Below are positions 1-64,000 of a DNA stretch of 64,000 nt, piece by piece (the stretch's first letter is position 1; every line of letters starts with the position of its first letter). Made by a program: the position numbers and the translations under genes. The notes under the pieces were generated by a model that was not told the DNA's origin, searched no databases, and worked only from the letters and a program-made list of their open reading frames with translations. Origin of the DNA: Christiangramia flava JLT2011 (lineage in GTDB: Bacteria; Bacteroidota; Bacteroidia; Flavobacteriales; Flavobacteriaceae); the NCBI RefSeq assembly GCF_001951155.1, contig NZ_CP016359.1:186001-250000 (forward strand). Reading direction: 5' to 3'.

Positions 1-710
<710 letters not shown>

Positions 711-759
711 TCAATTTTTCAATCACTAAAAGTCAATCTTTATGCCAGCACAAATCTTA

Positions 760-788
760 TGACACCTTGTCACTTTTTCTGAAAAAGT
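760..788. promoter_or_regulatory. Two adjacent palindromes upstream of dnaK
   Basis: TGACACCTTGTCA (760-772) is a 5-bp inverted repeat around 3 bases, and ACTTTTTCTGAAAAAGT (772-788) is an 8-bp inverted repeat around one base. They abut each other 80-110 bases upstream of the dnaK start, in the dnaK-sdaA divergent region. They look like protein-binding sites or a heat-shock control region. No CIRCE element is visible here. The function is inferred from position only. Confidence 0.4.
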
Positions 789-842
789 CTGTCAATCCCA
801 GGTTTTATAACCTGCTGAAAAAATTTTAGACTTTCTGCAATA

Positions 843-876
843 TTTGATGCGTGAGAATTACAAATCCTTATTTTTG
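843..876 (+). promoter_or_regulatory. Bacteroidota-type promoter for sdaA
   Basis: TTTG at 843-846, 22 bases, then TATTTTTG at 869-876 matches the Bacteroidota sigma-ABfr pattern (TTG near -33, TAnnTTTG near -7). Transcription would start near 882, about 15 bases before the sdaA ATG. The pattern match is direct; activity is inferred. Confidence 0.5.
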
Positions 877-896
877 TTTCAAAATTTAGATTCGGA

Positions 897-2330
897 ATGC
901 GAAAAATTGAATGTATCAGTGTTTTTGATATGTTGAAAGTAGGTGTCGGTCCTTCCAGTTCTCATACCTTAGGTCCCTGGCGCGCTGCTCAACGGTGGAT
1001 CGCCGAACTGAAAGCGAAAGACCGGTTCGATAAAGTCGTGAATATCCACGTGGATCTTTACGGTTCCCTGAGCCTGACAGGTAAAGGTCATGCTACTGAC
1101 GTTGCTACCGTTCTCGGACTTCTGGGCCATGACCCGGTTACAATGGACATTTCCATCATCGAATCTGAAATTGAAAAAATCAAGAGAACAGCTATTCTGA
1201 ATTTCAACCAGGAACGCGAAATCCAGTTCACTTTTAAGGAAGACGTCAAGTTCAACCGAAAATTCCTCGAATTTCATCCAAACGGAATCACCTTTCGCGC
1301 ATTGATGAACGACGGCAAAAAATGCAATTCTTCATTTTATTCTATCGGCGGCGGATTTGTGGTGAAAAAAGAGCGTAAGAACGCCAGTAAAAAGATCAAA
1401 AATTTCCAACAGTTTCCGTTTCCTATTGAAAAAGCCACTGAACTGGTGGACTATTGTAAAACCGAAAATAAAACTATTTCCGAGATCGTCCTGGAGAACG
1501 AACGTTCCCTGAGAAGCGATGAGGAGATCGATAAAGGTCTGCATCAGATCTGGGATACCATGCTGGAATCCATGTATATTGGTTGCCATACGGAAGGAAC
1601 GCTTCCCGGCGGACTCAACGTGAAACGGCGCGCCTTTGAAATGCACCAGCGATTGATTGGTGAAACCAGTTATAACGATGTAAATGACTGGATACCTGCA
1701 ATTCGTAATACCGAAGTCAAATTCCGCCAGATCCTGAAATGGGTTAGTTGCTTTGCGCTTAGCGTAAATGAAGTGAACGCTTCTTTAGGTCGCGTAGTAA
1801 CCGCTCCTACGAACGGAAGCGCCGGAACGGTCCCTGCGGTAATGATGTATTATATGACCATTGAAAATCACGAAGCGACCTTTGAAGACCTGAAAAGGTT
1901 CATGCTGGTAGCCGGAGAAATTGGCAGTCTCTTTAAAAAGGGTGCGACCATTTCGGCAGCGATGGGCGGTTGCCAGGCTGAAATTGGCGTTTCCAGCGCC
2001 ATGGCTGCCGGTGGTCTGGCTGAATTATTAGGTGGCACACCAGAGCAGGTCTTAATGGCCAGTGAGATAGCCATGGAACATCATCTTGGCTTAACCTGTG
2101 ACCCTATTGGCGGTCTCGTTCAGGTTCCGTGTATCGAAAGAAATGCGATGGGAGCAATAAAAGCCATAAATGCCGCTGAAATTGCATTGGAAAGCGACGC
2201 GACAAGGGCTAAAGTGCCATTGGATAAAGTAATTGAAACGATGTGGGATACCGCAAAAGATATGAATTCCAAATACAAGGAAACATCTGAAGGCGGTTTG
2301 GCGGTAAAGGTAAATTTGAGTGACTGCTAA
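897..2330 (+). CDS. sdaA: L-serine ammonia-lyase (Fe-S type, single chain)
   Basis: Deaminates L-serine to pyruvate and ammonia in the cytoplasm using a [4Fe-4S] cluster instead of pyridoxal phosphate. At 477 aa it is the fused form, with the beta-type domain first and the alpha-type domain after it. GPSSSHTLGPWRAA lies near residues 18-31, typical of the N-terminal domain. NGSAGTVPAV, GGCQAEIGVSSAMAAGG and CDPIGGLVQVPC lie in the C-terminal half, supplying cysteines expected to hold the cluster. The start is the ATG at 897, the first residue of the conserved MRKIECISVFDMLKVGVGPSS opening. The next gene starts two bases after the stop, so the two are probably co-transcribed. Confidence 0.95.
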   Translation: MRKIECISVFDMLKVGVGPSSSHTLGPWRAAQRWIAELKAKDRFDKVVNIHVDLYGSLSLTGKGHATDVATVLGLLGHDPVTMDISIIESEIEKIKRTAILNFNQEREIQFTFKEDVKFNRKFLEFHPNGITFRALMNDGKKCNSSFYSIGGGFVVKKERKNASKKIKNFQQFPFPIEKATELVDYCKTENKTISEIVLENERSLRSDEEIDKGLHQIWDTMLESMYIGCHTEGTLPGGLNVKRRAFEMHQRLIGETSYNDVNDWIPAIRNTEVKFRQILKWVSCFALSVNEVNASLGRVVTAPTNGSAGTVPAVMMYYMTIENHEATFEDLKRFMLVAGEIGSLFKKGATISAAMGGCQAEIGVSSAMAAGGLAELLGGTPEQVLMASEIAMEHHLGLTCDPIGGLVQVPCIERNAMGAIKAINAAEIALESDATRAKVPLDKVIETMWDTAKDMNSKYKETSEGGLAVKVNLSDC

Positions 2331-2332
2331 AA

Positions 2333-3019
2333 ATGGAAGTGCTTTACAAACGGGACCTGGGATTCAAGATCAAAAACCTGTTCAGGAATTTTGGTTTGAT
2401 GATCGCCTGCTACATCCTGTTTTTCTTCCTGATGGGCATGCTGAATGCCTATTTTCCGGAACTTGACCTGAAGCAATATCAGCAAAGTGATTTGCTGGAA
2501 ACCCTTACTGAAAATCCGTTGAAATTCTTTTTCCTGGCAGTCATTCTCGCGCCGGTCGTAGAAGAAAGTCTGTTCCGCAGCCTGCTGAAACCTTCCGAAC
2601 AAAATCTGAAGCTTTTTTTCTGCTCCATTCTATACATCGTTGGCCTGGTCCTCATGCCGGAAAACGCCCATTGGACTTTAAAATATTTGCTGCTATTCCT
2701 GTGTATTGCCTTTTTTTACTACGCTCTGGGGGAATTGATCCCAGAAAAGCTCATGAAAAAGATCAATTACTGGATCTATCGCAGGTACCTTTTAATCTGG
2801 ATTTTTAGCGCGGTCATTTTCGGGTTTGTGCATATTTTCAATTACGTGGAAAGTTTTCAGATAGACCTCGTGCTGCTAATCATGATCTTCCCGAGGATCA
2901 TTGCCGGTTTTTTCTTCGGAAAAATAAAACTGGAAAACCGTGAAATGTTCTGGCCAATAGCGCTTCACAGCCTGAATAACCTCATGGTATTCCTTGTCAT
3001 GTTTCCAATCCTGGAATAG
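2333..3019 (+). CDS. CPBP-family intramembrane metalloprotease
   Basis: A 228-aa multi-pass membrane protein of the CAAX protease/bacteriocin-processing (CPBP, Abi) family. The three signature elements are visible: EESLFRSLL (EExxxR type, near residues 82-90), FGFVHIFNY (FxxxH, near 163-171) and HSLNN close to the C terminus. These supply the glutamates and histidines thought to bind metal within the membrane. Hydrophobic segments occur near residues 17-35, 60-75, 94-108, 115-135, 150-170 and 178-200. The substrate is unknown; family members in other bacteria process peptides or provide self-immunity. It follows sdaA with a 2-base gap, probably a co-transcription partner without functional meaning. 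Confidence 0.85.
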   Translation: MEVLYKRDLGFKIKNLFRNFGLMIACYILFFFLMGMLNAYFPELDLKQYQQSDLLETLTENPLKFFFLAVILAPVVEESLFRSLLKPSEQNLKLFFCSILYIVGLVLMPENAHWTLKYLLLFLCIAFFYYALGELIPEKLMKKINYWIYRRYLLIWIFSAVIFGFVHIFNYVESFQIDLVLLIMIFPRIIAGFFFGKIKLENREMFWPIALHSLNNLMVFLVMFPILE

Positions 3020-3145
3020 ATTAACATAACCTTAAAAATAGTTCTACAGGCCATTTCGTACCTTCTGCTTTCAAAAAAATTGCAGGAAATAAGGAGTGTG
3101 AATTTTCAGTTTTCACTTCCTCTTCCTTAATCAAAAAAGAAACTA

Positions 3146-4150
3146 ATGAAAGCAGCAGTTATTGAAAAAGCAGGCGGAAAATTCATCGTTAAAGACGTTG
3201 ATAAACCATCTCCTGCCGAAAATGAAGTTCTAATAAAAGTAGAAGCCTGCGGAATTTGTCATTCTGATAATTTCGTAAAGGAAGGCGGTTTTCCCGGACT
3301 GGAATACCCGCGAATTCCCGGGCATGAAGTCGTTGGAATTGTAGAAGAAGTTGGTTCTAACGTGTCCAATTGGGAAAAAGGCCAGCGCGTAGGTGTAGGT
3401 TGGCATGGCGGCCATTGTTTCGAATGCGAGCCTTGTCGCCGCGGGGATTTCATTAATTGTGAGAACGGAAAAGTAAGTGGAATTCACTACGACGGTGGTT
3501 ACGCGGAATATATGACCGCTCCAAAAGAAGCCATCGCCAAGGTGCCAGATGAGCTCTCTTCAGCTGATGCCGCTCCCCTATTATGCGCCGGAATTACCGT
3601 TTATAATGCGCTTAGAAACTCCGGAATTCGTGCCGGTGATGTGGTCGCCGTGCAGGGAATTGGCGGTTTGGGTCACCTGGCCATTCAGTATGCCTCTAAA
3701 ATGGGAATGCGAACCGTCGCAATTTCTCACAATGACGATAAAAAAGACCTCGCGGAAAAACTTGGTGCCCACCATTTCATCAATACTGGAAATTCAGACG
3801 GAGCCAAAGAATTGCAAAAATTAGGAGGCGCCAAACTGATTCTGGCAACAGCCCCACACAGCGATGCGATTTCTTCCGTGGTAGACGGTTTGGGAATTGA
3901 TGGTAAGCTACTGATGGTTGCCGCGACAGGAGAACCCATCGAAGTTTCTCCAATGCAATTGCTGATGGGAAGAAAATCGGCTGCCGGTTGGCCAAGTGGT
4001 ACCGCAATGGACTCAGAAGACACACTGAATTTCAGCGCTATGACCGGAACCACACCGATGATCGAGGAATATTCGCTGGATGATGTCAATGAAGCGTTCG
4101 ATAAAATGATGAACAATAAAGCACGTTTCAGAGTTGTACTGAAACCCTAG
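3146..4150 (+). CDS. Zinc-dependent alcohol dehydrogenase
   Basis: A 334-aa medium-chain dehydrogenase/reductase, probably NAD(P)-dependent oxidation of alcohols or reduction of aldehydes in the cytoplasm. The catalytic zinc ligands are expected at CGICHSD (near 36-42) and the GHEVVG motif (near 59-64). The structural zinc site is the CFECEPCRRGDFINC cysteine run near 91-105. The Rossmann dinucleotide loop is GIGGLGHLA near residues 170-178. The start is an ATG preceded by an A-rich stretch. It stands alone, followed by a strong terminator, so it is probably monocistronic. Substrate preference cannot be read from sequence. Confidence 0.93.
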   Translation: MKAAVIEKAGGKFIVKDVDKPSPAENEVLIKVEACGICHSDNFVKEGGFPGLEYPRIPGHEVVGIVEEVGSNVSNWEKGQRVGVGWHGGHCFECEPCRRGDFINCENGKVSGIHYDGGYAEYMTAPKEAIAKVPDELSSADAAPLLCAGITVYNALRNSGIRAGDVVAVQGIGGLGHLAIQYASKMGMRTVAISHNDDKKDLAEKLGAHHFINTGNSDGAKELQKLGGAKLILATAPHSDAISSVVDGLGIDGKLLMVAATGEPIEVSPMQLLMGRKSAAGWPSGTAMDSEDTLNFSAMTGTTPMIEEYSLDDVNEAFDKMMNNKARFRVVLKP

Positions 4151-4171
4151 ATTTTTCTGATTCCAAAGTGG

Positions 4172-4209
4172 AAAAGCCGGAAATTCACCCTTGATTTTCC
4201 GGCTTTTTT
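4172..4209 (+). terminator. Intrinsic terminator after the alcohol dehydrogenase gene
   Basis: AAAAGCCGGAAA (4172-4183) pairs with TTTTCCGGCTTTT and runs into a T tract (to 4209). It lies 22 bases after the dehydrogenase stop, on the same strand. Confidence 0.85.
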
Positions 4210-4240
4210 ATATGTATCTTTGCCAATATTCCGAGAATTC

Positions 4241-5284
4241 ATGCGATCAAAATATCATCTTTTCATCATCACTATCCTTTGTGGCCTACTCCTCATTTCC
4301 TGTAAAGATGAGAAAAAATCGGGTCCTGAAATGGTGGTAGAACCAGCTCCGGAATCGCATGTGAAAGGCACCTATCATGAAATTTACCTAAAAGAGATCA
4401 GTTATATCAAAGCACGAGTGGACTCGGCTTCTACAGAAGGAATGGTGCAGATCCCGGGCGGCACTTATATGATGGGTGGTAACAGTGATCAGGCAAAAGA
4501 AAATGAGTTTCCCCGTCATCAGGAAACCGTAAAAGAGCTTTGGGTAGATGAAACAGAAGTAACCAATGCCCAATTCCGAAGGTTTATTGAAGAAACCGGA
4601 TATGTTACCACGGCAGAACGAACCTTTGAGATCAACGGAAAAAAATACCCGCCGGGTGCGCTGGTTTTCGATCCATTCAATCCGCAATGGTGGTGGAAAT
4701 TTGTAAAGGATGCCAATTGGAAACAACCGGAAGGCCCCGGCAGCAATATCGAGGGAAAAGATGATTATCCCGTCGTCCAGGTTTCCTGGTATGACGCGAA
4801 AGCTTATGCTAAATGGGCGGGGAAAAGACTGCCCACCGAAGTCGAATTTGAATATTTCAACCGAGCCGGAAATGACAGTTTGATCTATAATTGGGGCAAT
4901 GATTACAGCCTGGCGGCGGAGCATGCGAATTATTTCCAGGGAAACTTTCCTTTCGATAACTGGAATGAAGATTCTTTCCCAGGTCTGGCGCCTGTGAAAA
5001 GTTTTGCTCCTAACCAGTTTGGGTTATATGATACCACCGGAAATGTTTGGGAATGGTGTCTGGACACCTACTATCCAGATGCCTATTCCAGGCAAATTGG
5101 AAAAGAAGAGGGCTATTTCAAAGATTTTATCAGCGGAAAACAGGAAAAAGTCATACGCGGCGGTTCTTTTTTATGCAGTGAGATGTATTGTACCGGCTAC
5201 CGTACCTCGGCGCGGATGAGTTCCACACCAGACACTGGCCTTCAGCATACGGGTTTTCGCTGCGTTAAAGATGTGGAGCGTTAA
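4241..5284 (+). CDS. Formylglycine-generating-enzyme-like (SUMF1) lipoprotein
   Basis: The protein (347 aa from the ATG at 4241; an in-frame TTG at 4220 is less likely) begins with a lipoprotein signal ending in LLISC, so it should be exported and lipid-anchored. The body is an FGE-sulfatase domain: GMVQIPGGTYMMGG, VDETEVTNAQFRRFI, YPVVQVSWYDAKAYAKWAG, RLPTEVEFEY, TGNVWEWC, and C-terminal GGSFLCSEMYC followed by HTGFRC. The C-x4-C pair in SFLCSEMYC is the copper-binding active-site pair of genuine formylglycine-generating enzymes, which convert a cysteine in sulfatases to formylglycine. No sulfatase gene lies in this window. Many Bacteroidota members with this fold (GldK/J type) lack the pair, so real catalytic activity is plausible. 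The stop overlaps the convergent downstream gene by 4 bases. Confidence 0.85.
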   Translation: MRSKYHLFIITILCGLLLISCKDEKKSGPEMVVEPAPESHVKGTYHEIYLKEISYIKARVDSASTEGMVQIPGGTYMMGGNSDQAKENEFPRHQETVKELWVDETEVTNAQFRRFIEETGYVTTAERTFEINGKKYPPGALVFDPFNPQWWWKFVKDANWKQPEGPGSNIEGKDDYPVVQVSWYDAKAYAKWAGKRLPTEVEFEYFNRAGNDSLIYNWGNDYSLAAEHANYFQGNFPFDNWNEDSFPGLAPVKSFAPNQFGLYDTTGNVWEWCLDTYYPDAYSRQIGKEEGYFKDFISGKQEKVIRGGSFLCSEMYCTGYRTSARMSSTPDTGLQHTGFRCVKDVER

Positions 5285-5736
5285 TCACATTTTTTATTCC
5301 GGGTATCGATAAGATGCACGATCTTCCATTGATCTTCCAGCTTGACCAGCGTGAAATTGTTGACGCCGCAATGGGAAAAATTCCCGTTATAGTAAAATTC
5401 GTAAGCTGTATTCACCACGGCTAAAGGACCATTTTCTTCCACTTTAAAATTCAACAACCTTTCTTCGAATTTGGAATCGGCCGGGATGGAGGCAATAGAC
5501 TTCAGAAAATGTTCAAAAGGCTCAGAATTCAGTAATTTCTTTCCTTCCGTGTTGATGGAAATGGATTGTAACTGAACTCCTTCCGAAGCCATATTTTTTA
5601 AAGCCAGCGTATCCTGCTCGTGAAATGCCTTAAAAAATTCTTCTACGAAATCCTGTGGTGACTCGCCTGATTTTTTTGTTTGGGCGGAAGTGTTTGCAGC
5701 TGCCATAATCAACAGAAAGAAAATTATTTTTTTCAT
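5281..5736 (-). CDS. Secreted NTF2-like (SnoaL/DUF4440-type) protein
   Basis: A 151-aa protein with a clear cleavable signal peptide (MKKIIFFLLIMAAANTSAQ). The remainder resembles small NTF2-like alpha+beta proteins: an early helix with EEFFKAFHEQDTLALKNMASEGV, a central strand FKVEENGPLAVVNTAYEFYYNG, and the closing NFTLVKLEDQWKIVHLIDTR typical of DUF4440/SnoaL-like domains. No catalytic role is evident; such proteins bind small ligands or act as stress proteins in the periplasm. It converges with the FGE-like gene, sharing the stop region (4-base overlap), and diverges from panB. Confidence 0.7.
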   Translation of the reverse strand: MKKIIFFLLIMAAANTSAQTKKSGESPQDFVEEFFKAFHEQDTLALKNMASEGVQLQSISINTEGKKLLNSEPFEHFLKSIASIPADSKFEERLLNFKVEENGPLAVVNTAYEFYYNGNFSHCGVNNFTLVKLEDQWKIVHLIDTRNKKCD

Positions 5737-5747
5737 GCTTTGCGTCT

Positions 5748-5779
5748 TTTGAATGTGGTTCCCGAATTTAGTACTTTTA
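5748..5779 (+). promoter_or_regulatory. Promoter for panB
   Basis: TTTG at 5748-5751, a 20-base spacer, and TACTTTTA at 5772-5779 fit the TTTG/TAnnTTTG pattern. The predicted start is near 5785, supporting the ATG at 5801 as the translation start. Confidence 0.5.
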
Positions 5780-5800
5780 CTTCAAATTAAAACTTCGAAA

Positions 5801-6619
5801 ATGTCAACCGCCAAGAAAGCTTATAAAAGAGTTACCACCAAATCCCTTGTAGATATGAAGGCTCAGGGAGAAAAAATTGCCATGCTGACCGCCTATGATT
5901 ACACGATGGCGCAGATCGTGGACGGCGCCGGGATTGATGTGATCCTGGTTGGCGACTCTGCCAGCAATGTCATGGCGGGACATGAAACCACCCTGCCTAT
6001 CACTTTAGACCAGATGATTTACCATGCTTCCGGCGTGGTACGCGCAATCAAACGTTCCCTGGTTGTGGTAGATCTGCCTTTCGGAAGCTATCAAAGCGAC
6101 CCGAAAGAAGCGCTGCGTTCGGCTATCAGGATCATGAAGGAAAGTGGTGCCCATGCGGTGAAACTGGAGGGCGGTAAAGAAGTGAAAGATTCGATTAAAA
6201 GAATTTTACATGCCGGGATTCCTGTAATGGGACATTTAGGCCTTACCCCGCAATCTATTTACAAATTCGGGACTTATACCGTTCGCGCGAAAGAAGACGA
6301 AGAAGCTGAAAAACTGAAGAACGATGCGAAAATGCTGGAAAAAATGGGTTGTTTTGCAGTTGTCCTGGAAAAAGTTCCCGCCAGCCTGGCAAAAGAAGTC
6401 GCGGAGAGCATCAATATCCCCGTGATTGGTATTGGGGCTGGAAATGGCGTTGACGGGCAGGTTCTCGTCGTGCACGACCTTTTGGGGATGACGCACGAAT
6501 TCAACCCAAGATTTCTTAGGCGTTACGCTGATCTCCATTCGGAAATGACCAAAGCTTTCGAAAATTATCGCGATGATGTGAAAAGCCGGGATTTCCCATC
6601 AGATCAGGAACAATATTGA
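5801..6619 (+). CDS. panB: 3-methyl-2-oxobutanoate hydroxymethyltransferase
   Basis: PanB transfers a hydroxymethyl group from methylenetetrahydrofolate to 2-oxoisovalerate, the first committed step of pantothenate and coenzyme A synthesis. Its substrate is the direct precursor of valine, made by the ilv operon in this same window. I chose the ATG at 5801 (272 aa, [15 protein letters not shown]) over an in-frame ATG at 5753 because it fits the family length and leaves room for a promoter. Family motifs: [60 protein letters not shown] and [17 protein letters not shown]. Confidence 0.96.
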
Positions 6620-6671
6620 TGCCTCTCAAAAATTAGTTGTATTCTGAATTTTTCCCTGAAAACTTGAATTT

Positions 6672-7373
6672 TTGAACTCCGAAAACGCACATTCCAATAA
6701 AGATAATCTTCAGGTTCTTTACGAAGATAATCATATCATTGTGGTGAACAAGCGCCCAGGCGATATCGTTCAGGGTGATAAAACAGGTGACAAACCGCTC
6801 AGCGAGGTGGTGAAATCATTTCTAAAGGAAAAATATAACAAGCCCGGAAACGTGTATTTAGGTGTGGTTCACAGGCTGGATCGCCCCACGAGCGGTATTG
6901 TGCTTTTCAGCAAAACTTCGAAAGCTCTGCCTCGGCTGAATAAACTTTTTCAGCAGAAAGACGCCAAAAAGACCTACTGGGCGATCGTAAAGAACAGGCC
7001 GCCTCAAGAGCAGGACCGTTTGGTTCATTACATGAAGCGAAACTCGAAGCAAAATAAATCGTACGCCCATATTAAAGAGGTTCCCGATAGTAAAAAAGCC
7101 ATTTTGCATTACCAGCTCATCCAGGAACTGGACAATTATTTTGTACTTAGGATCGACCTGGAAACCGGCCGGCATCACCAGATCCGTAGTCAGCTTTCGG
7201 CAATTGGCTGCCCTATTAAGGGCGACCTTAAATACGGTTTTGACCGAAGCAACAAAGATGCGAGCATTCACCTGCATGCCCGGGAATTACAGTTCATTCA
7301 TCCGGTAAAAAATGAACTGGTGCATGTCATTGCACCCGCTCCAGACGACAGCCTTTGGAATGCAATAAAATAA
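6672..7373 (+). CDS. RluA-family pseudouridine synthase
   Basis: A 233-aa single-domain pseudouridine synthase that isomerises a uridine in rRNA or tRNA. The catalytic motif HRLDRPTSGIVLF (near residues 66-78) contains the essential aspartate. RIDLETGRHHQIRSQL and GDLKYG are further RluA hallmarks. There is no S4 domain, as in RluA/RluC short forms. The apparent start is TTG at 6672; the conserved part begins at LQVLYEDNHIIVVNKRPG, so the start is not exact. The target position cannot be deduced. It follows panB closely and could be read from the panB promoter. Confidence 0.9.
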   Translation: MNSENAHSNKDNLQVLYEDNHIIVVNKRPGDIVQGDKTGDKPLSEVVKSFLKEKYNKPGNVYLGVVHRLDRPTSGIVLFSKTSKALPRLNKLFQQKDAKKTYWAIVKNRPPQEQDRLVHYMKRNSKQNKSYAHIKEVPDSKKAILHYQLIQELDNYFVLRIDLETGRHHQIRSQLSAIGCPIKGDLKYGFDRSNKDASIHLHARELQFIHPVKNELVHVIAPAPDDSLWNAIK

Positions 7374-7594
7374 TTGCCAATTTCCATTCTCAGAAGCGAT
7401 CGTATCCTTTTACTTCATAGCTGTGGCGTGAATAGCTGAATTTTGACAAACTTCAATTTCAGAAATCCGTACAGCAGCAATCTTTTCAGAAGAAATTGAA
7501 AGAGGTAAATTTCATAAGGTCCTTGCCTGAAACAAAATTAATCGGCGGCCAAATCTATTTTATTAGTAATTTAGTTCTGCTTAAAATTTATATC

Positions 7595-8440
7595 ATGAAA
7601 TGGAAAGGTAGAAGACAAAGTTCAAACGTAGAAGATCGGCGCGGGATGTCTGGTCGCGGAAAACTAGTTGCCGGCGGTGGAATCATTGGCCTGATCTTCG
7701 TTATTGCGCAGTTTGTGCTGAGCGACGGTGATGTATCAGTACTGGAACAGCTCCAGGACCCCGGAACCAGCCAAACAGAGCAGCGTGAACTTACTGCGGA
7801 AGAAAAAGAGCTGGGCGATTTTACAGAAGTAGTTCTTGCCGATACGGAAGATGTTTGGAACGAGATCTTTGCCTCCCAGAATATGACCTACAACGAACCA
7901 GGAATGGTGCTTTTTTCGGATGCTGTGCGCACCGGCTGCGGAAACGCTTCAGCCGCCACCGGCCCTTTCTATTGTCCTGCCGATCAGAAAGTGTATATGG
8001 ACCTCACTTTTTTTGAAGAACTACGCACCCGTTTCGGAGCAAAAGGCGGGGATTTTGCAATTGCCTACGTGATCGCTCATGAGGTTGGGCATCATGTTCA
8101 GAATGTGCTGGGAACCGCCAGCGAAGTACGAAGATTGCAACAGCAAAGCAGCCAGACTGAAGCCAATGAACTCTCTGTTGCGATGGAACTTCAGGCCGAT
8201 TTTTATGCCGGTATCTGGGCGCACTACAACCAGGAATATTTGCAGGAAGGCGATATCGAGGAAGCACTAAGCGCCGCGAATGCCGTTGGTGATGACGCCA
8301 TCCAGCGCAGGGTTTCAGGAAATGTCAACCCCGACTCCTTTACGCATGGAACTTCCAAACAACGCATGGAGTGGTTTATGAAAGGATACCGATCTGGAGA
8401 TATGAACCAGCGGGATACGTTCAGCGCATTGCTTCATTAG
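7595..8440 (+). CDS. Neutral zinc metallopeptidase (YpfJ-like, DUF4537/zinc_peptidase_like)
   Basis: From the ATG at 7595 (MKWKGRRQSSNVEDRRG) the protein has 281 aa. A single N-terminal membrane anchor (LVAGGGIIGLIFVIAQFVL, near 24-42) follows a charged tail, so the catalytic part should sit outside the cytoplasmic membrane. The metal site is AYVIAHEVGHHVQ with the HExxH signature (near 164-168). GCGNASAATGPFYCPADQKVYMDL just before it is the diagnostic family stretch. The downstream ELQADFYAGIW supplies a third ligand glutamate or aspartate. The physiological substrate is unknown. It ends in a 4-base overlap with the convergent EamA gene. Confidence 0.9.
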   Translation: MKWKGRRQSSNVEDRRGMSGRGKLVAGGGIIGLIFVIAQFVLSDGDVSVLEQLQDPGTSQTEQRELTAEEKELGDFTEVVLADTEDVWNEIFASQNMTYNEPGMVLFSDAVRTGCGNASAATGPFYCPADQKVYMDLTFFEELRTRFGAKGGDFAIAYVIAHEVGHHVQNVLGTASEVRRLQQQSSQTEANELSVAMELQADFYAGIWAHYNQEYLQEGDIEEALSAANAVGDDAIQRRVSGNVNPDSFTHGTSKQRMEWFMKGYRSGDMNQRDTFSALLH

Positions 8441-9309
8441 GCCGCTCTTTTAAAAGAAAACAGACTTTCAATCACTACGGCGCTAATAATCAGCGTACCG
8501 CCTATAATCGTCTCGGTACCGGGAATTTCTTCCAGAAACAATATTCCGAGCAAAATTCCGTAGACAGGCTGAATGCTGCTCATGATACTGGCTGTGGTAA
8601 TGGAAAAATTCCGAAAACTCATCAGGAAAAGTGTGTGACCAATGCAGGTGGTCAAAATGGCCAGGACCAGCAGTGGCTTCCACTGCCCTATCACCTGCGG
8701 AAGATCAGCAATGAATGCTGCGGGAATGAGGCAAACGCACACGGTCGCAATCTGATAAAGCATCAAAACCGAGCCGTTGTATTTCTGAATTTTCGGTTTC
8801 ATAATAATATTCCGAAGCGAGTAAAAAACTGCGGAAACCATTCCGAAGAGGACAGCGATAAAATAGGAATTTTCAAAATCGATATCGGGCGTAAGAAAAT
8901 AGACTCCGGTCAAAACCAGGACCCCAAGTGCCAGGTGCAGTTTGCGGAAACCGGTTTTCAGAATAATGGGTTCCAAAAATGCGGTGATCACGGGATAGGT
9001 GAACAATGACAACAATCCAATTGCCACATTAGACAATCTCAGGGAATAGAAATAAGTCACCCAATGCAGGCAGAGAAAGACCCCAGCCAGCAAGACTTTT
9101 CCAACATCTGCCCAGTTTTCCAGTTTCAGGCTTTGCTTGCGCAATTTCAGAAAAACAAAAAATAGCACACTGGCCACCAGTGTTCGAAAAAAAATAGTCA
9201 CCGGCGGTGACAAGCTGATATACCTTCCCAAAACCCCGGAAGTACTGATAATCAGCACTGCCAAGTTGAGCTGGAGGATATTGAAAATGTGATTTTTGTT
9301 TGAGTGCAA
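8437..9309 (-). CDS. EamA/DMT-family membrane transporter
   Basis: A 290-aa protein with about ten hydrophobic segments in two EamA repeats, the architecture of drug/metabolite transporters that export amino acids or other metabolites. The first repeat starts at LNLAVLIISTSGVLGRYISLSP; the second includes SIQPVYGILLGILFLEEIPG and ends with IIGGTLIISAVVI. The start appears to be TTG at 9309, directly after the stop of the upstream gene, suggesting translational coupling. The substrate is unknown. Confidence 0.85.
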   Translation of the reverse strand: MHSNKNHIFNILQLNLAVLIISTSGVLGRYISLSPPVTIFFRTLVASVLFFVFLKLRKQSLKLENWADVGKVLLAGVFLCLHWVTYFYSLRLSNVAIGLLSLFTYPVITAFLEPIILKTGFRKLHLALGVLVLTGVYFLTPDIDFENSYFIAVLFGMVSAVFYSLRNIIMKPKIQKYNGSVLMLYQIATVCVCLIPAAFIADLPQVIGQWKPLLVLAILTTCIGHTLFLMSFRNFSITTASIMSSIQPVYGILLGILFLEEIPGTETIIGGTLIISAVVIESLFSFKRAA

Positions 9310-10854
9310 TTAGCGCGAAAATTCCTGGTTCTTCTCTTTGATAATTTCCTTCACCGGACGGTTTTCAATTTTGCTTTCCAGCCAGGAAATGATGTCAAGA
9401 TATAAAAATGCCCTGCGTTCAAAAGGATGATCTTCATATTTCTTCAGTTTTCCGTGCAGTTCTCGGAACTCATCCTTGATATTCAGCGGGGAGACGTCAG
9501 GTAAATTTCTCAGGAATTTGATCATTTCCTTCTGAACTTCATGAAGATCATTCATTTTGATCAGGAACCGGTACGTAGATTTTACCAGGCTGTCCAGGTG
9601 ATAATCCAGGCCGGCCTCATAGTGCGCTACCAGATTCAGAATTCTCGCAAAACACATGAGATCCTCACGCATTTCCAAAGATTTATTATTGATGATCTTT
9701 TTCAGGAATTCGATACATTTTTTATTATTTCCGTCGCCAAAATATAAACAGGCGATTTTATAATAAAAGATCATGATATGGTGTTCGTCCAGGCGGTCCT
9801 TGAATTTATCGATCTTTTTAGAGATCTTCTCGATCAATTCTTCGGCATTGCTGAACTGCCCTTTCATAAAACGTAAATTCAGCTTATTGGAATACACATA
9901 CAAAAAGGCCAGCGCGGCAATATTGTCATCATGCGGAATTTTTGGGTTCCGCAGCGAATCTTCCAGGTGTTTAAGCGTTTTTTCGAAAAGCTCAGTATGA
10001 TTAAGGTAAAAAAGCGATTCCAACAGATAGTGGTTCCCTTTCAGGTAAGAAACCGGGTGAATGGGGATGAGATGTTCATATTCCTTAAAAAGATCGTTCC
10101 ATTTCATCGAATAGCGGTAGCAACCCAAAAAATCCTGTATTAAAAAGCTATACCACAAATTTGCCTTATACAACCACAATCTTTCCCGAAACCCCAGCTC
10201 ACTGAAGGTGTATTCTGGTAACTGCTTCTGAAAATAAGCTTTGATGTCTGCCGCTTCTTCCTCGGTACGGCAATATCCCATTTTCAGGAAAATGGAATAC
10301 AACTCCAGCGATAAATTAGACAGTTTTCCCGAAATAAGGTTGAGATAGTTCAGCTCCTCGGTTTGCCTGATAAGGCTGTCTGCCCGGTTCTTGATCGAAC
10401 GTGTGATATATTGTGATTCAATGATCTTTTCCAGCTCCAGGATTTCATAGGCAACATTCTTCTCTTCATACGTAAGCGCCTGGGTTTTCACCTTATCAAG
10501 CAGTTTCAGGCTTTGTTTGTACAATCCCTTGTGGTACAGGATCCAGGCAAAATCCAGTTGTTCCCTGATCTGGATAGGAATATCCTGGTGAACAGGGTTC
10601 AATCGAAGGGAGATTAAAAGTTGCTTATATAAATGGGACTTGACGTTGGAAAGTTGCTGTTTGCTGATCTTCGTTTTATCAAGAATTTCCTTTTCGTCAT
10701 ATTTTTTCTGACGGGAAATCACCTTATATAAATTCAGAAACTTGCTATCGGCATTTACGCCAATACGGCCAACATAAAGTGAAAATTGCCTCTTTTCTGA
10801 AGCTGATAAGGACTTTATCAGAGAAAATAGATTTTCGGTTAAGTCATTGGTCAT
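9310..10854 (-). CDS. Conserved Bacteroidota protein of unknown function, helical-repeat type
   Basis: A 514-aa cytoplasmic protein from the ATG at 10854 (MTNDLTENLFSLIKSLSASEKRQF); a TTG nine bases upstream is less likely. No signal peptide, membrane segment or catalytic motif is visible. The sequence is almost entirely amphipathic helix with repeating aromatic and leucine positions, for example LYHKGLYKQSLKLLDKV and FYYKIACLYFGDGNNKKCIEFL. These look like tetratricopeptide-type repeats. The N-terminal 80 residues (SASEKRQFSLYVGR, KISKQQLSNVKSHLYKQLL) might form a small separate helical domain. It diverges from leuABCD. A scaffold or signalling role is a guess; I do not recognise a characterised homologue. 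Confidence 0.75.
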   Translation of the reverse strand: MTNDLTENLFSLIKSLSASEKRQFSLYVGRIGVNADSKFLNLYKVISRQKKYDEKEILDKTKISKQQLSNVKSHLYKQLLISLRLNPVHQDIPIQIREQLDFAWILYHKGLYKQSLKLLDKVKTQALTYEEKNVAYEILELEKIIESQYITRSIKNRADSLIRQTEELNYLNLISGKLSNLSLELYSIFLKMGYCRTEEEAADIKAYFQKQLPEYTFSELGFRERLWLYKANLWYSFLIQDFLGCYRYSMKWNDLFKEYEHLIPIHPVSYLKGNHYLLESLFYLNHTELFEKTLKHLEDSLRNPKIPHDDNIAALAFLYVYSNKLNLRFMKGQFSNAEELIEKISKKIDKFKDRLDEHHIMIFYYKIACLYFGDGNNKKCIEFLKKIINNKSLEMREDLMCFARILNLVAHYEAGLDYHLDSLVKSTYRFLIKMNDLHEVQKEMIKFLRNLPDVSPLNIKDEFRELHGKLKKYEDHPFERRAFLYLDIISWLESKIENRPVKEIIKEKNQEFSR

Positions 10855-10946
10855 TGTAATCAATATATTTTTAAAACACTGTTTTTCAATAATTTACATT
10901 CAAAAAAAGAACAATTAACTATCGTAACAGTTTCCAAAAAATGGGG

Positions 10947-10975
10947 TTTGAAGCGTATGTTTTCCAATACTTTAG
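10947..10975 (+). promoter_or_regulatory. Promoter for leuACDB
   Basis: TTTG at 10947-10950, 17 bases, TACTTTAG at 10968-10975. The predicted start is near 10981, giving a leader of only about 22 bases before the leuA ATG. That leaves no room for an attenuator. Confidence 0.45.
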
Positions 10976-11002
10976 ATAAAGATAAAGTAAAATAAATCTC
11001 AT

Positions 11003-12175
11003 ATGAGCACAGAAAAGGTAGAAATTTTTGACACTACATTGAGGGATGGCGAACAGGTCCCCGGCTGCAAATTGAATACTCAACAAAAGTTGAAAATCGC
11101 TGCGAGACTGGATGAACTGGGAGTAGATGTGATTGAGGCCGGTTTTCCGGTTTCGAGCCCTGGAGATTTTCAGTCGGTTACCGAGATTTCCAAACTCGTA
11201 AAAAATGCTGCTGTTTGTGGACTCACCCGTGCCGTTAAAAAAGATATTGAAGTAGCTGCGGAAGCACTTCAGTATGCCAGAAAACCTAGAATTCATACGG
11301 GAATTGGAACTTCTGATTCTCACATCAAATACAAATTCAACTCCTCAAGATCTGAAATTATCGATCGCGCCGCAGAAGCCGTTGCCTATGCCAAAAAATA
11401 TGTAGATGACGTGGAATTTTACGCGGAAGATGCGGGTAGAACTGATAATGAGTTCCTGGCAAAAGTTTGTGCTGAAGTAGTGAAGGCCGGAGCCACCGTA
11501 CTGAATATCCCTGATACGACCGGCTATTGCCTTCCGGAGGATTATGGGCGTAAGATCAAGTTCTTGAAAGACCATGTACCAGGAATCGAGAATGTGATCA
11601 TTTCCTGTCACTGTCACAACGATCTTGGATTGGCTACAGCCAATGCGATTTCAGGAGTGGCAAATGGCGCCAGACAAATTGAGTGCACCATAAACGGTAT
11701 AGGTGAAAGAGCCGGTAATACGTCTTTGGAAGAAGTCGTAATGATCTTAAGACAACACCCTACCTTAAATTTAAATACGAACATTAACCCGAAGTTATTG
11801 TTTGACACCAGTAAAATGGTCTCCAGGGAAATGGGTATGTACGTCCAGCCTAACAAAGCGATCGTCGGGGCCAATGCCTTTGCTCACAGTTCCGGAATTC
11901 ACCAGGATGGCGTCATAAAGAACAGAGAAACATACGAAATCATAGATCCAGCCGACGTAGGGGTTACCGAGTCGGCTATTGTTTTAACAGCCCGTAGTGG
12001 TCGTGCCGCTTTAGCGTACAAAGCCAAGAAAATGGGTTATAACCTAACGAAATTGGAATTGGACGTGGTTTACCACGAATTCTTGAATTTCGCAGATCAG
12101 AAAAAAGAAGTTGCCGATACCGATATCCATACAATCATGGAGATCTATCGTAAAAATGCAAGAGCTATAGCTTAA
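11003..12175 (+). CDS. leuA: 2-isopropylmalate synthase, short form
   Basis: Condenses acetyl-CoA with 2-oxoisovalerate, the committed step to leucine. The TIM-barrel signature is [14 protein letters not shown] (near residues 9-22), followed by [11 protein letters not shown], the metal-binding [13 protein letters not shown] and [16 protein letters not shown]. It ends after ~390 residues, without the ~130-residue C-terminal LeuA_dimer domain that gives leucine feedback inhibition in E. coli-type enzymes (~520 aa). Homocitrate or citramalate synthase activity is an alternative for short forms, but first position in a leuACDB operon strongly supports isopropylmalate synthase. The stop overlaps leuC by one base (TAATG). 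Confidence 0.93.
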
Positions 12176-13557
12176 TGAAAAAGACATTATTTGATAAAAT
12201 TTGGGATGCTCATGTAGTTGAAAGTATTCCTGACGGTCCGGATATTTTGTACATCGATAAACATCTGATACACGAAGTAACGAGTCCGCAGGCTTTTAAT
12301 GAATTGAAGGAGCGAAAAATTCCTGTGGCCAGACCAGATCAGATCGTGGCCACGGCCGATCATAATACGCCTACACAAAATCAGCATTTACCGGTTAAGG
12401 ACCTTTTGTCAAGAAAACAATTGAAAGAACTTTCGCAAAACTGCGAAGAAAATGATATTACGCTGTATGGCCTCGGCCATCCTTATAATGGGATCGTTCA
12501 CGTGATGGCGCCAGAATTGGGAATTACCCAACCTGGAATGACCATTGTTTGTGGTGACAGTCACACTTCAACTCACGGCGCATTCGGAACGATTGCCTTC
12601 GGTATCGGTACCAGCCAGGTTGCCCAGGTTTTTGCAAGCCAATGTTTACTGGTTGAAAAGCCGAAAAAACTTCGGGTGAATGTTAATGGAAAACTCAAAA
12701 AAGGAGTGCTTCCAAAGGACGTGATCCTGTATATCATCAGCCAGCTTGGAACCAATTCCGGAACCGGATATTTCTGTGAATATGCCGGAAATGTATTTGA
12801 AGAAATGTCTATGGAAGGTCGTATGACCGTTTGTAATATGAGTATCGAAATGGGTGCGCGTGGCGGACTTATCGCTCCTGATGAAACTACTTTTGAGTAT
12901 GTTAAAGGTCGCGAGTTTGCTCCTAAAGGGGAACAATTCGAAAAACAGGTTTCTTACTGGAAGACATTAAAGACCGATGAAGATGCAGAATTTGATCAGG
13001 AATACTCTTTTGATGCAGAAGATATTGAACCAATGATCACTTACGGAACCAATCCTGGAATGGGAATCAAACTAACAGGATCCATTCCGTTAGAAGGAAA
13101 TAAAAGTGACTCAAAAGCACTGGCTTACATGAATTTTAAGCCGGGAGAAATTCTGATCGATAAAACCATAAACTGGGTTTTTATAGGAAGTTGTACCAAT
13201 TCTCGAATTGAAGATTTCCGAGTAGCTGCATCTTATATAAAAGGAAAACAAAAAGCTGAAAATGTGAACGCTTTGATCGTTCCTGGATCAAGGCAGGTTG
13301 CCACGCAGATCAAAGAAGAAGGCCTGGATAAGGTTTTTGAAGAAGCAGGATTTACACTAAGACAACCGGGTTGCTCAGCTTGTTTGGCTATGAACGATGA
13401 TAAAATTCCGGAAGGTGAATATTGTGTATCAACCAGCAACCGAAATTTTGAAGGAAGACAGGGACAGGGTTCCAGAACCATTTTGGCAAGTCCGTTAACT
13501 GCTGCTGCGACAGCCGTTGCAGGAAAACTTGTTGATTTTACCAAAAGCCTGAATTAA
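12175..13557 (+). CDS. leuC: 3-isopropylmalate dehydratase large subunit
   Basis: Aconitase-family [4Fe-4S] enzyme that, with LeuD, isomerises 2- to 3-isopropylmalate. At 460 aa it has the standard length. Motifs: [13 protein letters not shown] (near residues 125-137), [14 protein letters not shown] (near 338-351) and [12 protein letters not shown] (near 399-410), which hold the three cluster cysteines. The start ATG overlaps the leuA stop, and leuD begins one base after the stop, so translation is tightly coupled. Confidence 0.97.
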
Positions 13558-13558
13558 A

Positions 13559-14173
13559 ATGGAAAAGTTTACAACACTTACAGATACAGTCGTGCCTTTA
13601 GACATGGAAAATGTGGATACCGATCAGATCATTCCTGCTCGATTTCTAAAGGCTACCGATAAAGCCGGATTTGGTGATAATCTTTTCCGGGACTGGAGAT
13701 TCAACAAAGACGGTTCAGTAAATGAAGAATTTGCTTTGAACGATCCAACTTATAAAGGCTCCATTCTGGTTGCAGGAAATAACTTTGGCTGTGGTTCCAG
13801 CAGGGAACACGCCGCCTGGGCGATCAAAGGATATGGCTTTAAGGTAGTGGTTTCGAGCTATTTCGCGGATATCTTTAAAGGAAATGCCCTGAATAATGGA
13901 CTTTTACCGGTACAGGTGAGCGAAGATTTTCTTCAGGATATATTTACTGCGGTGACGGCAAATCCTTCCGAAGAAATTAAGGTAGACCTTGAGAACCAAG
14001 AGATCGAAATTACCGGAACCGGTGAAAAAGAATCCTTTAAAATTGACCCTTATAAAAAAACCTGTTTGATCAATGGGTACGACGATATCGACTTCCTGGT
14101 GAGCAAACTGGATGCTATAAAGAATTATGAAAAAGAAAAAAGCAGCTCTGAAAAGCTGGAAAAAACTGTTTAA
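13559..14173 (+). CDS. leuD: 3-isopropylmalate dehydratase small subunit
   Basis: The 204-aa partner of LeuC carrying the swivelling aconitase domain 4. Diagnostic stretches are [14 protein letters not shown] (near residues 18-31) and [21 protein letters not shown] (near 73-93), the substrate-recognition segment. The C-terminal tail is rich in lysine and glutamate. It lies between leuC (1-base gap) and leuB (12-base gap). Confidence 0.97.
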
Positions 14174-14185
14174 AACCCTACTAGA

Positions 14186-15304
14186 ATGAAGTTGAATATA
14201 GCTGTTCTTCCCGGAGACGGGATTGGTCCTGAAATCGTACAGCAATCAGTAAAAGTGTTGACAGCCGTAGCAGATCGATTTGATCATGATTTCTATTTTG
14301 AAGAAGCTGTGGTCGGTGCGGCAGCAATAGATTTGTTGGGGAATCCGCTGCCGGATGCCACTTTGGAATTATGTAAGAATTCTGATGCTGTACTTTTCGG
14401 GGCAATTGGAGATCCAAAATACGACAACGATCCTTCCGCAAAAGTGCGACCGGAACAGGGTTTATTGAAATTAAGGAAAGAACTGGGCTTATTTGCCAAT
14501 ATCAGGCCGGTCAAGGCTTACGATGCGCTAATTGACCGTTCTCCATTAAAAGCTGAAAATATTAAAGGTGCCGATATGGTCATTTTTCGGGAATTGACAG
14601 GAGGAATCTACTTTGGTGAAAAAAGCACCAGTAAAGATGGGCAGACTGCATCAGATCTTTGCACCTATTCTGTAACTGAAATTGAGCGCATTGCGCGCCT
14701 GGCTTTCGAGGCTGCAAAAACCAGAGGTAAAAAAGTGACGCTGGTAGACAAAGCCAACGTTCTGGAAACCTCCCGTTTGTGGCGCAAAACCGTGACAACT
14801 CTTGCTGAAAAGGAGTTTCCTGAAATCGACCTGGATTTTCTTTTTGTAGACAACGCTGCGATGCAGATGATCTTAAATCCGAAACAGTTTGATGTGATCC
14901 TTACTGAAAATATGTTCGGAGATATCATTTCAGATGAAGCCAGTGTGATTGGAGGAAGTATCGGATTGTTAGAATCTGCTTCCGTAGGAGCTGAAGTAGC
15001 TTTATTCGAGCCGATTCACGGTTCTTATCCGCAAGCGGCCGGAAAAGGAATTGCAAACCCGGTAGCATCCATTCTTTCGGCGGCTATGTTGCTGGAAAAT
15101 TTTGGATTGAATGCTGAAGCCCTATCAATTCGCAAAGCAGTGGAAATGAGTATAGCACTAAATGTGTGTACTCCAGATATTAATAAAGACAATCATTATT
15201 CAACGTCTAAAGTTGGAGACTTTTTGGAAAGTGTGATCAGTGATACGGAAAATCACATGATCAACAACGAAAATCTCAATTTTGGGCAAATGACGATAAT
15301 TTAA
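14186..15304 (+). CDS. leuB: 3-isopropylmalate dehydrogenase
   Basis: NAD-dependent oxidative decarboxylation of 3-isopropylmalate to the leucine 2-oxoacid precursor. The 372-aa protein begins LNIAVLPGDGIGPEIV. It carries FRELTGGIYFGE, the metal-binding ENMFGDIISDEASVIGGSIG and EPIHGSYPQAAGKGIANP near residue 275, all standard for the isocitrate/isopropylmalate dehydrogenase family. It is the last gene of the leu operon and is followed by a strong terminator. The operon lacks its own branched-chain aminotransferase. Confidence 0.97.
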   Translation: MKLNIAVLPGDGIGPEIVQQSVKVLTAVADRFDHDFYFEEAVVGAAAIDLLGNPLPDATLELCKNSDAVLFGAIGDPKYDNDPSAKVRPEQGLLKLRKELGLFANIRPVKAYDALIDRSPLKAENIKGADMVIFRELTGGIYFGEKSTSKDGQTASDLCTYSVTEIERIARLAFEAAKTRGKKVTLVDKANVLETSRLWRKTVTTLAEKEFPEIDLDFLFVDNAAMQMILNPKQFDVILTENMFGDIISDEASVIGGSIGLLESASVGAEVALFEPIHGSYPQAAGKGIANPVASILSAAMLLENFGLNAEALSIRKAVEMSIALNVCTPDINKDNHYSTSKVGDFLESVISDTENHMINNENLNFGQMTII

Positions 15305-15325
15305 ATTTTGTTCATTTATGTTTTG

Positions 15326-15363
15326 ACCTCCTGATTGTCTTCGGACTTTCAGGAGGTTTTTTT
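15326..15363 (+). terminator. Intrinsic terminator of the leu operon
   Basis: ACCTCCTGA (15326-15334) pairs perfectly with TCAGGAGGT (15349-15357) and continues into a T7 run. It lies between the convergent leuB and argH genes; the T tract orientation fits the plus strand. Confidence 0.88.
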
Positions 15364-16633
15364 ATGACATCTTTTTCCGAATCTCTTCCAGGGCGAGGTT
15401 GTCCTTACTCCCCAAATGTGTATGCTCCTTTAGCGCAACAGGCTCATAGGTATTATTCTGAACCTGCCCCCCTATCTCCTTATAAGCATCACGAAACGAC
15501 TGACCCTGCATTACAAGGTCATTAATACTGTCAACTGTAAAGAGGTATTTATATTTTTCGTCGGAAAGGCTTATGTCATTTACTTCGATCTGGGCGATGG
15601 AATGGGAGAAAATATCCAGAATCTCTTTCATATTTTCTACGGAATAAATACTGTTCTCTTTTATAAGCTGATAATCTCGGTGATAACCACTAGGCAGGTT
15701 ATTGGTGATCAGGATCATTTCATTGGAAATTGACTGAAGTTTATTGCATTTTCCTCTAATCAATTCAAAAACATCCGGGTTCTTCTTATGCGGCATGATG
15801 CTCGAACCGGTCGTTAACTCATCAGGAAAAGAGATAAAACTGAAATTCTGGCTCATATACAGGCAGATATCCATCGCAAATCGCGATAAGGTATTGGCTA
15901 TAGAAGTAATATTAGAGGTCACAGTTCGCTCACACTTCCCACGGCTCATTTGTGCCGCAACAACATTGTATTTCAGTGTAGCAAACCCAAGTTCGTCTGT
16001 CGTGAATTGCCTGTCAATAGGAAAAGATGAGCCATAACCTGCAGCCGAACCAAGCGGATTCTGATCTACCACCTTCATCCCGGCTTCCAGTAAATACAAA
16101 TCGTCGATCAGGATTTCAGCATAAGCCGAAAACCATAGTCCAAAAGAAGACGGCATCGCAACCTGTAAATGCGTATATCCCGGAAGAACCTTTTCCTTAT
16201 GTTCTTCAGCAAGATCCAAAAGAATGCTGATCAGGTTTTTGGTTTTTGCGATGATCTCCTGCAAATTGTCCTTAAAATATAATTGCATCGCAACAAGAAC
16301 CTGGTCATTTCGGGAACGTGCAGTATGAATCTTTTTCCCGGTGTAACCCAGTATTTGAGTCAGTTCATATTCGATCTTGGAATGAACATCTTCAAAATCC
16401 TTTTCGATCACAAAATTGCCATTTTGCAGCTGTTGTTTCAGATTATCAATTTCAGCCACAAGATCTTCAACTTCTTTTTCAGAAAGTATCCCGACTTTCC
16501 CAAGCATTTTAGCATGCGCTTCCGAAGCCGTTAGATCATATTCTGCCAGAAACATATCCAGTTCACGATCATTACCAACCGTAAACTTTTCGATCTTTTT
16601 ATCTATGGAAATACCTTTATCCCAGAGTTTCAT
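15362..16633 (-). CDS. argH: Argininosuccinate lyase
   Basis: Cleaves argininosuccinate to arginine and fumarate, the last step of arginine synthesis. The 423-aa protein carries the superfamily signature TGSSIMPHKKNPDVFELIRG (near residues 277-296) and the substrate-binding TARSRNDQVLVAMQL near 105-119. It is shorter than the ~460-aa E. coli enzyme but keeps the catalytic core. It is the last gene of the arg cluster, separated from the argE-like gene by about 100 bases containing a repeat-like sequence. Confidence 0.95.
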   Translation of the reverse strand: MKLWDKGISIDKKIEKFTVGNDRELDMFLAEYDLTASEAHAKMLGKVGILSEKEVEDLVAEIDNLKQQLQNGNFVIEKDFEDVHSKIEYELTQILGYTGKKIHTARSRNDQVLVAMQLYFKDNLQEIIAKTKNLISILLDLAEEHKEKVLPGYTHLQVAMPSSFGLWFSAYAEILIDDLYLLEAGMKVVDQNPLGSAAGYGSSFPIDRQFTTDELGFATLKYNVVAAQMSRGKCERTVTSNITSIANTLSRFAMDICLYMSQNFSFISFPDELTTGSSIMPHKKNPDVFELIRGKCNKLQSISNEMILITNNLPSGYHRDYQLIKENSIYSVENMKEILDIFSHSIAQIEVNDISLSDEKYKYLFTVDSINDLVMQGQSFRDAYKEIGGQVQNNTYEPVALKEHTHLGSKDNLALEEIRKKMS

Positions 16634-16648
16634 AATTTTTTGGTTTTA

Positions 16649-16730
16649 GTCAGAGCCATCCTGAACTAGTTTAATAAATTCAGCCTGACGTAATTTTATT
16701 GTTTAACTGAGTCTGTCGAAGCTTATAAAA
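16649..16730. repeat. Degenerate intergenic repeat between argH and the argE-like gene
   Basis: The spacer contains CCATCCTGAACTAGTTT (16657-16673) and CTGAGTCTGTCGAAGC (16707-16722). Both resemble halves of short GC-richer repeats (CCTGAACT.., CTGAGCCTGTCGAAG) that recur between genes in flavobacterial chromosomes. That comparison is from memory. Only one degenerate copy is seen in this window. Confidence 0.4.
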
Positions 16731-16731
16731 G

Positions 16732-17802
16732 TTACCTCTCTAATGCTTTTTCAAGCAGTTTGATATATTTTTCAATGCCTTCCTCGATCTCTTTCACATA
16801 AATGAATTCATCTGCGGAATGTGATCTGGTTGAATCGCCCGGCCCTAATTTAAGCGACGGACAACTGAGCATTGCCTGATCTGAAAGTGTAGGCGATCCG
16901 TAAGTTTCCATGCCTAGTTCAATCCCGGCTTTCACCAGAATATGATCCTTTGGAATCGATGAGGAATTTAAGCGTAATGACCTTGGTACAATTTCATCAA
17001 CAGGCGCCTGTTTTTGTAAAATTTCGGCGACTTCAGCATTGGAATACTTGTCATTTACCCGAACGTCTATTACCAGGTCTACATCTGCCGGAACTACATT
17101 ATGCTGGGTTCCCGCTTTGATCTGGGTGACGGTGAGTTTTACCTCTCCAAGAACTTCGGAAATTTGCGGAAAACTGAAGTTTTCAAACCATTGTAACGCC
17201 TTAGCTGATTTATAAATACAGTTATTATCGTTCGGATGTGCGGCATGAGAAGGTGTTCCTTTCACTTTCGCGTCGAAAACAACCAGTCCTTTTTCAGCAA
17301 TTGCCAGATTCATCAACGTTGGTTCTCCCACGATTGCCACATCAATTTTTGGCATAATTGGAAGCATACAGGCTATCCCGTTCTTGCCATTGGTCTCCTC
17401 TTCCGCAGTTCCAGCGAAAATGATGTTGTAATCCAGCTCATCATACTGATAAAACCAGGTAAAAGTTGCCAGTAAGGAAACCAGACAGCCCCCGGCATCA
17501 TTACTACCTAGCCCGAATAATTTCCCGTCGATTATTTCCGCTTTAAAAGGGTCGCGAGTATAACCTTTATTGGGACGGACCGTATCGTGATGGGAATTGA
17601 GTAACAAGGTGGGTTTTGAATCATCAAAATGATCGTTTTTTGCCCAAACATTGTTCAAATGTCTTTCATATTGAATTCCGAAGTCCTGCATCCAGTTTTC
17701 AAGCAGTTGTGCTGTGTGTTCTTCTTCACCGGAAAAGGATTGGGTCTGAATCAAATCTTTCAGCAATTCATTAGCTTTCTGCTGTAATTCTTCTAATTTC
17801 AT
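16732..17802 (-). CDS. argE: M20-family deacylase, acyl-citrulline/acyl-ornithine deacylase
   Basis: A 356-aa zinc peptidase-like amidohydrolase. The metal-site motifs are NSHHDTVRP (near 72-80), GSNDAGGCLVSLL (near 104-116) and AGTAEEETNGKNG (near 136-148, with the catalytic glutamate pair). In an operon with an acylornithine-type carbamoyltransferase, the likely job is removing the acyl group from N-acyl-citrulline rather than from ornithine. The ATG at 17802 overlaps the argB stop by 4 bases (ATGA), which settles the start against a longer upstream frame. Confidence 0.88.
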   Translation of the reverse strand: MKLEELQQKANELLKDLIQTQSFSGEEEHTAQLLENWMQDFGIQYERHLNNVWAKNDHFDDSKPTLLLNSHHDTVRPNKGYTRDPFKAEIIDGKLFGLGSNDAGGCLVSLLATFTWFYQYDELDYNIIFAGTAEEETNGKNGIACMLPIMPKIDVAIVGEPTLMNLAIAEKGLVVFDAKVKGTPSHAAHPNDNNCIYKSAKALQWFENFSFPQISEVLGEVKLTVTQIKAGTQHNVVPADVDLVIDVRVNDKYSNAEVAEILQKQAPVDEIVPRSLRLNSSSIPKDHILVKAGIELGMETYGSPTLSDQAMLSCPSLKLGPGDSTRSHSADEFIYVKEIEEGIEKYIKLLEKALER

Positions 17803-18575
17803 GAACTTAGTATTTTGGTATGTTTGGATTCTGGTCGAAGTAAATGCATATCGCCTAATCTTACAGTTTGTACACCTTTCTCTATTGCCTGGAAACAATT
17901 ATGTAGTTTGGGCAGCATTCCGTCGCTGATGACCTTCTGCTCGAGTAAGCTCTGATATTCCTCTGCATCAATCTTCTCAATGATCGAAGTTTCATTATCG
18001 ATATCCGCCAGAACACCTTTCTTTTCAAAACAATATAGCAGCTCCGTTTCCATTTCCTTACTCATCGCCACAGCAATTTCCGAAGCTACAGAATCAGCAT
18101 TTGTATTGAACAACTCCCCGGTTTCGCTATAAGAAATTGCGGAAAAAACCGGCGTGATACCTTGCTCCAAGAGATTCAGAATAAATTCTGAATTGATATT
18201 TTCAATATCCCCCACGAATCCGAAGTCGATTTCTTTTACAGGACGTTTTTTAGATACAATGGCTTTTCCATCGGCACCACATAACCCAATAGCATTCACA
18301 TTTCTATTCTGAAGTTTGGCGACGATATTCTTATTTATCAATCCACCATAAACCATGGTAATCACTGCCATAGAATTTTCATCGGTAATTCTCCTGCCAT
18401 CAACCATTTTGGTTTCATAACCTAGTTTTCCGGCGATTTCGGTTGCCATGTTTCCACCGCCATGAACCAGGATTTTTGGTCCTTTCAATTTGGCGAAATC
18501 ATTCAGAAAATCTGCAAGTTTTCCCTCATCTTCAATGAGCTTCCCTCCTATTTTTATGACCTTCAGCTGTTTCAT
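17799..18575 (-). CDS. argB: N-acetyl(acyl)glutamate kinase
   Basis: Phosphorylates N-acylglutamate, the second step of arginine synthesis. The 258-aa amino-acid-kinase fold shows VIKIGGKLIED (near residues 5-15), the substrate loop ILVHGGGNMATEIAGKLG (near 35-52) and NTNADSVASEIAVAMS (near 153-168). It lacks the N-terminal helix found in arginine-inhibited kinases, which suggests control lies elsewhere, for instance in the leader of the operon. Its start follows the carbamoyltransferase stop with no gap. Confidence 0.94.
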   Translation of the reverse strand: MKQLKVIKIGGKLIEDEGKLADFLNDFAKLKGPKILVHGGGNMATEIAGKLGYETKMVDGRRITDENSMAVITMVYGGLINKNIVAKLQNRNVNAIGLCGADGKAIVSKKRPVKEIDFGFVGDIENINSEFILNLLEQGITPVFSAISYSETGELFNTNADSVASEIAVAMSKEMETELLYCFEKKGVLADIDNETSIIEKIDAEEYQSLLEQKVISDGMLPKLHNCFQAIEKGVQTVRLGDMHLLRPESKHTKILSS

Positions 18576-19523
18576 TTAATCAAGATTTTCCAGAATTCGT
18601 TTCATCACAGCCTGCGCTGCAAAAGTCCTGTTTCCAGCTTGTTGCAGAACCACAGCATTCGGACTATCTAAAACATCATCTGCGATCACCACGTTTCTAC
18701 GAACTGGCAAACAATGCATCACCTTCGCGTTATTGGTATGTTTTAATTTCTGCTGATTGAAGGTCCAGTCTTTTTCCGTAGACAATACTTTTCCGTAGTT
18801 TTCATAACTACTCCAGTTCTTCACATACACAAAATCGGCATCTTTCAAGGCTTCTTCCTGGTCATGGATCACTTTAACATCACCGGTTACTTTCGGATTC
18901 AGATCGTATCCTTTTGGATTGGTGATCACAAAGTCAACATCGATCTTCTGCATGATCTCGGCAAAAGAATTCGGGACCGATTGTGGTAATGCCTTGGTAT
19001 GCGGCGCCCAGGTAAGTACCACTTTTGGTTTTGGTTTGTCCTTCAGCTCTGTGATCGTTATCGCATCGGTCAATGCCTGTAAAGGGTGACCGGTAGCGCT
19101 TTCAAGGTTAATTACCGGAACACTGGCATATTTCTGAAAACTCTTTAAAACCTGTTCTTCTTCATCTTTATCGCGATCAATCAGTTCAGGAAAAGCACGA
19201 ACGCCTATGATGTCACAGTATTGAGAAAGTACCCCGGCAGCTTCTTTAATGTGTTCAGCTTTATCTGAATTCATGATCGCTCCATCTTCAAATTCCAGCG
19301 CCCATCCATCTTTTCCTGCATTCATCGTCATCACATCCATCCCAAGTAGCTTCCCGGCTTTTTCGGTGCTTAGACGCGTACGAAGGCTCGGATTAAAAAA
19401 TAACAATCCAAGGGTTTTTCCCTTTCCAAGTTCCAGGCTGGTATTGCTTTTTTTCAGTTCTAATGCCTGGTTAATCAGTTCCTGAATATTTTGAATATCG
19501 TGAGTTGAAAAATAATTTTTCAT
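18576..19523 (-). CDS. argF': N-acyl-L-ornithine carbamoyltransferase (succinyl/acetyl type)
   Basis: Transfers a carbamoyl group to N-acylornithine, making N-acylcitrulline. The 315-aa protein has the carbamoyl-phosphate motif FFNPSLRTR (near 42-50), VRAFPELIDRDKDEEEQVLKSF and MHCLPVRRN near the C terminus, all as in the Xanthomonas acetylornithine and Bacteroides succinylornithine enzymes rather than standard ArgF. The specificity-setting residue of that group (Glu92 in Xanthomonas, Pro90 in Bacteroides) is Ala89 here (DKAEHI). That favours a succinyl or other non-acetyl substrate. Position between argD and argB fits the acyl-citrulline route. Confidence 0.92.
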   Translation of the reverse strand: MKNYFSTHDIQNIQELINQALELKKSNTSLELGKGKTLGLLFFNPSLRTRLSTEKAGKLLGMDVMTMNAGKDGWALEFEDGAIMNSDKAEHIKEAAGVLSQYCDIIGVRAFPELIDRDKDEEEQVLKSFQKYASVPVINLESATGHPLQALTDAITITELKDKPKPKVVLTWAPHTKALPQSVPNSFAEIMQKIDVDFVITNPKGYDLNPKVTGDVKVIHDQEEALKDADFVYVKNWSSYENYGKVLSTEKDWTFNQQKLKHTNNAKVMHCLPVRRNVVIADDVLDSPNAVVLQQAGNRTFAAQAVMKRILENLD

Positions 19524-19538
19524 GAAAAATCTTATACT

Positions 19539-20672
19539 TTAATGGTTTTCGAGAGCCGTTTTCAATGCTTTGAAAAAAGCCTCAAAATGTTCTTTTTGAA
19601 TGTTCAATGGCGGAAGAATTCGCAGCAGTTTTTTATTGCTCGCAGCTCCTGTGAAGATCTGGTAATTGAAAAGCAGGTCTTTTCTTAAAGCAGCTACTTC
19701 AAAATCGAATTCCAGACCGATCATGAGTCCGCGGCCTTTAACTTTTTTGATCTGCGGAATCTCTTTGGCTTTCTGCTGAATATATTCTGAAAGTTCTGAT
19801 GCGTTCTCGATCAGGTTCTCTTTTTCAATGACATCTAAAACTGAAATCCCAGCTGCGCAGGCCAGGTGATTTCCGCCGAAAGTCGTTCCCAGCATTCCAT
19901 ATTTTGCTTTGATGTTATTATCGATCAAAACTCCGCCAATAGGAAAGCCATTTCCCATTCCTTTCGCGATGGAAATGATATCAGGTCTGATGCCATGCTT
20001 CTGAAATGCGAAAAAATCACCAGTTCTTCCATAACCAGCCTGCACTTCATCAGCGATCAGTATGGCACCGTAATTTTCACATAACTTTTCGGCTTTTTTA
20101 TAAAAAGCGGTTTCAGCTTCATCCAAACCGCCTACACCCTGAATTATTTCAAAAATGATTGCGGCTACGTCACCTTCCTGCATGGCTTCGGTCAAAGCTT
20201 CAGCATCTCCAAAAGGCAATTTTACCACATGATGATCTTTGTTAAAAGGTGCTTTGATCGATTCATTATCGGTAACGGCAACAACCCCGGAAGTTCTTCC
20301 GTGGAAAGCATTATCGAAATAAATGATCTTGCTTTTTCCTGTTTCAAAGGAGGCAACCTTTAAGGCATTTTCATTCGCTTCAGCTCCCGAATTGCACAAA
20401 AACAACTGATAATTCTCAATTCCGGCCAATTTTTCCAATTTATCGGCCAGTTCTTGTTGCATCAGGTTTTTGATAGAATTACTGTAAAATCCAAGTCTTG
20501 AAACCTGGTCTGAAATTGCCTTTACATATTCTGGATGGGAATGCCCTATGGAAATCACCGCGTGACCGCCATACAGATCCAGGTATTTTGTTCCGTTTTC
20601 ATCATACACATAGCAACCTTCACCTTTCACCGGTGTGATATCGTATAACGGATAAACATCAAATAACTCCAT
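19539..20672 (-). CDS. argD: N-acyl-ornithine aminotransferase
   Basis: Pyridoxal-phosphate class III aminotransferase converting N-acylglutamate semialdehyde to N-acylornithine. In 377 aa it shows GGHAVISIGHSHPEYV, FLCNSGAEANENALK (near 91-105), FHGRTSGVVAVT, ILIADEVQAGYGRTGDF (near 194-210) and SIAKGMGNGFPIGG with the cofactor lysine (near 224-237). The family also includes ornithine and GABA aminotransferases; the arg operon decides the assignment. Confidence 0.94.
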   Translation of the reverse strand: MELFDVYPLYDITPVKGEGCYVYDENGTKYLDLYGGHAVISIGHSHPEYVKAISDQVSRLGFYSNSIKNLMQQELADKLEKLAGIENYQLFLCNSGAEANENALKVASFETGKSKIIYFDNAFHGRTSGVVAVTDNESIKAPFNKDHHVVKLPFGDAEALTEAMQEGDVAAIIFEIIQGVGGLDEAETAFYKKAEKLCENYGAILIADEVQAGYGRTGDFFAFQKHGIRPDIISIAKGMGNGFPIGGVLIDNNIKAKYGMLGTTFGGNHLACAAGISVLDVIEKENLIENASELSEYIQQKAKEIPQIKKVKGRGLMIGLEFDFEVAALRKDLLFNYQIFTGAASNKKLLRILPPLNIQKEHFEAFFKALKTALENH

Positions 20673-20673
20673 A

Positions 20674-21465
20674 TTATTTTTCTGAAATATTATTGATCTT
20701 TTTAAAGGAAGCCTGCAGTCCCTTGATCAGCGAAGAACTTAGACCATTATGCTCCATTTCATTCAGTCCCTCAATAGTACAGCCTCGCGGCGTAGTTACC
20801 TTATCGATTTCCTCTTCCGGATGTTTGCCCGATTCGATCAAAAGGCTCGCGGCACCTAAACAGGTTTGCATAGAAAGCTCCTGCGCGTCTTTTGCGTCAA
20901 AACCGAGTTGGACAGCTCCCTGAGTGGTTGCGCGGATGAGACGCATCCAGAATGCGATCCCGCTGGCACAAATCACCGTGGCCGCCTGCATTTTATTTTC
21001 AGGAATAATGATACTGGTACCTAAACGATTGAAAATAGCTTCAGCAATCGCGATTCGCTTTTTCCCTTTTTCGTTAGAACAAAGACAGGTCATCGATTTA
21101 CCGACAGCAATCGCCGTATTTGGCATGGAACGAATGATAAACTGGTCACCAACAATTTCCTCGATACGCGGAATTTTAAATCCGGTTACGGTAGAAATGA
21201 TCACGTGCTTTTCGGTTAAAAGATCCTTGATCTCCTCCAGTATTCTTTCCATTTGGGTTGGCTGAACGGAAAAAATTAAAATATCTGCGTTTTGAACCGC
21301 TTCACGGTTATCGCTCGTCACTTTTACTTTGGAATACTCTTCATAATCCTTGATTCCCTCTGCATTTCTTTTGGTTAGATACAGGCTGGTAAAAGCATTG
21401 CTGAATATTAAACCTTTCGCGATAGAAAGTCCAAGATTCCCGGTTCCTAAAATGGCAATTTTCAT
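20674..21465 (-). CDS. proC: Pyrroline-5-carboxylate reductase
   Basis: Reduces pyrroline-5-carboxylate to proline with NAD(P)H. The 263-aa protein starts with the Rossmann loop ILGTGNLGLSIAKGL and has RSMPNTAIAVGKSMT (near 103-117). Its C-terminal stretch TPRGCTIEGLNEMEHNGL is the ProC signature. Its location inside the arginine operon, one base from argD, links proline and arginine synthesis through the shared glutamate-semialdehyde/ornithine level. Confidence 0.93.
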   Translation of the reverse strand: MKIAILGTGNLGLSIAKGLIFSNAFTSLYLTKRNAEGIKDYEEYSKVKVTSDNREAVQNADILIFSVQPTQMERILEEIKDLLTEKHVIISTVTGFKIPRIEEIVGDQFIIRSMPNTAIAVGKSMTCLCSNEKGKKRIAIAEAIFNRLGTSIIIPENKMQAATVICASGIAFWMRLIRATTQGAVQLGFDAKDAQELSMQTCLGAASLLIESGKHPEEEIDKVTTPRGCTIEGLNEMEHNGLSSSLIKGLQASFKKINNISEK

Positions 21466-21476
21466 AATTCTGTTTT

Positions 21477-22436
21477 TTAAAAATAACTGGCCTTCAATTT
21501 CAATCCTGCATCTTCAGGAAAACCGAATATTAAATTCATATTCTGAACCGCCTGCCCGGAAGCTCCTTTCAACAGGTTATCGATCACGCTGGTCACAAGC
21601 AGCTTATCTCCGAATTTCTCCAGTTTCAGAAGGCATTTATTGGTATTCACCACCTGTTTCAAATGGATATCTTCCACTAAATGGGTAAAGGGTGCTTCAG
21701 AATAAACTTCTGAATAAAGCTTTTTTGCGTCTTCAAGGCTTCCATTATATTCGGTATAAGCCGTAGCATGAATTCCGCGGGAAAAATTCCCCCTGTTCGG
21801 AATAAAATTTACTTCGGAAGAAAAATCGGGTTGCAGCATTTTCAAGCTCTGCCCTATTTCATTCAAATGCTGATGCCCAAAAGATTTATAGGAAGAAAAA
21901 TTATTGTCTCTCCAGGTAAAATGCGTGGTATCTGAAAGGGAAGTTCCTGCACCAGTCGCACCGGTAACCGCATTCACATGCCAGTCAGATTTTATCTCAC
22001 CAGATTTAGCCAGCGGTAAAATCGCCAGGCTGATGGCGGTGGCAAAGCATCCCGGATTTGCGATATTTTTAGCCGACAAAATTTCAGATTTAAAAAATTC
22101 AGGCAAGCCATAAACAAAATCATGATCACCATTCATTCTGAAATCGGTACTCAAGTCGATGATCTTCGTATTTTCAGAAAAGTGGTTTTCTGCTAAAAAC
22201 TTTTTAGAATTTCCGTGGCCAAGGCAAAGAAAAACAACATCGGCGTCCTTATTGATCGAATCGGTAAATGTAATCTCGGTTTCACCGGCGAGATCCTGAT
22301 GAATGGTCGAAACAGGTTTTCCCGGTTGTGAAGTACTGTAAACAAAGTCAATTTCGGCTTCAGGATGATTCAGCAAAATCCTGATCAGCTCACCGGCTGT
22401 GTATCCTGCGCCTCCAATAATTCCCGCCTTGATCAT
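21477..22436 (-). CDS. argC: N-acetyl(acyl)-gamma-glutamyl-phosphate reductase
   Basis: NADPH-dependent reduction of N-acylglutamyl phosphate to the semialdehyde. The protein (319 aa) opens with KAGIIGGAGYTAGELIRILLNHPE. It has the active-site cysteine in NPGCFATAISLAILPL (near 129-144) and the histidine region NFIPNRGNFSRGIHAT. It overlaps argG by 4 bases, so translation is coupled. Confidence 0.96.
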   Translation of the reverse strand: MIKAGIIGGAGYTAGELIRILLNHPEAEIDFVYSTSQPGKPVSTIHQDLAGETEITFTDSINKDADVVFLCLGHGNSKKFLAENHFSENTKIIDLSTDFRMNGDHDFVYGLPEFFKSEILSAKNIANPGCFATAISLAILPLAKSGEIKSDWHVNAVTGATGAGTSLSDTTHFTWRDNNFSSYKSFGHQHLNEIGQSLKMLQPDFSSEVNFIPNRGNFSRGIHATAYTEYNGSLEDAKKLYSEVYSEAPFTHLVEDIHLKQVVNTNKCLLKLEKFGDKLLVTSVIDNLLKGASGQAVQNMNLIFGFPEDAGLKLKASYF

Positions 22437-23620
22437 CCTTTTTCTTTTACATATTGATAGATCTTCCCGGAATTGGAAAGTATCTTGATAAATCCTTTAG
22501 CATCATCTGCCGTCCAGGCATTGTTCTCTTCCCCGTATTTTCCGAAACCGGAATTCATCAAATCAAAATCTGATCTTATTCCGTCTAACTGGAAACGATA
22601 AGGATGCAAACTCACATAAACCTCACCGGTTACCTGCTTCTGGGAACTTTCCAAAAAGGCTTCCAGATCACGCATGACCGGTTCCAAATACTGGCCTTCA
22701 TGCAAATGTGTACCATACCAGTTCGCCAGGTAATCTTTATGCTGTAATTGCCATTTGCTCAAGGTATGCTTCTCCAACAAATGATGAGATTTGATAATGA
22801 TCTGCGCTGCGGCAGCTTCAAATCCAACGCGTCCTTTAATTCCGATTATGGTATCGCCCACATGGATATCACGCCCGATCGCATATTGCTTCGCAATCTC
22901 TTCTAAAAGCTGAATATTCTTTTCCGGAGCATTTTCTTTTCCGTTTAAAGAAGTGAATTCTCCTTTCGTGAATCCAAGGGTAATTTGCTGTGGCTCTTTT
23001 TCTTTTAACTGGGAAGGATAAGCTTCCTCTGGAAGTGGTTTTTCAGAGGTCAGCGTTTCTGCACCACCCACGCTGGTTCCCCAAAGCCCTTTGTTCACCG
23101 AATATTTGGCTTTTTCCCAGTTCATTTCCACGCCTTTCGATTTCAGGTAATCGATTTCTTCCTGGCGAGTCAGTTTTTTATCTCTGATAGGCGTAATAAT
23201 CTTAATATTTGGAGCAATAAGCTGAAATATCATATCAAAACGCACCTGGTCATTTCCTGCACCAGTACTTCCGTGGGCGATATATTCAGCCCCGGTTTCC
23301 TTTGCATAATTGATGATTTCCAGCGCCTGTACGATTCGTTCGGCACTTACGGAAAGCGGATAGGTGTTATTCTTTAAAACGTTTCCGTAGATGAGATACT
23401 TAACCACTTTGTTATAAAACGAAGATACCGCATCGATATTCTTATAGGTTGCCGCTCCGATCTTTTTCGCATTGGAACCGATCTTTTCGATCTCTTCTTC
23501 GGAAAAACCACCGGTATTCACGCTTACCGCATGAACTTCAAAATTTTCTTCTTCTGAGAGGTATTTCGCGCAATAACTGGTGTCCAAACCACCGCTATAG
23601 GCAATTACGACTTTCTTCAT
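22433..23620 (-). CDS. argG: Argininosuccinate synthase
   Basis: ATP-dependent joining of citrulline and aspartate. The N-terminal PP-loop is VIAYSGGLDTSYCAKYLSEE (near 4-23). IAHGSTGAGNDQVRFD (near 114-129) and KGRVGFEAAAAQIII confirm the family. Length 395 aa is normal. It follows the GNAT gene after three bases and precedes argC by overlap. Because the pathway runs through acyl-citrulline, deacylation by the argE-like enzyme must come before this step. Confidence 0.96.
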   Translation of the reverse strand: MKKVVIAYSGGLDTSYCAKYLSEEENFEVHAVSVNTGGFSEEEIEKIGSNAKKIGAATYKNIDAVSSFYNKVVKYLIYGNVLKNNTYPLSVSAERIVQALEIINYAKETGAEYIAHGSTGAGNDQVRFDMIFQLIAPNIKIITPIRDKKLTRQEEIDYLKSKGVEMNWEKAKYSVNKGLWGTSVGGAETLTSEKPLPEEAYPSQLKEKEPQQITLGFTKGEFTSLNGKENAPEKNIQLLEEIAKQYAIGRDIHVGDTIIGIKGRVGFEAAAAQIIIKSHHLLEKHTLSKWQLQHKDYLANWYGTHLHEGQYLEPVMRDLEAFLESSQKQVTGEVYVSLHPYRFQLDGIRSDFDLMNSGFGKYGEENNAWTADDAKGFIKILSNSGKIYQYVKEKG

Positions 23621-23623
23621 AAT

Positions 23624-24253
23624 TTATTCTTTTTCAAGTTTTTCCTTTTTGTAAAAAAGTGTTTGCTTGATGTTTTTGAGCCTGTGAAAGGCTTTATCGT
23701 TTAACTTTGATTTTTCTTTAGCTTCCTTCTTCTTCTGCGGATCATACAACATACCGGTGCACAAGCACATTTTTCGCTCGGTTCGGGTTAGAATGTCGTA
23801 ATTCTTACAGGTCTGGCATCCTTTCCAGAAAGCTTCATCATCGGTCAATTCAGAAAAAGTTACCGGTTGATAACCCAACTCGTAATTGATCTTCATTACC
23901 GCCAAGCCAGTGGTAATCCCGAAGATTTTTGCATTGGGATACTTTTCGCGGGAATGTTTGAAAATGACCTTTTTGATGTCTTTTGCCAGGCCATGCTGCC
24001 GATAATCCGGATGCACGATCAAACCTGAGTTTGCCACATATTTCTCATGACTCCATGTTTCGATATAACAGAAACCGGCAAATTTCTCGCCATCCAGGGC
24101 GATCACTGCATTGCCTTTTTCCATTTTACTAATGACATATTCGGGAGTTCGACGTGCGATACCAGTACCGCGAACCTTGGCCGATTCTTCAATAGTAGTG
24201 CAGATTTCTTCTGCGTAAGAAGCATGAGATTTATTAGCAATGACAATTTTCAT
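23624..24253 (-). CDS. GNAT N-acyltransferase, probable glutamate N-acyltransferase (ArgA role)
   Basis: A 209-aa GNAT-fold enzyme, first gene of the arginine operon. The acyl-CoA pyrophosphate loop is YRQHGLA (84-90). No argA or argJ is otherwise present in the cluster, so it likely acylates glutamate to start the pathway. That is inferred from position. Unusual for a GNAT, it carries four cysteines late in the chain (Cys146, Cys149, Cys163, Cys165: CQTC ... MCLC), an apparent metal-binding knuckle. A very lysine-rich tail of about 35 residues follows. The ATG at 24253 follows a long structured leader. Confidence 0.82.
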   Translation of the reverse strand: MKIVIANKSHASYAEEICTTIEESAKVRGTGIARRTPEYVISKMEKGNAVIALDGEKFAGFCYIETWSHEKYVANSGLIVHPDYRQHGLAKDIKKVIFKHSREKYPNAKIFGITTGLAVMKINYELGYQPVTFSELTDDEAFWKGCQTCKNYDILTRTERKMCLCTGMLYDPQKKKEAKEKSKLNDKAFHRLKNIKQTLFYKKEKLEKE

Positions 24254-24305
24254 TTGCTAAGAAATTTTAGTTTTTAAATAATTTTGATTTTGATCTTTCG
24301 AAGGG

Positions 24306-24328
24306 GGAACCGGACTCACCTAAGTTCC
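24306..24328 (-). promoter_or_regulatory. Third leader hairpin of the arg operon
   Basis: On the minus strand GGAACU pairs with GGUUCC and GG with CC around a UGAGU loop, using a G-U pair that would be a mismatch on the plus strand. This argues for RNA on the arg strand. It lies 52 bases before the GNAT start. No U tract follows, so it is not a classical terminator. Confidence 0.5.
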
Positions 24329-24341
24329 ATAATAGAATACA

Positions 24342-24355
24342 CGCACTTACGTGCG
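24342..24355 (-). promoter_or_regulatory. GNRA-loop hairpin over the leader ORF stop
   Basis: Minus-strand CGCAC-GUAA-GUGCG: five perfect pairs closed by a GUAA tetraloop of the GNRA class. It covers the last codons and the UAA stop of the 8-codon leader ORF, so a ribosome at the stop would melt it. Confidence 0.55.
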
Positions 24356-24373
24356 GCGGGGAAAGCGGCGCAT
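24347..24373 (-). CDS. Candidate arginine leader peptide MRRFPRRT
   Basis: An 8-codon ORF (ATG at 24373, TAA at 24347-24349) encodes MRRFPRRT, with four arginine codons, all CGC. It sits 94 bases upstream of the first arginine-operon gene, directly between two hairpins. Leader peptides rich in the end-product amino acid are the hallmark of ribosome-mediated attenuation. The short length and local GC-richness mean a chance match is possible. No intrinsic terminator follows, so the mechanism would have to involve ribosome stalling on RNA structure, Rho, or translational control. Confidence 0.6.
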   Translation of the reverse strand: MRRFPRRT

Positions 24374-24381
24374 AGGAGAAA

Positions 24382-24401
24382 TATCAGTGAAAACACTGAT
24401 A
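24382..24401 (-). promoter_or_regulatory. First leader hairpin of the arg operon
   Basis: TATCAGTG (24382-24389) and CACTGATA (24394-24401) form a perfect 8-bp stem with a 4-base loop, ending 8 bases before the leader ORF start codon. With the predicted promoter it would lie at the very 5' end of the transcript. Confidence 0.5.
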
Positions 24402-24470
24402 AAAATCTTAAATAATATGCTGGAAAAAATGTTCAAAATAAAGATCAAATAATATTATAAAAATGAAGAA

Positions 24471-24502
24471 TTAGGCGCGTGATTAACTGCGGCGCGGCCT
24501 AA
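24471..24502 (-). terminator. Possible terminator of the ilv operon
   Basis: TTAGGCGCG (24471-24479) pairs with CGCGGCCTAA (24493-24502) with one bulged base. It lies 76 bases after the ilvA stop. The downstream minus-strand sequence is U-rich (UUCUUCAUUUUU) but not a clean tract. Confidence 0.4.
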
Positions 24503-24577
24503 AGTGATATGATTGCAATATTATTTGTCTCAGAATCATAAAGTAAAAGTACATAATAATTTGATTTAACAAGATTT

Positions 24578-25846
24578 TTATACTAAAAATTGAAATAAAT
24601 TCGGTTTATCATTGAGATATTCCCCAAAAAAGTTCTTCTTTTTCATCCTGGCAACCAGCGGCTCAAAGTCAGCCGGATCGTTCAATTCTATTCCCACCAC
24701 AGCGGGTCCGTTTTCACGATGATGTTTTTTAGAATATTCAAAATGGGTAATATCATCGTTTGGTCCCAGAACTTTATCCACGAATTCTCGTAAAGCTCCT
24801 GCCCTTTGTGGGAAACTGATAATGAAATAATGTTTGATCCCTGCATATAATAAAGCTCGTTCTTTGATCTCAGCAGTTCGGGTAATGTCGTTATTGCTTC
24901 CACTTACAATACAGACTGCGGTTTTCCCTTTTAAATCTTCCGCATAAGAATCTAAAGCTGAGATTGCCATCGCTCCGGCAGGTTCCACCACGATTGCGTC
25001 TTTGTTATAAAGATCCAGAATCGTCTGGCAAATTTTCCCCTCCGGAACAGTGATCATTGCATCCAGATTTTCTTTACAGATCTCAAAATTCCTGGAACCT
25101 ACTTTCTGAACGGCTGCTCCATCAACGAAGCGCTCTATCGTTTTCAGTTCAATCACTTTTCCGGCTTTCATGGAAGAAAGCATGGATGGCGCTCCTTCCG
25201 GCTCTACACCAATAATCTTGGTATTCGGACTCAGCTGTTTAAATACGGAAGACAATCCAGCCAGCAATCCGCCGCCACCAAATGGTGCAAAAACATAATC
25301 TATCGGGCCATCAGCCTGTTCCAGAATTTCCATCCCGATCGTTGCCTGTCCCTCGATCACTTTTTCATCATCAAACGGATGGATAAAAACCTGGCCAAAC
25401 TTCTCACCGTGCTTGATAGCATTTTTATAAGAATCGTCAAAAGTGTCACCTTTTAGCACCACTTCAACCCATTCCCCACCAAACATATTTGTCTGTTCGA
25501 CCTTCTGCCTGGGCGTAGTAATTGGCATGTAAATAACACCTTTTGTTTTTAATTTATTACAGGCGAAAGCAACTCCCTGGGCATGATTTCCCGCACTGGC
25601 ACAAATCACACCTTTTTTAAGTTGTTCCTGTGGCAGACTGGATATTTTGTTATACGCACCACGAATTTTATAGGAACGAACCTGCTGCAGATCCTCTCTT
25701 TTAAATAAAATACGGGCGTCATATTTAGCGCTGTACGTAAAAGAATCGGCCAGAGGCGTATTCACCACTACTTTGGAAATACGCTCGGCCGCTTTCTTTA
25801 CATCTTTTAAATCTGGTCTATAAATATCCTTCTGCAATAAACTCAT
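24578..25846 (-). CDS. ilvA: Threonine ammonia-lyase (biosynthetic)
   Basis: PLP enzyme making 2-oxobutanoate from threonine, first step of isoleucine synthesis. In 422 aa: SYKIRGAYNKI with the cofactor lysine (near 61-71), ASAGNHAQGVAFA, FGGGGLLAGL (near 193-202) and SGSNND near 316-321. One C-terminal ACT-like regulatory domain is present (HYFIISFPQRAGALREFVD onwards), rather than the two of the 514-aa E. coli enzyme. Isoleucine feedback is therefore possible through a single domain. It is the last gene of ilvDBNCA and overlaps ilvC by one base. Confidence 0.95.
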   Translation of the reverse strand: MSLLQKDIYRPDLKDVKKAAERISKVVVNTPLADSFTYSAKYDARILFKREDLQQVRSYKIRGAYNKISSLPQEQLKKGVICASAGNHAQGVAFACNKLKTKGVIYMPITTPRQKVEQTNMFGGEWVEVVLKGDTFDDSYKNAIKHGEKFGQVFIHPFDDEKVIEGQATIGMEILEQADGPIDYVFAPFGGGGLLAGLSSVFKQLSPNTKIIGVEPEGAPSMLSSMKAGKVIELKTIERFVDGAAVQKVGSRNFEICKENLDAMITVPEGKICQTILDLYNKDAIVVEPAGAMAISALDSYAEDLKGKTAVCIVSGSNNDITRTAEIKERALLYAGIKHYFIISFPQRAGALREFVDKVLGPNDDITHFEYSKKHHRENGPAVVGIELNDPADFEPLVARMKKKNFFGEYLNDKPNLFQFLV

Positions 25847-27321
25847 TAAGCATGTATTTTCTTCATTGCGGTCATCGCCTGTCTCAGCACACCACCCACT
25901 TTCTCGACCGGATGGTTCCTAATAGCATCGTTCACCGCGATCAATTCCTGATTGTCCACTCCATTATATCCATCGCCAAAAGTCTTTCCGGCAACTTCAG
26001 GCTCCAGCCCATTGACGTAATCCTTGATCAGAGGTTTGGCTGCATGATCAAATAAATAACAGCCATATTCCGCAGTATCAGAGATCACACGGTTCATTTC
26101 AAACAGTTTCTTTCTGGCAATAGTGTTGGCGATCAGCGGAGTTTCATGCAGTGACTCGTAATAAGCCGATTCTGCGATAATTCCTGCTTCGACCATTGTC
26201 TCAAAAGCCAGTTCCACACCCGCTTTTACCATGGCAACCATCAGGACACCTTTATCAAAATATTCCTGTTCCTTAATTTCTTCGGAAGTTGCTTCGGTTT
26301 GTTCAAAGGCGGTATTTTCTGTTTCTGCACGCCACGTCAGCAATTCCTTATCATCATTTTTCCAGTCGGTCATCATCCTGGAACTGAATGCTCCTGAAAT
26401 AATATCATCCATGTGCTTCTGAAAAAGCGGACGCATCTGTTCCTTCAATTCTTCTGAAATTTTAAAAGCGCGAAGTTTAGCTGGATTTGACAAACGATCC
26501 ATCATCGTTGTGATTCCACCATGTTTCAAAGCTTCCGTAATCGTTTCCCAACCATACTGAATAAGCTTGGAAGCATATTTCGGCTCTACTCCTTCAGCCA
26601 CCATTTTGTCAAAAGTCAAGATCGAACCGGTTTGCAACATTCCACAGAGAATGGTTTGCTCACCCATAAGATCAGATTTCACTTCGGCTACAAAAGAAGA
26701 CTGAAGCACTCCCGCTTTATGACCTCCGGTAGCAAATGCATAGGCTTTCGCCCAATCCAGACCAATCCCCTGAGGATCGTTTTCAGGATGCACAGCAATC
26801 AGCGTTGGGACCCCAAAACCTCTTTTATATTCTTCACGAACTTCTGAACCGGGACATTTTGGCGCCACCATGATCACGGTGATATCCTCACGAATCTGCA
26901 TACCTTCTTCCACGATATTAAAACCGTGAGAATAAGATAGCACTGCATCTTTTTTGATATGTGGCATAATAGAACTGATCACCGGGGTGTGTTGTTTATC
27001 TGGCGTAAGATTGATGACCAGGTCTGCCTCCGGAAGCAATTCCTCGTATGTACCAACAGTAAAATTATTTTCAGTAGCGTTTTTCCAGGATTGTCTCTTC
27101 TCTTGAATAGCTCCTTCGCGAAGCGCATAAGAAATGTCCAAACCGCTGTCCCGCATGTTCAGACCCTGGTTAAGTCCCTGGGCGCCACAGCCCACGATAA
27201 CTATTTTCTTTCCTTTTAAAGCAGCCACTCCGTCGCTGAACTCATCCAGCTCCATGAAACGGCAGGTTCCCAGCTGGGCTAATTGATCGCGTAAAGAAAG
27301 ACTGTTAAAATAGTTCGTCAT
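25846..27321 (-). CDS. ilvC: Ketol-acid reductoisomerase, class II (long form)
   Basis: NADPH-dependent rearrangement and reduction of acetolactate or acetohydroxybutyrate. At 491 aa it is the long, E. coli-like class with a duplicated C-terminal knotted domain, not the ~330-aa class I form. The Rossmann motif is [20 protein letters not shown] (near 38-57). [20 protein letters not shown] follows near 155-174, and metal-binding acidic residues occur in [14 protein letters not shown]. It is preceded by ilvN with a 4-base overlap and followed by ilvA with a 1-base overlap. Confidence 0.96.
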
Positions 27322-27857
27322 GATAATGAATTTGTAGTATTAAATTTTTCTAATATTTCTGAAATGGGCATTTCGTTCTTGGTCACGGCAATGGTGCCGG
27401 AGCGAACGAACTGCATCAAACCATAAGGTTTTAAAGTTTCGTAAAGCTGATTGATCTCCCGGTGTTTGCCGGTTTTTTCCACCACGAAAAACTCTTTGGT
27501 CACGGTTACAATACGCGCGTTGGTTTCCTTAATAAAATCCTGAATGTTGTGATCATTCAGGAATTCTTCAGATTTGATCTTATAAAGCGCGGTTTCCTGG
27601 TATATGGTTTCTTCCGTAGTATGATAAAAAGCACGGATCACCTCGATTTGCTTTTCGATCTGGCCCACGATCTTTTTGATCTGCTCTTCGGTCACATTTA
27701 CAATAATGATAAAGCGCATCACCTCGGTCACCTCACTGGGCGACGCTGTAATACTTTCAATATTGATATGTCTTTTCAGGAAGATCGCCGCGATACGGCT
27801 CAAAAGACCCAAATTATTTTCGGTGTATATCGATACGGTAAAATTCTTCTTTTCCAT
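27318..27857 (-). CDS. ilvN: Acetolactate synthase regulatory subunit
   Basis: The 179-aa small subunit that gives valine feedback control to IlvB. The ACT domain opens [29 protein letters not shown], and the second half ([45 protein letters not shown]) is the typical small-subunit C-terminal domain. It overlaps ilvB by one base and ilvC by four. That gives two feedback layers (enzyme and attenuator) on the same operon. Confidence 0.95.
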
Positions 27858-29587
27858 TATTCCAATAATATGTCTGATACTGATGCCCCGGTTGGAACCA
27901 TTGGGAACACGTTCTCTTCCTGTTCAACTTTTACTTCAAGGAAGAAAGCCTCATCGCTTTCCATCATTTCTTTGACCGCAGCTGCCAGTTCAGCTCTTTC
28001 GGTCACGCGGCAGGTTTTAATATGATATCCCTTGGCGATCGTCACAAAATCTGGGTTAACCATTTCAGTAGAAGCATATCTTTTATCAAAGAACAACTGC
28101 TGCCACTGGCGAACCATTCCGAGAAAACCGTTATTTAAAACCACAATTTTCACCGGTACCTTAGTTTGAAAAATTGTTCCCAGTTCCTGGATGGTCATCT
28201 GGTAACCGCCATCGCCGATCACTGCTACCACTTCTCTTTCCGGAGCAGCCATTTTGGCTCCGATTGCCGCCGGAAGCGCAAACCCCATGGTTCCCAAACC
28301 TCCGGAAGTCACATTGCTCCGCGTCTGGTTGAATTTACCGTACCGACAGGCCTTCATCTGGTGTTGCCCTACATCTGAAACGATCACCGCATCACCTTTA
28401 GACATTTTGTTGATTTCGCGAATCACCTCAGCCATATGAATATCTGGCTTGGAAACATCCAGATTGTGACTGATGACTTTTTTATATTCCTCTTTATATA
28501 ATTCTTTAAACTGATTGTGCCACTGAGAATGGTCATTTTCATTCAGCAGTTCCAAAAGCACTTTCAGAGTTTCTTTAACGTCTCCCAGAACCGGATAATC
28601 GGCTGTCACATTTTTATTGACTTCCGCCGGGTCGATCTCAAAATGAACCACTTTTGCCTGCTTGGCATAAGTCTCCAGGTTACCGGTAACCCGGTCATCG
28701 AAACGCATCCCGATGGCGATCAACACATCGCACTCATTGGTCAAAACATTGGGTGCGTAATTTCCATGCATCCCAACCATTCCTACATTCAGCGGATGTT
28801 CAGTTTCCAGTGCGGAAAGGCCCAAAATGGTCCAGGCCGCCGGAATTCCGGCTTTTTCAACTACTTTCTTGAGCAAATCTTCCGCATGACCCAGGATAAC
28901 TCCCTGACCCCACACGATCATGGGTTTTTTGGCATTATTGATTACTTCCGCAGCGCGTTCTACCTGAAGAAGATTTACTTCGGGAACGGGTTTATAGCTC
29001 CTGATCCCTGAACATTTTTTATAGCTGAAATCCAGTGAGGCAAACTGCGCGTCTTTGGTAATATCTACCAAAACTGGCCCTGGTCTTCCTGACCTGGCGA
29101 TATAAAATGCCTTAGCCATCACTTCCGGAATTTCTTCGGCGCGGGTGATCTGGTAATTCCACTTGGTAATGGGGGTGGAAATACCCACAATATCGGTTTC
29201 CTGGAAAGCATCACTTCCCAGCAAATGAGAGCCTACCTGCCCGGTAATACAAACCATTGGAGTGGAATCGATCATGGCATCGGCAATCCCTGTTACGAGG
29301 TTGGTAGCCCCGGGACCTGAAGTAGCCACAGCAACGCCGACCCTTCCCGAGACTCGTGCGTAACCCTGCGCAGCGTGCGTTGCACCCTGCTCGTGTCTCG
29401 TGAGTACATGATGAAGCTTGTCCTGGTATTTGAACAATTCATCGTAGACAGGCATGATCGCACCTCCGGGATAACCGTAGATGGTATCGACGCCTTCCTC
29501 AAGCAGACATTTGATAACCGCTTCAGCTCCCGAAACTGTTACTTTTTCCGTCTCCTTTTTCTCAAAACTTGCTGTTTTTACTTCCAT
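27857..29587 (-). CDS. ilvB: Acetolactate synthase catalytic subunit
   Basis: Thiamine-diphosphate enzyme joining two pyruvates, or pyruvate and 2-oxobutanoate, the branch point for valine and isoleucine. In 576 aa: YGYPGGAIMPVYDEL (near 38-52), the catalytic glutamate in RHEQGATHAAQGYAR (near 64-78), ATSGPGATNLVTGIADA, and the ThDP motif GDGGYQMTIQELGT with downstream NNGFLGMVRQWQ near 465-500. Full length. It starts 11 bases after the ilvD stop. Confidence 0.97.
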   Translation of the reverse strand: MEVKTASFEKKETEKVTVSGAEAVIKCLLEEGVDTIYGYPGGAIMPVYDELFKYQDKLHHVLTRHEQGATHAAQGYARVSGRVGVAVATSGPGATNLVTGIADAMIDSTPMVCITGQVGSHLLGSDAFQETDIVGISTPITKWNYQITRAEEIPEVMAKAFYIARSGRPGPVLVDITKDAQFASLDFSYKKCSGIRSYKPVPEVNLLQVERAAEVINNAKKPMIVWGQGVILGHAEDLLKKVVEKAGIPAAWTILGLSALETEHPLNVGMVGMHGNYAPNVLTNECDVLIAIGMRFDDRVTGNLETYAKQAKVVHFEIDPAEVNKNVTADYPVLGDVKETLKVLLELLNENDHSQWHNQFKELYKEEYKKVISHNLDVSKPDIHMAEVIREINKMSKGDAVIVSDVGQHQMKACRYGKFNQTRSNVTSGGLGTMGFALPAAIGAKMAAPEREVVAVIGDGGYQMTIQELGTIFQTKVPVKIVVLNNGFLGMVRQWQQLFFDKRYASTEMVNPDFVTIAKGYHIKTCRVTERAELAAAVKEMMESDEAFFLEVKVEQEENVFPMVPTGASVSDILLE

Positions 29588-29598
29588 AGTTCCACGTA

Positions 29599-31272
29599 TT
29601 AAAATTCATCGGTCACGCAACCCTGTGAGGCTGAAGCCACCGTTCTGGCATATTTATAAAGAACACCGCTTTGTTTTTTAAGTGCAGGCGGCTGCCAGCT
29701 TTTTCTTCTTTCTGCTATTTCTTCTTCGGAAAGTGCTACATCGATGGTATTGGTTTCCGCATTGATTGTTATTTCATCGCCATCCTTCAATAAGGCTAAA
29801 AGTCCGCCCTCCTGCGCTTCAGGAGTAATGTGTCCTACCACAAACCCATGTGTTCCTCCTGAAAACCGACCGTCTGTGATCAGGGCTACATCTTTTCCAA
29901 GCCCTGCACCCATAATGGCAGAAGTAGGTTTCAGCATTTCAGGCATTCCGGGACCACCTTTTGGCCCTTCATACCGAATAACCACCACATCTCCTTTTTT
30001 CACTTTCCCGGAACTAATGCCGTCATTCGCATCATATTCACCGTTGAAAACACGGGCTTTTCCGGTAAATTCCAGGCCTTCTTTTCCGGTAATCTTCGCT
30101 ACGGAACCTTCTTCTGCAAGATTTCCGTATAAAATGCGAATATGACCGGTCTTTTTGATCGGGTTATCCAGCGGGCGGATGACGTCCTGCCCTTCTTCCA
30201 TCTCCGGAACCTCAGCCAGGTTTTCCGCCAGCGTCTTTCCGGTAACCGTTAGACAATCACCGTGCAGCATATCATTCTGAAGCATATATTTCATAACCGC
30301 AGGAATTCCGCCAATTCTATGTACATCTTCCATCGCGTATTTCCCACTTGGTTTCAAATCTGCCAAAAACGGCGTATTGTCACAAACCTGCTGGAATTCC
30401 TTAAGGCCGAAATCGACCTGCGCCGCTTTGGCGATCGCCAGGAAATGCAGTACCGCATTGGTGGACCCGCCCAAAACGGTCAGTAACCTGATCGCATTTT
30501 CCAGGGATTTCCTGGTCACGATATCGCGGGGTTTAATATCTTTTTTCAGAAGCAATTTCATCGCTTCCCCGGCCTTCGTGCTTTCTTCTGCTTTTTCGGG
30601 ACCTACAGCGGGATTTGAAGAATTATAAGGCAAACTCATTCCCAAAGCTTCAATTGCTGAAGCCATAGTGTTGGCGGTATACATTCCACCACAGGCTCCG
30701 GCACCAGGACACGCCTTCTGAATAACTGCCTGGTATTCTTTTTCATCGATGTCGCCGGCTACTTTCGAGCCCCAAGCTTCAAAAGCCGAAACGACATCCA
30801 GTTTTTTCCCATTATGACAACCGGAAGCGATCGTTCCTCCATACACCAATATTGATGGGCGATTCAAGCGCAGTTGTGCCATCAGAGCACCCGGCATGTT
30901 CTTATCGCATCCAACTACGGTTACCAGCCCGTCATAAGACATGGCGCTAACCACGGTTTCCATAGAATCAGCAATGATATCTCTTGAAGGAAGAGAGTAG
31001 CGCATTCCCGGAGTTCCCATGGAAATCCCATCACTTACGCCAATCGTATTGAAAATTAGTCCCACAAGTCCGGCTTGCTCCGTGCCTTTTTTTACGTCTT
31101 TAGCCAGATCGTTCAAATGCATATTACAGGGATTTCCCTCATAACCAGTGCTGGCAATTCCAACAAATGGTTTTTGAAAATCTTCTTTGGTTAGTCCAAT
31201 GGCGTGAAGCATCGCCTGGGATGCCGGTTGAGAATCACTTTGAGTTATTACTTTGCTGAATTTATTACTCAT
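29599..31272 (-). CDS. ilvD: Dihydroxy-acid dehydratase
   Basis: Fe-S dehydratase of valine, isoleucine and pantothenate precursor synthesis, 557 aa from the ATG at 31272 ([13 protein letters not shown]). The longer frame from 31296 would add eight unsupported residues. Cluster-binding motifs: [12 protein letters not shown] (near 47-58), [13 protein letters not shown] (near 115-127) and [24 protein letters not shown] (near 180-205). [16 protein letters not shown] is near the C terminus. It is the first structural gene of the operon, behind the attenuator leader. Confidence 0.96.
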
Positions 31273-31375
31273 CAAAACATTTTTAGGTTCCAGCACTTAA
31301 AAGTACCAGTTGTTAAACTTTCCAATTCTTAGCATCAGGAGGCTTACTTACAGTCGAAACGTTTAATAAGAGTTC

Positions 31376-31398
31376 AAATAACTGTTTTTCAGTTATTT
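31376..31398 (-). promoter_or_regulatory. Perfect hairpin in the ilvD untranslated leader
   Basis: AAATAACTG (31376-31384) and CAGTTATTT (31390-31398) form a 9-bp perfect inverted repeat with a 5-base loop. It lies between the attenuator and the ilvD start. It has no U tract and may be an operator or an RNA stem shaping the ~200-base leader. Confidence 0.4.
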
Positions 31399-31472
31399 AC
31401 AATTATTTTGATTACGACAGTCAAAACTTTTGCAGAAAGTCAATTTTCGGGTATATCCTCGCCTGAGCGCAT

Positions 31473-31500
31473 AAAAAAAGCCATCTTTACAGATGGCTTT
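31473..31500 (-). terminator. Attenuator terminator of the ilv operon
   Basis: AAAGCCATCT (31477-31486) and AGATGGCTTT (31491-31500) form a perfect 10-bp stem with a 4-base loop (GUAA on the RNA strand). Seven A residues at 31473-31479 give a U7 tract on the minus strand. It lies 25 bases after the stop of the Ile/Val-rich leader ORF and about 200 bases before ilvD. Confidence 0.88.
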
Positions 31501-31526
31501 AGTACTTTAAAATATTATGCATCTGT
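31489..31526 (-). promoter_or_regulatory. Antiterminator pairing of the ilv attenuator
   Basis: Minus-strand ACAGAUG (31526-31520) is exactly complementary to CAUCUGU (31495-31489), which includes the 5' arm of the terminator stem. The two structures are mutually exclusive. The upstream arm begins at the leader stop codon, so a ribosome finishing the leader would block it, while one stalled on the upstream Ile/Val codons would leave it free. Confidence 0.75.
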
Positions 31527-31597
31527 CAGGGTCGGTTTCTAATAATAGAAATGACCACAATTACAGTAGCGATAATATTTTGGTTGATCTTAATCAT
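31526..31597 (-). CDS. ilvL: ilv leader peptide (isoleucine/valine-rich)
   Basis: A 23-codon ORF from ATG at 31597 to TGA at 31526. It encodes eight Ile and three Val residues; residues 8-19 read IIATVIVVISII. An in-frame stop lies directly before the ATG, fixing its left edge. It sits 38 bases after the stop of the nitrilase-fusion gene, upstream of ilvDBNCA, and is followed by an antiterminator and terminator pair. This is the arrangement of enterobacterial ilv leader peptides, in which scarcity of charged Ile/Val tRNA stalls the ribosome and prevents termination. No sequence relation to those peptides is implied. TAGATTTG (31610-31603) just upstream resembles a -7 box, but no -33 partner is evident. 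Confidence 0.85.
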   Translation of the reverse strand: MIKINQNIIATVIVVISIIRNRP

Positions 31598-31634
31598 TCA
31601 CTCAAATCTAAGAAAACATTTCCTGAAATCTACT

Positions 31635-33170
31635 TTAACTTTTATTTTTCTTCCTGAGCTTCAGAGAATACAGGTCTTTACGACGATCTTTCAAATTGCG
31701 AACACTTCCGAAATTGTGCAATTCCTTCAGTAGGTCCAGGTCCACATCCACGAGCAGGGTACTTTCCGTATTGGGCGTCGCTTCAGCCTTGATCCCGTTT
31801 ACTGGGAAAGCAAAATCTGAAGGCGTCAACACGGCGCTCTGGGCATATTGAATATCCATATTTGCCACCCTAGGAAGGTTTCCTACCGAACCGGCAATAG
31901 CCACGTAGCATTCGTTTTCCACGGCACGAGCCTGTGCACAGATCTTTACCCGGGAATACCCATTTTGCGTATCGGTCATAAATGGGACGAACAGGATATT
32001 CATTCCCTGATCTTTCAGGATTCGGGGCAGTTCCGGGAATTCAACGTCATAACAGATCAACACTCCAATTTTCCCGCAATCGGTATCAAAGGTCTGAACC
32101 TGGTTCCCGCCTTTCATACCCCATGCCGACTCCTCAGCCGGGGTAATGTGAATTTTCTCAAATCGCTCGTAGCTACCGTCGCGCCGACACAGAAAACCTA
32201 CATTGTACATATGGTCCCCAACAGCCTGCGGCATGCTCCCGGTGATGATATTAATATTATAGTTGATCGCGAATTCGCGGAAAGTTTCCAGCAATCGATC
32301 GGTGTATTCTGAGAGTCCGCGGATGGCTTCTGCCTCATTCAGGTGGTTGAACTCAGCCATTAAAGGCGCATTGAACAATTCCGGGAACAGTACGAAATCG
32401 CTTTGATAGCTACTGATGGTATCCACGAAAAATTCGATCTGCGAAACCAGGGCTTCATAGTTCTTGAACAAACGCATTTGCCACTGCACCAAACCAAGCC
32501 GAACCACGGTTTTGGTAGATTTCACCAGGTTTCCAGATTTCGTATAGTAAATATTGTTCCACTCCATCAATGTGGCAAACTCCTTACTTTCGTGGTCTCC
32601 GGAAAGATAACCTTTGATCACTTTTTTGACGTGGAAGTCGTTCGAAAGCTGAAATGACAGAACCGGATCATGAATCTCCTGCAATTTCACCTTATCGATA
32701 TATTGTTTTGGGGTAAGTTCCGAAGCAAATTTGGAATAATTGGGAATCCTTCCGCCGAAGATGATCGATTTCAGGTTCAGATGCTCACATAATTCCTTAC
32801 GAGCCTCATAAAGCCGTCGTCCCAAACGCATTCCACGGTATTCGGGATGAATGAACACATCAATTCCGTAGAGCACATTTCCATTCGCAGTATGAGTAGA
32901 GAAATTTTCACCGCCAATGATCGAATCATAATCATGATTATCGTCAAACTTGTCATAATCCACGATGATCGAAAGCGCGCAGCCCGCGATCTTATTATCG
33001 ATCTCGATGCATAGCTGACCTTCAGGAAATTTGCGAATAAGCGTTTTAATCTCCTTTTTGGTCCAGTATTCATGCGGCATGGAGTGATAACTTTTGATCA
33101 TCGACTCCTTCAATTCTTCATAATCCTGCACCTGCAGGTTACGAAGCTCAATTTTTGCTGAATCTATCAT
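31635..33170 (-). CDS. GNAT acetyltransferase fused to nitrilase-family amidase
   Basis: A 511-aa two-domain protein from ATG 33170 (MIDSAKIELRNLQVQDYEEL). Residues ~1-200 form a GNAT acyltransferase, with acyl-CoA loop YRGMRLGRRLYEARKEL. Residues ~220-505 are a carbon-nitrogen hydrolase with the Glu-Lys-Cys triad in FVLFPELFNAPL, RFEKIHITPAEES and GVLICYDVEFPEL. Such fusions are common in Bacteroidota, but no substrate is firmly known to me. An acetylation followed by amide hydrolysis, or a coupled repair reaction, is conceivable. It is likely monocistronic and lies between the ilv operon and a two-component unit. Confidence 0.9.
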   Translation of the reverse strand: MIDSAKIELRNLQVQDYEELKESMIKSYHSMPHEYWTKKEIKTLIRKFPEGQLCIEIDNKIAGCALSIIVDYDKFDDNHDYDSIIGGENFSTHTANGNVLYGIDVFIHPEYRGMRLGRRLYEARKELCEHLNLKSIIFGGRIPNYSKFASELTPKQYIDKVKLQEIHDPVLSFQLSNDFHVKKVIKGYLSGDHESKEFATLMEWNNIYYTKSGNLVKSTKTVVRLGLVQWQMRLFKNYEALVSQIEFFVDTISSYQSDFVLFPELFNAPLMAEFNHLNEAEAIRGLSEYTDRLLETFREFAINYNINIITGSMPQAVGDHMYNVGFLCRRDGSYERFEKIHITPAEESAWGMKGGNQVQTFDTDCGKIGVLICYDVEFPELPRILKDQGMNILFVPFMTDTQNGYSRVKICAQARAVENECYVAIAGSVGNLPRVANMDIQYAQSAVLTPSDFAFPVNGIKAEATPNTESTLLVDVDLDLLKELHNFGSVRNLKDRRKDLYSLKLRKKNKS

Positions 33171-33227
33171 AGCACGAAGATACAAGAGATTCCGGTGAAT
33201 TTAGAAATTGAAAATGCTATAAAAATG

Positions 33228-33863
33228 TCAAATTTGATGAATACCTTCCTTGATGGCATAGATCACAAGGCCTACGCGAGAACGTACCCGAAGCTTGGAA
33301 AATAGGCTTTCCCGGTAACCATCAATTGTCTTAGGGCTCAAATGCATTTGTTCAGCGATCTGCTTATAGGTGAGTTCACTGCAGGCATGCCCCAGGAATT
33401 CGGTTTCCCGGGCAGAGAGCTCCTCCTGGTTCTTTTTATGGCTGGCTGAAGAACTCAGGGCATCTGAAATCGTTCTGTTGGTATAATAACCTTCTTCTGC
33501 CACGGCTTTCAGCGCTTCTTCGAATTCATCTGGATCAATATCTTTCAGAAGATACCCGCGACAGCCCAGTTTCAGCATTTTAATAATGGTGTTTTCTTCC
33601 TGATCTACGGTGAGGGCCAGTACCTTTTGCTCGGGATGGTGCTGCTTCAGCCACTGCATGGTTTGCATGCCATCCATCACCGGCATACGCATGTCCAGAA
33701 GAATGATCTCGGGAAGCTCAACCCCATTGCCAAGATATCCTACAAGTTCAGAACCGTTTTTATAAGCGGCAGTCACCTCAAATCCATCCAGAGAATTTAC
33801 AAGGCCACGTAATGATTGCGCAAAAAGTCTATGGTCATCAACAATGATGATCGAACGATTCAT
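33228..33863 (-). CDS. NarL/FixJ-family response regulator
   Basis: A 211-aa transcription regulator. The receiver domain (1-120) has acidic residues Asp9-Asp10, phospho-acceptor Asp57 (ILLDMRMP) and a lysine in GYLLKDI. The C-terminal LuxR-type helix-turn-helix reads ELSARETEFLGHACSELTYKQIAEQMHLSPKTIDGYR. It overlaps the kinase gene by 4 bases, forming a pair. Target genes are unknown; the two upstream genes of the same unit are candidates. Confidence 0.95.
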   Translation of the reverse strand: MNRSIIIVDDHRLFAQSLRGLVNSLDGFEVTAAYKNGSELVGYLGNGVELPEIILLDMRMPVMDGMQTMQWLKQHHPEQKVLALTVDQEENTIIKMLKLGCRGYLLKDIDPDEFEEALKAVAEEGYYTNRTISDALSSSASHKKNQEELSARETEFLGHACSELTYKQIAEQMHLSPKTIDGYRESLFSKLRVRSRVGLVIYAIKEGIHQI

Positions 33864-34639
33864 GGGAGGTTTTTCATGTTTAGATACCGTAAATATAGAG
33901 AAGTTCCTGTATTTTCAGAAGATTCCATCGAAATTTCCGAATGAATCATTGCCGCACGACTCTTCATGTTGAGCAAACCGGCTCCCGTTTCCACGCCGTC
34001 CTGTTCGTAACCTTTACCATTATCTCGAGCGGTGATCTCGAGTGTATCTTCTGAAAATTCAAACAGCACGTTCAATTGGGAAGCCCCGGAATGTTTGAGC
34101 GTATTGGAAAAAGATTCCTGAAGGATGCGAAAAAGAATAATGGCGTCTTCCTGTTTCAATTGGAAAGGCTCGCCCTTCACCTGCAGTTCAGCCTGCAGCA
34201 CTTCCAGGCGATTGAAGCGGTCCAGCTCATTCTGAACGGTTTTTACAAGCCCATTTTTCTCGATGACTTCATTATTGAGCGATCTGGAGAGCGCACGAAC
34301 TTCGGTGAGCGAATCGGAAACCAGGTTGTGAACTTCCTCGATCCCAGTATTTTCGGGTTGTTTTTTCTGAAGTAATTTCAGCTGCATGCTCGCCACAGCC
34401 ATCAGCTGCCCAATGTTATCGTGCAGTTCCCAGCTTACATTCTTCAGCGTGGCTTCCTGTATTTCCAAACGGGCGGTATTCAGTTCATCCCTGAAACGTT
34501 GTTCGGCTTCCAGTCGTTCCTGCAGCAGTTTATTTTTCCGCTTCTGATAAACCACAAAGAAAACGATCGTAAAAGCCGCCAGGAAAAATATGACCAGGAT
34601 AAAGTAAATGATGAGAAAAATATCCTCTTTCCGCAGCAT
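33860..34639 (-). CDS. Sensor histidine kinase (HisKA_3 type)
   Basis: A 259-aa kinase with one membrane segment (near residues 8-30), a short coiled linker, the HisKA_3 dimerisation motif WELHDNIGQL with phospho-His73, and an ATPase domain (ESFSNTLKHSGA N box, DNGKGY G box). It has no periplasmic sensor domain, so the signal must be sensed in the membrane, through a partner protein, or inside the cell. The 7-TM protein encoded upstream is an obvious candidate partner. Confidence 0.93.
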   Translation of the reverse strand: MLRKEDIFLIIYFILVIFFLAAFTIVFFVVYQKRKNKLLQERLEAEQRFRDELNTARLEIQEATLKNVSWELHDNIGQLMAVASMQLKLLQKKQPENTGIEEVHNLVSDSLTEVRALSRSLNNEVIEKNGLVKTVQNELDRFNRLEVLQAELQVKGEPFQLKQEDAIILFRILQESFSNTLKHSGASQLNVLFEFSEDTLEITARDNGKGYEQDGVETGAGLLNMKSRAAMIHSEISMESSENTGTSLYLRYLNMKNLP

Positions 34640-34684
34640 GCATTAATTTTCTAAAGCAAGTATACGTTTTTTTGGCAAAATTCG

Positions 34685-35428
34685 CTATCCCAGGCTCAAA
34701 GCCTGTTTCCGGCGCCTGAGGTAAGCCAGGAAAAACCCTACAGCAAAGGTATTGTACATGATGAAATTCATCCAGTGTAGGAAAGTAATGTAGAACTGGC
34801 GAAACTCTATATTGCTGAGACCTGTATACGACATGTACAGGTTGATAGGAGTTATGACGAGGTGCCACATCATAATCACCACTGCAAAATAGAACAGCAG
34901 ATTGGTGCGGAAATGCAGAATTTTTTCGGAAAGCAGCAGTTCAAAGAAATACGCCATAATACACAAAACAACTGCCAAAGTTCCTATGATCATTACCGAA
35001 GGATCATAGGTTTCAAAGAAAGTCCCGAAAGTTAAATAGCATACCAGGCTGTAAACCACGATACCCACAAGCAGTATATTCAGGATCTTTTTCAATTTAT
35101 ATTTCTGAAGATATTCCAGCTGTGAAGTGAAAAAATAGCCAATACAGAAATAGCCTATCACATGCAGAGCATTATAGAGCCAGAAATTCCGGGCAAACGG
35201 CGAATCCTTCAGTGCCGGGATGGTCTCGTAATTATCGAGGTAGGCCCAAAGCGCATAAAACCCTGACGTGTCTACAATAAAAACGATCACCAGATAAAGG
35301 ATAAAAAGCTTCAGGCCTCTACTGATGCTGTCTTTAAAATGAAAATAATACCATAGCGCTGAGAGCATGGCCAGAAATTCATAGCTTGCTCCCAGGTAGA
35401 GTTTGTGCTTTAAAATATAGTCTATCAT
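34685..35428 (-). CDS. Seven-transmembrane protein of unknown function
   Basis: A 247-aa integral membrane protein with about seven hydrophobic helices (near 13-30, 40-60, 80-100, 112-132, 140-162, 175-195 and 215-238). The ATG at 35428 overlaps the upstream stop by 4 bases, favouring it over a longer frame from 35452. No catalytic motif is visible. Its topology resembles 7TM receptor-like domains, and its position just upstream of a kinase without a sensor domain suggests a membrane sensor. The function is otherwise unknown. Confidence 0.7.
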   Translation of the reverse strand: MIDYILKHKLYLGASYEFLAMLSALWYYFHFKDSISRGLKLFILYLVIVFIVDTSGFYALWAYLDNYETIPALKDSPFARNFWLYNALHVIGYFCIGYFFTSQLEYLQKYKLKKILNILLVGIVVYSLVCYLTFGTFFETYDPSVMIIGTLAVVLCIMAYFFELLLSEKILHFRTNLLFYFAVVIMMWHLVITPINLYMSYTGLSNIEFRQFYITFLHWMNFIMYNTFAVGFFLAYLRRRKQALSLG

Positions 35429-35817
35429 GGATTGTATTGAAGTGGCGGCCACGGACCACTATTGTCATTCATCGGGTCGATCTCAGGATTTTCATCGTAA
35501 TCCCGCCCATATTCATCAACTTCTTCTCCATTTTTCTTTTTGGTTGCGGAAAGAAAAATCGTACTCAAATTAGGCCTGCTTTCTTTTGCCTGGTAAGCAC
35601 CGAACCAGATATTGATTCCAGGGCTCTTAATCCCGGCAGCATCAGATTCTTCCTTTACATAATCCAGGAATTCCTGAAGTTCTTCCAGGCTGAAATGAAA
35701 TTCGCAGGTGTCCTGGTGTTTATGTCCATTGGTGGTCACTTCCAGCCGGGTGTCCCACCACTCCTGTTGTAGCGCCTTGGCTTCGGCTACGCTAATGCAT
35801 TTAGTTGGTCTTGGCAT
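35425..35817 (-). CDS. Conserved small soluble protein, unknown function
   Basis: A 130-aa acidic cytoplasmic protein, no signal peptide, beginning MPRPTKCISVAEAKALQQEWWDTR. The middle part (FHFSLEELQEFLDYVKEESDAAG) is helical; the C-terminal 30 residues are acidic and proline-rich. I do not recognise a family. It is the first gene of the unit with the 7TM protein, kinase and regulator, and overlaps the 7TM gene by four bases. Confidence 0.7.
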   Translation of the reverse strand: MPRPTKCISVAEAKALQQEWWDTRLEVTTNGHKHQDTCEFHFSLEELQEFLDYVKEESDAAGIKSPGINIWFGAYQAKESRPNLSTIFLSATKKKNGEEVDEYGRDYDENPEIDPMNDNSGPWPPLQYNP

Positions 35818-35902
35818 TTTCTTTCTGGTTTGGTTGATTTGTTAAATTAACTTAAAGTTTCAAAATTATTAATTCTGCCAAGCAATTTCCTATCAAAAAT
35901 GT

Positions 35903-35923
35903 AAAAAGGGGAAAAATCCCCTT
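35903..35923 (-). terminator. Intrinsic terminator downstream of pxpABC
   Basis: On the minus strand AAGGGG (from 35923) pairs with CCCCTT (to 35906) and runs into U5. It lies about 150 bases after the pxpC stop and before the 130-aa gene, so it should end the pxp operon. Confidence 0.65.
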
Positions 35924-35983
35924 GTATCAACTCAAAGCTGAAGTTACATTTGTAATGTCATTTTAGTAAAGCTAAAGTGTTTT

Positions 35984-36074
35984 GGGGCAAAAGAAGTGTC
36001 GAAGTGGTAAGTTATAGTTCTGAGTAGGGTCTTTTCTATAACCGTCATCCCACTAGGCACTTTTTTTTTGCCCC
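35984..36074. repeat. Long imperfect inverted repeat after pxpC
   Basis: GGGGCAAAA (35984-35992) is complementary to TTTTGCCCC (36066-36074). Inside, GTG (35996-35998) pairs with CAC (36058-36060), AGTGG (36003-36007) with CCACT (36050-36054), and GTTATAG (36011-36017) with CTATAAC (36036-36042). The element spans 91 bases and ends one base from the pxpC stop. It could be a small non-autonomous mobile element remnant or a structured 3' RNA end. No terminal target duplication beyond TTT is evident. Confidence 0.55.
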
Positions 36075-36075
36075 T

Positions 36076-36939
36076 TTATATCAACTCTTCCAGTTTAAAA
36101 CGAAACTTTTTCCCCGGAATCTTTTGCGACAATACCTGTAAACCTTTTTCTGAAACCTGCAAAATCCTTGGATAACCGCCGGTGGTCTGGCAATCGTTCC
36201 CAAGAATGATCAAATCCCCACCCGGTGTAAACTGTACCGTTCCAGGAATGACCGGCCCGGTGACGATCTGTTCCAGCGCATTCGGGATTTTTTCGTTTAC
36301 ACGGAAAGCCATTCTGTTACTGCTCTGATGAAGGGTGAATTCCTGCTTCAGGATTTCCTGTTGAAGCTCAACCGGAACATTTTCCCATTCTGGCCCGGCA
36401 AAGACTACGATTGCATCAGTATTAAGATACGCCATTTGCGGCTTTAAAGCGGCATGGCTGGCAGAAATCTCATTATTAACGGCGGTAAAATAGAGAAAAT
36501 CTCCCTTGGCGAGCCGGCTTTTTGGGGTAATGCCTTCATACCAGCTATGGCTTTCCATGATCTTTTCTTCAGAAAAACCGTTCTTGATCCCCATATATCC
36601 TCGAAGTCCGTTTTTTGTAGGACCAATCTTTAAAATACTTCCTGCAGGAATATTCAGCACTTCAAAACGAGAGACCGCTTTGCCGTCCAGACTTGCCATA
36701 AATTCCCCGCCACTCAAAGTGATCCGGGCATCGTGTAAAAACTTTAACTCGGGGCCCTGGAAAGTAAATTCCAGAGCAGCAGTATCTGGTGGATTCCCTA
36801 AAATAAGATTGCAAATTTTCATCGAATACAGATCCATTACTCCGCTTCGCGGCACTCCAAAATTTTGAAATCCGAACCTGCCTCGATCCTGTAAACTGGT
36901 AAATAATCCAGGTTGTAACACTTCAATCTCTCCCCTCAT
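36076..36939 (-). CDS. pxpC: 5-oxoprolinase subunit C (biotin-dependent carboxyltransferase-like)
   Basis: A 287-aa protein of the KipA/AHS2 type, the third component of prokaryotic ATP-dependent 5-oxoprolinase, which recycles pyroglutamate to glutamate. Recognisable pieces are VLQPGLFTSLQDRGRFGFQNFGVPRSGVMD at the N terminus, NPPDTAALEFTFQGPEL, VVFAGPEWE, and PGTVQFTPGGDLIILGNDCQTTGGYPRI near the end, characteristic of the carboxyltransferase-like fold. It overlaps pxpB by four bases. Confidence 0.92.
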   Translation of the reverse strand: MRGEIEVLQPGLFTSLQDRGRFGFQNFGVPRSGVMDLYSMKICNLILGNPPDTAALEFTFQGPELKFLHDARITLSGGEFMASLDGKAVSRFEVLNIPAGSILKIGPTKNGLRGYMGIKNGFSEEKIMESHSWYEGITPKSRLAKGDFLYFTAVNNEISASHAALKPQMAYLNTDAIVVFAGPEWENVPVELQQEILKQEFTLHQSSNRMAFRVNEKIPNALEQIVTGPVIPGTVQFTPGGDLIILGNDCQTTGGYPRILQVSEKGLQVLSQKIPGKKFRFKLEELI

Positions 36940-37661
36940 TTTCGCTTAAATTTTAACGAGTATGCTCCTTTTTGAACAGCTCTTTCAATTTGGAAATATT
37001 CCATTTCAGAAACAGGTTCAAAGACCACTTGGTCGCCAGGTGAGATTTCACAGGGCGGAACCTGTTTGGGATTAAAAAGATCTACAGGGGACCTGCCAAT
37101 TAATTGCCAGCCTCCGGGGCTGCTTTTCGGGTAAATACCAGTCTGACTACCGGCTATTCCAACCGAGCCTTTCTCAACAGTTTGCCGTGGACTTTCTTTC
37201 CGTGGAATATGCAACTTTTGATCAAGTCCTCCGAGGTAAAGAAACCCGGGTAAAAAACCTATAAAATAGACCAGGTACTTTTGAGCTGAATGTAGACTGA
37301 TAATTTCCTCTACAGCCAGGTTATTCCGTTTGGAAATCACATGAAGATCCGGCCCAAATTCTTCGCTGTAGCATACGGGCAACCGGTAGACCTTACCCGA
37401 ATCTTTTTTTAGTATATTAGCCTCAGAAAGGACTTCATTTATTGCGATAAACGCACTATAAGCATCTTCTATAGTGCATTCATAACTTATTAATATCGAG
37501 TTATATGTGTTAATTATTTGAAGTTTTTCTTCAGATAACTTTCTCTCCAGCCTATTTTTATAGAAAAGTACTTTCCGAAGCGTATTTTGACTGATCTCTG
37601 AATCAAACTGAATCAGAATCGATCGCTCTCCCATCCTCGAAATCTTCGGAAAACCCTCCAT
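36936..37661 (-). CDS. pxpB: 5-oxoprolinase subunit B
   Basis: A 241-aa KipI/AHS1-family protein, partner of PxpC. Signature: YFIGFLPGFLYLGGLD (near 131-146), IPRKESPRQTVEKGSVGIAG (near 151-170), YPKSSPGGWQLIGR and PGDQVVFEPVS. In Bacillus the homologue also inhibits a sporulation kinase, but here the neighbours pxpA and pxpC point to oxoprolinase. Confidence 0.93.
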   Translation of the reverse strand: MEGFPKISRMGERSILIQFDSEISQNTLRKVLFYKNRLERKLSEEKLQIINTYNSILISYECTIEDAYSAFIAINEVLSEANILKKDSGKVYRLPVCYSEEFGPDLHVISKRNNLAVEEIISLHSAQKYLVYFIGFLPGFLYLGGLDQKLHIPRKESPRQTVEKGSVGIAGSQTGIYPKSSPGGWQLIGRSPVDLFNPKQVPPCEISPGDQVVFEPVSEMEYFQIERAVQKGAYSLKFKRK

Positions 37662-37662
37662 A

Positions 37663-38400
37663 TCAATGCTGAATTTTTAAGTGATTTTCAGCAAACTTTT
37701 TATGCAGATATTTTAAAATTTCTACCGAAGATGGCGTATCGCTATGCAGGCAAAAAGTATCGGCTTCCAGTTCCAATATTTCTCCGTTTACCGCTCGTAC
37801 TTTTTGGTGCGCATAGATTTCATGAATGTGTTCGAAAACCAATTCTTTATCCGTTATGATCGCATCAGGTTTTGAACGTGCAACCAGGCTATAGTCTGGT
37901 TCGTAATTACGATCTGCAAAAGCCTCTACATAACAATCAAACTCCCCCATTGCCAGCTCCTGAATCACCGAATTTGCAGGAACATATAATCGAAAATCAT
38001 GCTCCAGAAGTCGGAATGATTCCAAGACAATTTTTGCAATATTTTCATCTTTTGCCGCATCATTATACAGTGCACCGTGCAGTTTAATATGAGTTAATTT
38101 TCCTCCTTCTGCCTCCACAATCTGCAACAGGCTCATGACCTGTGCTTCCACCGATAGTTTCAAATCTTCAGCAGTCATCGAAAGGCTTTTTCTTCCAAAA
38201 TTTTCTTTGTCAGGATACGACGGATGAGCTCCTATTTCAGTATCGTGCTTCATCGCCAGCCTTACACTATGCTGCATGGTTTCCAGGTTGCCGGCATGAC
38301 CGCCACAGGCAATGTTGCAGGCGGAAATCAGCGGCATCAGTTCAGCGTCAAATTTTCCGCCTTCGCCAAGATCGCAGTTTATGTGAATGTAATTTTCCAT
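37663..38400 (-). CDS. pxpA: 5-oxoprolinase subunit A (LamB/YcsF family)
   Basis: A 245-aa enzyme of the YcsF/LamB family, the hydrolytic component of 5-oxoprolinase. The start INCDLGEGG, SACNIACGGHAGN (near 26-38), EIGAHPSYPDKENFGRKS and HIKLHGALYNDAAKDE (near 102-117) are family-specific. It lies one base upstream of pxpB and one base downstream of the Nramp-like gene, so the four form one transcription unit. Confidence 0.95.
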   Translation of the reverse strand: MENYIHINCDLGEGGKFDAELMPLISACNIACGGHAGNLETMQHSVRLAMKHDTEIGAHPSYPDKENFGRKSLSMTAEDLKLSVEAQVMSLLQIVEAEGGKLTHIKLHGALYNDAAKDENIAKIVLESFRLLEHDFRLYVPANSVIQELAMGEFDCYVEAFADRNYEPDYSLVARSKPDAIITDKELVFEHIHEIYAHQKVRAVNGEILELEADTFCLHSDTPSSVEILKYLHKKFAENHLKIQH

Positions 38401-38401
38401 T

Positions 38402-39622
38402 TCAAAAGTTGCTTAAAACGTTATAAATCGATTTGATTCCGAGGAAAAAAGCGAGTCCGATCACTAAAATTCCGAATAAATTCAGAATGAAACCATTCCG
38501 GTATTCCCCCATTACTGCCGCCCGGTTTACGATCCAGAATAGAAAGATCGCAACTACCGGAAGCACCATCCCATTGGCTACCTGTGCGAACTGGATCACC
38601 TCAACCGGCTTAAAGCCCACAGAAGAAAATATGATCCCTAAGAGCACAATACTCATCCAGACCATTCGAAATTTCCAGTCGTTTCTTGCAGGTTTCCAAC
38701 CCAGGCAGCCACGCACGACGTAAGCCGCGGCCAGTGGAGCTGTTATAGATGATGTGATGCCGGCCGCCAACAAACCCAAAGCCAGAAAGACCGTAGCCGC
38801 TTCTCCAAAAAGGGGTTCCAGGCCGGCCGCAAGATCGCCAGCGTTTTCAATATTCTGAATTCCGGAAGCCGCGGCGCAGATGAGAATAGCCATAGACACG
38901 AGTCCACCCAGACCTATGGAAAAGATCAATTCTTTCCGAACAATTCCCAACTTACCAGCACCTTTCCATTTTTCGCTAACCAGGGAAGCATGTAAAAACA
39001 AATTATAAGGCACAACCGTAGTTCCCACGAGCGCGATGATGCTCAGCAAGCCGGCATCAACATTGGAAGGAATTAAACCCTTAAAAATCAGTCTGAGATC
39101 AGGTTTGGTAAGGATCGCGGTAATCAGAAAAGATAAACTCATCAATAATACCAGGCCTATAAATACTTTTTCCAGTTGCTTATAACTACCCAAAAACAGT
39201 AGAATAAAAGCCAGTCCGCCAATCAAGCAGCTCCAAAGATTGATCTTCAGATTCCCCAATTTCAGACTTACATCAGCAAAAATTCCCTGCAGGCCTAAAG
39301 CCGCCCCACTGATATTACCCGCTTCATAGGCGGCGTTACCGATCACGATAGCCGAAAAAACGAGGAGCAGCGCGATATTCCGAAGAATAGGATTCGCAAG
39401 TTGGGATTTGATATTTTCGCTTAATCCCGTTCCGGAAATAAGTCCCAACCGGGCCGACATTTCCTGAAGCAGCATGCAGCCAATGACCGAAATGAGCAAG
39501 ACCCAAAGGAGATTATACCCGAATTCCACCCCGGCAATACTACAAACCGTAACCGTTCCGGGACCGATAAATGCAGCGGAAACCAGGATTCCCGGCCCCA
39601 GGTTTTTCAAAAATTCTTTCAC
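38402..39622 (-). CDS. Divergent Nramp-fold transporter
   Basis: A 406-aa protein with ~11 hydrophobic helices aligning to Nramp metal transporters (LGPGILVSAAF..., EFGYNLLWVLLISV, SARLGLISG). The metal-binding motifs are lost. The DPGN of helix 1 is GPGT (residues 20-23) and the MPH of helix 6 is VPY (204-206). It is therefore unlikely to carry Mn or Fe in the usual way. B. subtilis has a comparable arrangement (ycsG next to ycsF and kipI/A), so a role tied to 5-oxoproline metabolism, possibly its uptake, is a reasonable inference. Confidence 0.85.
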   Translation of the reverse strand: MKEFLKNLGPGILVSAAFIGPGTVTVCSIAGVEFGYNLLWVLLISVIGCMLLQEMSARLGLISGTGLSENIKSQLANPILRNIALLLVFSAIVIGNAAYEAGNISGAALGLQGIFADVSLKLGNLKINLWSCLIGGLAFILLFLGSYKQLEKVFIGLVLLMSLSFLITAILTKPDLRLIFKGLIPSNVDAGLLSIIALVGTTVVPYNLFLHASLVSEKWKGAGKLGIVRKELIFSIGLGGLVSMAILICAAASGIQNIENAGDLAAGLEPLFGEAATVFLALGLLAAGITSSITAPLAAAYVVRGCLGWKPARNDWKFRMVWMSIVLLGIIFSSVGFKPVEVIQFAQVANGMVLPVVAIFLFWIVNRAAVMGEYRNGFILNLFGILVIGLAFFLGIKSIYNVLSNF

Positions 39623-40782
39623 TCTTCAGATTTTGGCTTTCCAGCCTGCTGAAGTGCATAGATCGCAAAAGTTCCCAACCAGTGACCGCCTTCATAGCTG
39701 TCGCCCGCTACATTATCAAAAGAATGTGAAATATGTTCGTTCGCAAGACTTTTTAAGTGACCGAATTGTTCCGGATATTGATTGGCCAGGCCGTACAGAA
39801 CCCAGGCGCGGCTGAAGTTCAACCCGTCTAGATGTACCAGTTTTCCATCAGTACGATCAGAAACTTCTCCAACTTCCATTGAAAAATCCTCATTTTTAAG
39901 CTCCGGCATGAAATCATCGATCCACATACTAAAAGCGTTTTTAGGAAGCACCCTTCTCATAATATCCACTTCTTCCAGGCAGGGCGAAAGAAAGTCATAA
40001 CCACTTGGCTCCCAGGAAACCGGGCAATTATCGTCTTTAAGGTAAAATTCCTGAGCGCGTTTAGTGATCGCTTCCTCAAAAACTTCATCCTTAACCGTAT
40101 GAGCATAATCCCAAGCGAAACCCAGGCCAAATGCGGTGTTGGTATGTTCTCCAACGCGAATAGGATAATTTAATTTGGGGAGGAACTCTTTGTATCGTTT
40201 TACGATAAGTTGCGTCAAAGGTTCCAGATTATCTGCCAGTTCCTTGGCTTTTGGATCTTCCCAGGTTTTAAGTTCTTCGGAAAGCTTCAGCAGCCATGCC
40301 CAGCCGTAGGTGCGCTCATAGGAATTGCTTTCTTCCCTGTTGAAATAATCCACTTCTCCCTGGATATTTTCAGCAGATAAGGATTTTTCCAGTGCCTGCT
40401 GAATCGCTTCCGCCTTCTGGAGATCGGGGAAATTTTTCAACAAATATACCAAAGACCAGTGCGCGTGGACTGACGAGTGCCAGTCAAAACACCCATAAAA
40501 TGCCGGGTGCAATTCATGTGGCTCACCCATGGCATTTTTGTTTTCAAGGGTTTGCCCCAGTTTATTTGGATATTCTGTATTAACGCAGGCTAAAGGCAGT
40601 TCAGCCAGGTTATTGGCTTCTTCCAGCGTTAAAACAACAGGTTTGGATTCCATTAGGCTTTCCGGTAAAAGGTCTTCGGTAGAAAGGCTGTCTTCCGAAG
40701 AATTAGATGATTTGGTCTCATCGGTTGGGCCTTTGCAGGCAAAAATCAGTAAAAGACCAAAGATCAGAGGCAGTTTTTTCAT
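39619..40782 (-). CDS. DUF2891 lipoprotein
   Basis: From ATG 40782 the 387-aa protein begins MKKLPLIFGLLLIFACKGP, a lipoprotein signal with cysteine after LIFA. The rest is helical and rich in tryptophan and aromatic residues, with HPAFYGCFDWHSSVHAHWSLVYLL (near 88-111), WLLKLSEELKTWEDP and GGHWLGTFAIYALQQAG at the end. This is the DUF2891 family, resembling six-hairpin glycosidase-like proteins. Function is unknown. It overlaps the Nramp-like gene by 4 bases, hence first gene of the pxp transcription unit. Confidence 0.82.
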   Translation of the reverse strand: MKKLPLIFGLLLIFACKGPTDETKSSNSSEDSLSTEDLLPESLMESKPVVLTLEEANNLAELPLACVNTEYPNKLGQTLENKNAMGEPHELHPAFYGCFDWHSSVHAHWSLVYLLKNFPDLQKAEAIQQALEKSLSAENIQGEVDYFNREESNSYERTYGWAWLLKLSEELKTWEDPKAKELADNLEPLTQLIVKRYKEFLPKLNYPIRVGEHTNTAFGLGFAWDYAHTVKDEVFEEAITKRAQEFYLKDDNCPVSWEPSGYDFLSPCLEEVDIMRRVLPKNAFSMWIDDFMPELKNEDFSMEVGEVSDRTDGKLVHLDGLNFSRAWVLYGLANQYPEQFGHLKSLANEHISHSFDNVAGDSYEGGHWLGTFAIYALQQAGKPKSEE

Positions 40783-40886
40783 ATGCTCCAGGCTTGTTCC
40801 CCTTAAGGTTAGTTTGCAGATTATCATGTTATTCCCAAAAATAGGGAAAAGACTTCAAAGGTTTAGTTAATGAAACCTGAAGATAC

Positions 40887-42422
40887 TCAGCCCAGCCAGC
40901 CTTCTCGGTCCAGACTGCGATATTGTATGGCTTCTGCAATGTGTGAAGATTGAATGTTTTCCGCTGCGGAAAGATCTGCGATCGTGCGGGAAACTTTCAG
41001 AATCCTGTCATAGGCCCGGGCCGAAAGATTGAGTTTTTCCATCGCCTGCTTCAGAAGATTTTTCGCTTGCTCTTCAAGTTTGCAATACTTTTCCAATTGG
41101 CGGCTTCCCATCTGGGCATTGTAATGAATGCCTGAAAATTCCGCAAAACGATGAAACTGAATATCCCTGGCCGCCATTACCCTGTTTCGAATGACAGAAC
41201 TGCTCTCACCCTTTGGGGCGTCACTTAATTTTTCAAAAGGAACGGGAGTTACCTCGATATGAATATCTATCCGATCCAAAAGCGGCCCGCTGATCTTTCC
41301 CAAATATCGCTGCATTTCAGCAGCAGTGCTGGTCACCATTGCCCCGGGTTCCTGGAAATAACCTCCCGGACTGGGATTCATACTTGCCACCAGCATGAAA
41401 CTTGAAGGATAAGTTACATTGAATTTCGCCCTGGAAATAGTCACTTCACGATCTTCCAGCGGCTGCCTCATCACTTCCAGTACGCTTCGTTTGAATTCTG
41501 GCAACTCATCGAGAAACAATACTCCGTTATGAGCCAGAGAAATCTCACCAGGTTGCGGGTAGGCACCACCACCCACCAGGGCCACATCGCTCACAGTATG
41601 ATGGGGGCTTCTAAAAGGTCTTTGCGATATCAACCCGCGCTGATCTCTAATCTTCCCGGCCACACTATGAATTTTAGTCGTTTCCAGGGCTTCCTGTAGC
41701 GTCATGGGCGGTAAAATGCTTGGCAAACGTTTGGCAAGCATTGTTTTCCCAGCTCCGGGCGGCCCAATGAGGATCACGTTATGACCACCGGCAGCCGCGA
41801 TCTCCATGCAGCGCTTGATCGATTCCTGGCCCTTCACTTCCGAAAAATCAAATTCGAATACAGCCGACTCCTCCCGAAAAATCTCCCGGGTATCCACCTG
41901 TACCGGATCTGATTTTTCCCCGGCGAAGAAGGAAATCACTTCGGTTAAGTTAGACATCCCGTAAACATCCAGGCCGGCAACGATAGCCGCTTCATTCGCA
42001 TTTTGCGCTGGAAGTATAAAACCTTTAAACCCCTCTTTTTTAGCCTGAATGGCTATTGGCAAAGCACCTTTAATGGGTTGCAGACTACCATCCAGGGAAA
42101 GTTCCCCCATAATCAGGTATTCGGAAAGTTGCTCAGCCTGAATCTGGCCGGAAGCCGTCAAAATTCCCATCGCAAAAGTGAGATCATAAGCAGAACCCTC
42201 TTTCCGAAGATCGGCCGGCGCCATGTTGATAATGATCTTTTTTCCGGGTAATTTGTACTGGTTATTCTGCAATGCCGCGGTGATGCGATAACTCGATTCT
42301 TTCACGGCATTATCAGGCAGGCCCACAAGATGATAGCCAATTCCGCTGGCTACATTAACTTCTACGGTGATCGTGGTGGCCTCTACCCCAAAAACCGAAC
42401 TTCCATATACTTTTACTAGCAC
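40887..42422 (-). CDS. YifB/ComM-family Mg-chelatase-like AAA+ ATPase
   Basis: A 511-aa AAA+ protein related to ComM, a helicase that promotes branch migration during natural transformation. N-terminal ChlI-like domain (GSSVFGVEATTITVEVNVASGIGYHLVGLPDNAVKES), then Walker A GPPGAGKTMLAKRLP (near 218-232), Walker B LFLDELPEF (near 303-311), and the C-terminal Mg-chelatase segment SARAYDRILKVSRTIADL. No other competence genes are seen nearby. Confidence 0.93.
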   Translation of the reverse strand: MLVKVYGSSVFGVEATTITVEVNVASGIGYHLVGLPDNAVKESSYRITAALQNNQYKLPGKKIIINMAPADLRKEGSAYDLTFAMGILTASGQIQAEQLSEYLIMGELSLDGSLQPIKGALPIAIQAKKEGFKGFILPAQNANEAAIVAGLDVYGMSNLTEVISFFAGEKSDPVQVDTREIFREESAVFEFDFSEVKGQESIKRCMEIAAAGGHNVILIGPPGAGKTMLAKRLPSILPPMTLQEALETTKIHSVAGKIRDQRGLISQRPFRSPHHTVSDVALVGGGAYPQPGEISLAHNGVLFLDELPEFKRSVLEVMRQPLEDREVTISRAKFNVTYPSSFMLVASMNPSPGGYFQEPGAMVTSTAAEMQRYLGKISGPLLDRIDIHIEVTPVPFEKLSDAPKGESSSVIRNRVMAARDIQFHRFAEFSGIHYNAQMGSRQLEKYCKLEEQAKNLLKQAMEKLNLSARAYDRILKVSRTIADLSAAENIQSSHIAEAIQYRSLDREGWLG

Positions 42423-42503
42423 CTGATTTTTTCACTAAATGTAATCTTTTGATCAATTGGTGATTAAAAAATTTTTAGCCGAAAAGGTGAAATTTTGAAA
42501 CAT

Positions 42504-42533
42504 AAAAAAAAGCCCGGTACAAACCGGGCTTTT
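42504..42533 (-). terminator. Intrinsic terminator after the sugar kinase gene
   Basis: AAAAGCCCGGT (42508-42518) and ACCGGGCTTTT (42523-42533) form an 11-bp stem with a 4-base loop. The minus strand continues into U8. It lies 20 bases after the kinase stop. Confidence 0.9.
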
Positions 42534-42552
42534 CCATATCTTAAAACCATTT

Positions 42553-43413
42553 TTAGGAAACCTTGATGACATTTTCTCGATAATATTCGATCAAAGCATC
42601 TATTGGTCTTCTAACAAAATTGCCTAAGGTGATTCCATAAGGTTGTGTTACTGCACGAATGATATCCTGACTAAAGTAGGCGATACTTCCTATAAAATGT
42701 ACCGGCACCGAAGTGACCTGCGGATAGCACATCACTCGAGAATGCACAAAATCTGACATTCCTTCGTGGAGCAGTTTATAGAAATACCCGTTCCGTTCAT
42801 TGGTGAAAATGAATTCTGCAAAATGTGCCAGATAGGTATTCGGGTTGTCTTTGCGATACAAATTCATTTTTATGGTATCTGAATTCAGATCGAACTTTTC
42901 TTCGAACTTTTCAGCTACTTCAGGAGGCATTCGTTTATAATAGTAATCGCGGATGAGTCTTTTTCCGAAGTAATTTCCGCTGGCCTCATCCATCAGAATA
43001 TAACCTAGTGAATCCACGGCCTGATGAATATCTTTTCCATCGAAATAACAGCTGTTCGAACCGGTTCCGAGGATACAAACGATTCCGGGTTCGGTCGTTG
43101 CAGCATAGACGGCTGCCACCATGTCTTCCATCACCAAAACCTCATCGGCATTCGTAAAGTAATTCGCCAGGATGCTGCGAAGCAGTTCTCGAGGAGTTGG
43201 AGTTCCACAACCGGCACCATAGAAATGTACTTTTTCGATCTTATGTTTAATCTCGGAAAGTTCGTTGTTCTCGGCAAGCCTTTCTTCCAGGACCGGCTCT
43301 TTAAACACAGCGGGATTGAGTCCCTTGGTACGGGTCTTCAATACCTGTTCTCCCTCGCTGTTTAAAAGAATCCAGTCACACTTGGTGGATCCCCCGTCGG
43401 CAATTAAAATCAT
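42553..43413 (-). CDS. BadF/BadG-type kinase, probable N-acetylglucosamine kinase
   Basis: A 286-aa ASKHA-fold ATPase. ILIADGGSTKCDWILL is the phosphate-1 motif. GAGCGTPTPREL, VCILGTGSNSCYFDG (near 110-124) and GYILMDEASGNYFGKRLI (near 136-153) match the bacterial N-acetylglucosamine/N-acetylmuramate kinase-like group. It probably phosphorylates an amino sugar. It lies downstream of gap-pfkA, separated by a spacer with an inverted repeat. Confidence 0.8.
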   Translation of the reverse strand: MILIADGGSTKCDWILLNSEGEQVLKTRTKGLNPAVFKEPVLEERLAENNELSEIKHKIEKVHFYGAGCGTPTPRELLRSILANYFTNADEVLVMEDMVAAVYAATTEPGIVCILGTGSNSCYFDGKDIHQAVDSLGYILMDEASGNYFGKRLIRDYYYKRMPPEVAEKFEEKFDLNSDTIKMNLYRKDNPNTYLAHFAEFIFTNERNGYFYKLLHEGMSDFVHSRVMCYPQVTSVPVHFIGSIAYFSQDIIRAVTQPYGITLGNFVRRPIDALIEYYRENVIKVS

Positions 43414-43437
43414 TGTAATGTTTTACAGTTAAAATAA

Positions 43438-43512
43438 GCCTGAAGAAAAGCCTGTTCTACTTATTAAAAATACGAAATAAGCAGCTAAAAAAGAATTTTC
43501 TTCAGGCCTGAA
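43438..43512. repeat. Inverted repeat between gap and the sugar kinase
   Basis: GCCTGAAGAAAA (43438-43449) is perfectly complementary to TTTTCTTCAGGC (43496-43507), 46 bases apart. The second arm also lies within the palindrome TTCAGGCCTGAA (43501-43512), four bases from the gap stop. It may serve as a 3' processing or termination structure; no clean U tract follows. Confidence 0.55.
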
Positions 43513-43515
43513 ATA

Positions 43516-45517
<2,002 letters not shown>

Positions 45518-45567
45518 TACCTTCAAAGCTATTCCATTTCAATCTTTTAACCTAATATCGCAACAAA

Positions 45568-45581
45568 TTCAAACGTTTTCG
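45568..45581. promoter_or_regulatory. LacI-type operator-like site upstream of pfkA-gap
   Basis: TTCAAACGTTTTCG matches the perfect palindrome upstream of susC (CGAAAACGTTTTCG) at 11 of 14 positions, with an unbroken 11-base core AAACGTTTTCG. Its centre is ~57 bases upstream of the pfkA ATG on the minus strand. Confidence 0.5.
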
Positions 45582-45593
45582 GTTAATAAGTAA

Positions 45594-45621
45594 TAAAAAA
45601 AGCCACTCAAAAGTGGCTTTT
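45594..45621 (-). terminator. Intrinsic terminator of the minus-strand starch operon
   Basis: AAAAGCCACT (45598-45607) and AGTGGCTTTT (45612-45621) flank a CAAA loop; the minus strand ends in U7. It lies 22 bases after the amylase stop, and also has a short T run on the plus strand. Confidence 0.88.
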
Positions 45622-45642
45622 TACAAAAATTTAGGACTAAAA

Positions 45643-47091
45643 TTAGTTTTTTGTCAAAATTTTATACTCCCAGGGTTGAAATTCCATTTCCTGGCCTTCC
45701 TCTATTTGGAATTCTGAATTGGCCATGTAATCCTGGTAATCGCCGGCGATCGAAACTGTAAATTTCACGGGCTGATCGCTCATGTTTGCAAGATAGATCA
45801 ATTCACTTCCTCCACCCTTTCTTTCGTATGCCAGGATCTTTTCCTGATTGGAAGTTTCTAGTGTTTCATAAGAAGCTGCCTGTTTCGCACCATGTAAAGC
45901 TGCGTTTTCATTCTTCAGTTTTCCTAACTTTTCTAAAATAGGATAAACCTTACCTTTTTGATGCGGAATAGTGTCCTTTTCGAAAAAACGTAATCTTTTA
46001 TCCATATCATATTCCTGCCCACTATAGACCAATGGCATTCCCGGAATGGTGTAAGACATCGCAAGCATTGCTTCCGAAGCATCTCCCATTCGTTCTTTTA
46101 CTGTACCGGCCCAGGAGTTCTCATCATGGTTCGTGATAAAGTTCATGAGGTAATCATCATCTTCAAAAGTCGTATCGATCTTCTTCATATATTCATCCCA
46201 GTCTTTTGCAGTTTTCTTTCCCTGAGCGATCTCGTTCATTATATGATGTCCTTCCCAGTTATACCCCATTTCGAAAGCATTGTGGAAAAGATCTTTCGGA
46301 CTTTCAGCTTCGGCCAGCATAAATACAGGCTTTACCTCTCTTAGATCTGCTGAGACATCTTCCCAGAAATCGGTTGGAACCGAATGTGCGGCATCGGCAC
46401 GATATCCATCGATATTATGCTCTTTCACCCAAAACAGCATTTCCTGTTTCATTGCCTCACGCAGACCTTCGTTATCAAAATTCAGATCGGCTACATCAGT
46501 CCATCCCCAAGGCTCCCCGGTAGCATCGTTTATAGGATCTGTAATTTCTCCATTTTTGTCTTTGGTATAGTATTCTGGATGCTCGGTGATCCAGGCATGA
46601 TCCCATCCAGTATGGTTTGCCACCCAGTCAAGAATTACATACATACCATTTTCGTGTGCAGTTTCCACCAGTTTATCGAAGTCTTCCATAGTTCCAAAAT
46701 TTGGATTAACAGCGGAGTAATCTGAAATGGAATAATAGCTTCCCAGGTATTTTTTTCGTTCGATAGTATCTGTAATATCTTCAATAGATTTCTCCCCGGT
46801 TGCTTTCCTGTTCTTCATCGCAATAGGATACATTGGCATCAACCAAACCACTTTTACCCCCAGGTCTTTCAATTGAGGAATGTCTTTCGTAAATGCATTG
46901 AACGTTCCTTCCGGTGAATACTGGCGAATATTCACTTCGTAGATCACTGCAGATTCCATCACCTCATCTGAAACTGGTGCCAGAGAATCCTTCGCCATCT
47001 CGTTGGTCTCCTCTTTAGCATCCTTGTGTTCATTCTTGCAGGAAACCGTAAGAATGGAGGAAGTAAGCAATAGCAATAGAAGTTTTTTCAT
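45643..47091 (-). CDS. GH13 alpha-amylase-type lipoprotein
   Basis: A 482-aa lipoprotein (MKKLLLLLLTSSILTVSCK, cysteine 18) with a GH13 barrel. Catalytic motifs: DWVANHTG (near 154-161), DGYRADAAHSVP with the nucleophile aspartate (near 224-235), the acid in MLAEAESP, and FITNHDENSW (near 314-323). The C-terminal beta domain ends the chain. It is likely anchored in the periplasm or outer membrane and cuts alpha-1,4 glucans or maltooligosaccharides. Last gene of the operon, 21 bases after the neighbouring GH13 gene. Confidence 0.93.
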   Translation of the reverse strand: MKKLLLLLLTSSILTVSCKNEHKDAKEETNEMAKDSLAPVSDEVMESAVIYEVNIRQYSPEGTFNAFTKDIPQLKDLGVKVVWLMPMYPIAMKNRKATGEKSIEDITDTIERKKYLGSYYSISDYSAVNPNFGTMEDFDKLVETAHENGMYVILDWVANHTGWDHAWITEHPEYYTKDKNGEITDPINDATGEPWGWTDVADLNFDNEGLREAMKQEMLFWVKEHNIDGYRADAAHSVPTDFWEDVSADLREVKPVFMLAEAESPKDLFHNAFEMGYNWEGHHIMNEIAQGKKTAKDWDEYMKKIDTTFEDDDYLMNFITNHDENSWAGTVKERMGDASEAMLAMSYTIPGMPLVYSGQEYDMDKRLRFFEKDTIPHQKGKVYPILEKLGKLKNENAALHGAKQAASYETLETSNQEKILAYERKGGGSELIYLANMSDQPVKFTVSIAGDYQDYMANSEFQIEEGQEMEFQPWEYKILTKN

Positions 47092-47112
47092 AAGTTCTTA
47101 TTTAATAGATGT

Positions 47113-48978
47113 TTAGTTTTTGATTTTCGTCGTTAAAAAATAGATACCATACTCTGGCAATACCAGTGTCTGTTCCCAGCTGATAATTTCTCCTGAAATT
47201 ACATTCTGCAGTTTTTTCCCTTTTAAACCAAGTTCTTCAAAGCGGTCCAGAGAAAGTTTGTATGGCTCCTCATTTTTATTGAGTATGACCACCACCGTCT
47301 CATCTTCAGAATTTCGGCTTAAAAGATAGGTCTTATCCTGCGGTGCAAAATGGGTAGTTTTACCTTCGTGGATCGCCAGACTGTTCTTCCGATAATTCAG
47401 AATTTTCTTCAGAAAGTCCTGCATGTCCTTTTGATCTGCCGAAAGGCCTTGCCCTTTAAACGCATTTACCTCATCAGCCTCCCAGCCGCCCGGAAAATTA
47501 GTACGAATAAGCCCGTGGTCACCAGGATTTGCTGTATCGTTCATCAAAATTTCCGTTCCGTAATAAATCTGAGGAATTCGAGGCATGGCCAGCATAAAGC
47601 CAATATCCATCTTTGTTTTTGTCAAATCTTCACCTAGCTGGGTGAAAATACGACTCATATCATGATTGTCTGGAAATACCAGAATGCTTTCAGGATTTTC
47701 ATAAGAAAAGTCATTTGCCAGTCCGTCATAAATTTCAACCAGCCCGGTACCCCAGGTTTCTTCATTTTTTAAACCCTTCACAATTGTAGCCTGCATGGCA
47801 AAATCCATCGTAGATGGCAAATTGGAGTCGTAACCATTCTCCACACCTTCCTGCCAGTAGCGAATAAGCAACGGGTTGTTGCTCCACTCTTCTCCCACGA
47901 TATTGAAATTAGGATACTCGGTCATTATAGCTCCTGCCCAGTCACTCATGAAATCTTTATCGGGATATGGATAAGTATCCTGGCGAATACCGCCAAGTCC
48001 CAGAGTTTCTATCCACCAAATACTATTCTGAATAAGATAATTGGCCATAAATGGATTACGCTGATTTAAGTCTGGCATGGAATCTACGAACCAACCATCG
48101 CTCATTTGCTTCTTATCAACTTTTGCTGCGTAATGGTCCTGATTTGTAGTTCTCCTGTGGTTGGAATAAACAACCTGTTCTCCATTTTCGTAGAGTTCCT
48201 GGTAATTGATCCAATCGTTAAACGGCAGATCATCCATCCACCAATGCTCGATACCACAATGGTTTTCTACCTGGTCCATAATGAGTTTCATTCCTCTTTC
48301 TCGTACGCTATTGGCAAGCTCACGGTATTCAGAAAGGCTTCCAAATCTGGGATCTACTTTGTAGAAATCGGTCATGGCATATCCATGATATGAACCAGAT
48401 TTCATGTCATTTATTAATAATGGAGATGGCCAGATCGCGGTAAAACCTATTTCATCAATATAATCCAGGTGCTCGATTATTCCGCGAATATCTCCACCGT
48501 GACGGGCATAATCATCTTCCTGATCAATAGTTGTTTCATTTAAACTTTTATCAATATCATTAGATGGATCGCCATTAGCAAACCTGTCTGGAGTAATTAG
48601 GTAAATAGCGTCAGAACTATTAAAACCGACGTATTCATCGGCTGGTTTTTCTCTCTTTTTTAGTTCATATTCATAACTTTCAGAAGCTCCTTCAGGCATT
48701 TTAAAACTAATGGTGAAATTTCCGGGTTTTGCTTCCTCAGAAATGTTTAGATCAAGAAACAGATAATTCGGGCTATCTGCCTTGTGTGATTTTACGAGTT
48801 CCACACCTGGATAATTGACCCTAACTTCGGCTTTCCCTATATCTTTTCCGTAGACCAAAAGCTCGAGATCTTGATTTTTGAAACCTGTCCACCAGTTTGG
48901 TGGCTCCACCCGTTCAATTTGGGCAAAAGCTGGTAGACTCAGCAAAAAACATATAACTAATACAACTAATTTTTTCAT
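47113..48978 (-). CDS. GH13 cyclomaltodextrinase/neopullulanase (SusA-like)
   Basis: A 621-aa exported enzyme with cleavable signal peptide MKKLVVLVICFLLSLPAFAQ. Residues ~22-115 form an N-terminal beta domain (VEPPNWWTGFKNQDLELLVYG) typical of cyclomaltodextrinases. The GH13 barrel shows DQVENHCG, GGIRQDTYPYPD (nucleophile), NIVGEEWSN (acid/base) and FPDNHDMSR. In Bacteroides the equivalent SusA works in the periplasm on oligosaccharides imported by SusCD. It lies behind a terminator-like hairpin that separates it from GH65. Confidence 0.93.
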   Translation of the reverse strand: MKKLVVLVICFLLSLPAFAQIERVEPPNWWTGFKNQDLELLVYGKDIGKAEVRVNYPGVELVKSHKADSPNYLFLDLNISEEAKPGNFTISFKMPEGASESYEYELKKREKPADEYVGFNSSDAIYLITPDRFANGDPSNDIDKSLNETTIDQEDDYARHGGDIRGIIEHLDYIDEIGFTAIWPSPLLINDMKSGSYHGYAMTDFYKVDPRFGSLSEYRELANSVRERGMKLIMDQVENHCGIEHWWMDDLPFNDWINYQELYENGEQVVYSNHRRTTNQDHYAAKVDKKQMSDGWFVDSMPDLNQRNPFMANYLIQNSIWWIETLGLGGIRQDTYPYPDKDFMSDWAGAIMTEYPNFNIVGEEWSNNPLLIRYWQEGVENGYDSNLPSTMDFAMQATIVKGLKNEETWGTGLVEIYDGLANDFSYENPESILVFPDNHDMSRIFTQLGEDLTKTKMDIGFMLAMPRIPQIYYGTEILMNDTANPGDHGLIRTNFPGGWEADEVNAFKGQGLSADQKDMQDFLKKILNYRKNSLAIHEGKTTHFAPQDKTYLLSRNSEDETVVVILNKNEEPYKLSLDRFEELGLKGKKLQNVISGEIISWEQTLVLPEYGIYFLTTKIKN

Positions 48979-48989
48979 TATTCTTGGTT

Positions 48990-49021
48990 AAAAAAGAAAG
49001 CCGCTTTCAACAGAAAGCGGC
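48990..49021 (-). terminator. Intercistronic terminator between GH65 and GH13 genes
   Basis: GCCGCTTTC (49000-49008) and GAAAGCGGC (49013-49021) form a perfect 9-bp stem with a 4-base loop, followed on the minus strand by UUUCUUUUUU. It lies between the GH65 stop (49036) and the next start (48978), inside the apparent operon, so it should lower downstream expression. Confidence 0.85.
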
Positions 49022-49035
49022 CCGCTAATTCAAGT

Positions 49036-51342
49036 TTATACACTTACAGGACTGTTTGGCTCAACAGTTACCTCTTTTCCATTAATTACAATATCCAGCG
49101 GCTCTTCACCCTCCAGATTAAAATCGGTTTTATCTTTGGTGACCGTCACTTTCACGATGCGCTCACGGAAGTTGACCTTAAAAGAATACCCAGTCCAATT
49201 TTCAGGAATCTGCGGACTGAAATTCAGCTGATCTTCAACCACACGCATTCCTCCAAAACCTTCAACAATACTCATCCAGGTTCCGGCCATACTGGTAATA
49301 TGGCAACCCTGCTCTACTTCCTTATTATAATCATCCAGATCCAGCCTGGAAGTTCTCAAATAGAAATTGTAAGCCTGCTGCATTCTTCCAAGCACCGCTG
49401 CCTGGATACTGTGCACACAAGGAGAAAGCGATGATTCATGCACCGTAAGCGGCTCATAAAAATCGAAATGTTTCTCCAGTTCTTCCTTGCTGAAATGATC
49501 TTCGAAGAAATAGAATCCCTGCAATACATCAGCCTGCTTGATATAACAGGAACGCAAAATTCTGTCCCAACTCCACTTCTGGTTGATCGGGCGATGCTTT
49601 TTATCCATATCGGCAACCGGAATGATTTCCTTATCCAGGAAGCCATCCTGTTGTAAGAACACACCATAATCTTCAGAATATGGCATGTAAAGATTATCGG
49701 CAACCTCTTCCCAATTGGCAATTTCGCCTTCGTTCAGGTGAGTCAGACCCATAACGCGATCGTAATCTTCGCCGTAACCGTCTTTTACTTTATCGATCAT
49801 CTTGATACAATAATTTATACACCATTTCGCAATGTAATTAGTGTACCAGTTATTGTTCACATTGTTCTCATACTCGTTCGGACCGGTAACCCCAAGAATG
49901 ACATATTTATTCTTGCTTTTGCTGAAATTCGCACGTTGGTGCCAGAATCTCGCAATGGCGATCATCACTTCCAGTCCTTTTTCAGGAATATAACTGAAGT
50001 CACCTGTATATCGAACATAATTATAAATGGCAAAAACCATGGCTCCGTTTCGGTGAATTTCCTCAAAAGTGATCTCCCACTCATTGTGACTTTCCTCACC
50101 GTTCATTGTTACCATTGGGTATAGAGCTGCACCATTGGAAAAGCCTAATTTCTTGGCATTTTCCTGTGCTTTCTCTAACTGATTGTAACGATAGGTCAGT
50201 AATTTCCTGGCAACTTTAGAATCTTTGGTCGCCATGTAGAAAGGAATACAATATGCTTCGGTATCCCAATAAGTACTACCTCCATATTTTTCGCCGGTAA
50301 ATCCTTTAGGACCAATGTTCAAACGATCATCTTCTCCTAAATAGGTCTGATTCAGTTGAAAAATATTGAATCGAATTCCCTGTTGCGCGGCAACATCTCC
50401 GGAAATCGTAATATCAGACATTTCCCAGATCTTTGACCAGGCTTCCTTCTGCTGAGCTTTCAGTTCATCAAAACCTAGATCTGAAGCTTTGTCCAGAACT
50501 TTTGATGCAGCTGAAATCAGGTTATTTTGATCGTGATTCATATCGGTTACATAACCGGCATATTTCACGATCGCGGCGGTCTCACCTTTCTTCGCTTTCA
50601 ATTTATAGCTGAAAGATATACGATCTTCATCCTCCTTAGACTCCATTCCAAGGTCCTGCTTTTCATCATTCAGAAGGATTTCAGACTGCATATAAGTCCC
50701 GACATGGAAACCTGTTTTTAAAGTTTTGGAAACGATAAAACCTTTATCGGCTTCTTTCTTTACTTCCAAAGTTTCCCAGAAACGCTCTTCCCAGTTGGCA
50801 TCGGTATTCGTGGTGCTTCCGTCTAAATAAGGATCAAAACGAATTTCTGCATCCTGGTTTAGCGGAGTGATCTCAAATTTGATGGAACCCAGCTCGTTAT
50901 CTACAATAGAAACGAACCTTAAAGCTTTCACCTCAACCTGAACACCATTTGGCAATTCGGTTTCGAAGGTCCGGGCATGCCAGCCCTCTTTCATGTTCAA
51001 TTCTCTGCGGAAGTTCTTTACTTCTCTGCAATTATGAAGGTCTAACGGCTCCTCATTAACAAAGACATTGATCCCGATCCAGTTTGGAGCGTTCAATACC
51101 TTTGCAAAATATTCCGGATAACCGTTCTTCCACCAACCAACTTTAGTTTTATCTGGGTAATACACCCCTCCTATATAACTTCCCTGAAAACTTGGGCCGG
51201 AATACTGCTCTTCAAAATTGGCTCGCTGCCCCATGGCACCATTTCCAATACTGAATAAACTTTCAGAAGATTTTACTCTTCCCGGGTCGAATCCTTCTTC
51301 AACGATCGACCATTCATCCGGTTTTATATAATCTTGATTCAT
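49036..51342 (-). CDS. GH65 maltose (or related disaccharide) phosphorylase
   Basis: A 768-aa cytoplasmic glycoside phosphorylase without signal peptide. It splits maltose with phosphate to glucose and beta-glucose-1-phosphate. KYGGSTYWDTEAYCIPFYMAT (near 353-373), the HNEWEITFEEIHRNGAMVFAI stretch and the proposed catalytic glutamate in GVTGPNEYENNVNNNWYTN (near 480-498) match the family. A neighbouring beta-phosphoglucomutase is the expected partner for its beta-anomer product, strongly supporting maltose phosphorylase rather than trehalose or kojibiose phosphorylase, though those cannot be excluded. Confidence 0.92.
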   Translation of the reverse strand: MNQDYIKPDEWSIVEEGFDPGRVKSSESLFSIGNGAMGQRANFEEQYSGPSFQGSYIGGVYYPDKTKVGWWKNGYPEYFAKVLNAPNWIGINVFVNEEPLDLHNCREVKNFRRELNMKEGWHARTFETELPNGVQVEVKALRFVSIVDNELGSIKFEITPLNQDAEIRFDPYLDGSTTNTDANWEERFWETLEVKKEADKGFIVSKTLKTGFHVGTYMQSEILLNDEKQDLGMESKEDEDRISFSYKLKAKKGETAAIVKYAGYVTDMNHDQNNLISAASKVLDKASDLGFDELKAQQKEAWSKIWEMSDITISGDVAAQQGIRFNIFQLNQTYLGEDDRLNIGPKGFTGEKYGGSTYWDTEAYCIPFYMATKDSKVARKLLTYRYNQLEKAQENAKKLGFSNGAALYPMVTMNGEESHNEWEITFEEIHRNGAMVFAIYNYVRYTGDFSYIPEKGLEVMIAIARFWHQRANFSKSKNKYVILGVTGPNEYENNVNNNWYTNYIAKWCINYCIKMIDKVKDGYGEDYDRVMGLTHLNEGEIANWEEVADNLYMPYSEDYGVFLQQDGFLDKEIIPVADMDKKHRPINQKWSWDRILRSCYIKQADVLQGFYFFEDHFSKEELEKHFDFYEPLTVHESSLSPCVHSIQAAVLGRMQQAYNFYLRTSRLDLDDYNKEVEQGCHITSMAGTWMSIVEGFGGMRVVEDQLNFSPQIPENWTGYSFKVNFRERIVKVTVTKDKTDFNLEGEEPLDIVINGKEVTVEPNSPVSV

Positions 51343-51344
51343 TG

Positions 51345-52007
51345 TTATTCTTTTCTCAGTAAATTCTCTATAAATTCTATACTTATTTCGGTGAAATCGT
51401 TGAAAATATGATCTGCTTCCTGCAGCACTTTTTCGTCTCCGATTCCAATACTCGTCATTTTACCAATGTTTGCAGCTTCCACGCCAGCGACAGAGTCTTC
51501 AAAAACAACACAATCCTGCGGCTCGGCTTTCAGTTTTTCAGCCGCGATCAGGAATACTTCCGGATCTGGCTTGGCTTTACTTACATCGGTCCCATCTACG
51601 ATCGCGTCAAAATCTTCATATAAATTGATCTTTTTGAGGATCGTACGGGCATTTTTGCTGGCAGAACCCAGTGCAAACGGAATATTATTTTCCTTTAAAT
51701 ACTTCAGCACTTTAGGAACTCCAGGTAATATTTCATTTTCGTCCATCTCCTCGACGTACGACAGGTAGTTGTCATTTTTGAGCGCCATTTGCCTGTTAAA
51801 TTCCTCTTCGGAAAGCTCCATGTCTCCCCATTTCAGAATTTTCTTCAGGGATTCCACACGGCTAACACCTTTCAATTGCTCATTTTGTTCATGAGTAAAA
51901 TCGAAACCAAGATCATTGGCCAGTTTTTTCCAGGCCTGAAAATGGAATTTTGCCGTATCTACAATTACGCCGTCCAGGTCAAAAATGACTGCTTTATGAC
52001 TGCTCAT
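51345..52007 (-). CDS. pgmB: Beta-phosphoglucomutase
   Basis: A 220-aa HAD-superfamily mutase converting beta-glucose-1-phosphate to glucose-6-phosphate. The nucleophile motif is VIFDLDGVIVDTAKFHFQAW (Asp10/Asp12), GVSRVESL and ALGSASKNARTILKK follow, and KPDPEVFLIAAEKL and VVFEDSVAGVEAA complete the HAD motifs. It overlaps the transporter gene upstream by 14 bases and leads GH65 by two bases, so the three are co-translated. Confidence 0.95.
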   Translation of the reverse strand: MSSHKAVIFDLDGVIVDTAKFHFQAWKKLANDLGFDFTHEQNEQLKGVSRVESLKKILKWGDMELSEEEFNRQMALKNDNYLSYVEEMDENEILPGVPKVLKYLKENNIPFALGSASKNARTILKKINLYEDFDAIVDGTDVSKAKPDPEVFLIAAEKLKAEPQDCVVFEDSVAGVEAANIGKMTSIGIGDEKVLQEADHIFNDFTEISIEFIENLLRKE

Positions 52008-53514
52008 CTATATTTATTCTTTTGTTAGTTTTTACTCGTAGTGTAAGAAGTCCTGATAAGATCATGGAAAAGCCACCAACGATCAAAGCGTAAACCGGTT
52101 CACCGTTGAAAAGTTCTTTCACCAGGAAACCTAGAATTGTCGCTGCAACGATCTGCGGAATCACGATAAAGAAGTTGAAAACCCCCATATAATAACCCAT
52201 TTTCGCTGAAGGTAAAGCACCTGATAGCATCGCATAAGGAATTGAAAGGATACTCGCCCAGGCAACACCCACACCGATCATCGCCAGCAACAATCCGGTT
52301 TTATCTCTAAGGAAATAGATCGAAATCAACCCGATTCCCCCAACCGTTAATGCCAGTAAATGCGTGACCTTATTACTGGTTCTTCTTGCCAGTACTGGTA
52401 ATAGGAATGCCACTGCAGCGGCCACACCATTATAGACAGTGAACATCACCGTCACCCAGTCGGCTGCATCGTTGTATAATTCTGAAGTGGTATCGTTGGT
52501 TCCAAAAACGTGACCCGTGACTGCAGGAGTGGTATAGATCCACATCGAGAATAGCGCAAACCATGAGAAAAACTGAACCCATGCCAGTTGTTTCATCGCG
52601 GTTGGCATATTCAGCATATCGGTAATGATAATGGTAAATCCGTTCCGAACCTGTTTTTTCCGAAGAAATGAGACAAGCATAAAAAGTACTCCGGCAATGA
52701 CCAGCCCAATAAAAAGAATGTATAATTCTTTCGTTAATCCGTTTTCAAAGATCAAAAATGAAACAATCAAACCAACGATTGCCATGCCCAATCCCGTAAT
52801 GAACTGGTTGCGAATATTTTTCGATTTATCTACAACTTCTGCACGCTCAACCTTTTCCTTTTTACTCGCTTCTTCAAAGGCTTTTAATTCTTCCGGAGAA
52901 TATTCCTTGGAGCGAATGACCGTCCATAAAACAGCACATAAAAATACAACTCCACCAACATAAAAAGACCATTTAACCGATTCCGGGATTACTCCCTGCG
53001 GCGCCGTATTGCTGATGCCGAACCAGTTTGTGAACATATAAGGCAATAATGATCCTACCACTGCTCCGATCCCGATAAAGAAACTTTGCATGGCAAATCC
53101 CAGAGTTCGCTGCCTGTCTGGCAGGTTGTCTCCCACAAATGCCCGGAATGGTTCCATAGAAATATTGATGGAAGCATCCATCATCCATAAAGTACCGGCC
53201 GCAACCCAGAGAGTTGGCGAATTCGGCATAATGAATAAGGCAATGGAAGAAAGAATGGCTCCCGCAAGGAAATAAGGGCGCCTGCGACCTAATTTGGTCC
53301 AGGTGCGATCACTAAAATAGCCAATAATAGGCTGAATGACCAGGCCCGTGACCGGTGCGGCGATCCAGAGAATAGGAATATCCTCGACCTTGGCTCCAAG
53401 CGTTTCAAAAATCCTTGAGGTATTGGCGTTTTGCAGGGCAAAACCGAATTGAATTCCAAGAAAACCGAAACTCATGTTCCAGATTTCCCAGAAACTTAAC
53501 GTGCGTTTTCGCAT
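51994..53514 (-). CDS. MFS transporter of the glycoside-pentoside/SLC45-like type, probable maltose importer
   Basis: A 506-aa, ~12-helix inner-membrane carrier. Early motif LGIQFGFALQNANTSRIFETLG, then PIIGYFSDRTWTKLGRRRPYFLAG, the conserved loop of the sucrose/maltose GPH group. It would take maltose or maltooligosaccharides from the periplasm to the cytoplasmic maltose phosphorylase. First gene of the minus arm; a 130-base spacer separates it from lacI. Confidence 0.9.
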   Translation of the reverse strand: MRKRTLSFWEIWNMSFGFLGIQFGFALQNANTSRIFETLGAKVEDIPILWIAAPVTGLVIQPIIGYFSDRTWTKLGRRRPYFLAGAILSSIALFIMPNSPTLWVAAGTLWMMDASINISMEPFRAFVGDNLPDRQRTLGFAMQSFFIGIGAVVGSLLPYMFTNWFGISNTAPQGVIPESVKWSFYVGGVVFLCAVLWTVIRSKEYSPEELKAFEEASKKEKVERAEVVDKSKNIRNQFITGLGMAIVGLIVSFLIFENGLTKELYILFIGLVIAGVLFMLVSFLRKKQVRNGFTIIITDMLNMPTAMKQLAWVQFFSWFALFSMWIYTTPAVTGHVFGTNDTTSELYNDAADWVTVMFTVYNGVAAAVAFLLPVLARRTSNKVTHLLALTVGGIGLISIYFLRDKTGLLLAMIGVGVAWASILSIPYAMLSGALPSAKMGYYMGVFNFFIVIPQIVAATILGFLVKELFNGEPVYALIVGGFSMILSGLLTLRVKTNKRINIDEQS

Positions 53515-53644
53515 ATCGTAAGTTTTTAATTACGATAAGCTCTGAGACTTATCAAAACTTATTAGAATAGGAAGTAAAAATATAAGTCCTGATAAAATTC
53601 AATTAGGGCAAATATATAGAATTTTTAATTTGAGGGTATGAAAA

Positions 53645-54667
53645 TTACGATTTTGTTGAATTTCGCCTTACTAAACCGGTCTCCACTATGATTGTCTTAT
53701 AAGTATCTTCTTCGCTCACAGATCGCTCGAGTTTATCAATCAAGATCCGCGCGGCCTCTTCACCCATGCGCTCTCCGTGCTGACTCACGGTTGTTAGGCT
53801 CGGAATAAATCTTTTGGAAAGCTCCCCATCAGTAAACCCAATTACCGAGACATCTTCCGGTATTCTGCGATTATTTTCCTGCAGGGTTTTAATAGCTGAA
53901 ATCGCAAAATGTTCATTCACGGCAAAAACGCCATCCACATTTTTTTCCTTCAGGAAATTATCGATTTCGCGTTCGCTATCCTCCATTTCCTCGATCTTCA
54001 AAATCATGCTTTCATCTATGGGAAGCCCCGCTTCGTAGAGAGCCTGCTGGTAGCCATGAGTTCGTAATTTACCCACGCTCACGTAATCTACCGTGGTGAT
54101 GAGCGCAATCTTTTTACAACCAATATCTATTAAGTGATTGACCGCCTTCTTCGCCCCGTTCACATCATCAATAATTACTTTATCACAGGCGATATTGTCT
54201 ACCACCCTGTCAAAAAGCACCAGCGGCATTCCCTGGTTGATGGTTTCCTGAAGATGATGATAATCGCCTTTTTGCATCGTTTCTTTGGCAAGAGACATGA
54301 TAAAACCATCTGTACTTCCGTTGGCCAGCATCTCCATATTCAATACTTCCTTATCGAAAGAGTTATCTGAAAGGCACACCAAAACATTATAACCCAGCTC
54401 GTTGGCAACCTTTTCCACTCCACTAATTACCGTGGTGAAAAAATGATGCACGATCTCCGGAATAATGATCCCAATAGTCTTGGTTTTCCTGTTTTTCAGG
54501 CTCAGGGCAATGTTATTGGGCTTGTAGTTATATAATTTCGCAAATGCCTTGATCTTTTCCTTGGTATCTTCCCCAATTTCACTGCTGTCTTTCAAGGCTT
54601 TGGAAACTGTTGAAATTGAGACATCTAATTCTTTAGCAATTTGCTTTAAAGTAAGTTTTGGCTTCAT
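53645..54667 (-). CDS. LacI-family transcriptional regulator of the starch locus
   Basis: A 340-aa regulator with N-terminal helix-turn-helix LTLKQIAKELDVSISTVSKALKDSSEIGEDTKEKI and a hinge (NRKTKTIGIIIPEI). The rest is a periplasmic-binding-type ligand domain ending near DKLERSVSEE. It lies between the two arms of the starch locus. A perfect CG-centred palindrome (54768-54781) in the divergent region is its probable operator. Since the site is upstream of the susC promoter's -33 box rather than over it, activation is plausible. The effector is probably maltose or a maltooligosaccharide. Confidence 0.92.
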   Translation of the reverse strand: MKPKLTLKQIAKELDVSISTVSKALKDSSEIGEDTKEKIKAFAKLYNYKPNNIALSLKNRKTKTIGIIIPEIVHHFFTTVISGVEKVANELGYNVLVCLSDNSFDKEVLNMEMLANGSTDGFIMSLAKETMQKGDYHHLQETINQGMPLVLFDRVVDNIACDKVIIDDVNGAKKAVNHLIDIGCKKIALITTVDYVSVGKLRTHGYQQALYEAGLPIDESMILKIEEMEDSEREIDNFLKEKNVDGVFAVNEHFAISAIKTLQENNRRIPEDVSVIGFTDGELSKRFIPSLTTVSQHGERMGEEAARILIDKLERSVSEEDTYKTIIVETGLVRRNSTKS

Positions 54668-54767
54668 TTCTTTTCAAAGATTCTTATAATATCCGATTCA
54701 GATTTTCGGCTTCGCAAATTTACCATAATTAATTTGCAGACCCTGTAATTTCAAAAAGTTTTCAACA

Positions 54768-54781
54768 CGAAAACGTTTTCG
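54768..54781. promoter_or_regulatory. LacI-type operator between lacI and susC
   Basis: CGAAAACGTTTTCG is a perfect 14-base palindrome centred on CG, the normal form of LacI/GalR operators. Its centre lies about 37 bases before the susC -7 box and ~107 bases before the lacI start. Confidence 0.78.
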
Positions 54782-54785
54782 TCCC

Positions 54786-54819
54786 TTTGCTGGTGCGGCT
54801 TGAACTTAAATTACCTAGA
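54786..54819 (+). promoter_or_regulatory. Promoter-like element for susC
   Basis: TTTG (54786-54789), 22 bases, TACCTAGA (54812-54819, weak -7). The operator ends five bases before TTTG. The poor -7 box fits a promoter needing an activator. Confidence 0.4.
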
Positions 54820-54892
54820 AATTTACATACATTTAACCTCATGGAAGTAAAAATATAAGGTTAATTATTTTGTAAAAACCAATAGAAAATTT

Positions 54893-57820
54893 ATGAGAAC
54901 TTTTATTAAAAGCACATTGTACCTGCTGTTATTGCTGCCAATGAGCTTTTTCGCCCAGAACACGGTGAGCGGTACGGTTACGGAAAGTGCCACCAGCCTT
55001 CCTGTTCCCGGGGCCAACGTTATTGTGAAAGGGACCACTAATGGTACCACCACAGATTTTGATGGTAATTATACCATCGAAAACGTTTCCGCTGGAGATG
55101 TACTGGTTTATTCTTTTTTGGGTTTCGTTACCCAGGAGGTGCCTTACGAAGGACAGTCGACCATTGATATTCTGCTAGATGAGGATCAGGGTACTTTAGA
55201 TGAAGTGGTCTTGATTGGTTATGGAGCCACCTCAGAGCAGGATGCGACCGGAGCTGTTCAAAAAGTATCTGCTGAAGATTTCAACCAGGGTGCTGTTGTT
55301 GCACCAGAGGAACTAATCGCAGGTAAATCTGCCGGGGTACAGATCGTACCTGGGGACGGTGCTCCCGGTTCAGGAGGATCTATCCGTATTAGAGGTGGAG
55401 CTTCTTTAAGTGGTTCTAATGATCCTCTTATCGTAGTAGATGGTGTGCCTTTAGATCAAAGAGGTGTGCAGGGATCCAGAAATGCCCTGAACTCTATTAA
55501 CCCTAATGAGATCGAAGATTTCACCATTTTGAAAGATGCTGCGGCCACTTCTATCTACGGTTCGAGAGCCTCTAACGGGGTAATCCTGATCACGACCAAA
55601 AAGGGTAAAAAAGATACACCATTCCAGTTTACTTATGATGTAAAGACTTCAATAGGAAATATCACCGATAAGGTAGATGTCTTAAACGCCGAGCAATTCA
55701 GAAACATTATCAACAACACCCCGGGAACTGATCCCGAATTGCTTGGAGATGCTTCGACTGACTGGCAGGAATTGATTTACCAGACTTCCGTAGGAGCAAT
55801 TCATAACCTTACTGCAACTCAGGGTGTAGGGAATTTTTATTACCGTCTGAACTTTAACCATACTCAGCAAACGGGTGTGCTTAAAAGAGACTATTACCAG
55901 AGAGATGCGTTCAACATTTCGTTGAATCAGGATCTTTTCGATAATCAGCTCAAATTAACGCTGACTTCAAAAAACAGCTTGGATCAGAATAATTTCGCAA
56001 ATCGTGGGGCCATTGGTGCTGCTGTTGCTTTTGATCCTACACAGGCGGTATATGATCCAAACAGTCCATTTGACGGTTATTTCGAATTTACAAGAGCAAC
56101 TGGTTCAGATATTACTCAGCAAAACCTGGCTACCAGAAACCCGGTGGCTCTTATCGCTCAAACAGAGGATTCTAACCAGACCAGACGTTCGATCACCAAC
56201 CTGAATGCTGAATGGAAATTGCCTTGGGTGGACGGTTTGAAAGCTGTTGTAAGCGGTGGTTTTGATTATTCTGAAGTACAGGGTGCAACATTTTTGCCAA
56301 TTACTGCAGCCTCCAACACTTCTAACATCAACCAGTTTTCAAACTATGATGGAATTAACAGAAACCTGTTGCTGGATACTTACGTAAACTATCAGAATGA
56401 AATCGAAGCCATTTCTACGGAAATCGACGCGACTGCCGGGCATTCTTACCAGGAGTTCTATTCGTATTCAGACAGCTACGGAACAGAACAGGACCAGGAA
56501 AGAGATTTTCCAGAGTACATCAGTAGAAATGCCCTGGAATCGTATTTCGGAAGGGTTAGTTTCGATATCAACAACAAATACCTAATTTCCGGAAGTATCC
56601 GGGCTGATGGTTCTTCCAGAGTTGCTCCACAGAACAGATGGGGTTATTTCCCGGCAGCTTCCATTGGATGGAAAGTGCAGAATGAGAAATTCCTGGAAAA
56701 CGCTGACTGGCTTACCCAGTTGAAACTTAGAGCCGGATATGGTGAAACAGGAAACTACGAAATTGGGCAGGATTATGGATATCTTGGTATCTACACGCCA
56801 AGTGTTGGTGGTGCCAGCTACCAGTTTGGTAATGAATTCGTACCAACCCTTCGCCCGGAAGAATATGACGAAAACCTGAAATGGGAAGCTCTGAAGAACT
56901 ATAACGCCGGTATCGATCTTGGATTTTTTGATAATCGTTTGACAGGTTCTGTAGATGCCTATTATAGAGAAACCAAAGATCTTGTAGCCGTAGTGCCAAT
57001 CCCAGCGGGTGCCAACCTTTCAGATCAATTATTGACCAATGTGGGAACTGCCATCAGCCGTGGTATTGAAGTAGCCGTAGGTGGAGATCTTGCAAGATCT
57101 GAAGATTTCAACTGGAGTGTGAATTATAACATCACCTTCCAGGAAAAGGAGATCACAAAATTGTCTCTTGGAGATGATCCAGATTTCTTCATTCCTCAGG
57201 GAGGAATTTCCGGAGGTGTTGGAAACACTATTCAGTTGTGGAAAAAAGGATTTGACCCTTCAACATTCTTTGTATTCCGCCAGGTATACAACGAGCAGGG
57301 ACAGCCAATTGAAGGCGCTTATGTAGATGTGAACGGTGATAACCAGATCACTGAAGCCGACAGGCAGCCATACAAAAAGGCGACTCCAGACTATTTCATG
57401 GGATTCACAAATACCTTGAATTATAAGAATTTTGATCTTAACTTTACCTTTAGAGGTAGTTTTGGAAATTACGTGTACAACAACACCAAATCTTCAAACG
57501 GTTTTGTGGAAGCGGGAACCAACACTCCTTCAGACTACTATTCCAACCTAAATGCCAATGTTTTGGAAACAAATTTCCAAAACAGTCAGTTCTTCTCAGA
57601 TTATTATCTGGAAGCTGCAGATTTTGTAAAACTGGATAACGTAAGTATTGGGTACACCATTCCTGGTGAAAAAGTTGATTTCAGAGCTTCTTTAACAGCT
57701 TCGAACGTGTTGACCATTACCAACTACGACGGGTTAGATCCTGAAGTATTCGGAGGAATAGACAACAACTTCTACCCTAGATCCAGAAGATTTGTACTGG
57801 GACTAAACTTTGCATTTTAA
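54893..57820 (+). CDS. susC: SusC-like TonB-dependent outer-membrane transporter
   Basis: A 975-aa beta-barrel importer. Signal peptide MRTFIKSTLYLLLLLPMSFFAQ, then a carboxypeptidase-regulatory-like domain (NTVSGTVTESATSLPVPGANVIVKGTTNGT, to ~100), a TonB box region (LDEVVLIGYG), plug domain (GKSAGVQIVPGDGAPGSGGSIRIRGGASLSGSNDPLIVVDGVPLD) and a large barrel ending in NFYPRSRRFVLGLNFAF with terminal aromatic residue. Its stop overlaps the susD start (TAATG). The substrate is inferred as starch or maltodextrin from the amylases around it. Confidence 0.97.
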   Translation: MRTFIKSTLYLLLLLPMSFFAQNTVSGTVTESATSLPVPGANVIVKGTTNGTTTDFDGNYTIENVSAGDVLVYSFLGFVTQEVPYEGQSTIDILLDEDQGTLDEVVLIGYGATSEQDATGAVQKVSAEDFNQGAVVAPEELIAGKSAGVQIVPGDGAPGSGGSIRIRGGASLSGSNDPLIVVDGVPLDQRGVQGSRNALNSINPNEIEDFTILKDAAATSIYGSRASNGVILITTKKGKKDTPFQFTYDVKTSIGNITDKVDVLNAEQFRNIINNTPGTDPELLGDASTDWQELIYQTSVGAIHNLTATQGVGNFYYRLNFNHTQQTGVLKRDYYQRDAFNISLNQDLFDNQLKLTLTSKNSLDQNNFANRGAIGAAVAFDPTQAVYDPNSPFDGYFEFTRATGSDITQQNLATRNPVALIAQTEDSNQTRRSITNLNAEWKLPWVDGLKAVVSGGFDYSEVQGATFLPITAASNTSNINQFSNYDGINRNLLLDTYVNYQNEIEAISTEIDATAGHSYQEFYSYSDSYGTEQDQERDFPEYISRNALESYFGRVSFDINNKYLISGSIRADGSSRVAPQNRWGYFPAASIGWKVQNEKFLENADWLTQLKLRAGYGETGNYEIGQDYGYLGIYTPSVGGASYQFGNEFVPTLRPEEYDENLKWEALKNYNAGIDLGFFDNRLTGSVDAYYRETKDLVAVVPIPAGANLSDQLLTNVGTAISRGIEVAVGGDLARSEDFNWSVNYNITFQEKEITKLSLGDDPDFFIPQGGISGGVGNTIQLWKKGFDPSTFFVFRQVYNEQGQPIEGAYVDVNGDNQITEADRQPYKKATPDYFMGFTNTLNYKNFDLNFTFRGSFGNYVYNNTKSSNGFVEAGTNTPSDYYSNLNANVLETNFQNSQFFSDYYLEAADFVKLDNVSIGYTIPGEKVDFRASLTASNVLTITNYDGLDPEVFGGIDNNFYPRSRRFVLGLNFAF
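55078..55091. promoter_or_regulatory. Possible auxiliary operator inside susC
   Basis: CGAAAACGTTTCCG matches the main operator at 13 of 14 positions, centre to centre 310 bases downstream. It falls in codons for E-N-V-S, common in SusC proteins, so coding constraint may explain it. Confidence 0.3.
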
Positions 57821-59457
57821 TGAACAACAAAAAAACATATACAATCATGTTTAACAGATTAAGAATATTTTTGTTGGTTCTTCTCGGAACAGTGACGCTT
57901 TGGTCCTGTTCAAAAGACCTGGAGCTTACTCCGGAAGATAACCGACAAACCTCGGCATCAGCTTTTGAAGATCCGGCAGCTTATAAACAATTCCTCGCGA
58001 AACTTTACGCGGGATTTGCGGTAAGCGGTCAGGATGGACCTGCCGGAAACCCTGATCTTACCGGGTTAGATGAAGGATTTTCGCAATACATGCGTCTCTA
58101 CTTCATGATGCAGGAATTACCAACGGAAGAAGCCGTAATTGGCTGGAATGATGGTACCATTAAAGACCTTCATTACCAAAACTGGACCTCTGGTAACGAA
58201 TTCATCAGAACGATGTATTCGAGAATTATGTACCAGATCGCACAATCAAATGAATATCTGCGACAAACCACTGAGGACGTCCTGAATGCCCGCGGTGTGG
58301 AGGCCAGCCTTCAGGCTGATATTCAGACCTATCGCGCAGAAGCTCGTTTTCTGAGAGCACTGAGCTACTGGCACGCACTAGACCTTTACGGAAATCCTCC
58401 TTTTGTGACCGAAGACGATGCTCCGGGAGCTTTCCTTCCTGAACAAATTTCAAGCGCTGACCTTTTCAGTTATATCGAAAGCGAATTGCTGGCTATTGAA
58501 GGAGAATTGAAAGCACCGATGACCAACCAGTATGGCCGTGCCGATCAGGCTGCTGCCTGGATGCTGTTGGCTAAATTGTATCAGAATTCAGAAAAATACA
58601 ATGGAGAAGATCACAGCGCTGACGTGGTGACCTATACTTCCAAAGTAATCGATGCCGGTTTTGGACTGGTAGACGATTATCAGAAGTTATTTTTAGCTGA
58701 TAACAATTCCAATGGCGCTCAGAATGAGATCATTTTCCCGATCACCTACGACGGGATCAACTCTCAGTCTTACGGTGGTATGACCTTTATCATCCATGCC
58801 GCAGTAGGTGGAGATATGGATCCAGACAACTTCGGGATCAACGGTGGATGGGCCGGTCTTAGAACCACTTCTGCCCTGGTAAATAAATTCCTGGACAACG
58901 AAGATGATGCTGTGGAAGAAGTGAACGACAGCCGTGCAATGTTCTTTACAGAAGGCCAAACCAAGGAGATTACAGATATTTCTAATTTCAACAGTGGTTA
59001 TGCCATCACGAAATATAAGAACGTAGACGTGAACGGAAACGCGGGTTCTGATCCAACAGGAGATTTTCCTGATACTGATTTCCCGATGTTCCGTCTTGGA
59101 GATGCCTATTTGATGTACGCTGAAGCCGTGGTTCGCGGCGGTGGCGGTGATACCGGTAAAGCGGTAGACTATATCAATAAGCTTCGCATGAGAGCTTACG
59201 GTGACAGCAGCGCGAATATTTCCAGCAGCGATCTTACACTGGATTTCATCCTGGATGAAAGAGCACGCGAGCTGTTCTGGGAAGCGCACAGAAGAACAGA
59301 TTTGATTCGCTTCGGAATGTTCTCTGACAGGGGAATCTGGCCTTACAAAGGAGGTGTTCCACAGGGAGCAACCACCGAGGCCTTTAGAGACCTGATGCCT
59401 ATTCCTTCATCTGAATTAGGTGTAAACACCAACTTAACACAAAATCCTGGATATTAA
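57820..59457 (+). CDS. susD: SusD/RagB-family nutrient-binding lipoprotein
   Basis: A 545-aa surface lipoprotein that caps the SusC barrel and binds glucan. The signal peptide ends at LGTVTLWSC (cysteine ~30 from ATG 57820; ATG 57847 would give an equally good signal). RAEARFLRALSYWHALDLYGNPPFVTE (near 168-194), the helical repeat FRLGDAYLMYAEAVVRGG and ERARELFWEAHRRTDLIRFG (near 485-504) are SusD hallmarks. Start overlaps the susC stop. Confidence 0.96.
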   Translation: MNNKKTYTIMFNRLRIFLLVLLGTVTLWSCSKDLELTPEDNRQTSASAFEDPAAYKQFLAKLYAGFAVSGQDGPAGNPDLTGLDEGFSQYMRLYFMMQELPTEEAVIGWNDGTIKDLHYQNWTSGNEFIRTMYSRIMYQIAQSNEYLRQTTEDVLNARGVEASLQADIQTYRAEARFLRALSYWHALDLYGNPPFVTEDDAPGAFLPEQISSADLFSYIESELLAIEGELKAPMTNQYGRADQAAAWMLLAKLYQNSEKYNGEDHSADVVTYTSKVIDAGFGLVDDYQKLFLADNNSNGAQNEIIFPITYDGINSQSYGGMTFIIHAAVGGDMDPDNFGINGGWAGLRTTSALVNKFLDNEDDAVEEVNDSRAMFFTEGQTKEITDISNFNSGYAITKYKNVDVNGNAGSDPTGDFPDTDFPMFRLGDAYLMYAEAVVRGGGGDTGKAVDYINKLRMRAYGDSSANISSSDLTLDFILDERARELFWEAHRRTDLIRFGMFSDRGIWPYKGGVPQGATTEAFRDLMPIPSSELGVNTNLTQNPGY

Positions 59458-59473
59458 TCATAACAAAACAACA

Positions 59474-60601
59474 ATGAAAAATATTTCACTTTTTTTAATA
59501 ATGATAATTGCTGTCATGGGGCTTTCTTCCTGCCAGCATGATGACGATGTGGTATTCGTAGCCCAGCCAGATCCGGAAGGCGTGGCGTTTACCAGTACTT
59601 TTTCTGACAATTACACCCTTACGCAGTCTACTTCCGGTAACCTTGCGGAACGATTCGTATGGAATGAAGTAGATTTTGGAGCTCCAACCACTGTAACTTA
59701 CGAATTACAGGGTTCTGCTTCTCAGGATTTTTCAAGCTTCGATGTGATCGGGACCACTTCAGAAACCAATTTGGGTGTGAAAGTTAGCCAAATGATGAGC
59801 CTGGCGGAAGATGCAGGACTGGACAACGATCCGAATACAGAAAACCCGAATACCGGGACCATTTATTTCCGAGTGAAGGCTTATGCCGGAAATGACGGTG
59901 GAAATTCTCTGAACGCCACTTCTGAAGTAGCTTCTTTAACCGTTACTTTACCGGAAGAAGGTGAGCAGGAAATGCCAAAAACCAACCTTTTCCTTGTTGG
60001 TGATGCTACCGCTGCCGGATGGGATCCAAATAATAACAACACGCCTCTTTTCAGGGATGCTGAAAACGAGAACATGTATTATTTCACAGGATATTTTGCT
60101 GCAGGTTATTACAAATTTGTAGAAACCACTAACTGGGCTCCTATGTATGGTTACGATGGTTCTACTTTGGTGTACAGAGCTACTGAATCTGATCCAGATC
60201 CGGCTTCGATTGAAGTGGTCACTGCAGGTTATTACAGCCTGGCACTGAATACTGATGATCTTACTTTCAGCATGGATTCATACGATGCCAGCGGTGCAAC
60301 GACCTACACAACTATTGGAATCATCGGAACTGCCACTCCTGGTGGTTGGGATGCTGATACTGATATGACGCAGTCTACGTTCGATCCACATATCTGGTTT
60401 ATGAACGATGCAGAACTGGTGGAAGGTGAAATGAAATTCCGCGCTGAAAATGACTGGGCCGTAAACTGGGGAACTGATTCTGCAGAAAGCGGGCAGGCTG
60501 CTCAGGACGGAGCGAATATCCCGGTAATGCCAGGAACCTATGATATCTGGTTCAACGACCTTGACGGAAGGTATATTCTCATTCCGCAGGTAACTGAATA
60601 A
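59474..60601 (+). CDS. SusE/SusF-like surface glucan-binding lipoprotein
   Basis: A 375-aa lipoprotein (MKNISLFLIMIIAVMGLSSCQ). Residues ~30-150 form a SusE-type N-terminal immunoglobulin-like domain (FTSTFSDNYTLTQSTSGNLAERFVW). Two starch-binding-like repeats follow: TNLFLVGDATAAGWDPNNN (near 174) and TTIGIIGTATPGGWDADT (near 277), each with the VG-x-GW pattern of SusE/SusF carbohydrate-binding modules. It should help hold glucan at the cell surface. 16 bases after susD. Confidence 0.9.
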   Translation: MKNISLFLIMIIAVMGLSSCQHDDDVVFVAQPDPEGVAFTSTFSDNYTLTQSTSGNLAERFVWNEVDFGAPTTVTYELQGSASQDFSSFDVIGTTSETNLGVKVSQMMSLAEDAGLDNDPNTENPNTGTIYFRVKAYAGNDGGNSLNATSEVASLTVTLPEEGEQEMPKTNLFLVGDATAAGWDPNNNNTPLFRDAENENMYYFTGYFAAGYYKFVETTNWAPMYGYDGSTLVYRATESDPDPASIEVVTAGYYSLALNTDDLTFSMDSYDASGATTYTTIGIIGTATPGGWDADTDMTQSTFDPHIWFMNDAELVEGEMKFRAENDWAVNWGTDSAESGQAAQDGANIPVMPGTYDIWFNDLDGRYILIPQVTE

Positions 60602-60610
60602 TTGCTTATC

Positions 60611-60638
60611 AAAAAGGCTGCTTTCGCAGCCTTTTTTT
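60611..60638 (+). terminator. Intercistronic terminator between susE-like and amylase genes
   Basis: AAAAAGGCTGC (60611-60621) and GCAGCC (60626-60631) form a stem with a TTTC loop, followed by T7. It stands 9 bases after the susE-like stop and 12 bases before the amylase ATG. Confidence 0.88.
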
Positions 60639-60650
60639 AACTCATAACTT

Positions 60651-62102
60651 ATGATCAATAAAAGAATATATTTCATTTTTCTGCTCCTTGTTGGTGTGTT
60701 ACTGGCATCCTGTTCCAAAGACAGTGATGAGCCCACGACAGATCCTACAGATGACCAGGGAACAGAGCAACCCACACCCGAACCAGACCCGGAAGCCATA
60801 GACCTATCAGCTTACGACAATGGCGAGCGTGTAATGATGCAGGCCTTCTACTGGGATGTGGAACCGCGCTTTGAATGGTGGACCAACTTAACCGGGAAAG
60901 TAGCCGGATGGTCAGATGCCGGGATCAACAGGATCTGGATTCCTGTGGCTACCAAAGGCCAGTCTGGCGGCTATTCCATGGGCTATGATGTATCTGATTA
61001 TTTTGATTTTGGAGAATTCAGCCAGCATGGAACTATTGAGACCCGTTTTGGTTCCCGTGCAGAACTGGAAGAATTGATCCAGACCGCACACGATAATGAC
61101 GTGGAAGTGATCGAAGACATCGTGATCAACCACAACTCTGGAGGCGGCCTGGAATACAATCCTTACCGCGACAAAGACACGTATACGCTTTTTGACGAAG
61201 AACATGGAAATGCTTCCGGAATGTTCAACAGGAATTACGAAGATTTTTACCCCAACAGCGTCAGCAATTACGACCCGGGAAGTTTGTTTTATGCTGAAAC
61301 CAACCTGGATCACAACCGTGAACGCGTGCAGGACTGGCTTTGGAAAAAAGACAATTCCGTAGCTAAATATTACCAGAACGTGATGGGCTTTGACGGCTGG
61401 CGTTTTGATTATGTACTAGGCTACGAACCTTGGGTCGTAAAAGCCTGGCTGGATGAAGTTGGAGGATTTTCGGTAGTGGAACTTTGGGATGGAAACGCAG
61501 ATGTTCTGAAAAACTATGTAGAAGAAACAGGAAGTCGCGCTTTTGATTTTGCTTCATTTTACAAACTGGAAGAAGGCCTGGATCGTTATGAAGATCTAAA
61601 TAGTCTTACAGGAAGCCAGCTTTGGCAAACCTATCCCGATAAATCGGTTACGTTTACGGCGAATCATGATACCGAAAAAGATTCTAACGAAGACAATTAT
61701 ATCAAGAGAGAAAACAAGATGAAAGCCTATGCATATATTATGACGCATCCGGGATATCCCTGTGTTTTTTATCTTGATTATGAAGATTCGGAATTTCAGG
61801 ACGAGCTTAAAAACCTGATCGCCATCCACAACAGCCTGGCAACCGGAGAGACCGAAGTGCTATATGTAGATGAAGATGAGTACATTATGAAAAGAAACGG
61901 TACCGGCACCAATCCTGGATTAATTCTGTATATTAGCATCAGTAACAGCACGAAGCGTCGTGCGGTAAGTTCAAACTGGAATAATATTACCCTGATGGAC
62001 TACAGCGGTAATTCAACTTATAACCCTACCTCCGATGAAAATGGGGCGGTGACCATTGAAGCTCCTGCAAATGGATACAGTATTTGGTCGATAACCGAAT
62101 AA
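60651..62102 (+). CDS. GH13 alpha-amylase lipoprotein (SusG role)
   Basis: A 483-aa lipoprotein: signal MINKRIYFIFLLLVGVLLASC, then an acidic proline-rich linker (TTDPTDDQGTEQPTPEPDPE). The GH13 barrel carries EDIVINHNSGGG (near 156-167), DGWRFDYVLGYEP with the nucleophile aspartate (near 248-260), VVELWDGNAD (acid, near 274-283) and FTANHDTEKD (near 337-346). Likely surface-exposed, cutting starch for import by SusCD. It starts 12 bases after a strong terminator. Confidence 0.94.
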   Translation: MINKRIYFIFLLLVGVLLASCSKDSDEPTTDPTDDQGTEQPTPEPDPEAIDLSAYDNGERVMMQAFYWDVEPRFEWWTNLTGKVAGWSDAGINRIWIPVATKGQSGGYSMGYDVSDYFDFGEFSQHGTIETRFGSRAELEELIQTAHDNDVEVIEDIVINHNSGGGLEYNPYRDKDTYTLFDEEHGNASGMFNRNYEDFYPNSVSNYDPGSLFYAETNLDHNRERVQDWLWKKDNSVAKYYQNVMGFDGWRFDYVLGYEPWVVKAWLDEVGGFSVVELWDGNADVLKNYVEETGSRAFDFASFYKLEEGLDRYEDLNSLTGSQLWQTYPDKSVTFTANHDTEKDSNEDNYIKRENKMKAYAYIMTHPGYPCVFYLDYEDSEFQDELKNLIAIHNSLATGETEVLYVDEDEYIMKRNGTGTNPGLILYISISNSTKRRAVSSNWNNITLMDYSGNSTYNPTSDENGAVTIEAPANGYSIWSITE

Positions 62103-62142
62103 AAATTTATTTTTGAATTTTCATAGGTGTTAATTCGAAGAT

Positions 62143-62175
62143 GGCCGGCTGATTCTCAGCCGGCCTCTTTATTTT
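62143..62175 (+). terminator. Intrinsic terminator of the susCD arm
   Basis: GGCCGGCTGA (62143-62152) and TCAGCCGGCC (62156-62165) form a perfect 10-bp stem with a 3-base loop, followed by TCTTTATTTTT. Confidence 0.88.
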
Positions 62176-62360
62176 TAGTCATTTCTTTCGCATTTCCCTT
62201 GGAATTCCACTGCTTTTTTCGCTTCTAATATTCCTACACTTTTAAAAAAACTTTCAGAAAACATTTATCACAATTTGTCAACTTTTTACTGTTAGTAAAT
62301 TATTAAAAAACTGTAAATCAATAAATTAACAGTTATTTCTTGATAACTTTTTCTAAATAG

Positions 62361-62394
62361 TTTGTTAATTGTTTCATTTCTTTGTGTAGCTTTA
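62361..62394 (+). promoter_or_regulatory. Promoter for the ribonucleotide reductase gene
   Basis: TTTG at 62361-62364, 22 bases, TAGCTTTA at 62387-62394. Predicted transcript start near 62400, ~38 bases before the ATG. Confidence 0.5.
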
Positions 62395-62437
62395 AACTAT
62401 CACGGAAACAAAATTTCAACCTAAAAATCTAATTTAT

Positions 62438-64000
62438 ATGCCTGTACAAGAAACACCCGTCGTTCCTCAATCATATACTCAGGAGCAGGCTTATGAAGCT
62501 TCTTTAAAGTATTTTAAAGGAGACGACCTGGCCGCGAGAGTCTGGGTGAACAAGTATGCCCTCAAAGATTCAGATGGAAACATCTTCGAATTAACACCAG
62601 ATGATATGCACCGTCGTATCGCTCGTGAAATTGCCAGGGTAGAAAAACGATACCCGAACCCGATGAGCGAAGACGAGGTATTCGACCTGATCAAGAATTT
62701 CCAGTACATCGTTCCGCAGGGAAGTCCGATGGCCGGAATCGGGAATCCTTACCAGGTTGGTTCTCTTTCTAACTGCTTTGTGATTGGGAACGAAGGAAAA
62801 TCTGATTCCTATGGAGGGATCATGAAGATCGACCAGGAACAGGTACAACTTATGAAAAGACGTGGCGGTGTAGGGCACGACCTGTCACACATCCGTCCAA
62901 AAGGTTCTCCCGTAAAGAACTCGGCACTTACCTCAACCGGTATTGTACCATTCATGGAGCGGTTCTCCAACTCTACCCGTGAGGTAGCTCAGGACGGTCG
63001 CCGCGGGGCTTTAATGCTTTCAGTATCGATCAACCACCCGGATGCTGAAGATTTCATCGATGCGAAAATGGAGCAGGGAAAGGTTACAGGCGCCAATGTG
63101 TCGGTACGAATCGACGATGAATTCATGAAAGCCGTAAAAAACAATCAAACATACACGCAGAAATATCCAATTTTCAGCAGCAATCCAAAATATTCCAAAG
63201 ACATCCAGGCAGAGAACCTTTGGAAGAAGATTGTGCACAACGCGTGGAAATCAGCTGAACCGGGAATTCTTTTCTGGGATACGGTCATCAATGAATCTGT
63301 ACCAGATTGTTATGCAGATCTTGGTTATGAGACCGTTTCTACCAACCCATGTGGTGAAATTCCGCTGTGTCCTTACGATTCCTGCAGGCTGCTTGCCATC
63401 AACCTGTTCTCTTATGTAGAGGAACCTTTCACAGAACAGGCATCGTTCAATTTTGAACTTTTCAGAAAGCATGTTGGGAAAGCCCAGCGTATCATGGACG
63501 ATATCATCGACCTGGAACTGGAAAAGATCGATGCGATTCTGGCCAAAATCGATGCAGATCCTGAAAATGAAGAAATCAAGGGTGTGGAAAAAAACCTGTG
63601 GCTGAATATTCGTAAAAAAGCCCATGAAGGTCGTCGTACCGGGATTGGGATCACCGCGGAAGGCGATATGCTGGCCGCTTTGAACATTCGCTACGGAAGC
63701 AAGGAAGGCATCGATTTTTCAGTAGATGTTCATAAGAATATCGCGCTGGCCGCTTACCGAGCTTCAGTAGATACCGCGAAGGAAAGAGGGGCATTTTCCA
63801 TTTATGACTCCGATAGAGAAAAGGATAACCCGCTGATCAACCGACTCAAACAGGAAGATGAAAAGCTTTATTATGACATGATGGAGCACGGCCGAAGAAA
63901 TATCGCGCTACTGACCATCGCACCAACAGGTACCACCAGCTTGATGACACAAACAACTTCCGGGATCGAGCCGGTTTTTCTTCCAGTATACAAACGCCGA
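62438..64000 (+). CDS. nrdJ: Adenosylcobalamin-dependent (class II) ribonucleotide reductase, 5' part
   Basis: The first ~521 residues of a large ribonucleotide reductase; the frame stays open to the window end. Motifs: VPQGSPMAGIGNPYQVGSLSNCF (first active-site cysteine in SNCF), MKRRGGVGHDLSHIRPKGSPV, and STNPCGEIPLCPYDSC with the NPCGE radical-site motif. RTGIGITAEGDMLAAL and LLTIAPTGTTSLMTQTTSGIEPVF follow. The TxxT-SGIEP pattern fits class II enzymes, which generate the radical from coenzyme B12 and need no NrdB subunit. Residues after the window are needed to see the C-terminal cysteines. Confidence 0.92.
   Translation, partial: MPVQETPVVPQSYTQEQAYEASLKYFKGDDLAARVWVNKYALKDSDGNIFELTPDDMHRRIAREIARVEKRYPNPMSEDEVFDLIKNFQYIVPQGSPMAGIGNPYQVGSLSNCFVIGNEGKSDSYGGIMKIDQEQVQLMKRRGGVGHDLSHIRPKGSPVKNSALTSTGIVPFMERFSNSTREVAQDGRRGALMLSVSINHPDAEDFIDAKMEQGKVTGANVSVRIDDEFMKAVKNNQTYTQKYPIFSSNPKYSKDIQAENLWKKIVHNAWKSAEPGILFWDTVINESVPDCYADLGYETVSTNPCGEIPLCPYDSCRLLAINLFSYVEEPFTEQASFNFELFRKHVGKAQRIMDDIIDLELEKIDAILAKIDADPENEEIKGVEKNLWLNIRKKAHEGRRTGIGITAEGDMLAALNIRYGSKEGIDFSVDVHKNIALAAYRASVDTAKERGAFSIYDSDREKDNPLINRLKQEDEKLYYDMMEHGRRNIALLTIAPTGTTSLMTQTTSGIEPVFLPVYKRR

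Follow-up and report, generated by a model that had tools for sequence, protein, structure and literature searches.

Ribosome-mediated attenuation has been studied mostly in enterobacteria, in which the leaders of ilvGMEDA (ilvL) and of ilvB combine an ORF rich in the regulated amino acids with mutually exclusive antiterminator and terminator structures. In Corynebacterium, the leader peptides of ilvB, leuA and trp are encoded by short, apparently leaderless or near-leaderless ORFs with attenuation. Bacteroidota ribosomes seldom use Shine-Dalgarno pairing. In the Bacteroidetes/Chlorobi, attenuators were reportedly predicted by Vitreschak et al. in 2004 using comparative genomics, a prediction of the same kind as ours and in the same broad group. 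Here, we describe a leader ahead of ilvD in a window of 64,000 nucleotides, the whole stretch of Christiangramia flava JLT2011 DNA that we analyzed, which very likely works by attenuation of this known kind, together with a serial variant in relatives that is the newest aspect of the system.

The window leader resembles the enterobacterial ilv leaders in having an ORF of regulated codons and overlapping, exclusive antiterminator and terminator before ilv genes. It differs from them in that its 23-codon ORF lacks Leu codons and has its ATG 5 nt after a -7-like element, in the anchoring of the antiterminator on the stop codon and in a second promoter-like region past the terminator. The likeness to the Corynebacterium leaders, which belong to another phylum and to another promoter type, is one of description. 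Taken together, the data make a control-backed case that Flavobacteriaceae and some other Bacteroidota widely use ribosome-mediated attenuation to control amino-acid genes, with a leader ORF that seems to begin almost at the 5' end.

The leader and its alternative pairings

The controlled operon lies on the (-) strand and starts with ilvD (dihydroxy-acid dehydratase; 31272-29599; NCBIfam TIGR00110/NF002068), followed by ilvB (acetolactate synthase large subunit; 29587-27857; TIGR00118), ilvN (acetolactate synthase small subunit; 27857-27318; TIGR00119) and ilvC (ketol-acid reductoisomerase; 27321-25846; NF003557). The run ends with an ORF at 25846-24578 (-) that we take, as in the preliminary description, to be an ilvA-like threonine dehydratase gene. 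A nitrilase-fusion gene is located directly upstream of the leader and ends at 31635, and the ilvD ATG is at 31272.

The leader ORF, MIKINQNIIATVIVVISIIRNRP, spans 31597-31526 (-), directly follows an in-frame TGA and has 23 codons, of which 8 specify Ile, 3 Val and 0 Leu. The stem of an intrinsic terminator, AAAGCCATCT-GTAA-AGATGGCTTT with a U tail (31500-31473, -), begins after a gap of 25 nt from the stop codon; its arms (31500-31491 and 31486-31477) form 10 bp around a loop of 4 nt, with T's up to 31473. Segment 1 lies inside the ORF (31581-31564, -; minimum free energy fold of the window RNA), segment 2 runs from the last base of the leader stop codon (31526-31509, -; folding and the test of own versus swapped pairing below), and the part of segment 3 that is common to antiterminator and terminator is CATCTGT (31495-31489, -; window folding and genus alignment). 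The antiterminator strand, ACAGATG, is formed by the first 7 bases of segment 2 (31526-31520), its first base being also the final base of the TGA, and it pairs perfectly over 7 bp with CATCTGT, which excludes the terminator. In the minimum free energy fold of the window leader by itself, a protector pairing joins the ORF codons at 31581-31564 to the region of the antiterminator strand at 31525-31509. The ORF agrees to the base with the preliminary description, and the U-tailed terminator (31500-31477, T's to 31473) and the perfect antiterminator claimed there were verified; the protector pairing, a -7-like TAGATTTG and, between the terminator and ilvD, another conserved region come in addition.

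The 128-nt leader folds at -36.3 kcal/mol, compared with -17.26 (s.d. 3.08) for 200 shuffles (z -6.2). When the window was scanned for ATG or GTG ORFs of 8-40 codons that are enriched in one residue and located just before a terminator, the ilv leader was the better of two matches below 2e-3, at 4.3e-4 on Ile alone, the other being a Thr match at 1.8e-3. A candidate for a second leader in the window, the TTG-start MTVVIKIIVNN, was rejected; it lies inside a conserved DNA element whose reading frames differ among relatives.

The element TAGATTTG (P1; 31610-31603, -) ends 5 nt before the leader ATG. We take TAnnTTTG to be the -7 element of Bacteroidota, a few bases downstream of which transcription would begin, and from the position of TAGATTTG we infer a near-leaderless start; no clear -33 element was seen for P1 in the window. 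Across the loci surveyed below, nAnnTTTG, a looser motif chosen after the sequences had been viewed, occurs 3-20 nt before the ATG of 43/83 first leaders compared with 59/1203 other ATGs, and 27 of these 43 have it at 9-11 nt. The strict TAnnTTTG precedes 12/83 first leaders and 18/1203 other ATGs.

In all likelihood, the ilv leader acts as an attenuator of transcription in which the ribosome senses the supply of charged tRNA-Ile and tRNA-Val. RNA synthesis would start at P1, a few bases 5' of the leader ATG. With no ribosome on the leader, segments 1 and 2 would pair and the terminator would form. If Ile or Val is scarce, the ribosome would stall in the Ile/Val run and break the 1:2 pairing, and the freed segment 2 would pair with the emerging segment 3 before the 3' arm of the terminator exists, allowing readthrough into ilvDBNCA. 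If both Ile and Val are plentiful, the ribosome would reach the stop codon and cover the antiterminator strand, so that the terminator would form. Folding was repeated for several ribosome positions, each ribosome being assumed to cover 12 nt beyond its A-site codon. A ribosome at codon 9, 16 or 19 lets the antiterminator form while the terminator 3' arm is still unmade, one at the stop codon allows no pairing ahead of the terminator, so that only the terminator is possible, and without a ribosome the protector pairing is present and the terminator is free to form. The antiterminator by itself is worth -6.5 kcal/mol and the terminator -14.2 kcal/mol, so the predicted switch must act kinetically. 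Covariation, the choice of codons, the control sequences and the occurrence of leaders in related families lend good support to the Ile/Val-sensing mechanism, which the preliminary description had already proposed.

Leaders and a second promoter-like region upstream of ilvD

We collected 249 ilvD loci, comprising 80 from named genome contigs (the best 80 of 592), 30 from a family search, 21 from the genus and 118 stretches. The family search matched in 154/199 genomes and 148 of the listed places were used (30 + 118), with two genomes (G016 and G065) excluded as they offered no upstream sequence; the genus search found ilvD in 22/24 genomes. One locus without upstream sequence (L164) and 3 that duplicated others over their last 250 nt were removed, leaving 245 unique upstream regions. 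A leader was called where an Ile/Val-rich ORF ends 10-50 nt 5' of a terminator. Conserved Ile/Val ORFs across relatives, which the preliminary description had suggested as a check, were found by this automated rule in at least 83/245 ilvD upstream regions; at the strict score such an ORF accompanies 93/174 upstream terminators and 0/159 control terminators, which were taken from the other strand and from downstream sequence, and under a relaxed rule these numbers are 117/174 and 2/159. Some true leaders fall below the threshold among the 162/245 loci without an automated match, including those of L121, L122, L127, L129, L133, L134 and L087. An earlier scan with a score of >=3 and stricter hairpins (0/76 control terminators) was replaced after it had missed evident leaders.

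By record title, the carriers include Meridianimaribacter, Aquimarina, Dokdonia, Gaetbulibacter, Arenibacter, Lutibacter, Algibacter, Maribacter and Zobellia, as well as Sediminibacterium and Saprospiraceae MAGs. Among Flavobacterium-titled records with a species or strain name, 6/7 of those compared have a leader (L066, L067, L068, L076, L078 and L081), and the scan upstream of ilvD found none in Flavobacterium L079, in Chryseobacterium (L047 and L051) or in others. In a phylum sample of 26 loci read by eye, leaders are present in 9/14 loci of one other family (f21), for instance MLSTVISLVIIRVIG... ahead of GCCTTCC- or GCCTTTCC-type terminators, in 2/4 loci of the window's own family and in 0/8 loci from five further families.

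Within the genus, a homologous leader of 23-24 codons occurs in 9/22 genomes (the window, L121, L122, L125, L127, L129, L131, L133 and L134); L087, which is not among the 22, has a related one of 21 codons. Another 4/22 (L119, L123, L124 and L135) have a leader of 17 codons that diverges from it, MISIVEKFVVAVLEI.., followed by a terminator of the CCACCA type but by no clear antiterminator after its stop codon, and in the remaining 9/22 no leader was recognized (L115-L118, L120, L126, L128, L130 and L132). The attenuator thus seems to have disappeared from some members of the genus or to have given way to another there. A hairpin retained without the leader ORF, which the preliminary description had named as evidence against its reading, is what we see by eye in L126 and L130.

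A second conserved element is located between the terminator and ilvD (31430-31371, -), with a palindromic core of the TTTAAAnnACTG-n5-CAGTnnTTTAA type and an upstream ATCGTAA-type block. It is found in 22/22 genus genomes, and a refined profile, with its threshold at the third highest of 490 null scans, matches in 182/245 ilvD loci, of which 67 also have an automated leader and 115 do not. The matches lie 152-241 nt before ilvD (5th-95th percentile; in L028 the element is further upstream), and in 64 of the 67 leader loci the element starts 1-188 nt after the terminator of the last leader. The other three matches, in Flavobacterium L068, L076 and L078, are upstream of the leader terminator and look spurious. 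In the window, a -7-like TACTTTTA (P2; 31305-31298, -) stands 25 nt upstream of the ilvD ATG, at +125 as counted from where the element starts; its last base differs from TAnnTTTG. Among the 164 stronger matches, 61 copies of TAnnTTTG fall at +120 to +129, and no other 5-nt bin holds more than 5; for the looser TAnnTTT the counts are 90 at +120 to +129 and 38 at +55 to +64. The whole region, about 150-170 nt ending at ilvD, is common to the 22/22 genus genomes and to L086-L088, whether or not they have a leader. A structured RNA between terminator and ilvD was considered and rejected, since RNAalifold predicted no common fold for 25 sequences.

We read this region as a putative second promoter with an operator or activator site, the element at 31430-31371 being the candidate operator or upstream part of P2. 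The same element precedes the leuA-like gene of the window at 10841 (+), with TACTTTAG at +127 (region 10841-10975), and it is possible that the two copies represent a shared promoter of a branched-chain regulon.

What share of ilvD transcription does each layer control? P2, from which transcripts would begin at about 31293, would probably supply ilvD transcription that is independent of attenuation and, as the region is 3' of the terminator, the attenuator probably governs only the P1 share. The mechanism advanced in the preliminary description is supported, but its implied claim of a complete switch for ilvDBNCA is not supported, given a conserved promoter-like region beyond the terminator. 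In 15/83 leader loci (six Flavobacterium, five Saprospiraceae MAGs, Sediminibacterium, a Segetibacter MAG, L033, titled Ignavibacteriae, and L234) the terminator ends <100 nt from ilvD, which leaves little room for a P2 layer; in the Flavobacterium loci inspected, this distance is about 40 nt.

In a different interpretation of the region, the hairpin does no more than terminate the nitrilase-fusion transcript, P2 is the promoter of ilvD, and the leader ORF is either vestigial or accidental. The nitrilase-fusion gene directly upstream in the window, the P2-like region shared throughout the genus irrespective of leaders, and the ORF-less hairpins of L126 and L130 would all agree with this. However, a nitrilase-fusion match lies within 900 nt upstream of ilvD in just 24/245 loci and is lacking within that distance in 76/83 automated leader loci, the 15 loci with closely spaced terminators have little room for another promoter, and the window leader retains 11 Ile/Val codons as well as a perfect antiterminator, one pair of which is changed on both sides compared with related sequences. 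We therefore consider this explanation improbable, and attenuation by Ile and Val supply remains our preferred reading of the leader.

Covariation and codon choice

If antiterminator and terminator share a strand, the sequence at the leader stop codon should follow the terminator arm of the same locus. The arms vary among loci (CTTCC, TGTATC, CCATTC, CCATCT and CTCCC types, among others), and the sequence at the stop codon tracks its own arm, with a pairing of 14.67 compared with 11.34 for swapped arms (s.d. 0.29); in 5000 permutations over 93 attenuators the maximum was 12.45, although the loci are related and their independence is thus overstated. The best antiterminator pairing starts -6 to +9 from the end of the stop codon in 69/93 attenuators. 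The covarying stems for which the preliminary description suggested testing are thereby found over the 93 attenuators as a whole, with three arm classes that do not fit: own-arm pairing is 7.0 versus 8.2 with other arms for CCACCA (4 genus loci), 9.2 versus 10.3 for CTCCC (6 loci) and 5.0 versus 8.1 for CCCGCC (1 locus). In most CTCCC loci the best pairing is 5' of the stop codon, within the ORF.

An alignment of ten sequences, from nine genus genomes and L087, gives a closer view. The antiterminator is 98.6% paired in it, with a two-sided change at one pair, and one of the two cells of this change belongs to the window. The covariation score was reached by 11/500 shuffles, and with few changes underlying it the support within the genus is modest. 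The terminator hardly varies in this alignment and shows no covariation. An indel within the leader ORF preserves the frame in the genus alignment.

The codons of the leaders are enriched in Ile (.316) and Val (.160) and depleted in Leu (.055), compared with.088,.051 and.125, respectively, in other ATG ORFs of 10-36 codons from the same upstream regions, and the last Ile/Val codon is at a median of 13 nt 5' of the antiterminator. This composition bears on the idea that the ORF encodes a functional small hydrophobic peptide, membrane or toxin-like, instead of a sensor. The leader ORF is indeed hydrophobic and conserved in frame within the genus, but a membrane peptide has no need to avoid Leu while favoring Ile and Val, the leader sequences of different genera differ except in their Ile/Val runs, and the His and Trp operons of the same genome have leaders with HHHH and WWW; we regard such a peptide as very improbable. 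A non-translated leader of a known kind, such as a T-box, a riboswitch or a catalogued leader RNA, would likewise be structured, terminator-bearing and ahead of an amino-acid operon, but it is hardly credible here, as in the window no Rfam family, T-boxes, riboswitches and leader families included, scored up to its gathering threshold (0 matches).

Serial leaders and the His and Trp leaders

Under the strict score, 10/245 loci have two complete leader-terminator units before ilvD: L015 (Gaetbulibacter), L019, L033, L044 (Lutibacter), L101, L146, L152, L157, L185 and L238. A relaxed tandem rule gives 14/245, and control terminators pass at 2/159 under the relaxed and 0/159 under the strict rule. 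The arrangement belongs to relatives, and the window itself does not have it. In 8/10 tandem loci (all except L019 and L033) a CTTCC/CTTCT-type terminator closes the first unit and a TGTATC/TGTGTC-type terminator the second; both types also occur singly in other loci. The second leader ATG lies 13-46 nt 3' of the first terminator, and a promoter-like motif was seen before 0/10 second leaders, which are therefore probably reached solely via readthrough of the first unit. Together with the coexisting second promoter-like region, these serial units raise the question of how control is divided between the layers.

The same genome has a His leader, MRTNFVHHHHILPHAQAR, with a terminator before hisG (L262; G000:C1 ~3851966-3851910, -) and a Trp leader, MFRTENHIWWWKNLRQKS, with a terminator before trpE (L263; G000:C1 ~781850, +). 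Like the ilv leader, both have a TAnnTTTG-type motif shortly 5' of the leader ATG, an antiterminator that lies over the stop codon in the Trp leader and, with G-U pairs, just before it in the His leader, and a U-tailed terminator, in their case 31-35 nt after the stop codon. Unlike the ilv leader, they sense His and Trp and are present throughout the genus, a His-rich leader with a T run being found in 24/24 and a WWW Trp leader in 23/24 of the genus genomes that have the gene. Outside the genus, L302, L303, L325, L354-L356 and L358 are similar, and the remaining loci are not, or not convincingly, so.

On balance, we lean towards the view that near-leaderless attenuators are a general form of ilv, his and trp control in Flavobacteriaceae and several other Bacteroidota families, part of which would run two serial Ile/Val attenuators before ilvD as two starvation checkpoints.

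Two minor observations concern other leaders. A 13-mer, CGCTCAGGCGAGG, at 31469-31457 (-), just 3' of the ilv terminator, has one other copy in the 4.0-Mb genome, located in the His leader, where it contains the antiterminator strand; this sharing is possibly due to chance, with ~0.1 such copies expected by our own estimate. Finally, before the arg genes of the window (24577-24254, -) there are 2 Arg-containing mini-ORFs, MILRQIILQSYHFRPRRS and MRRFPRRT, with a hairpin spanning the second stop codon, which might together be a candidate Arg-sensing leader.
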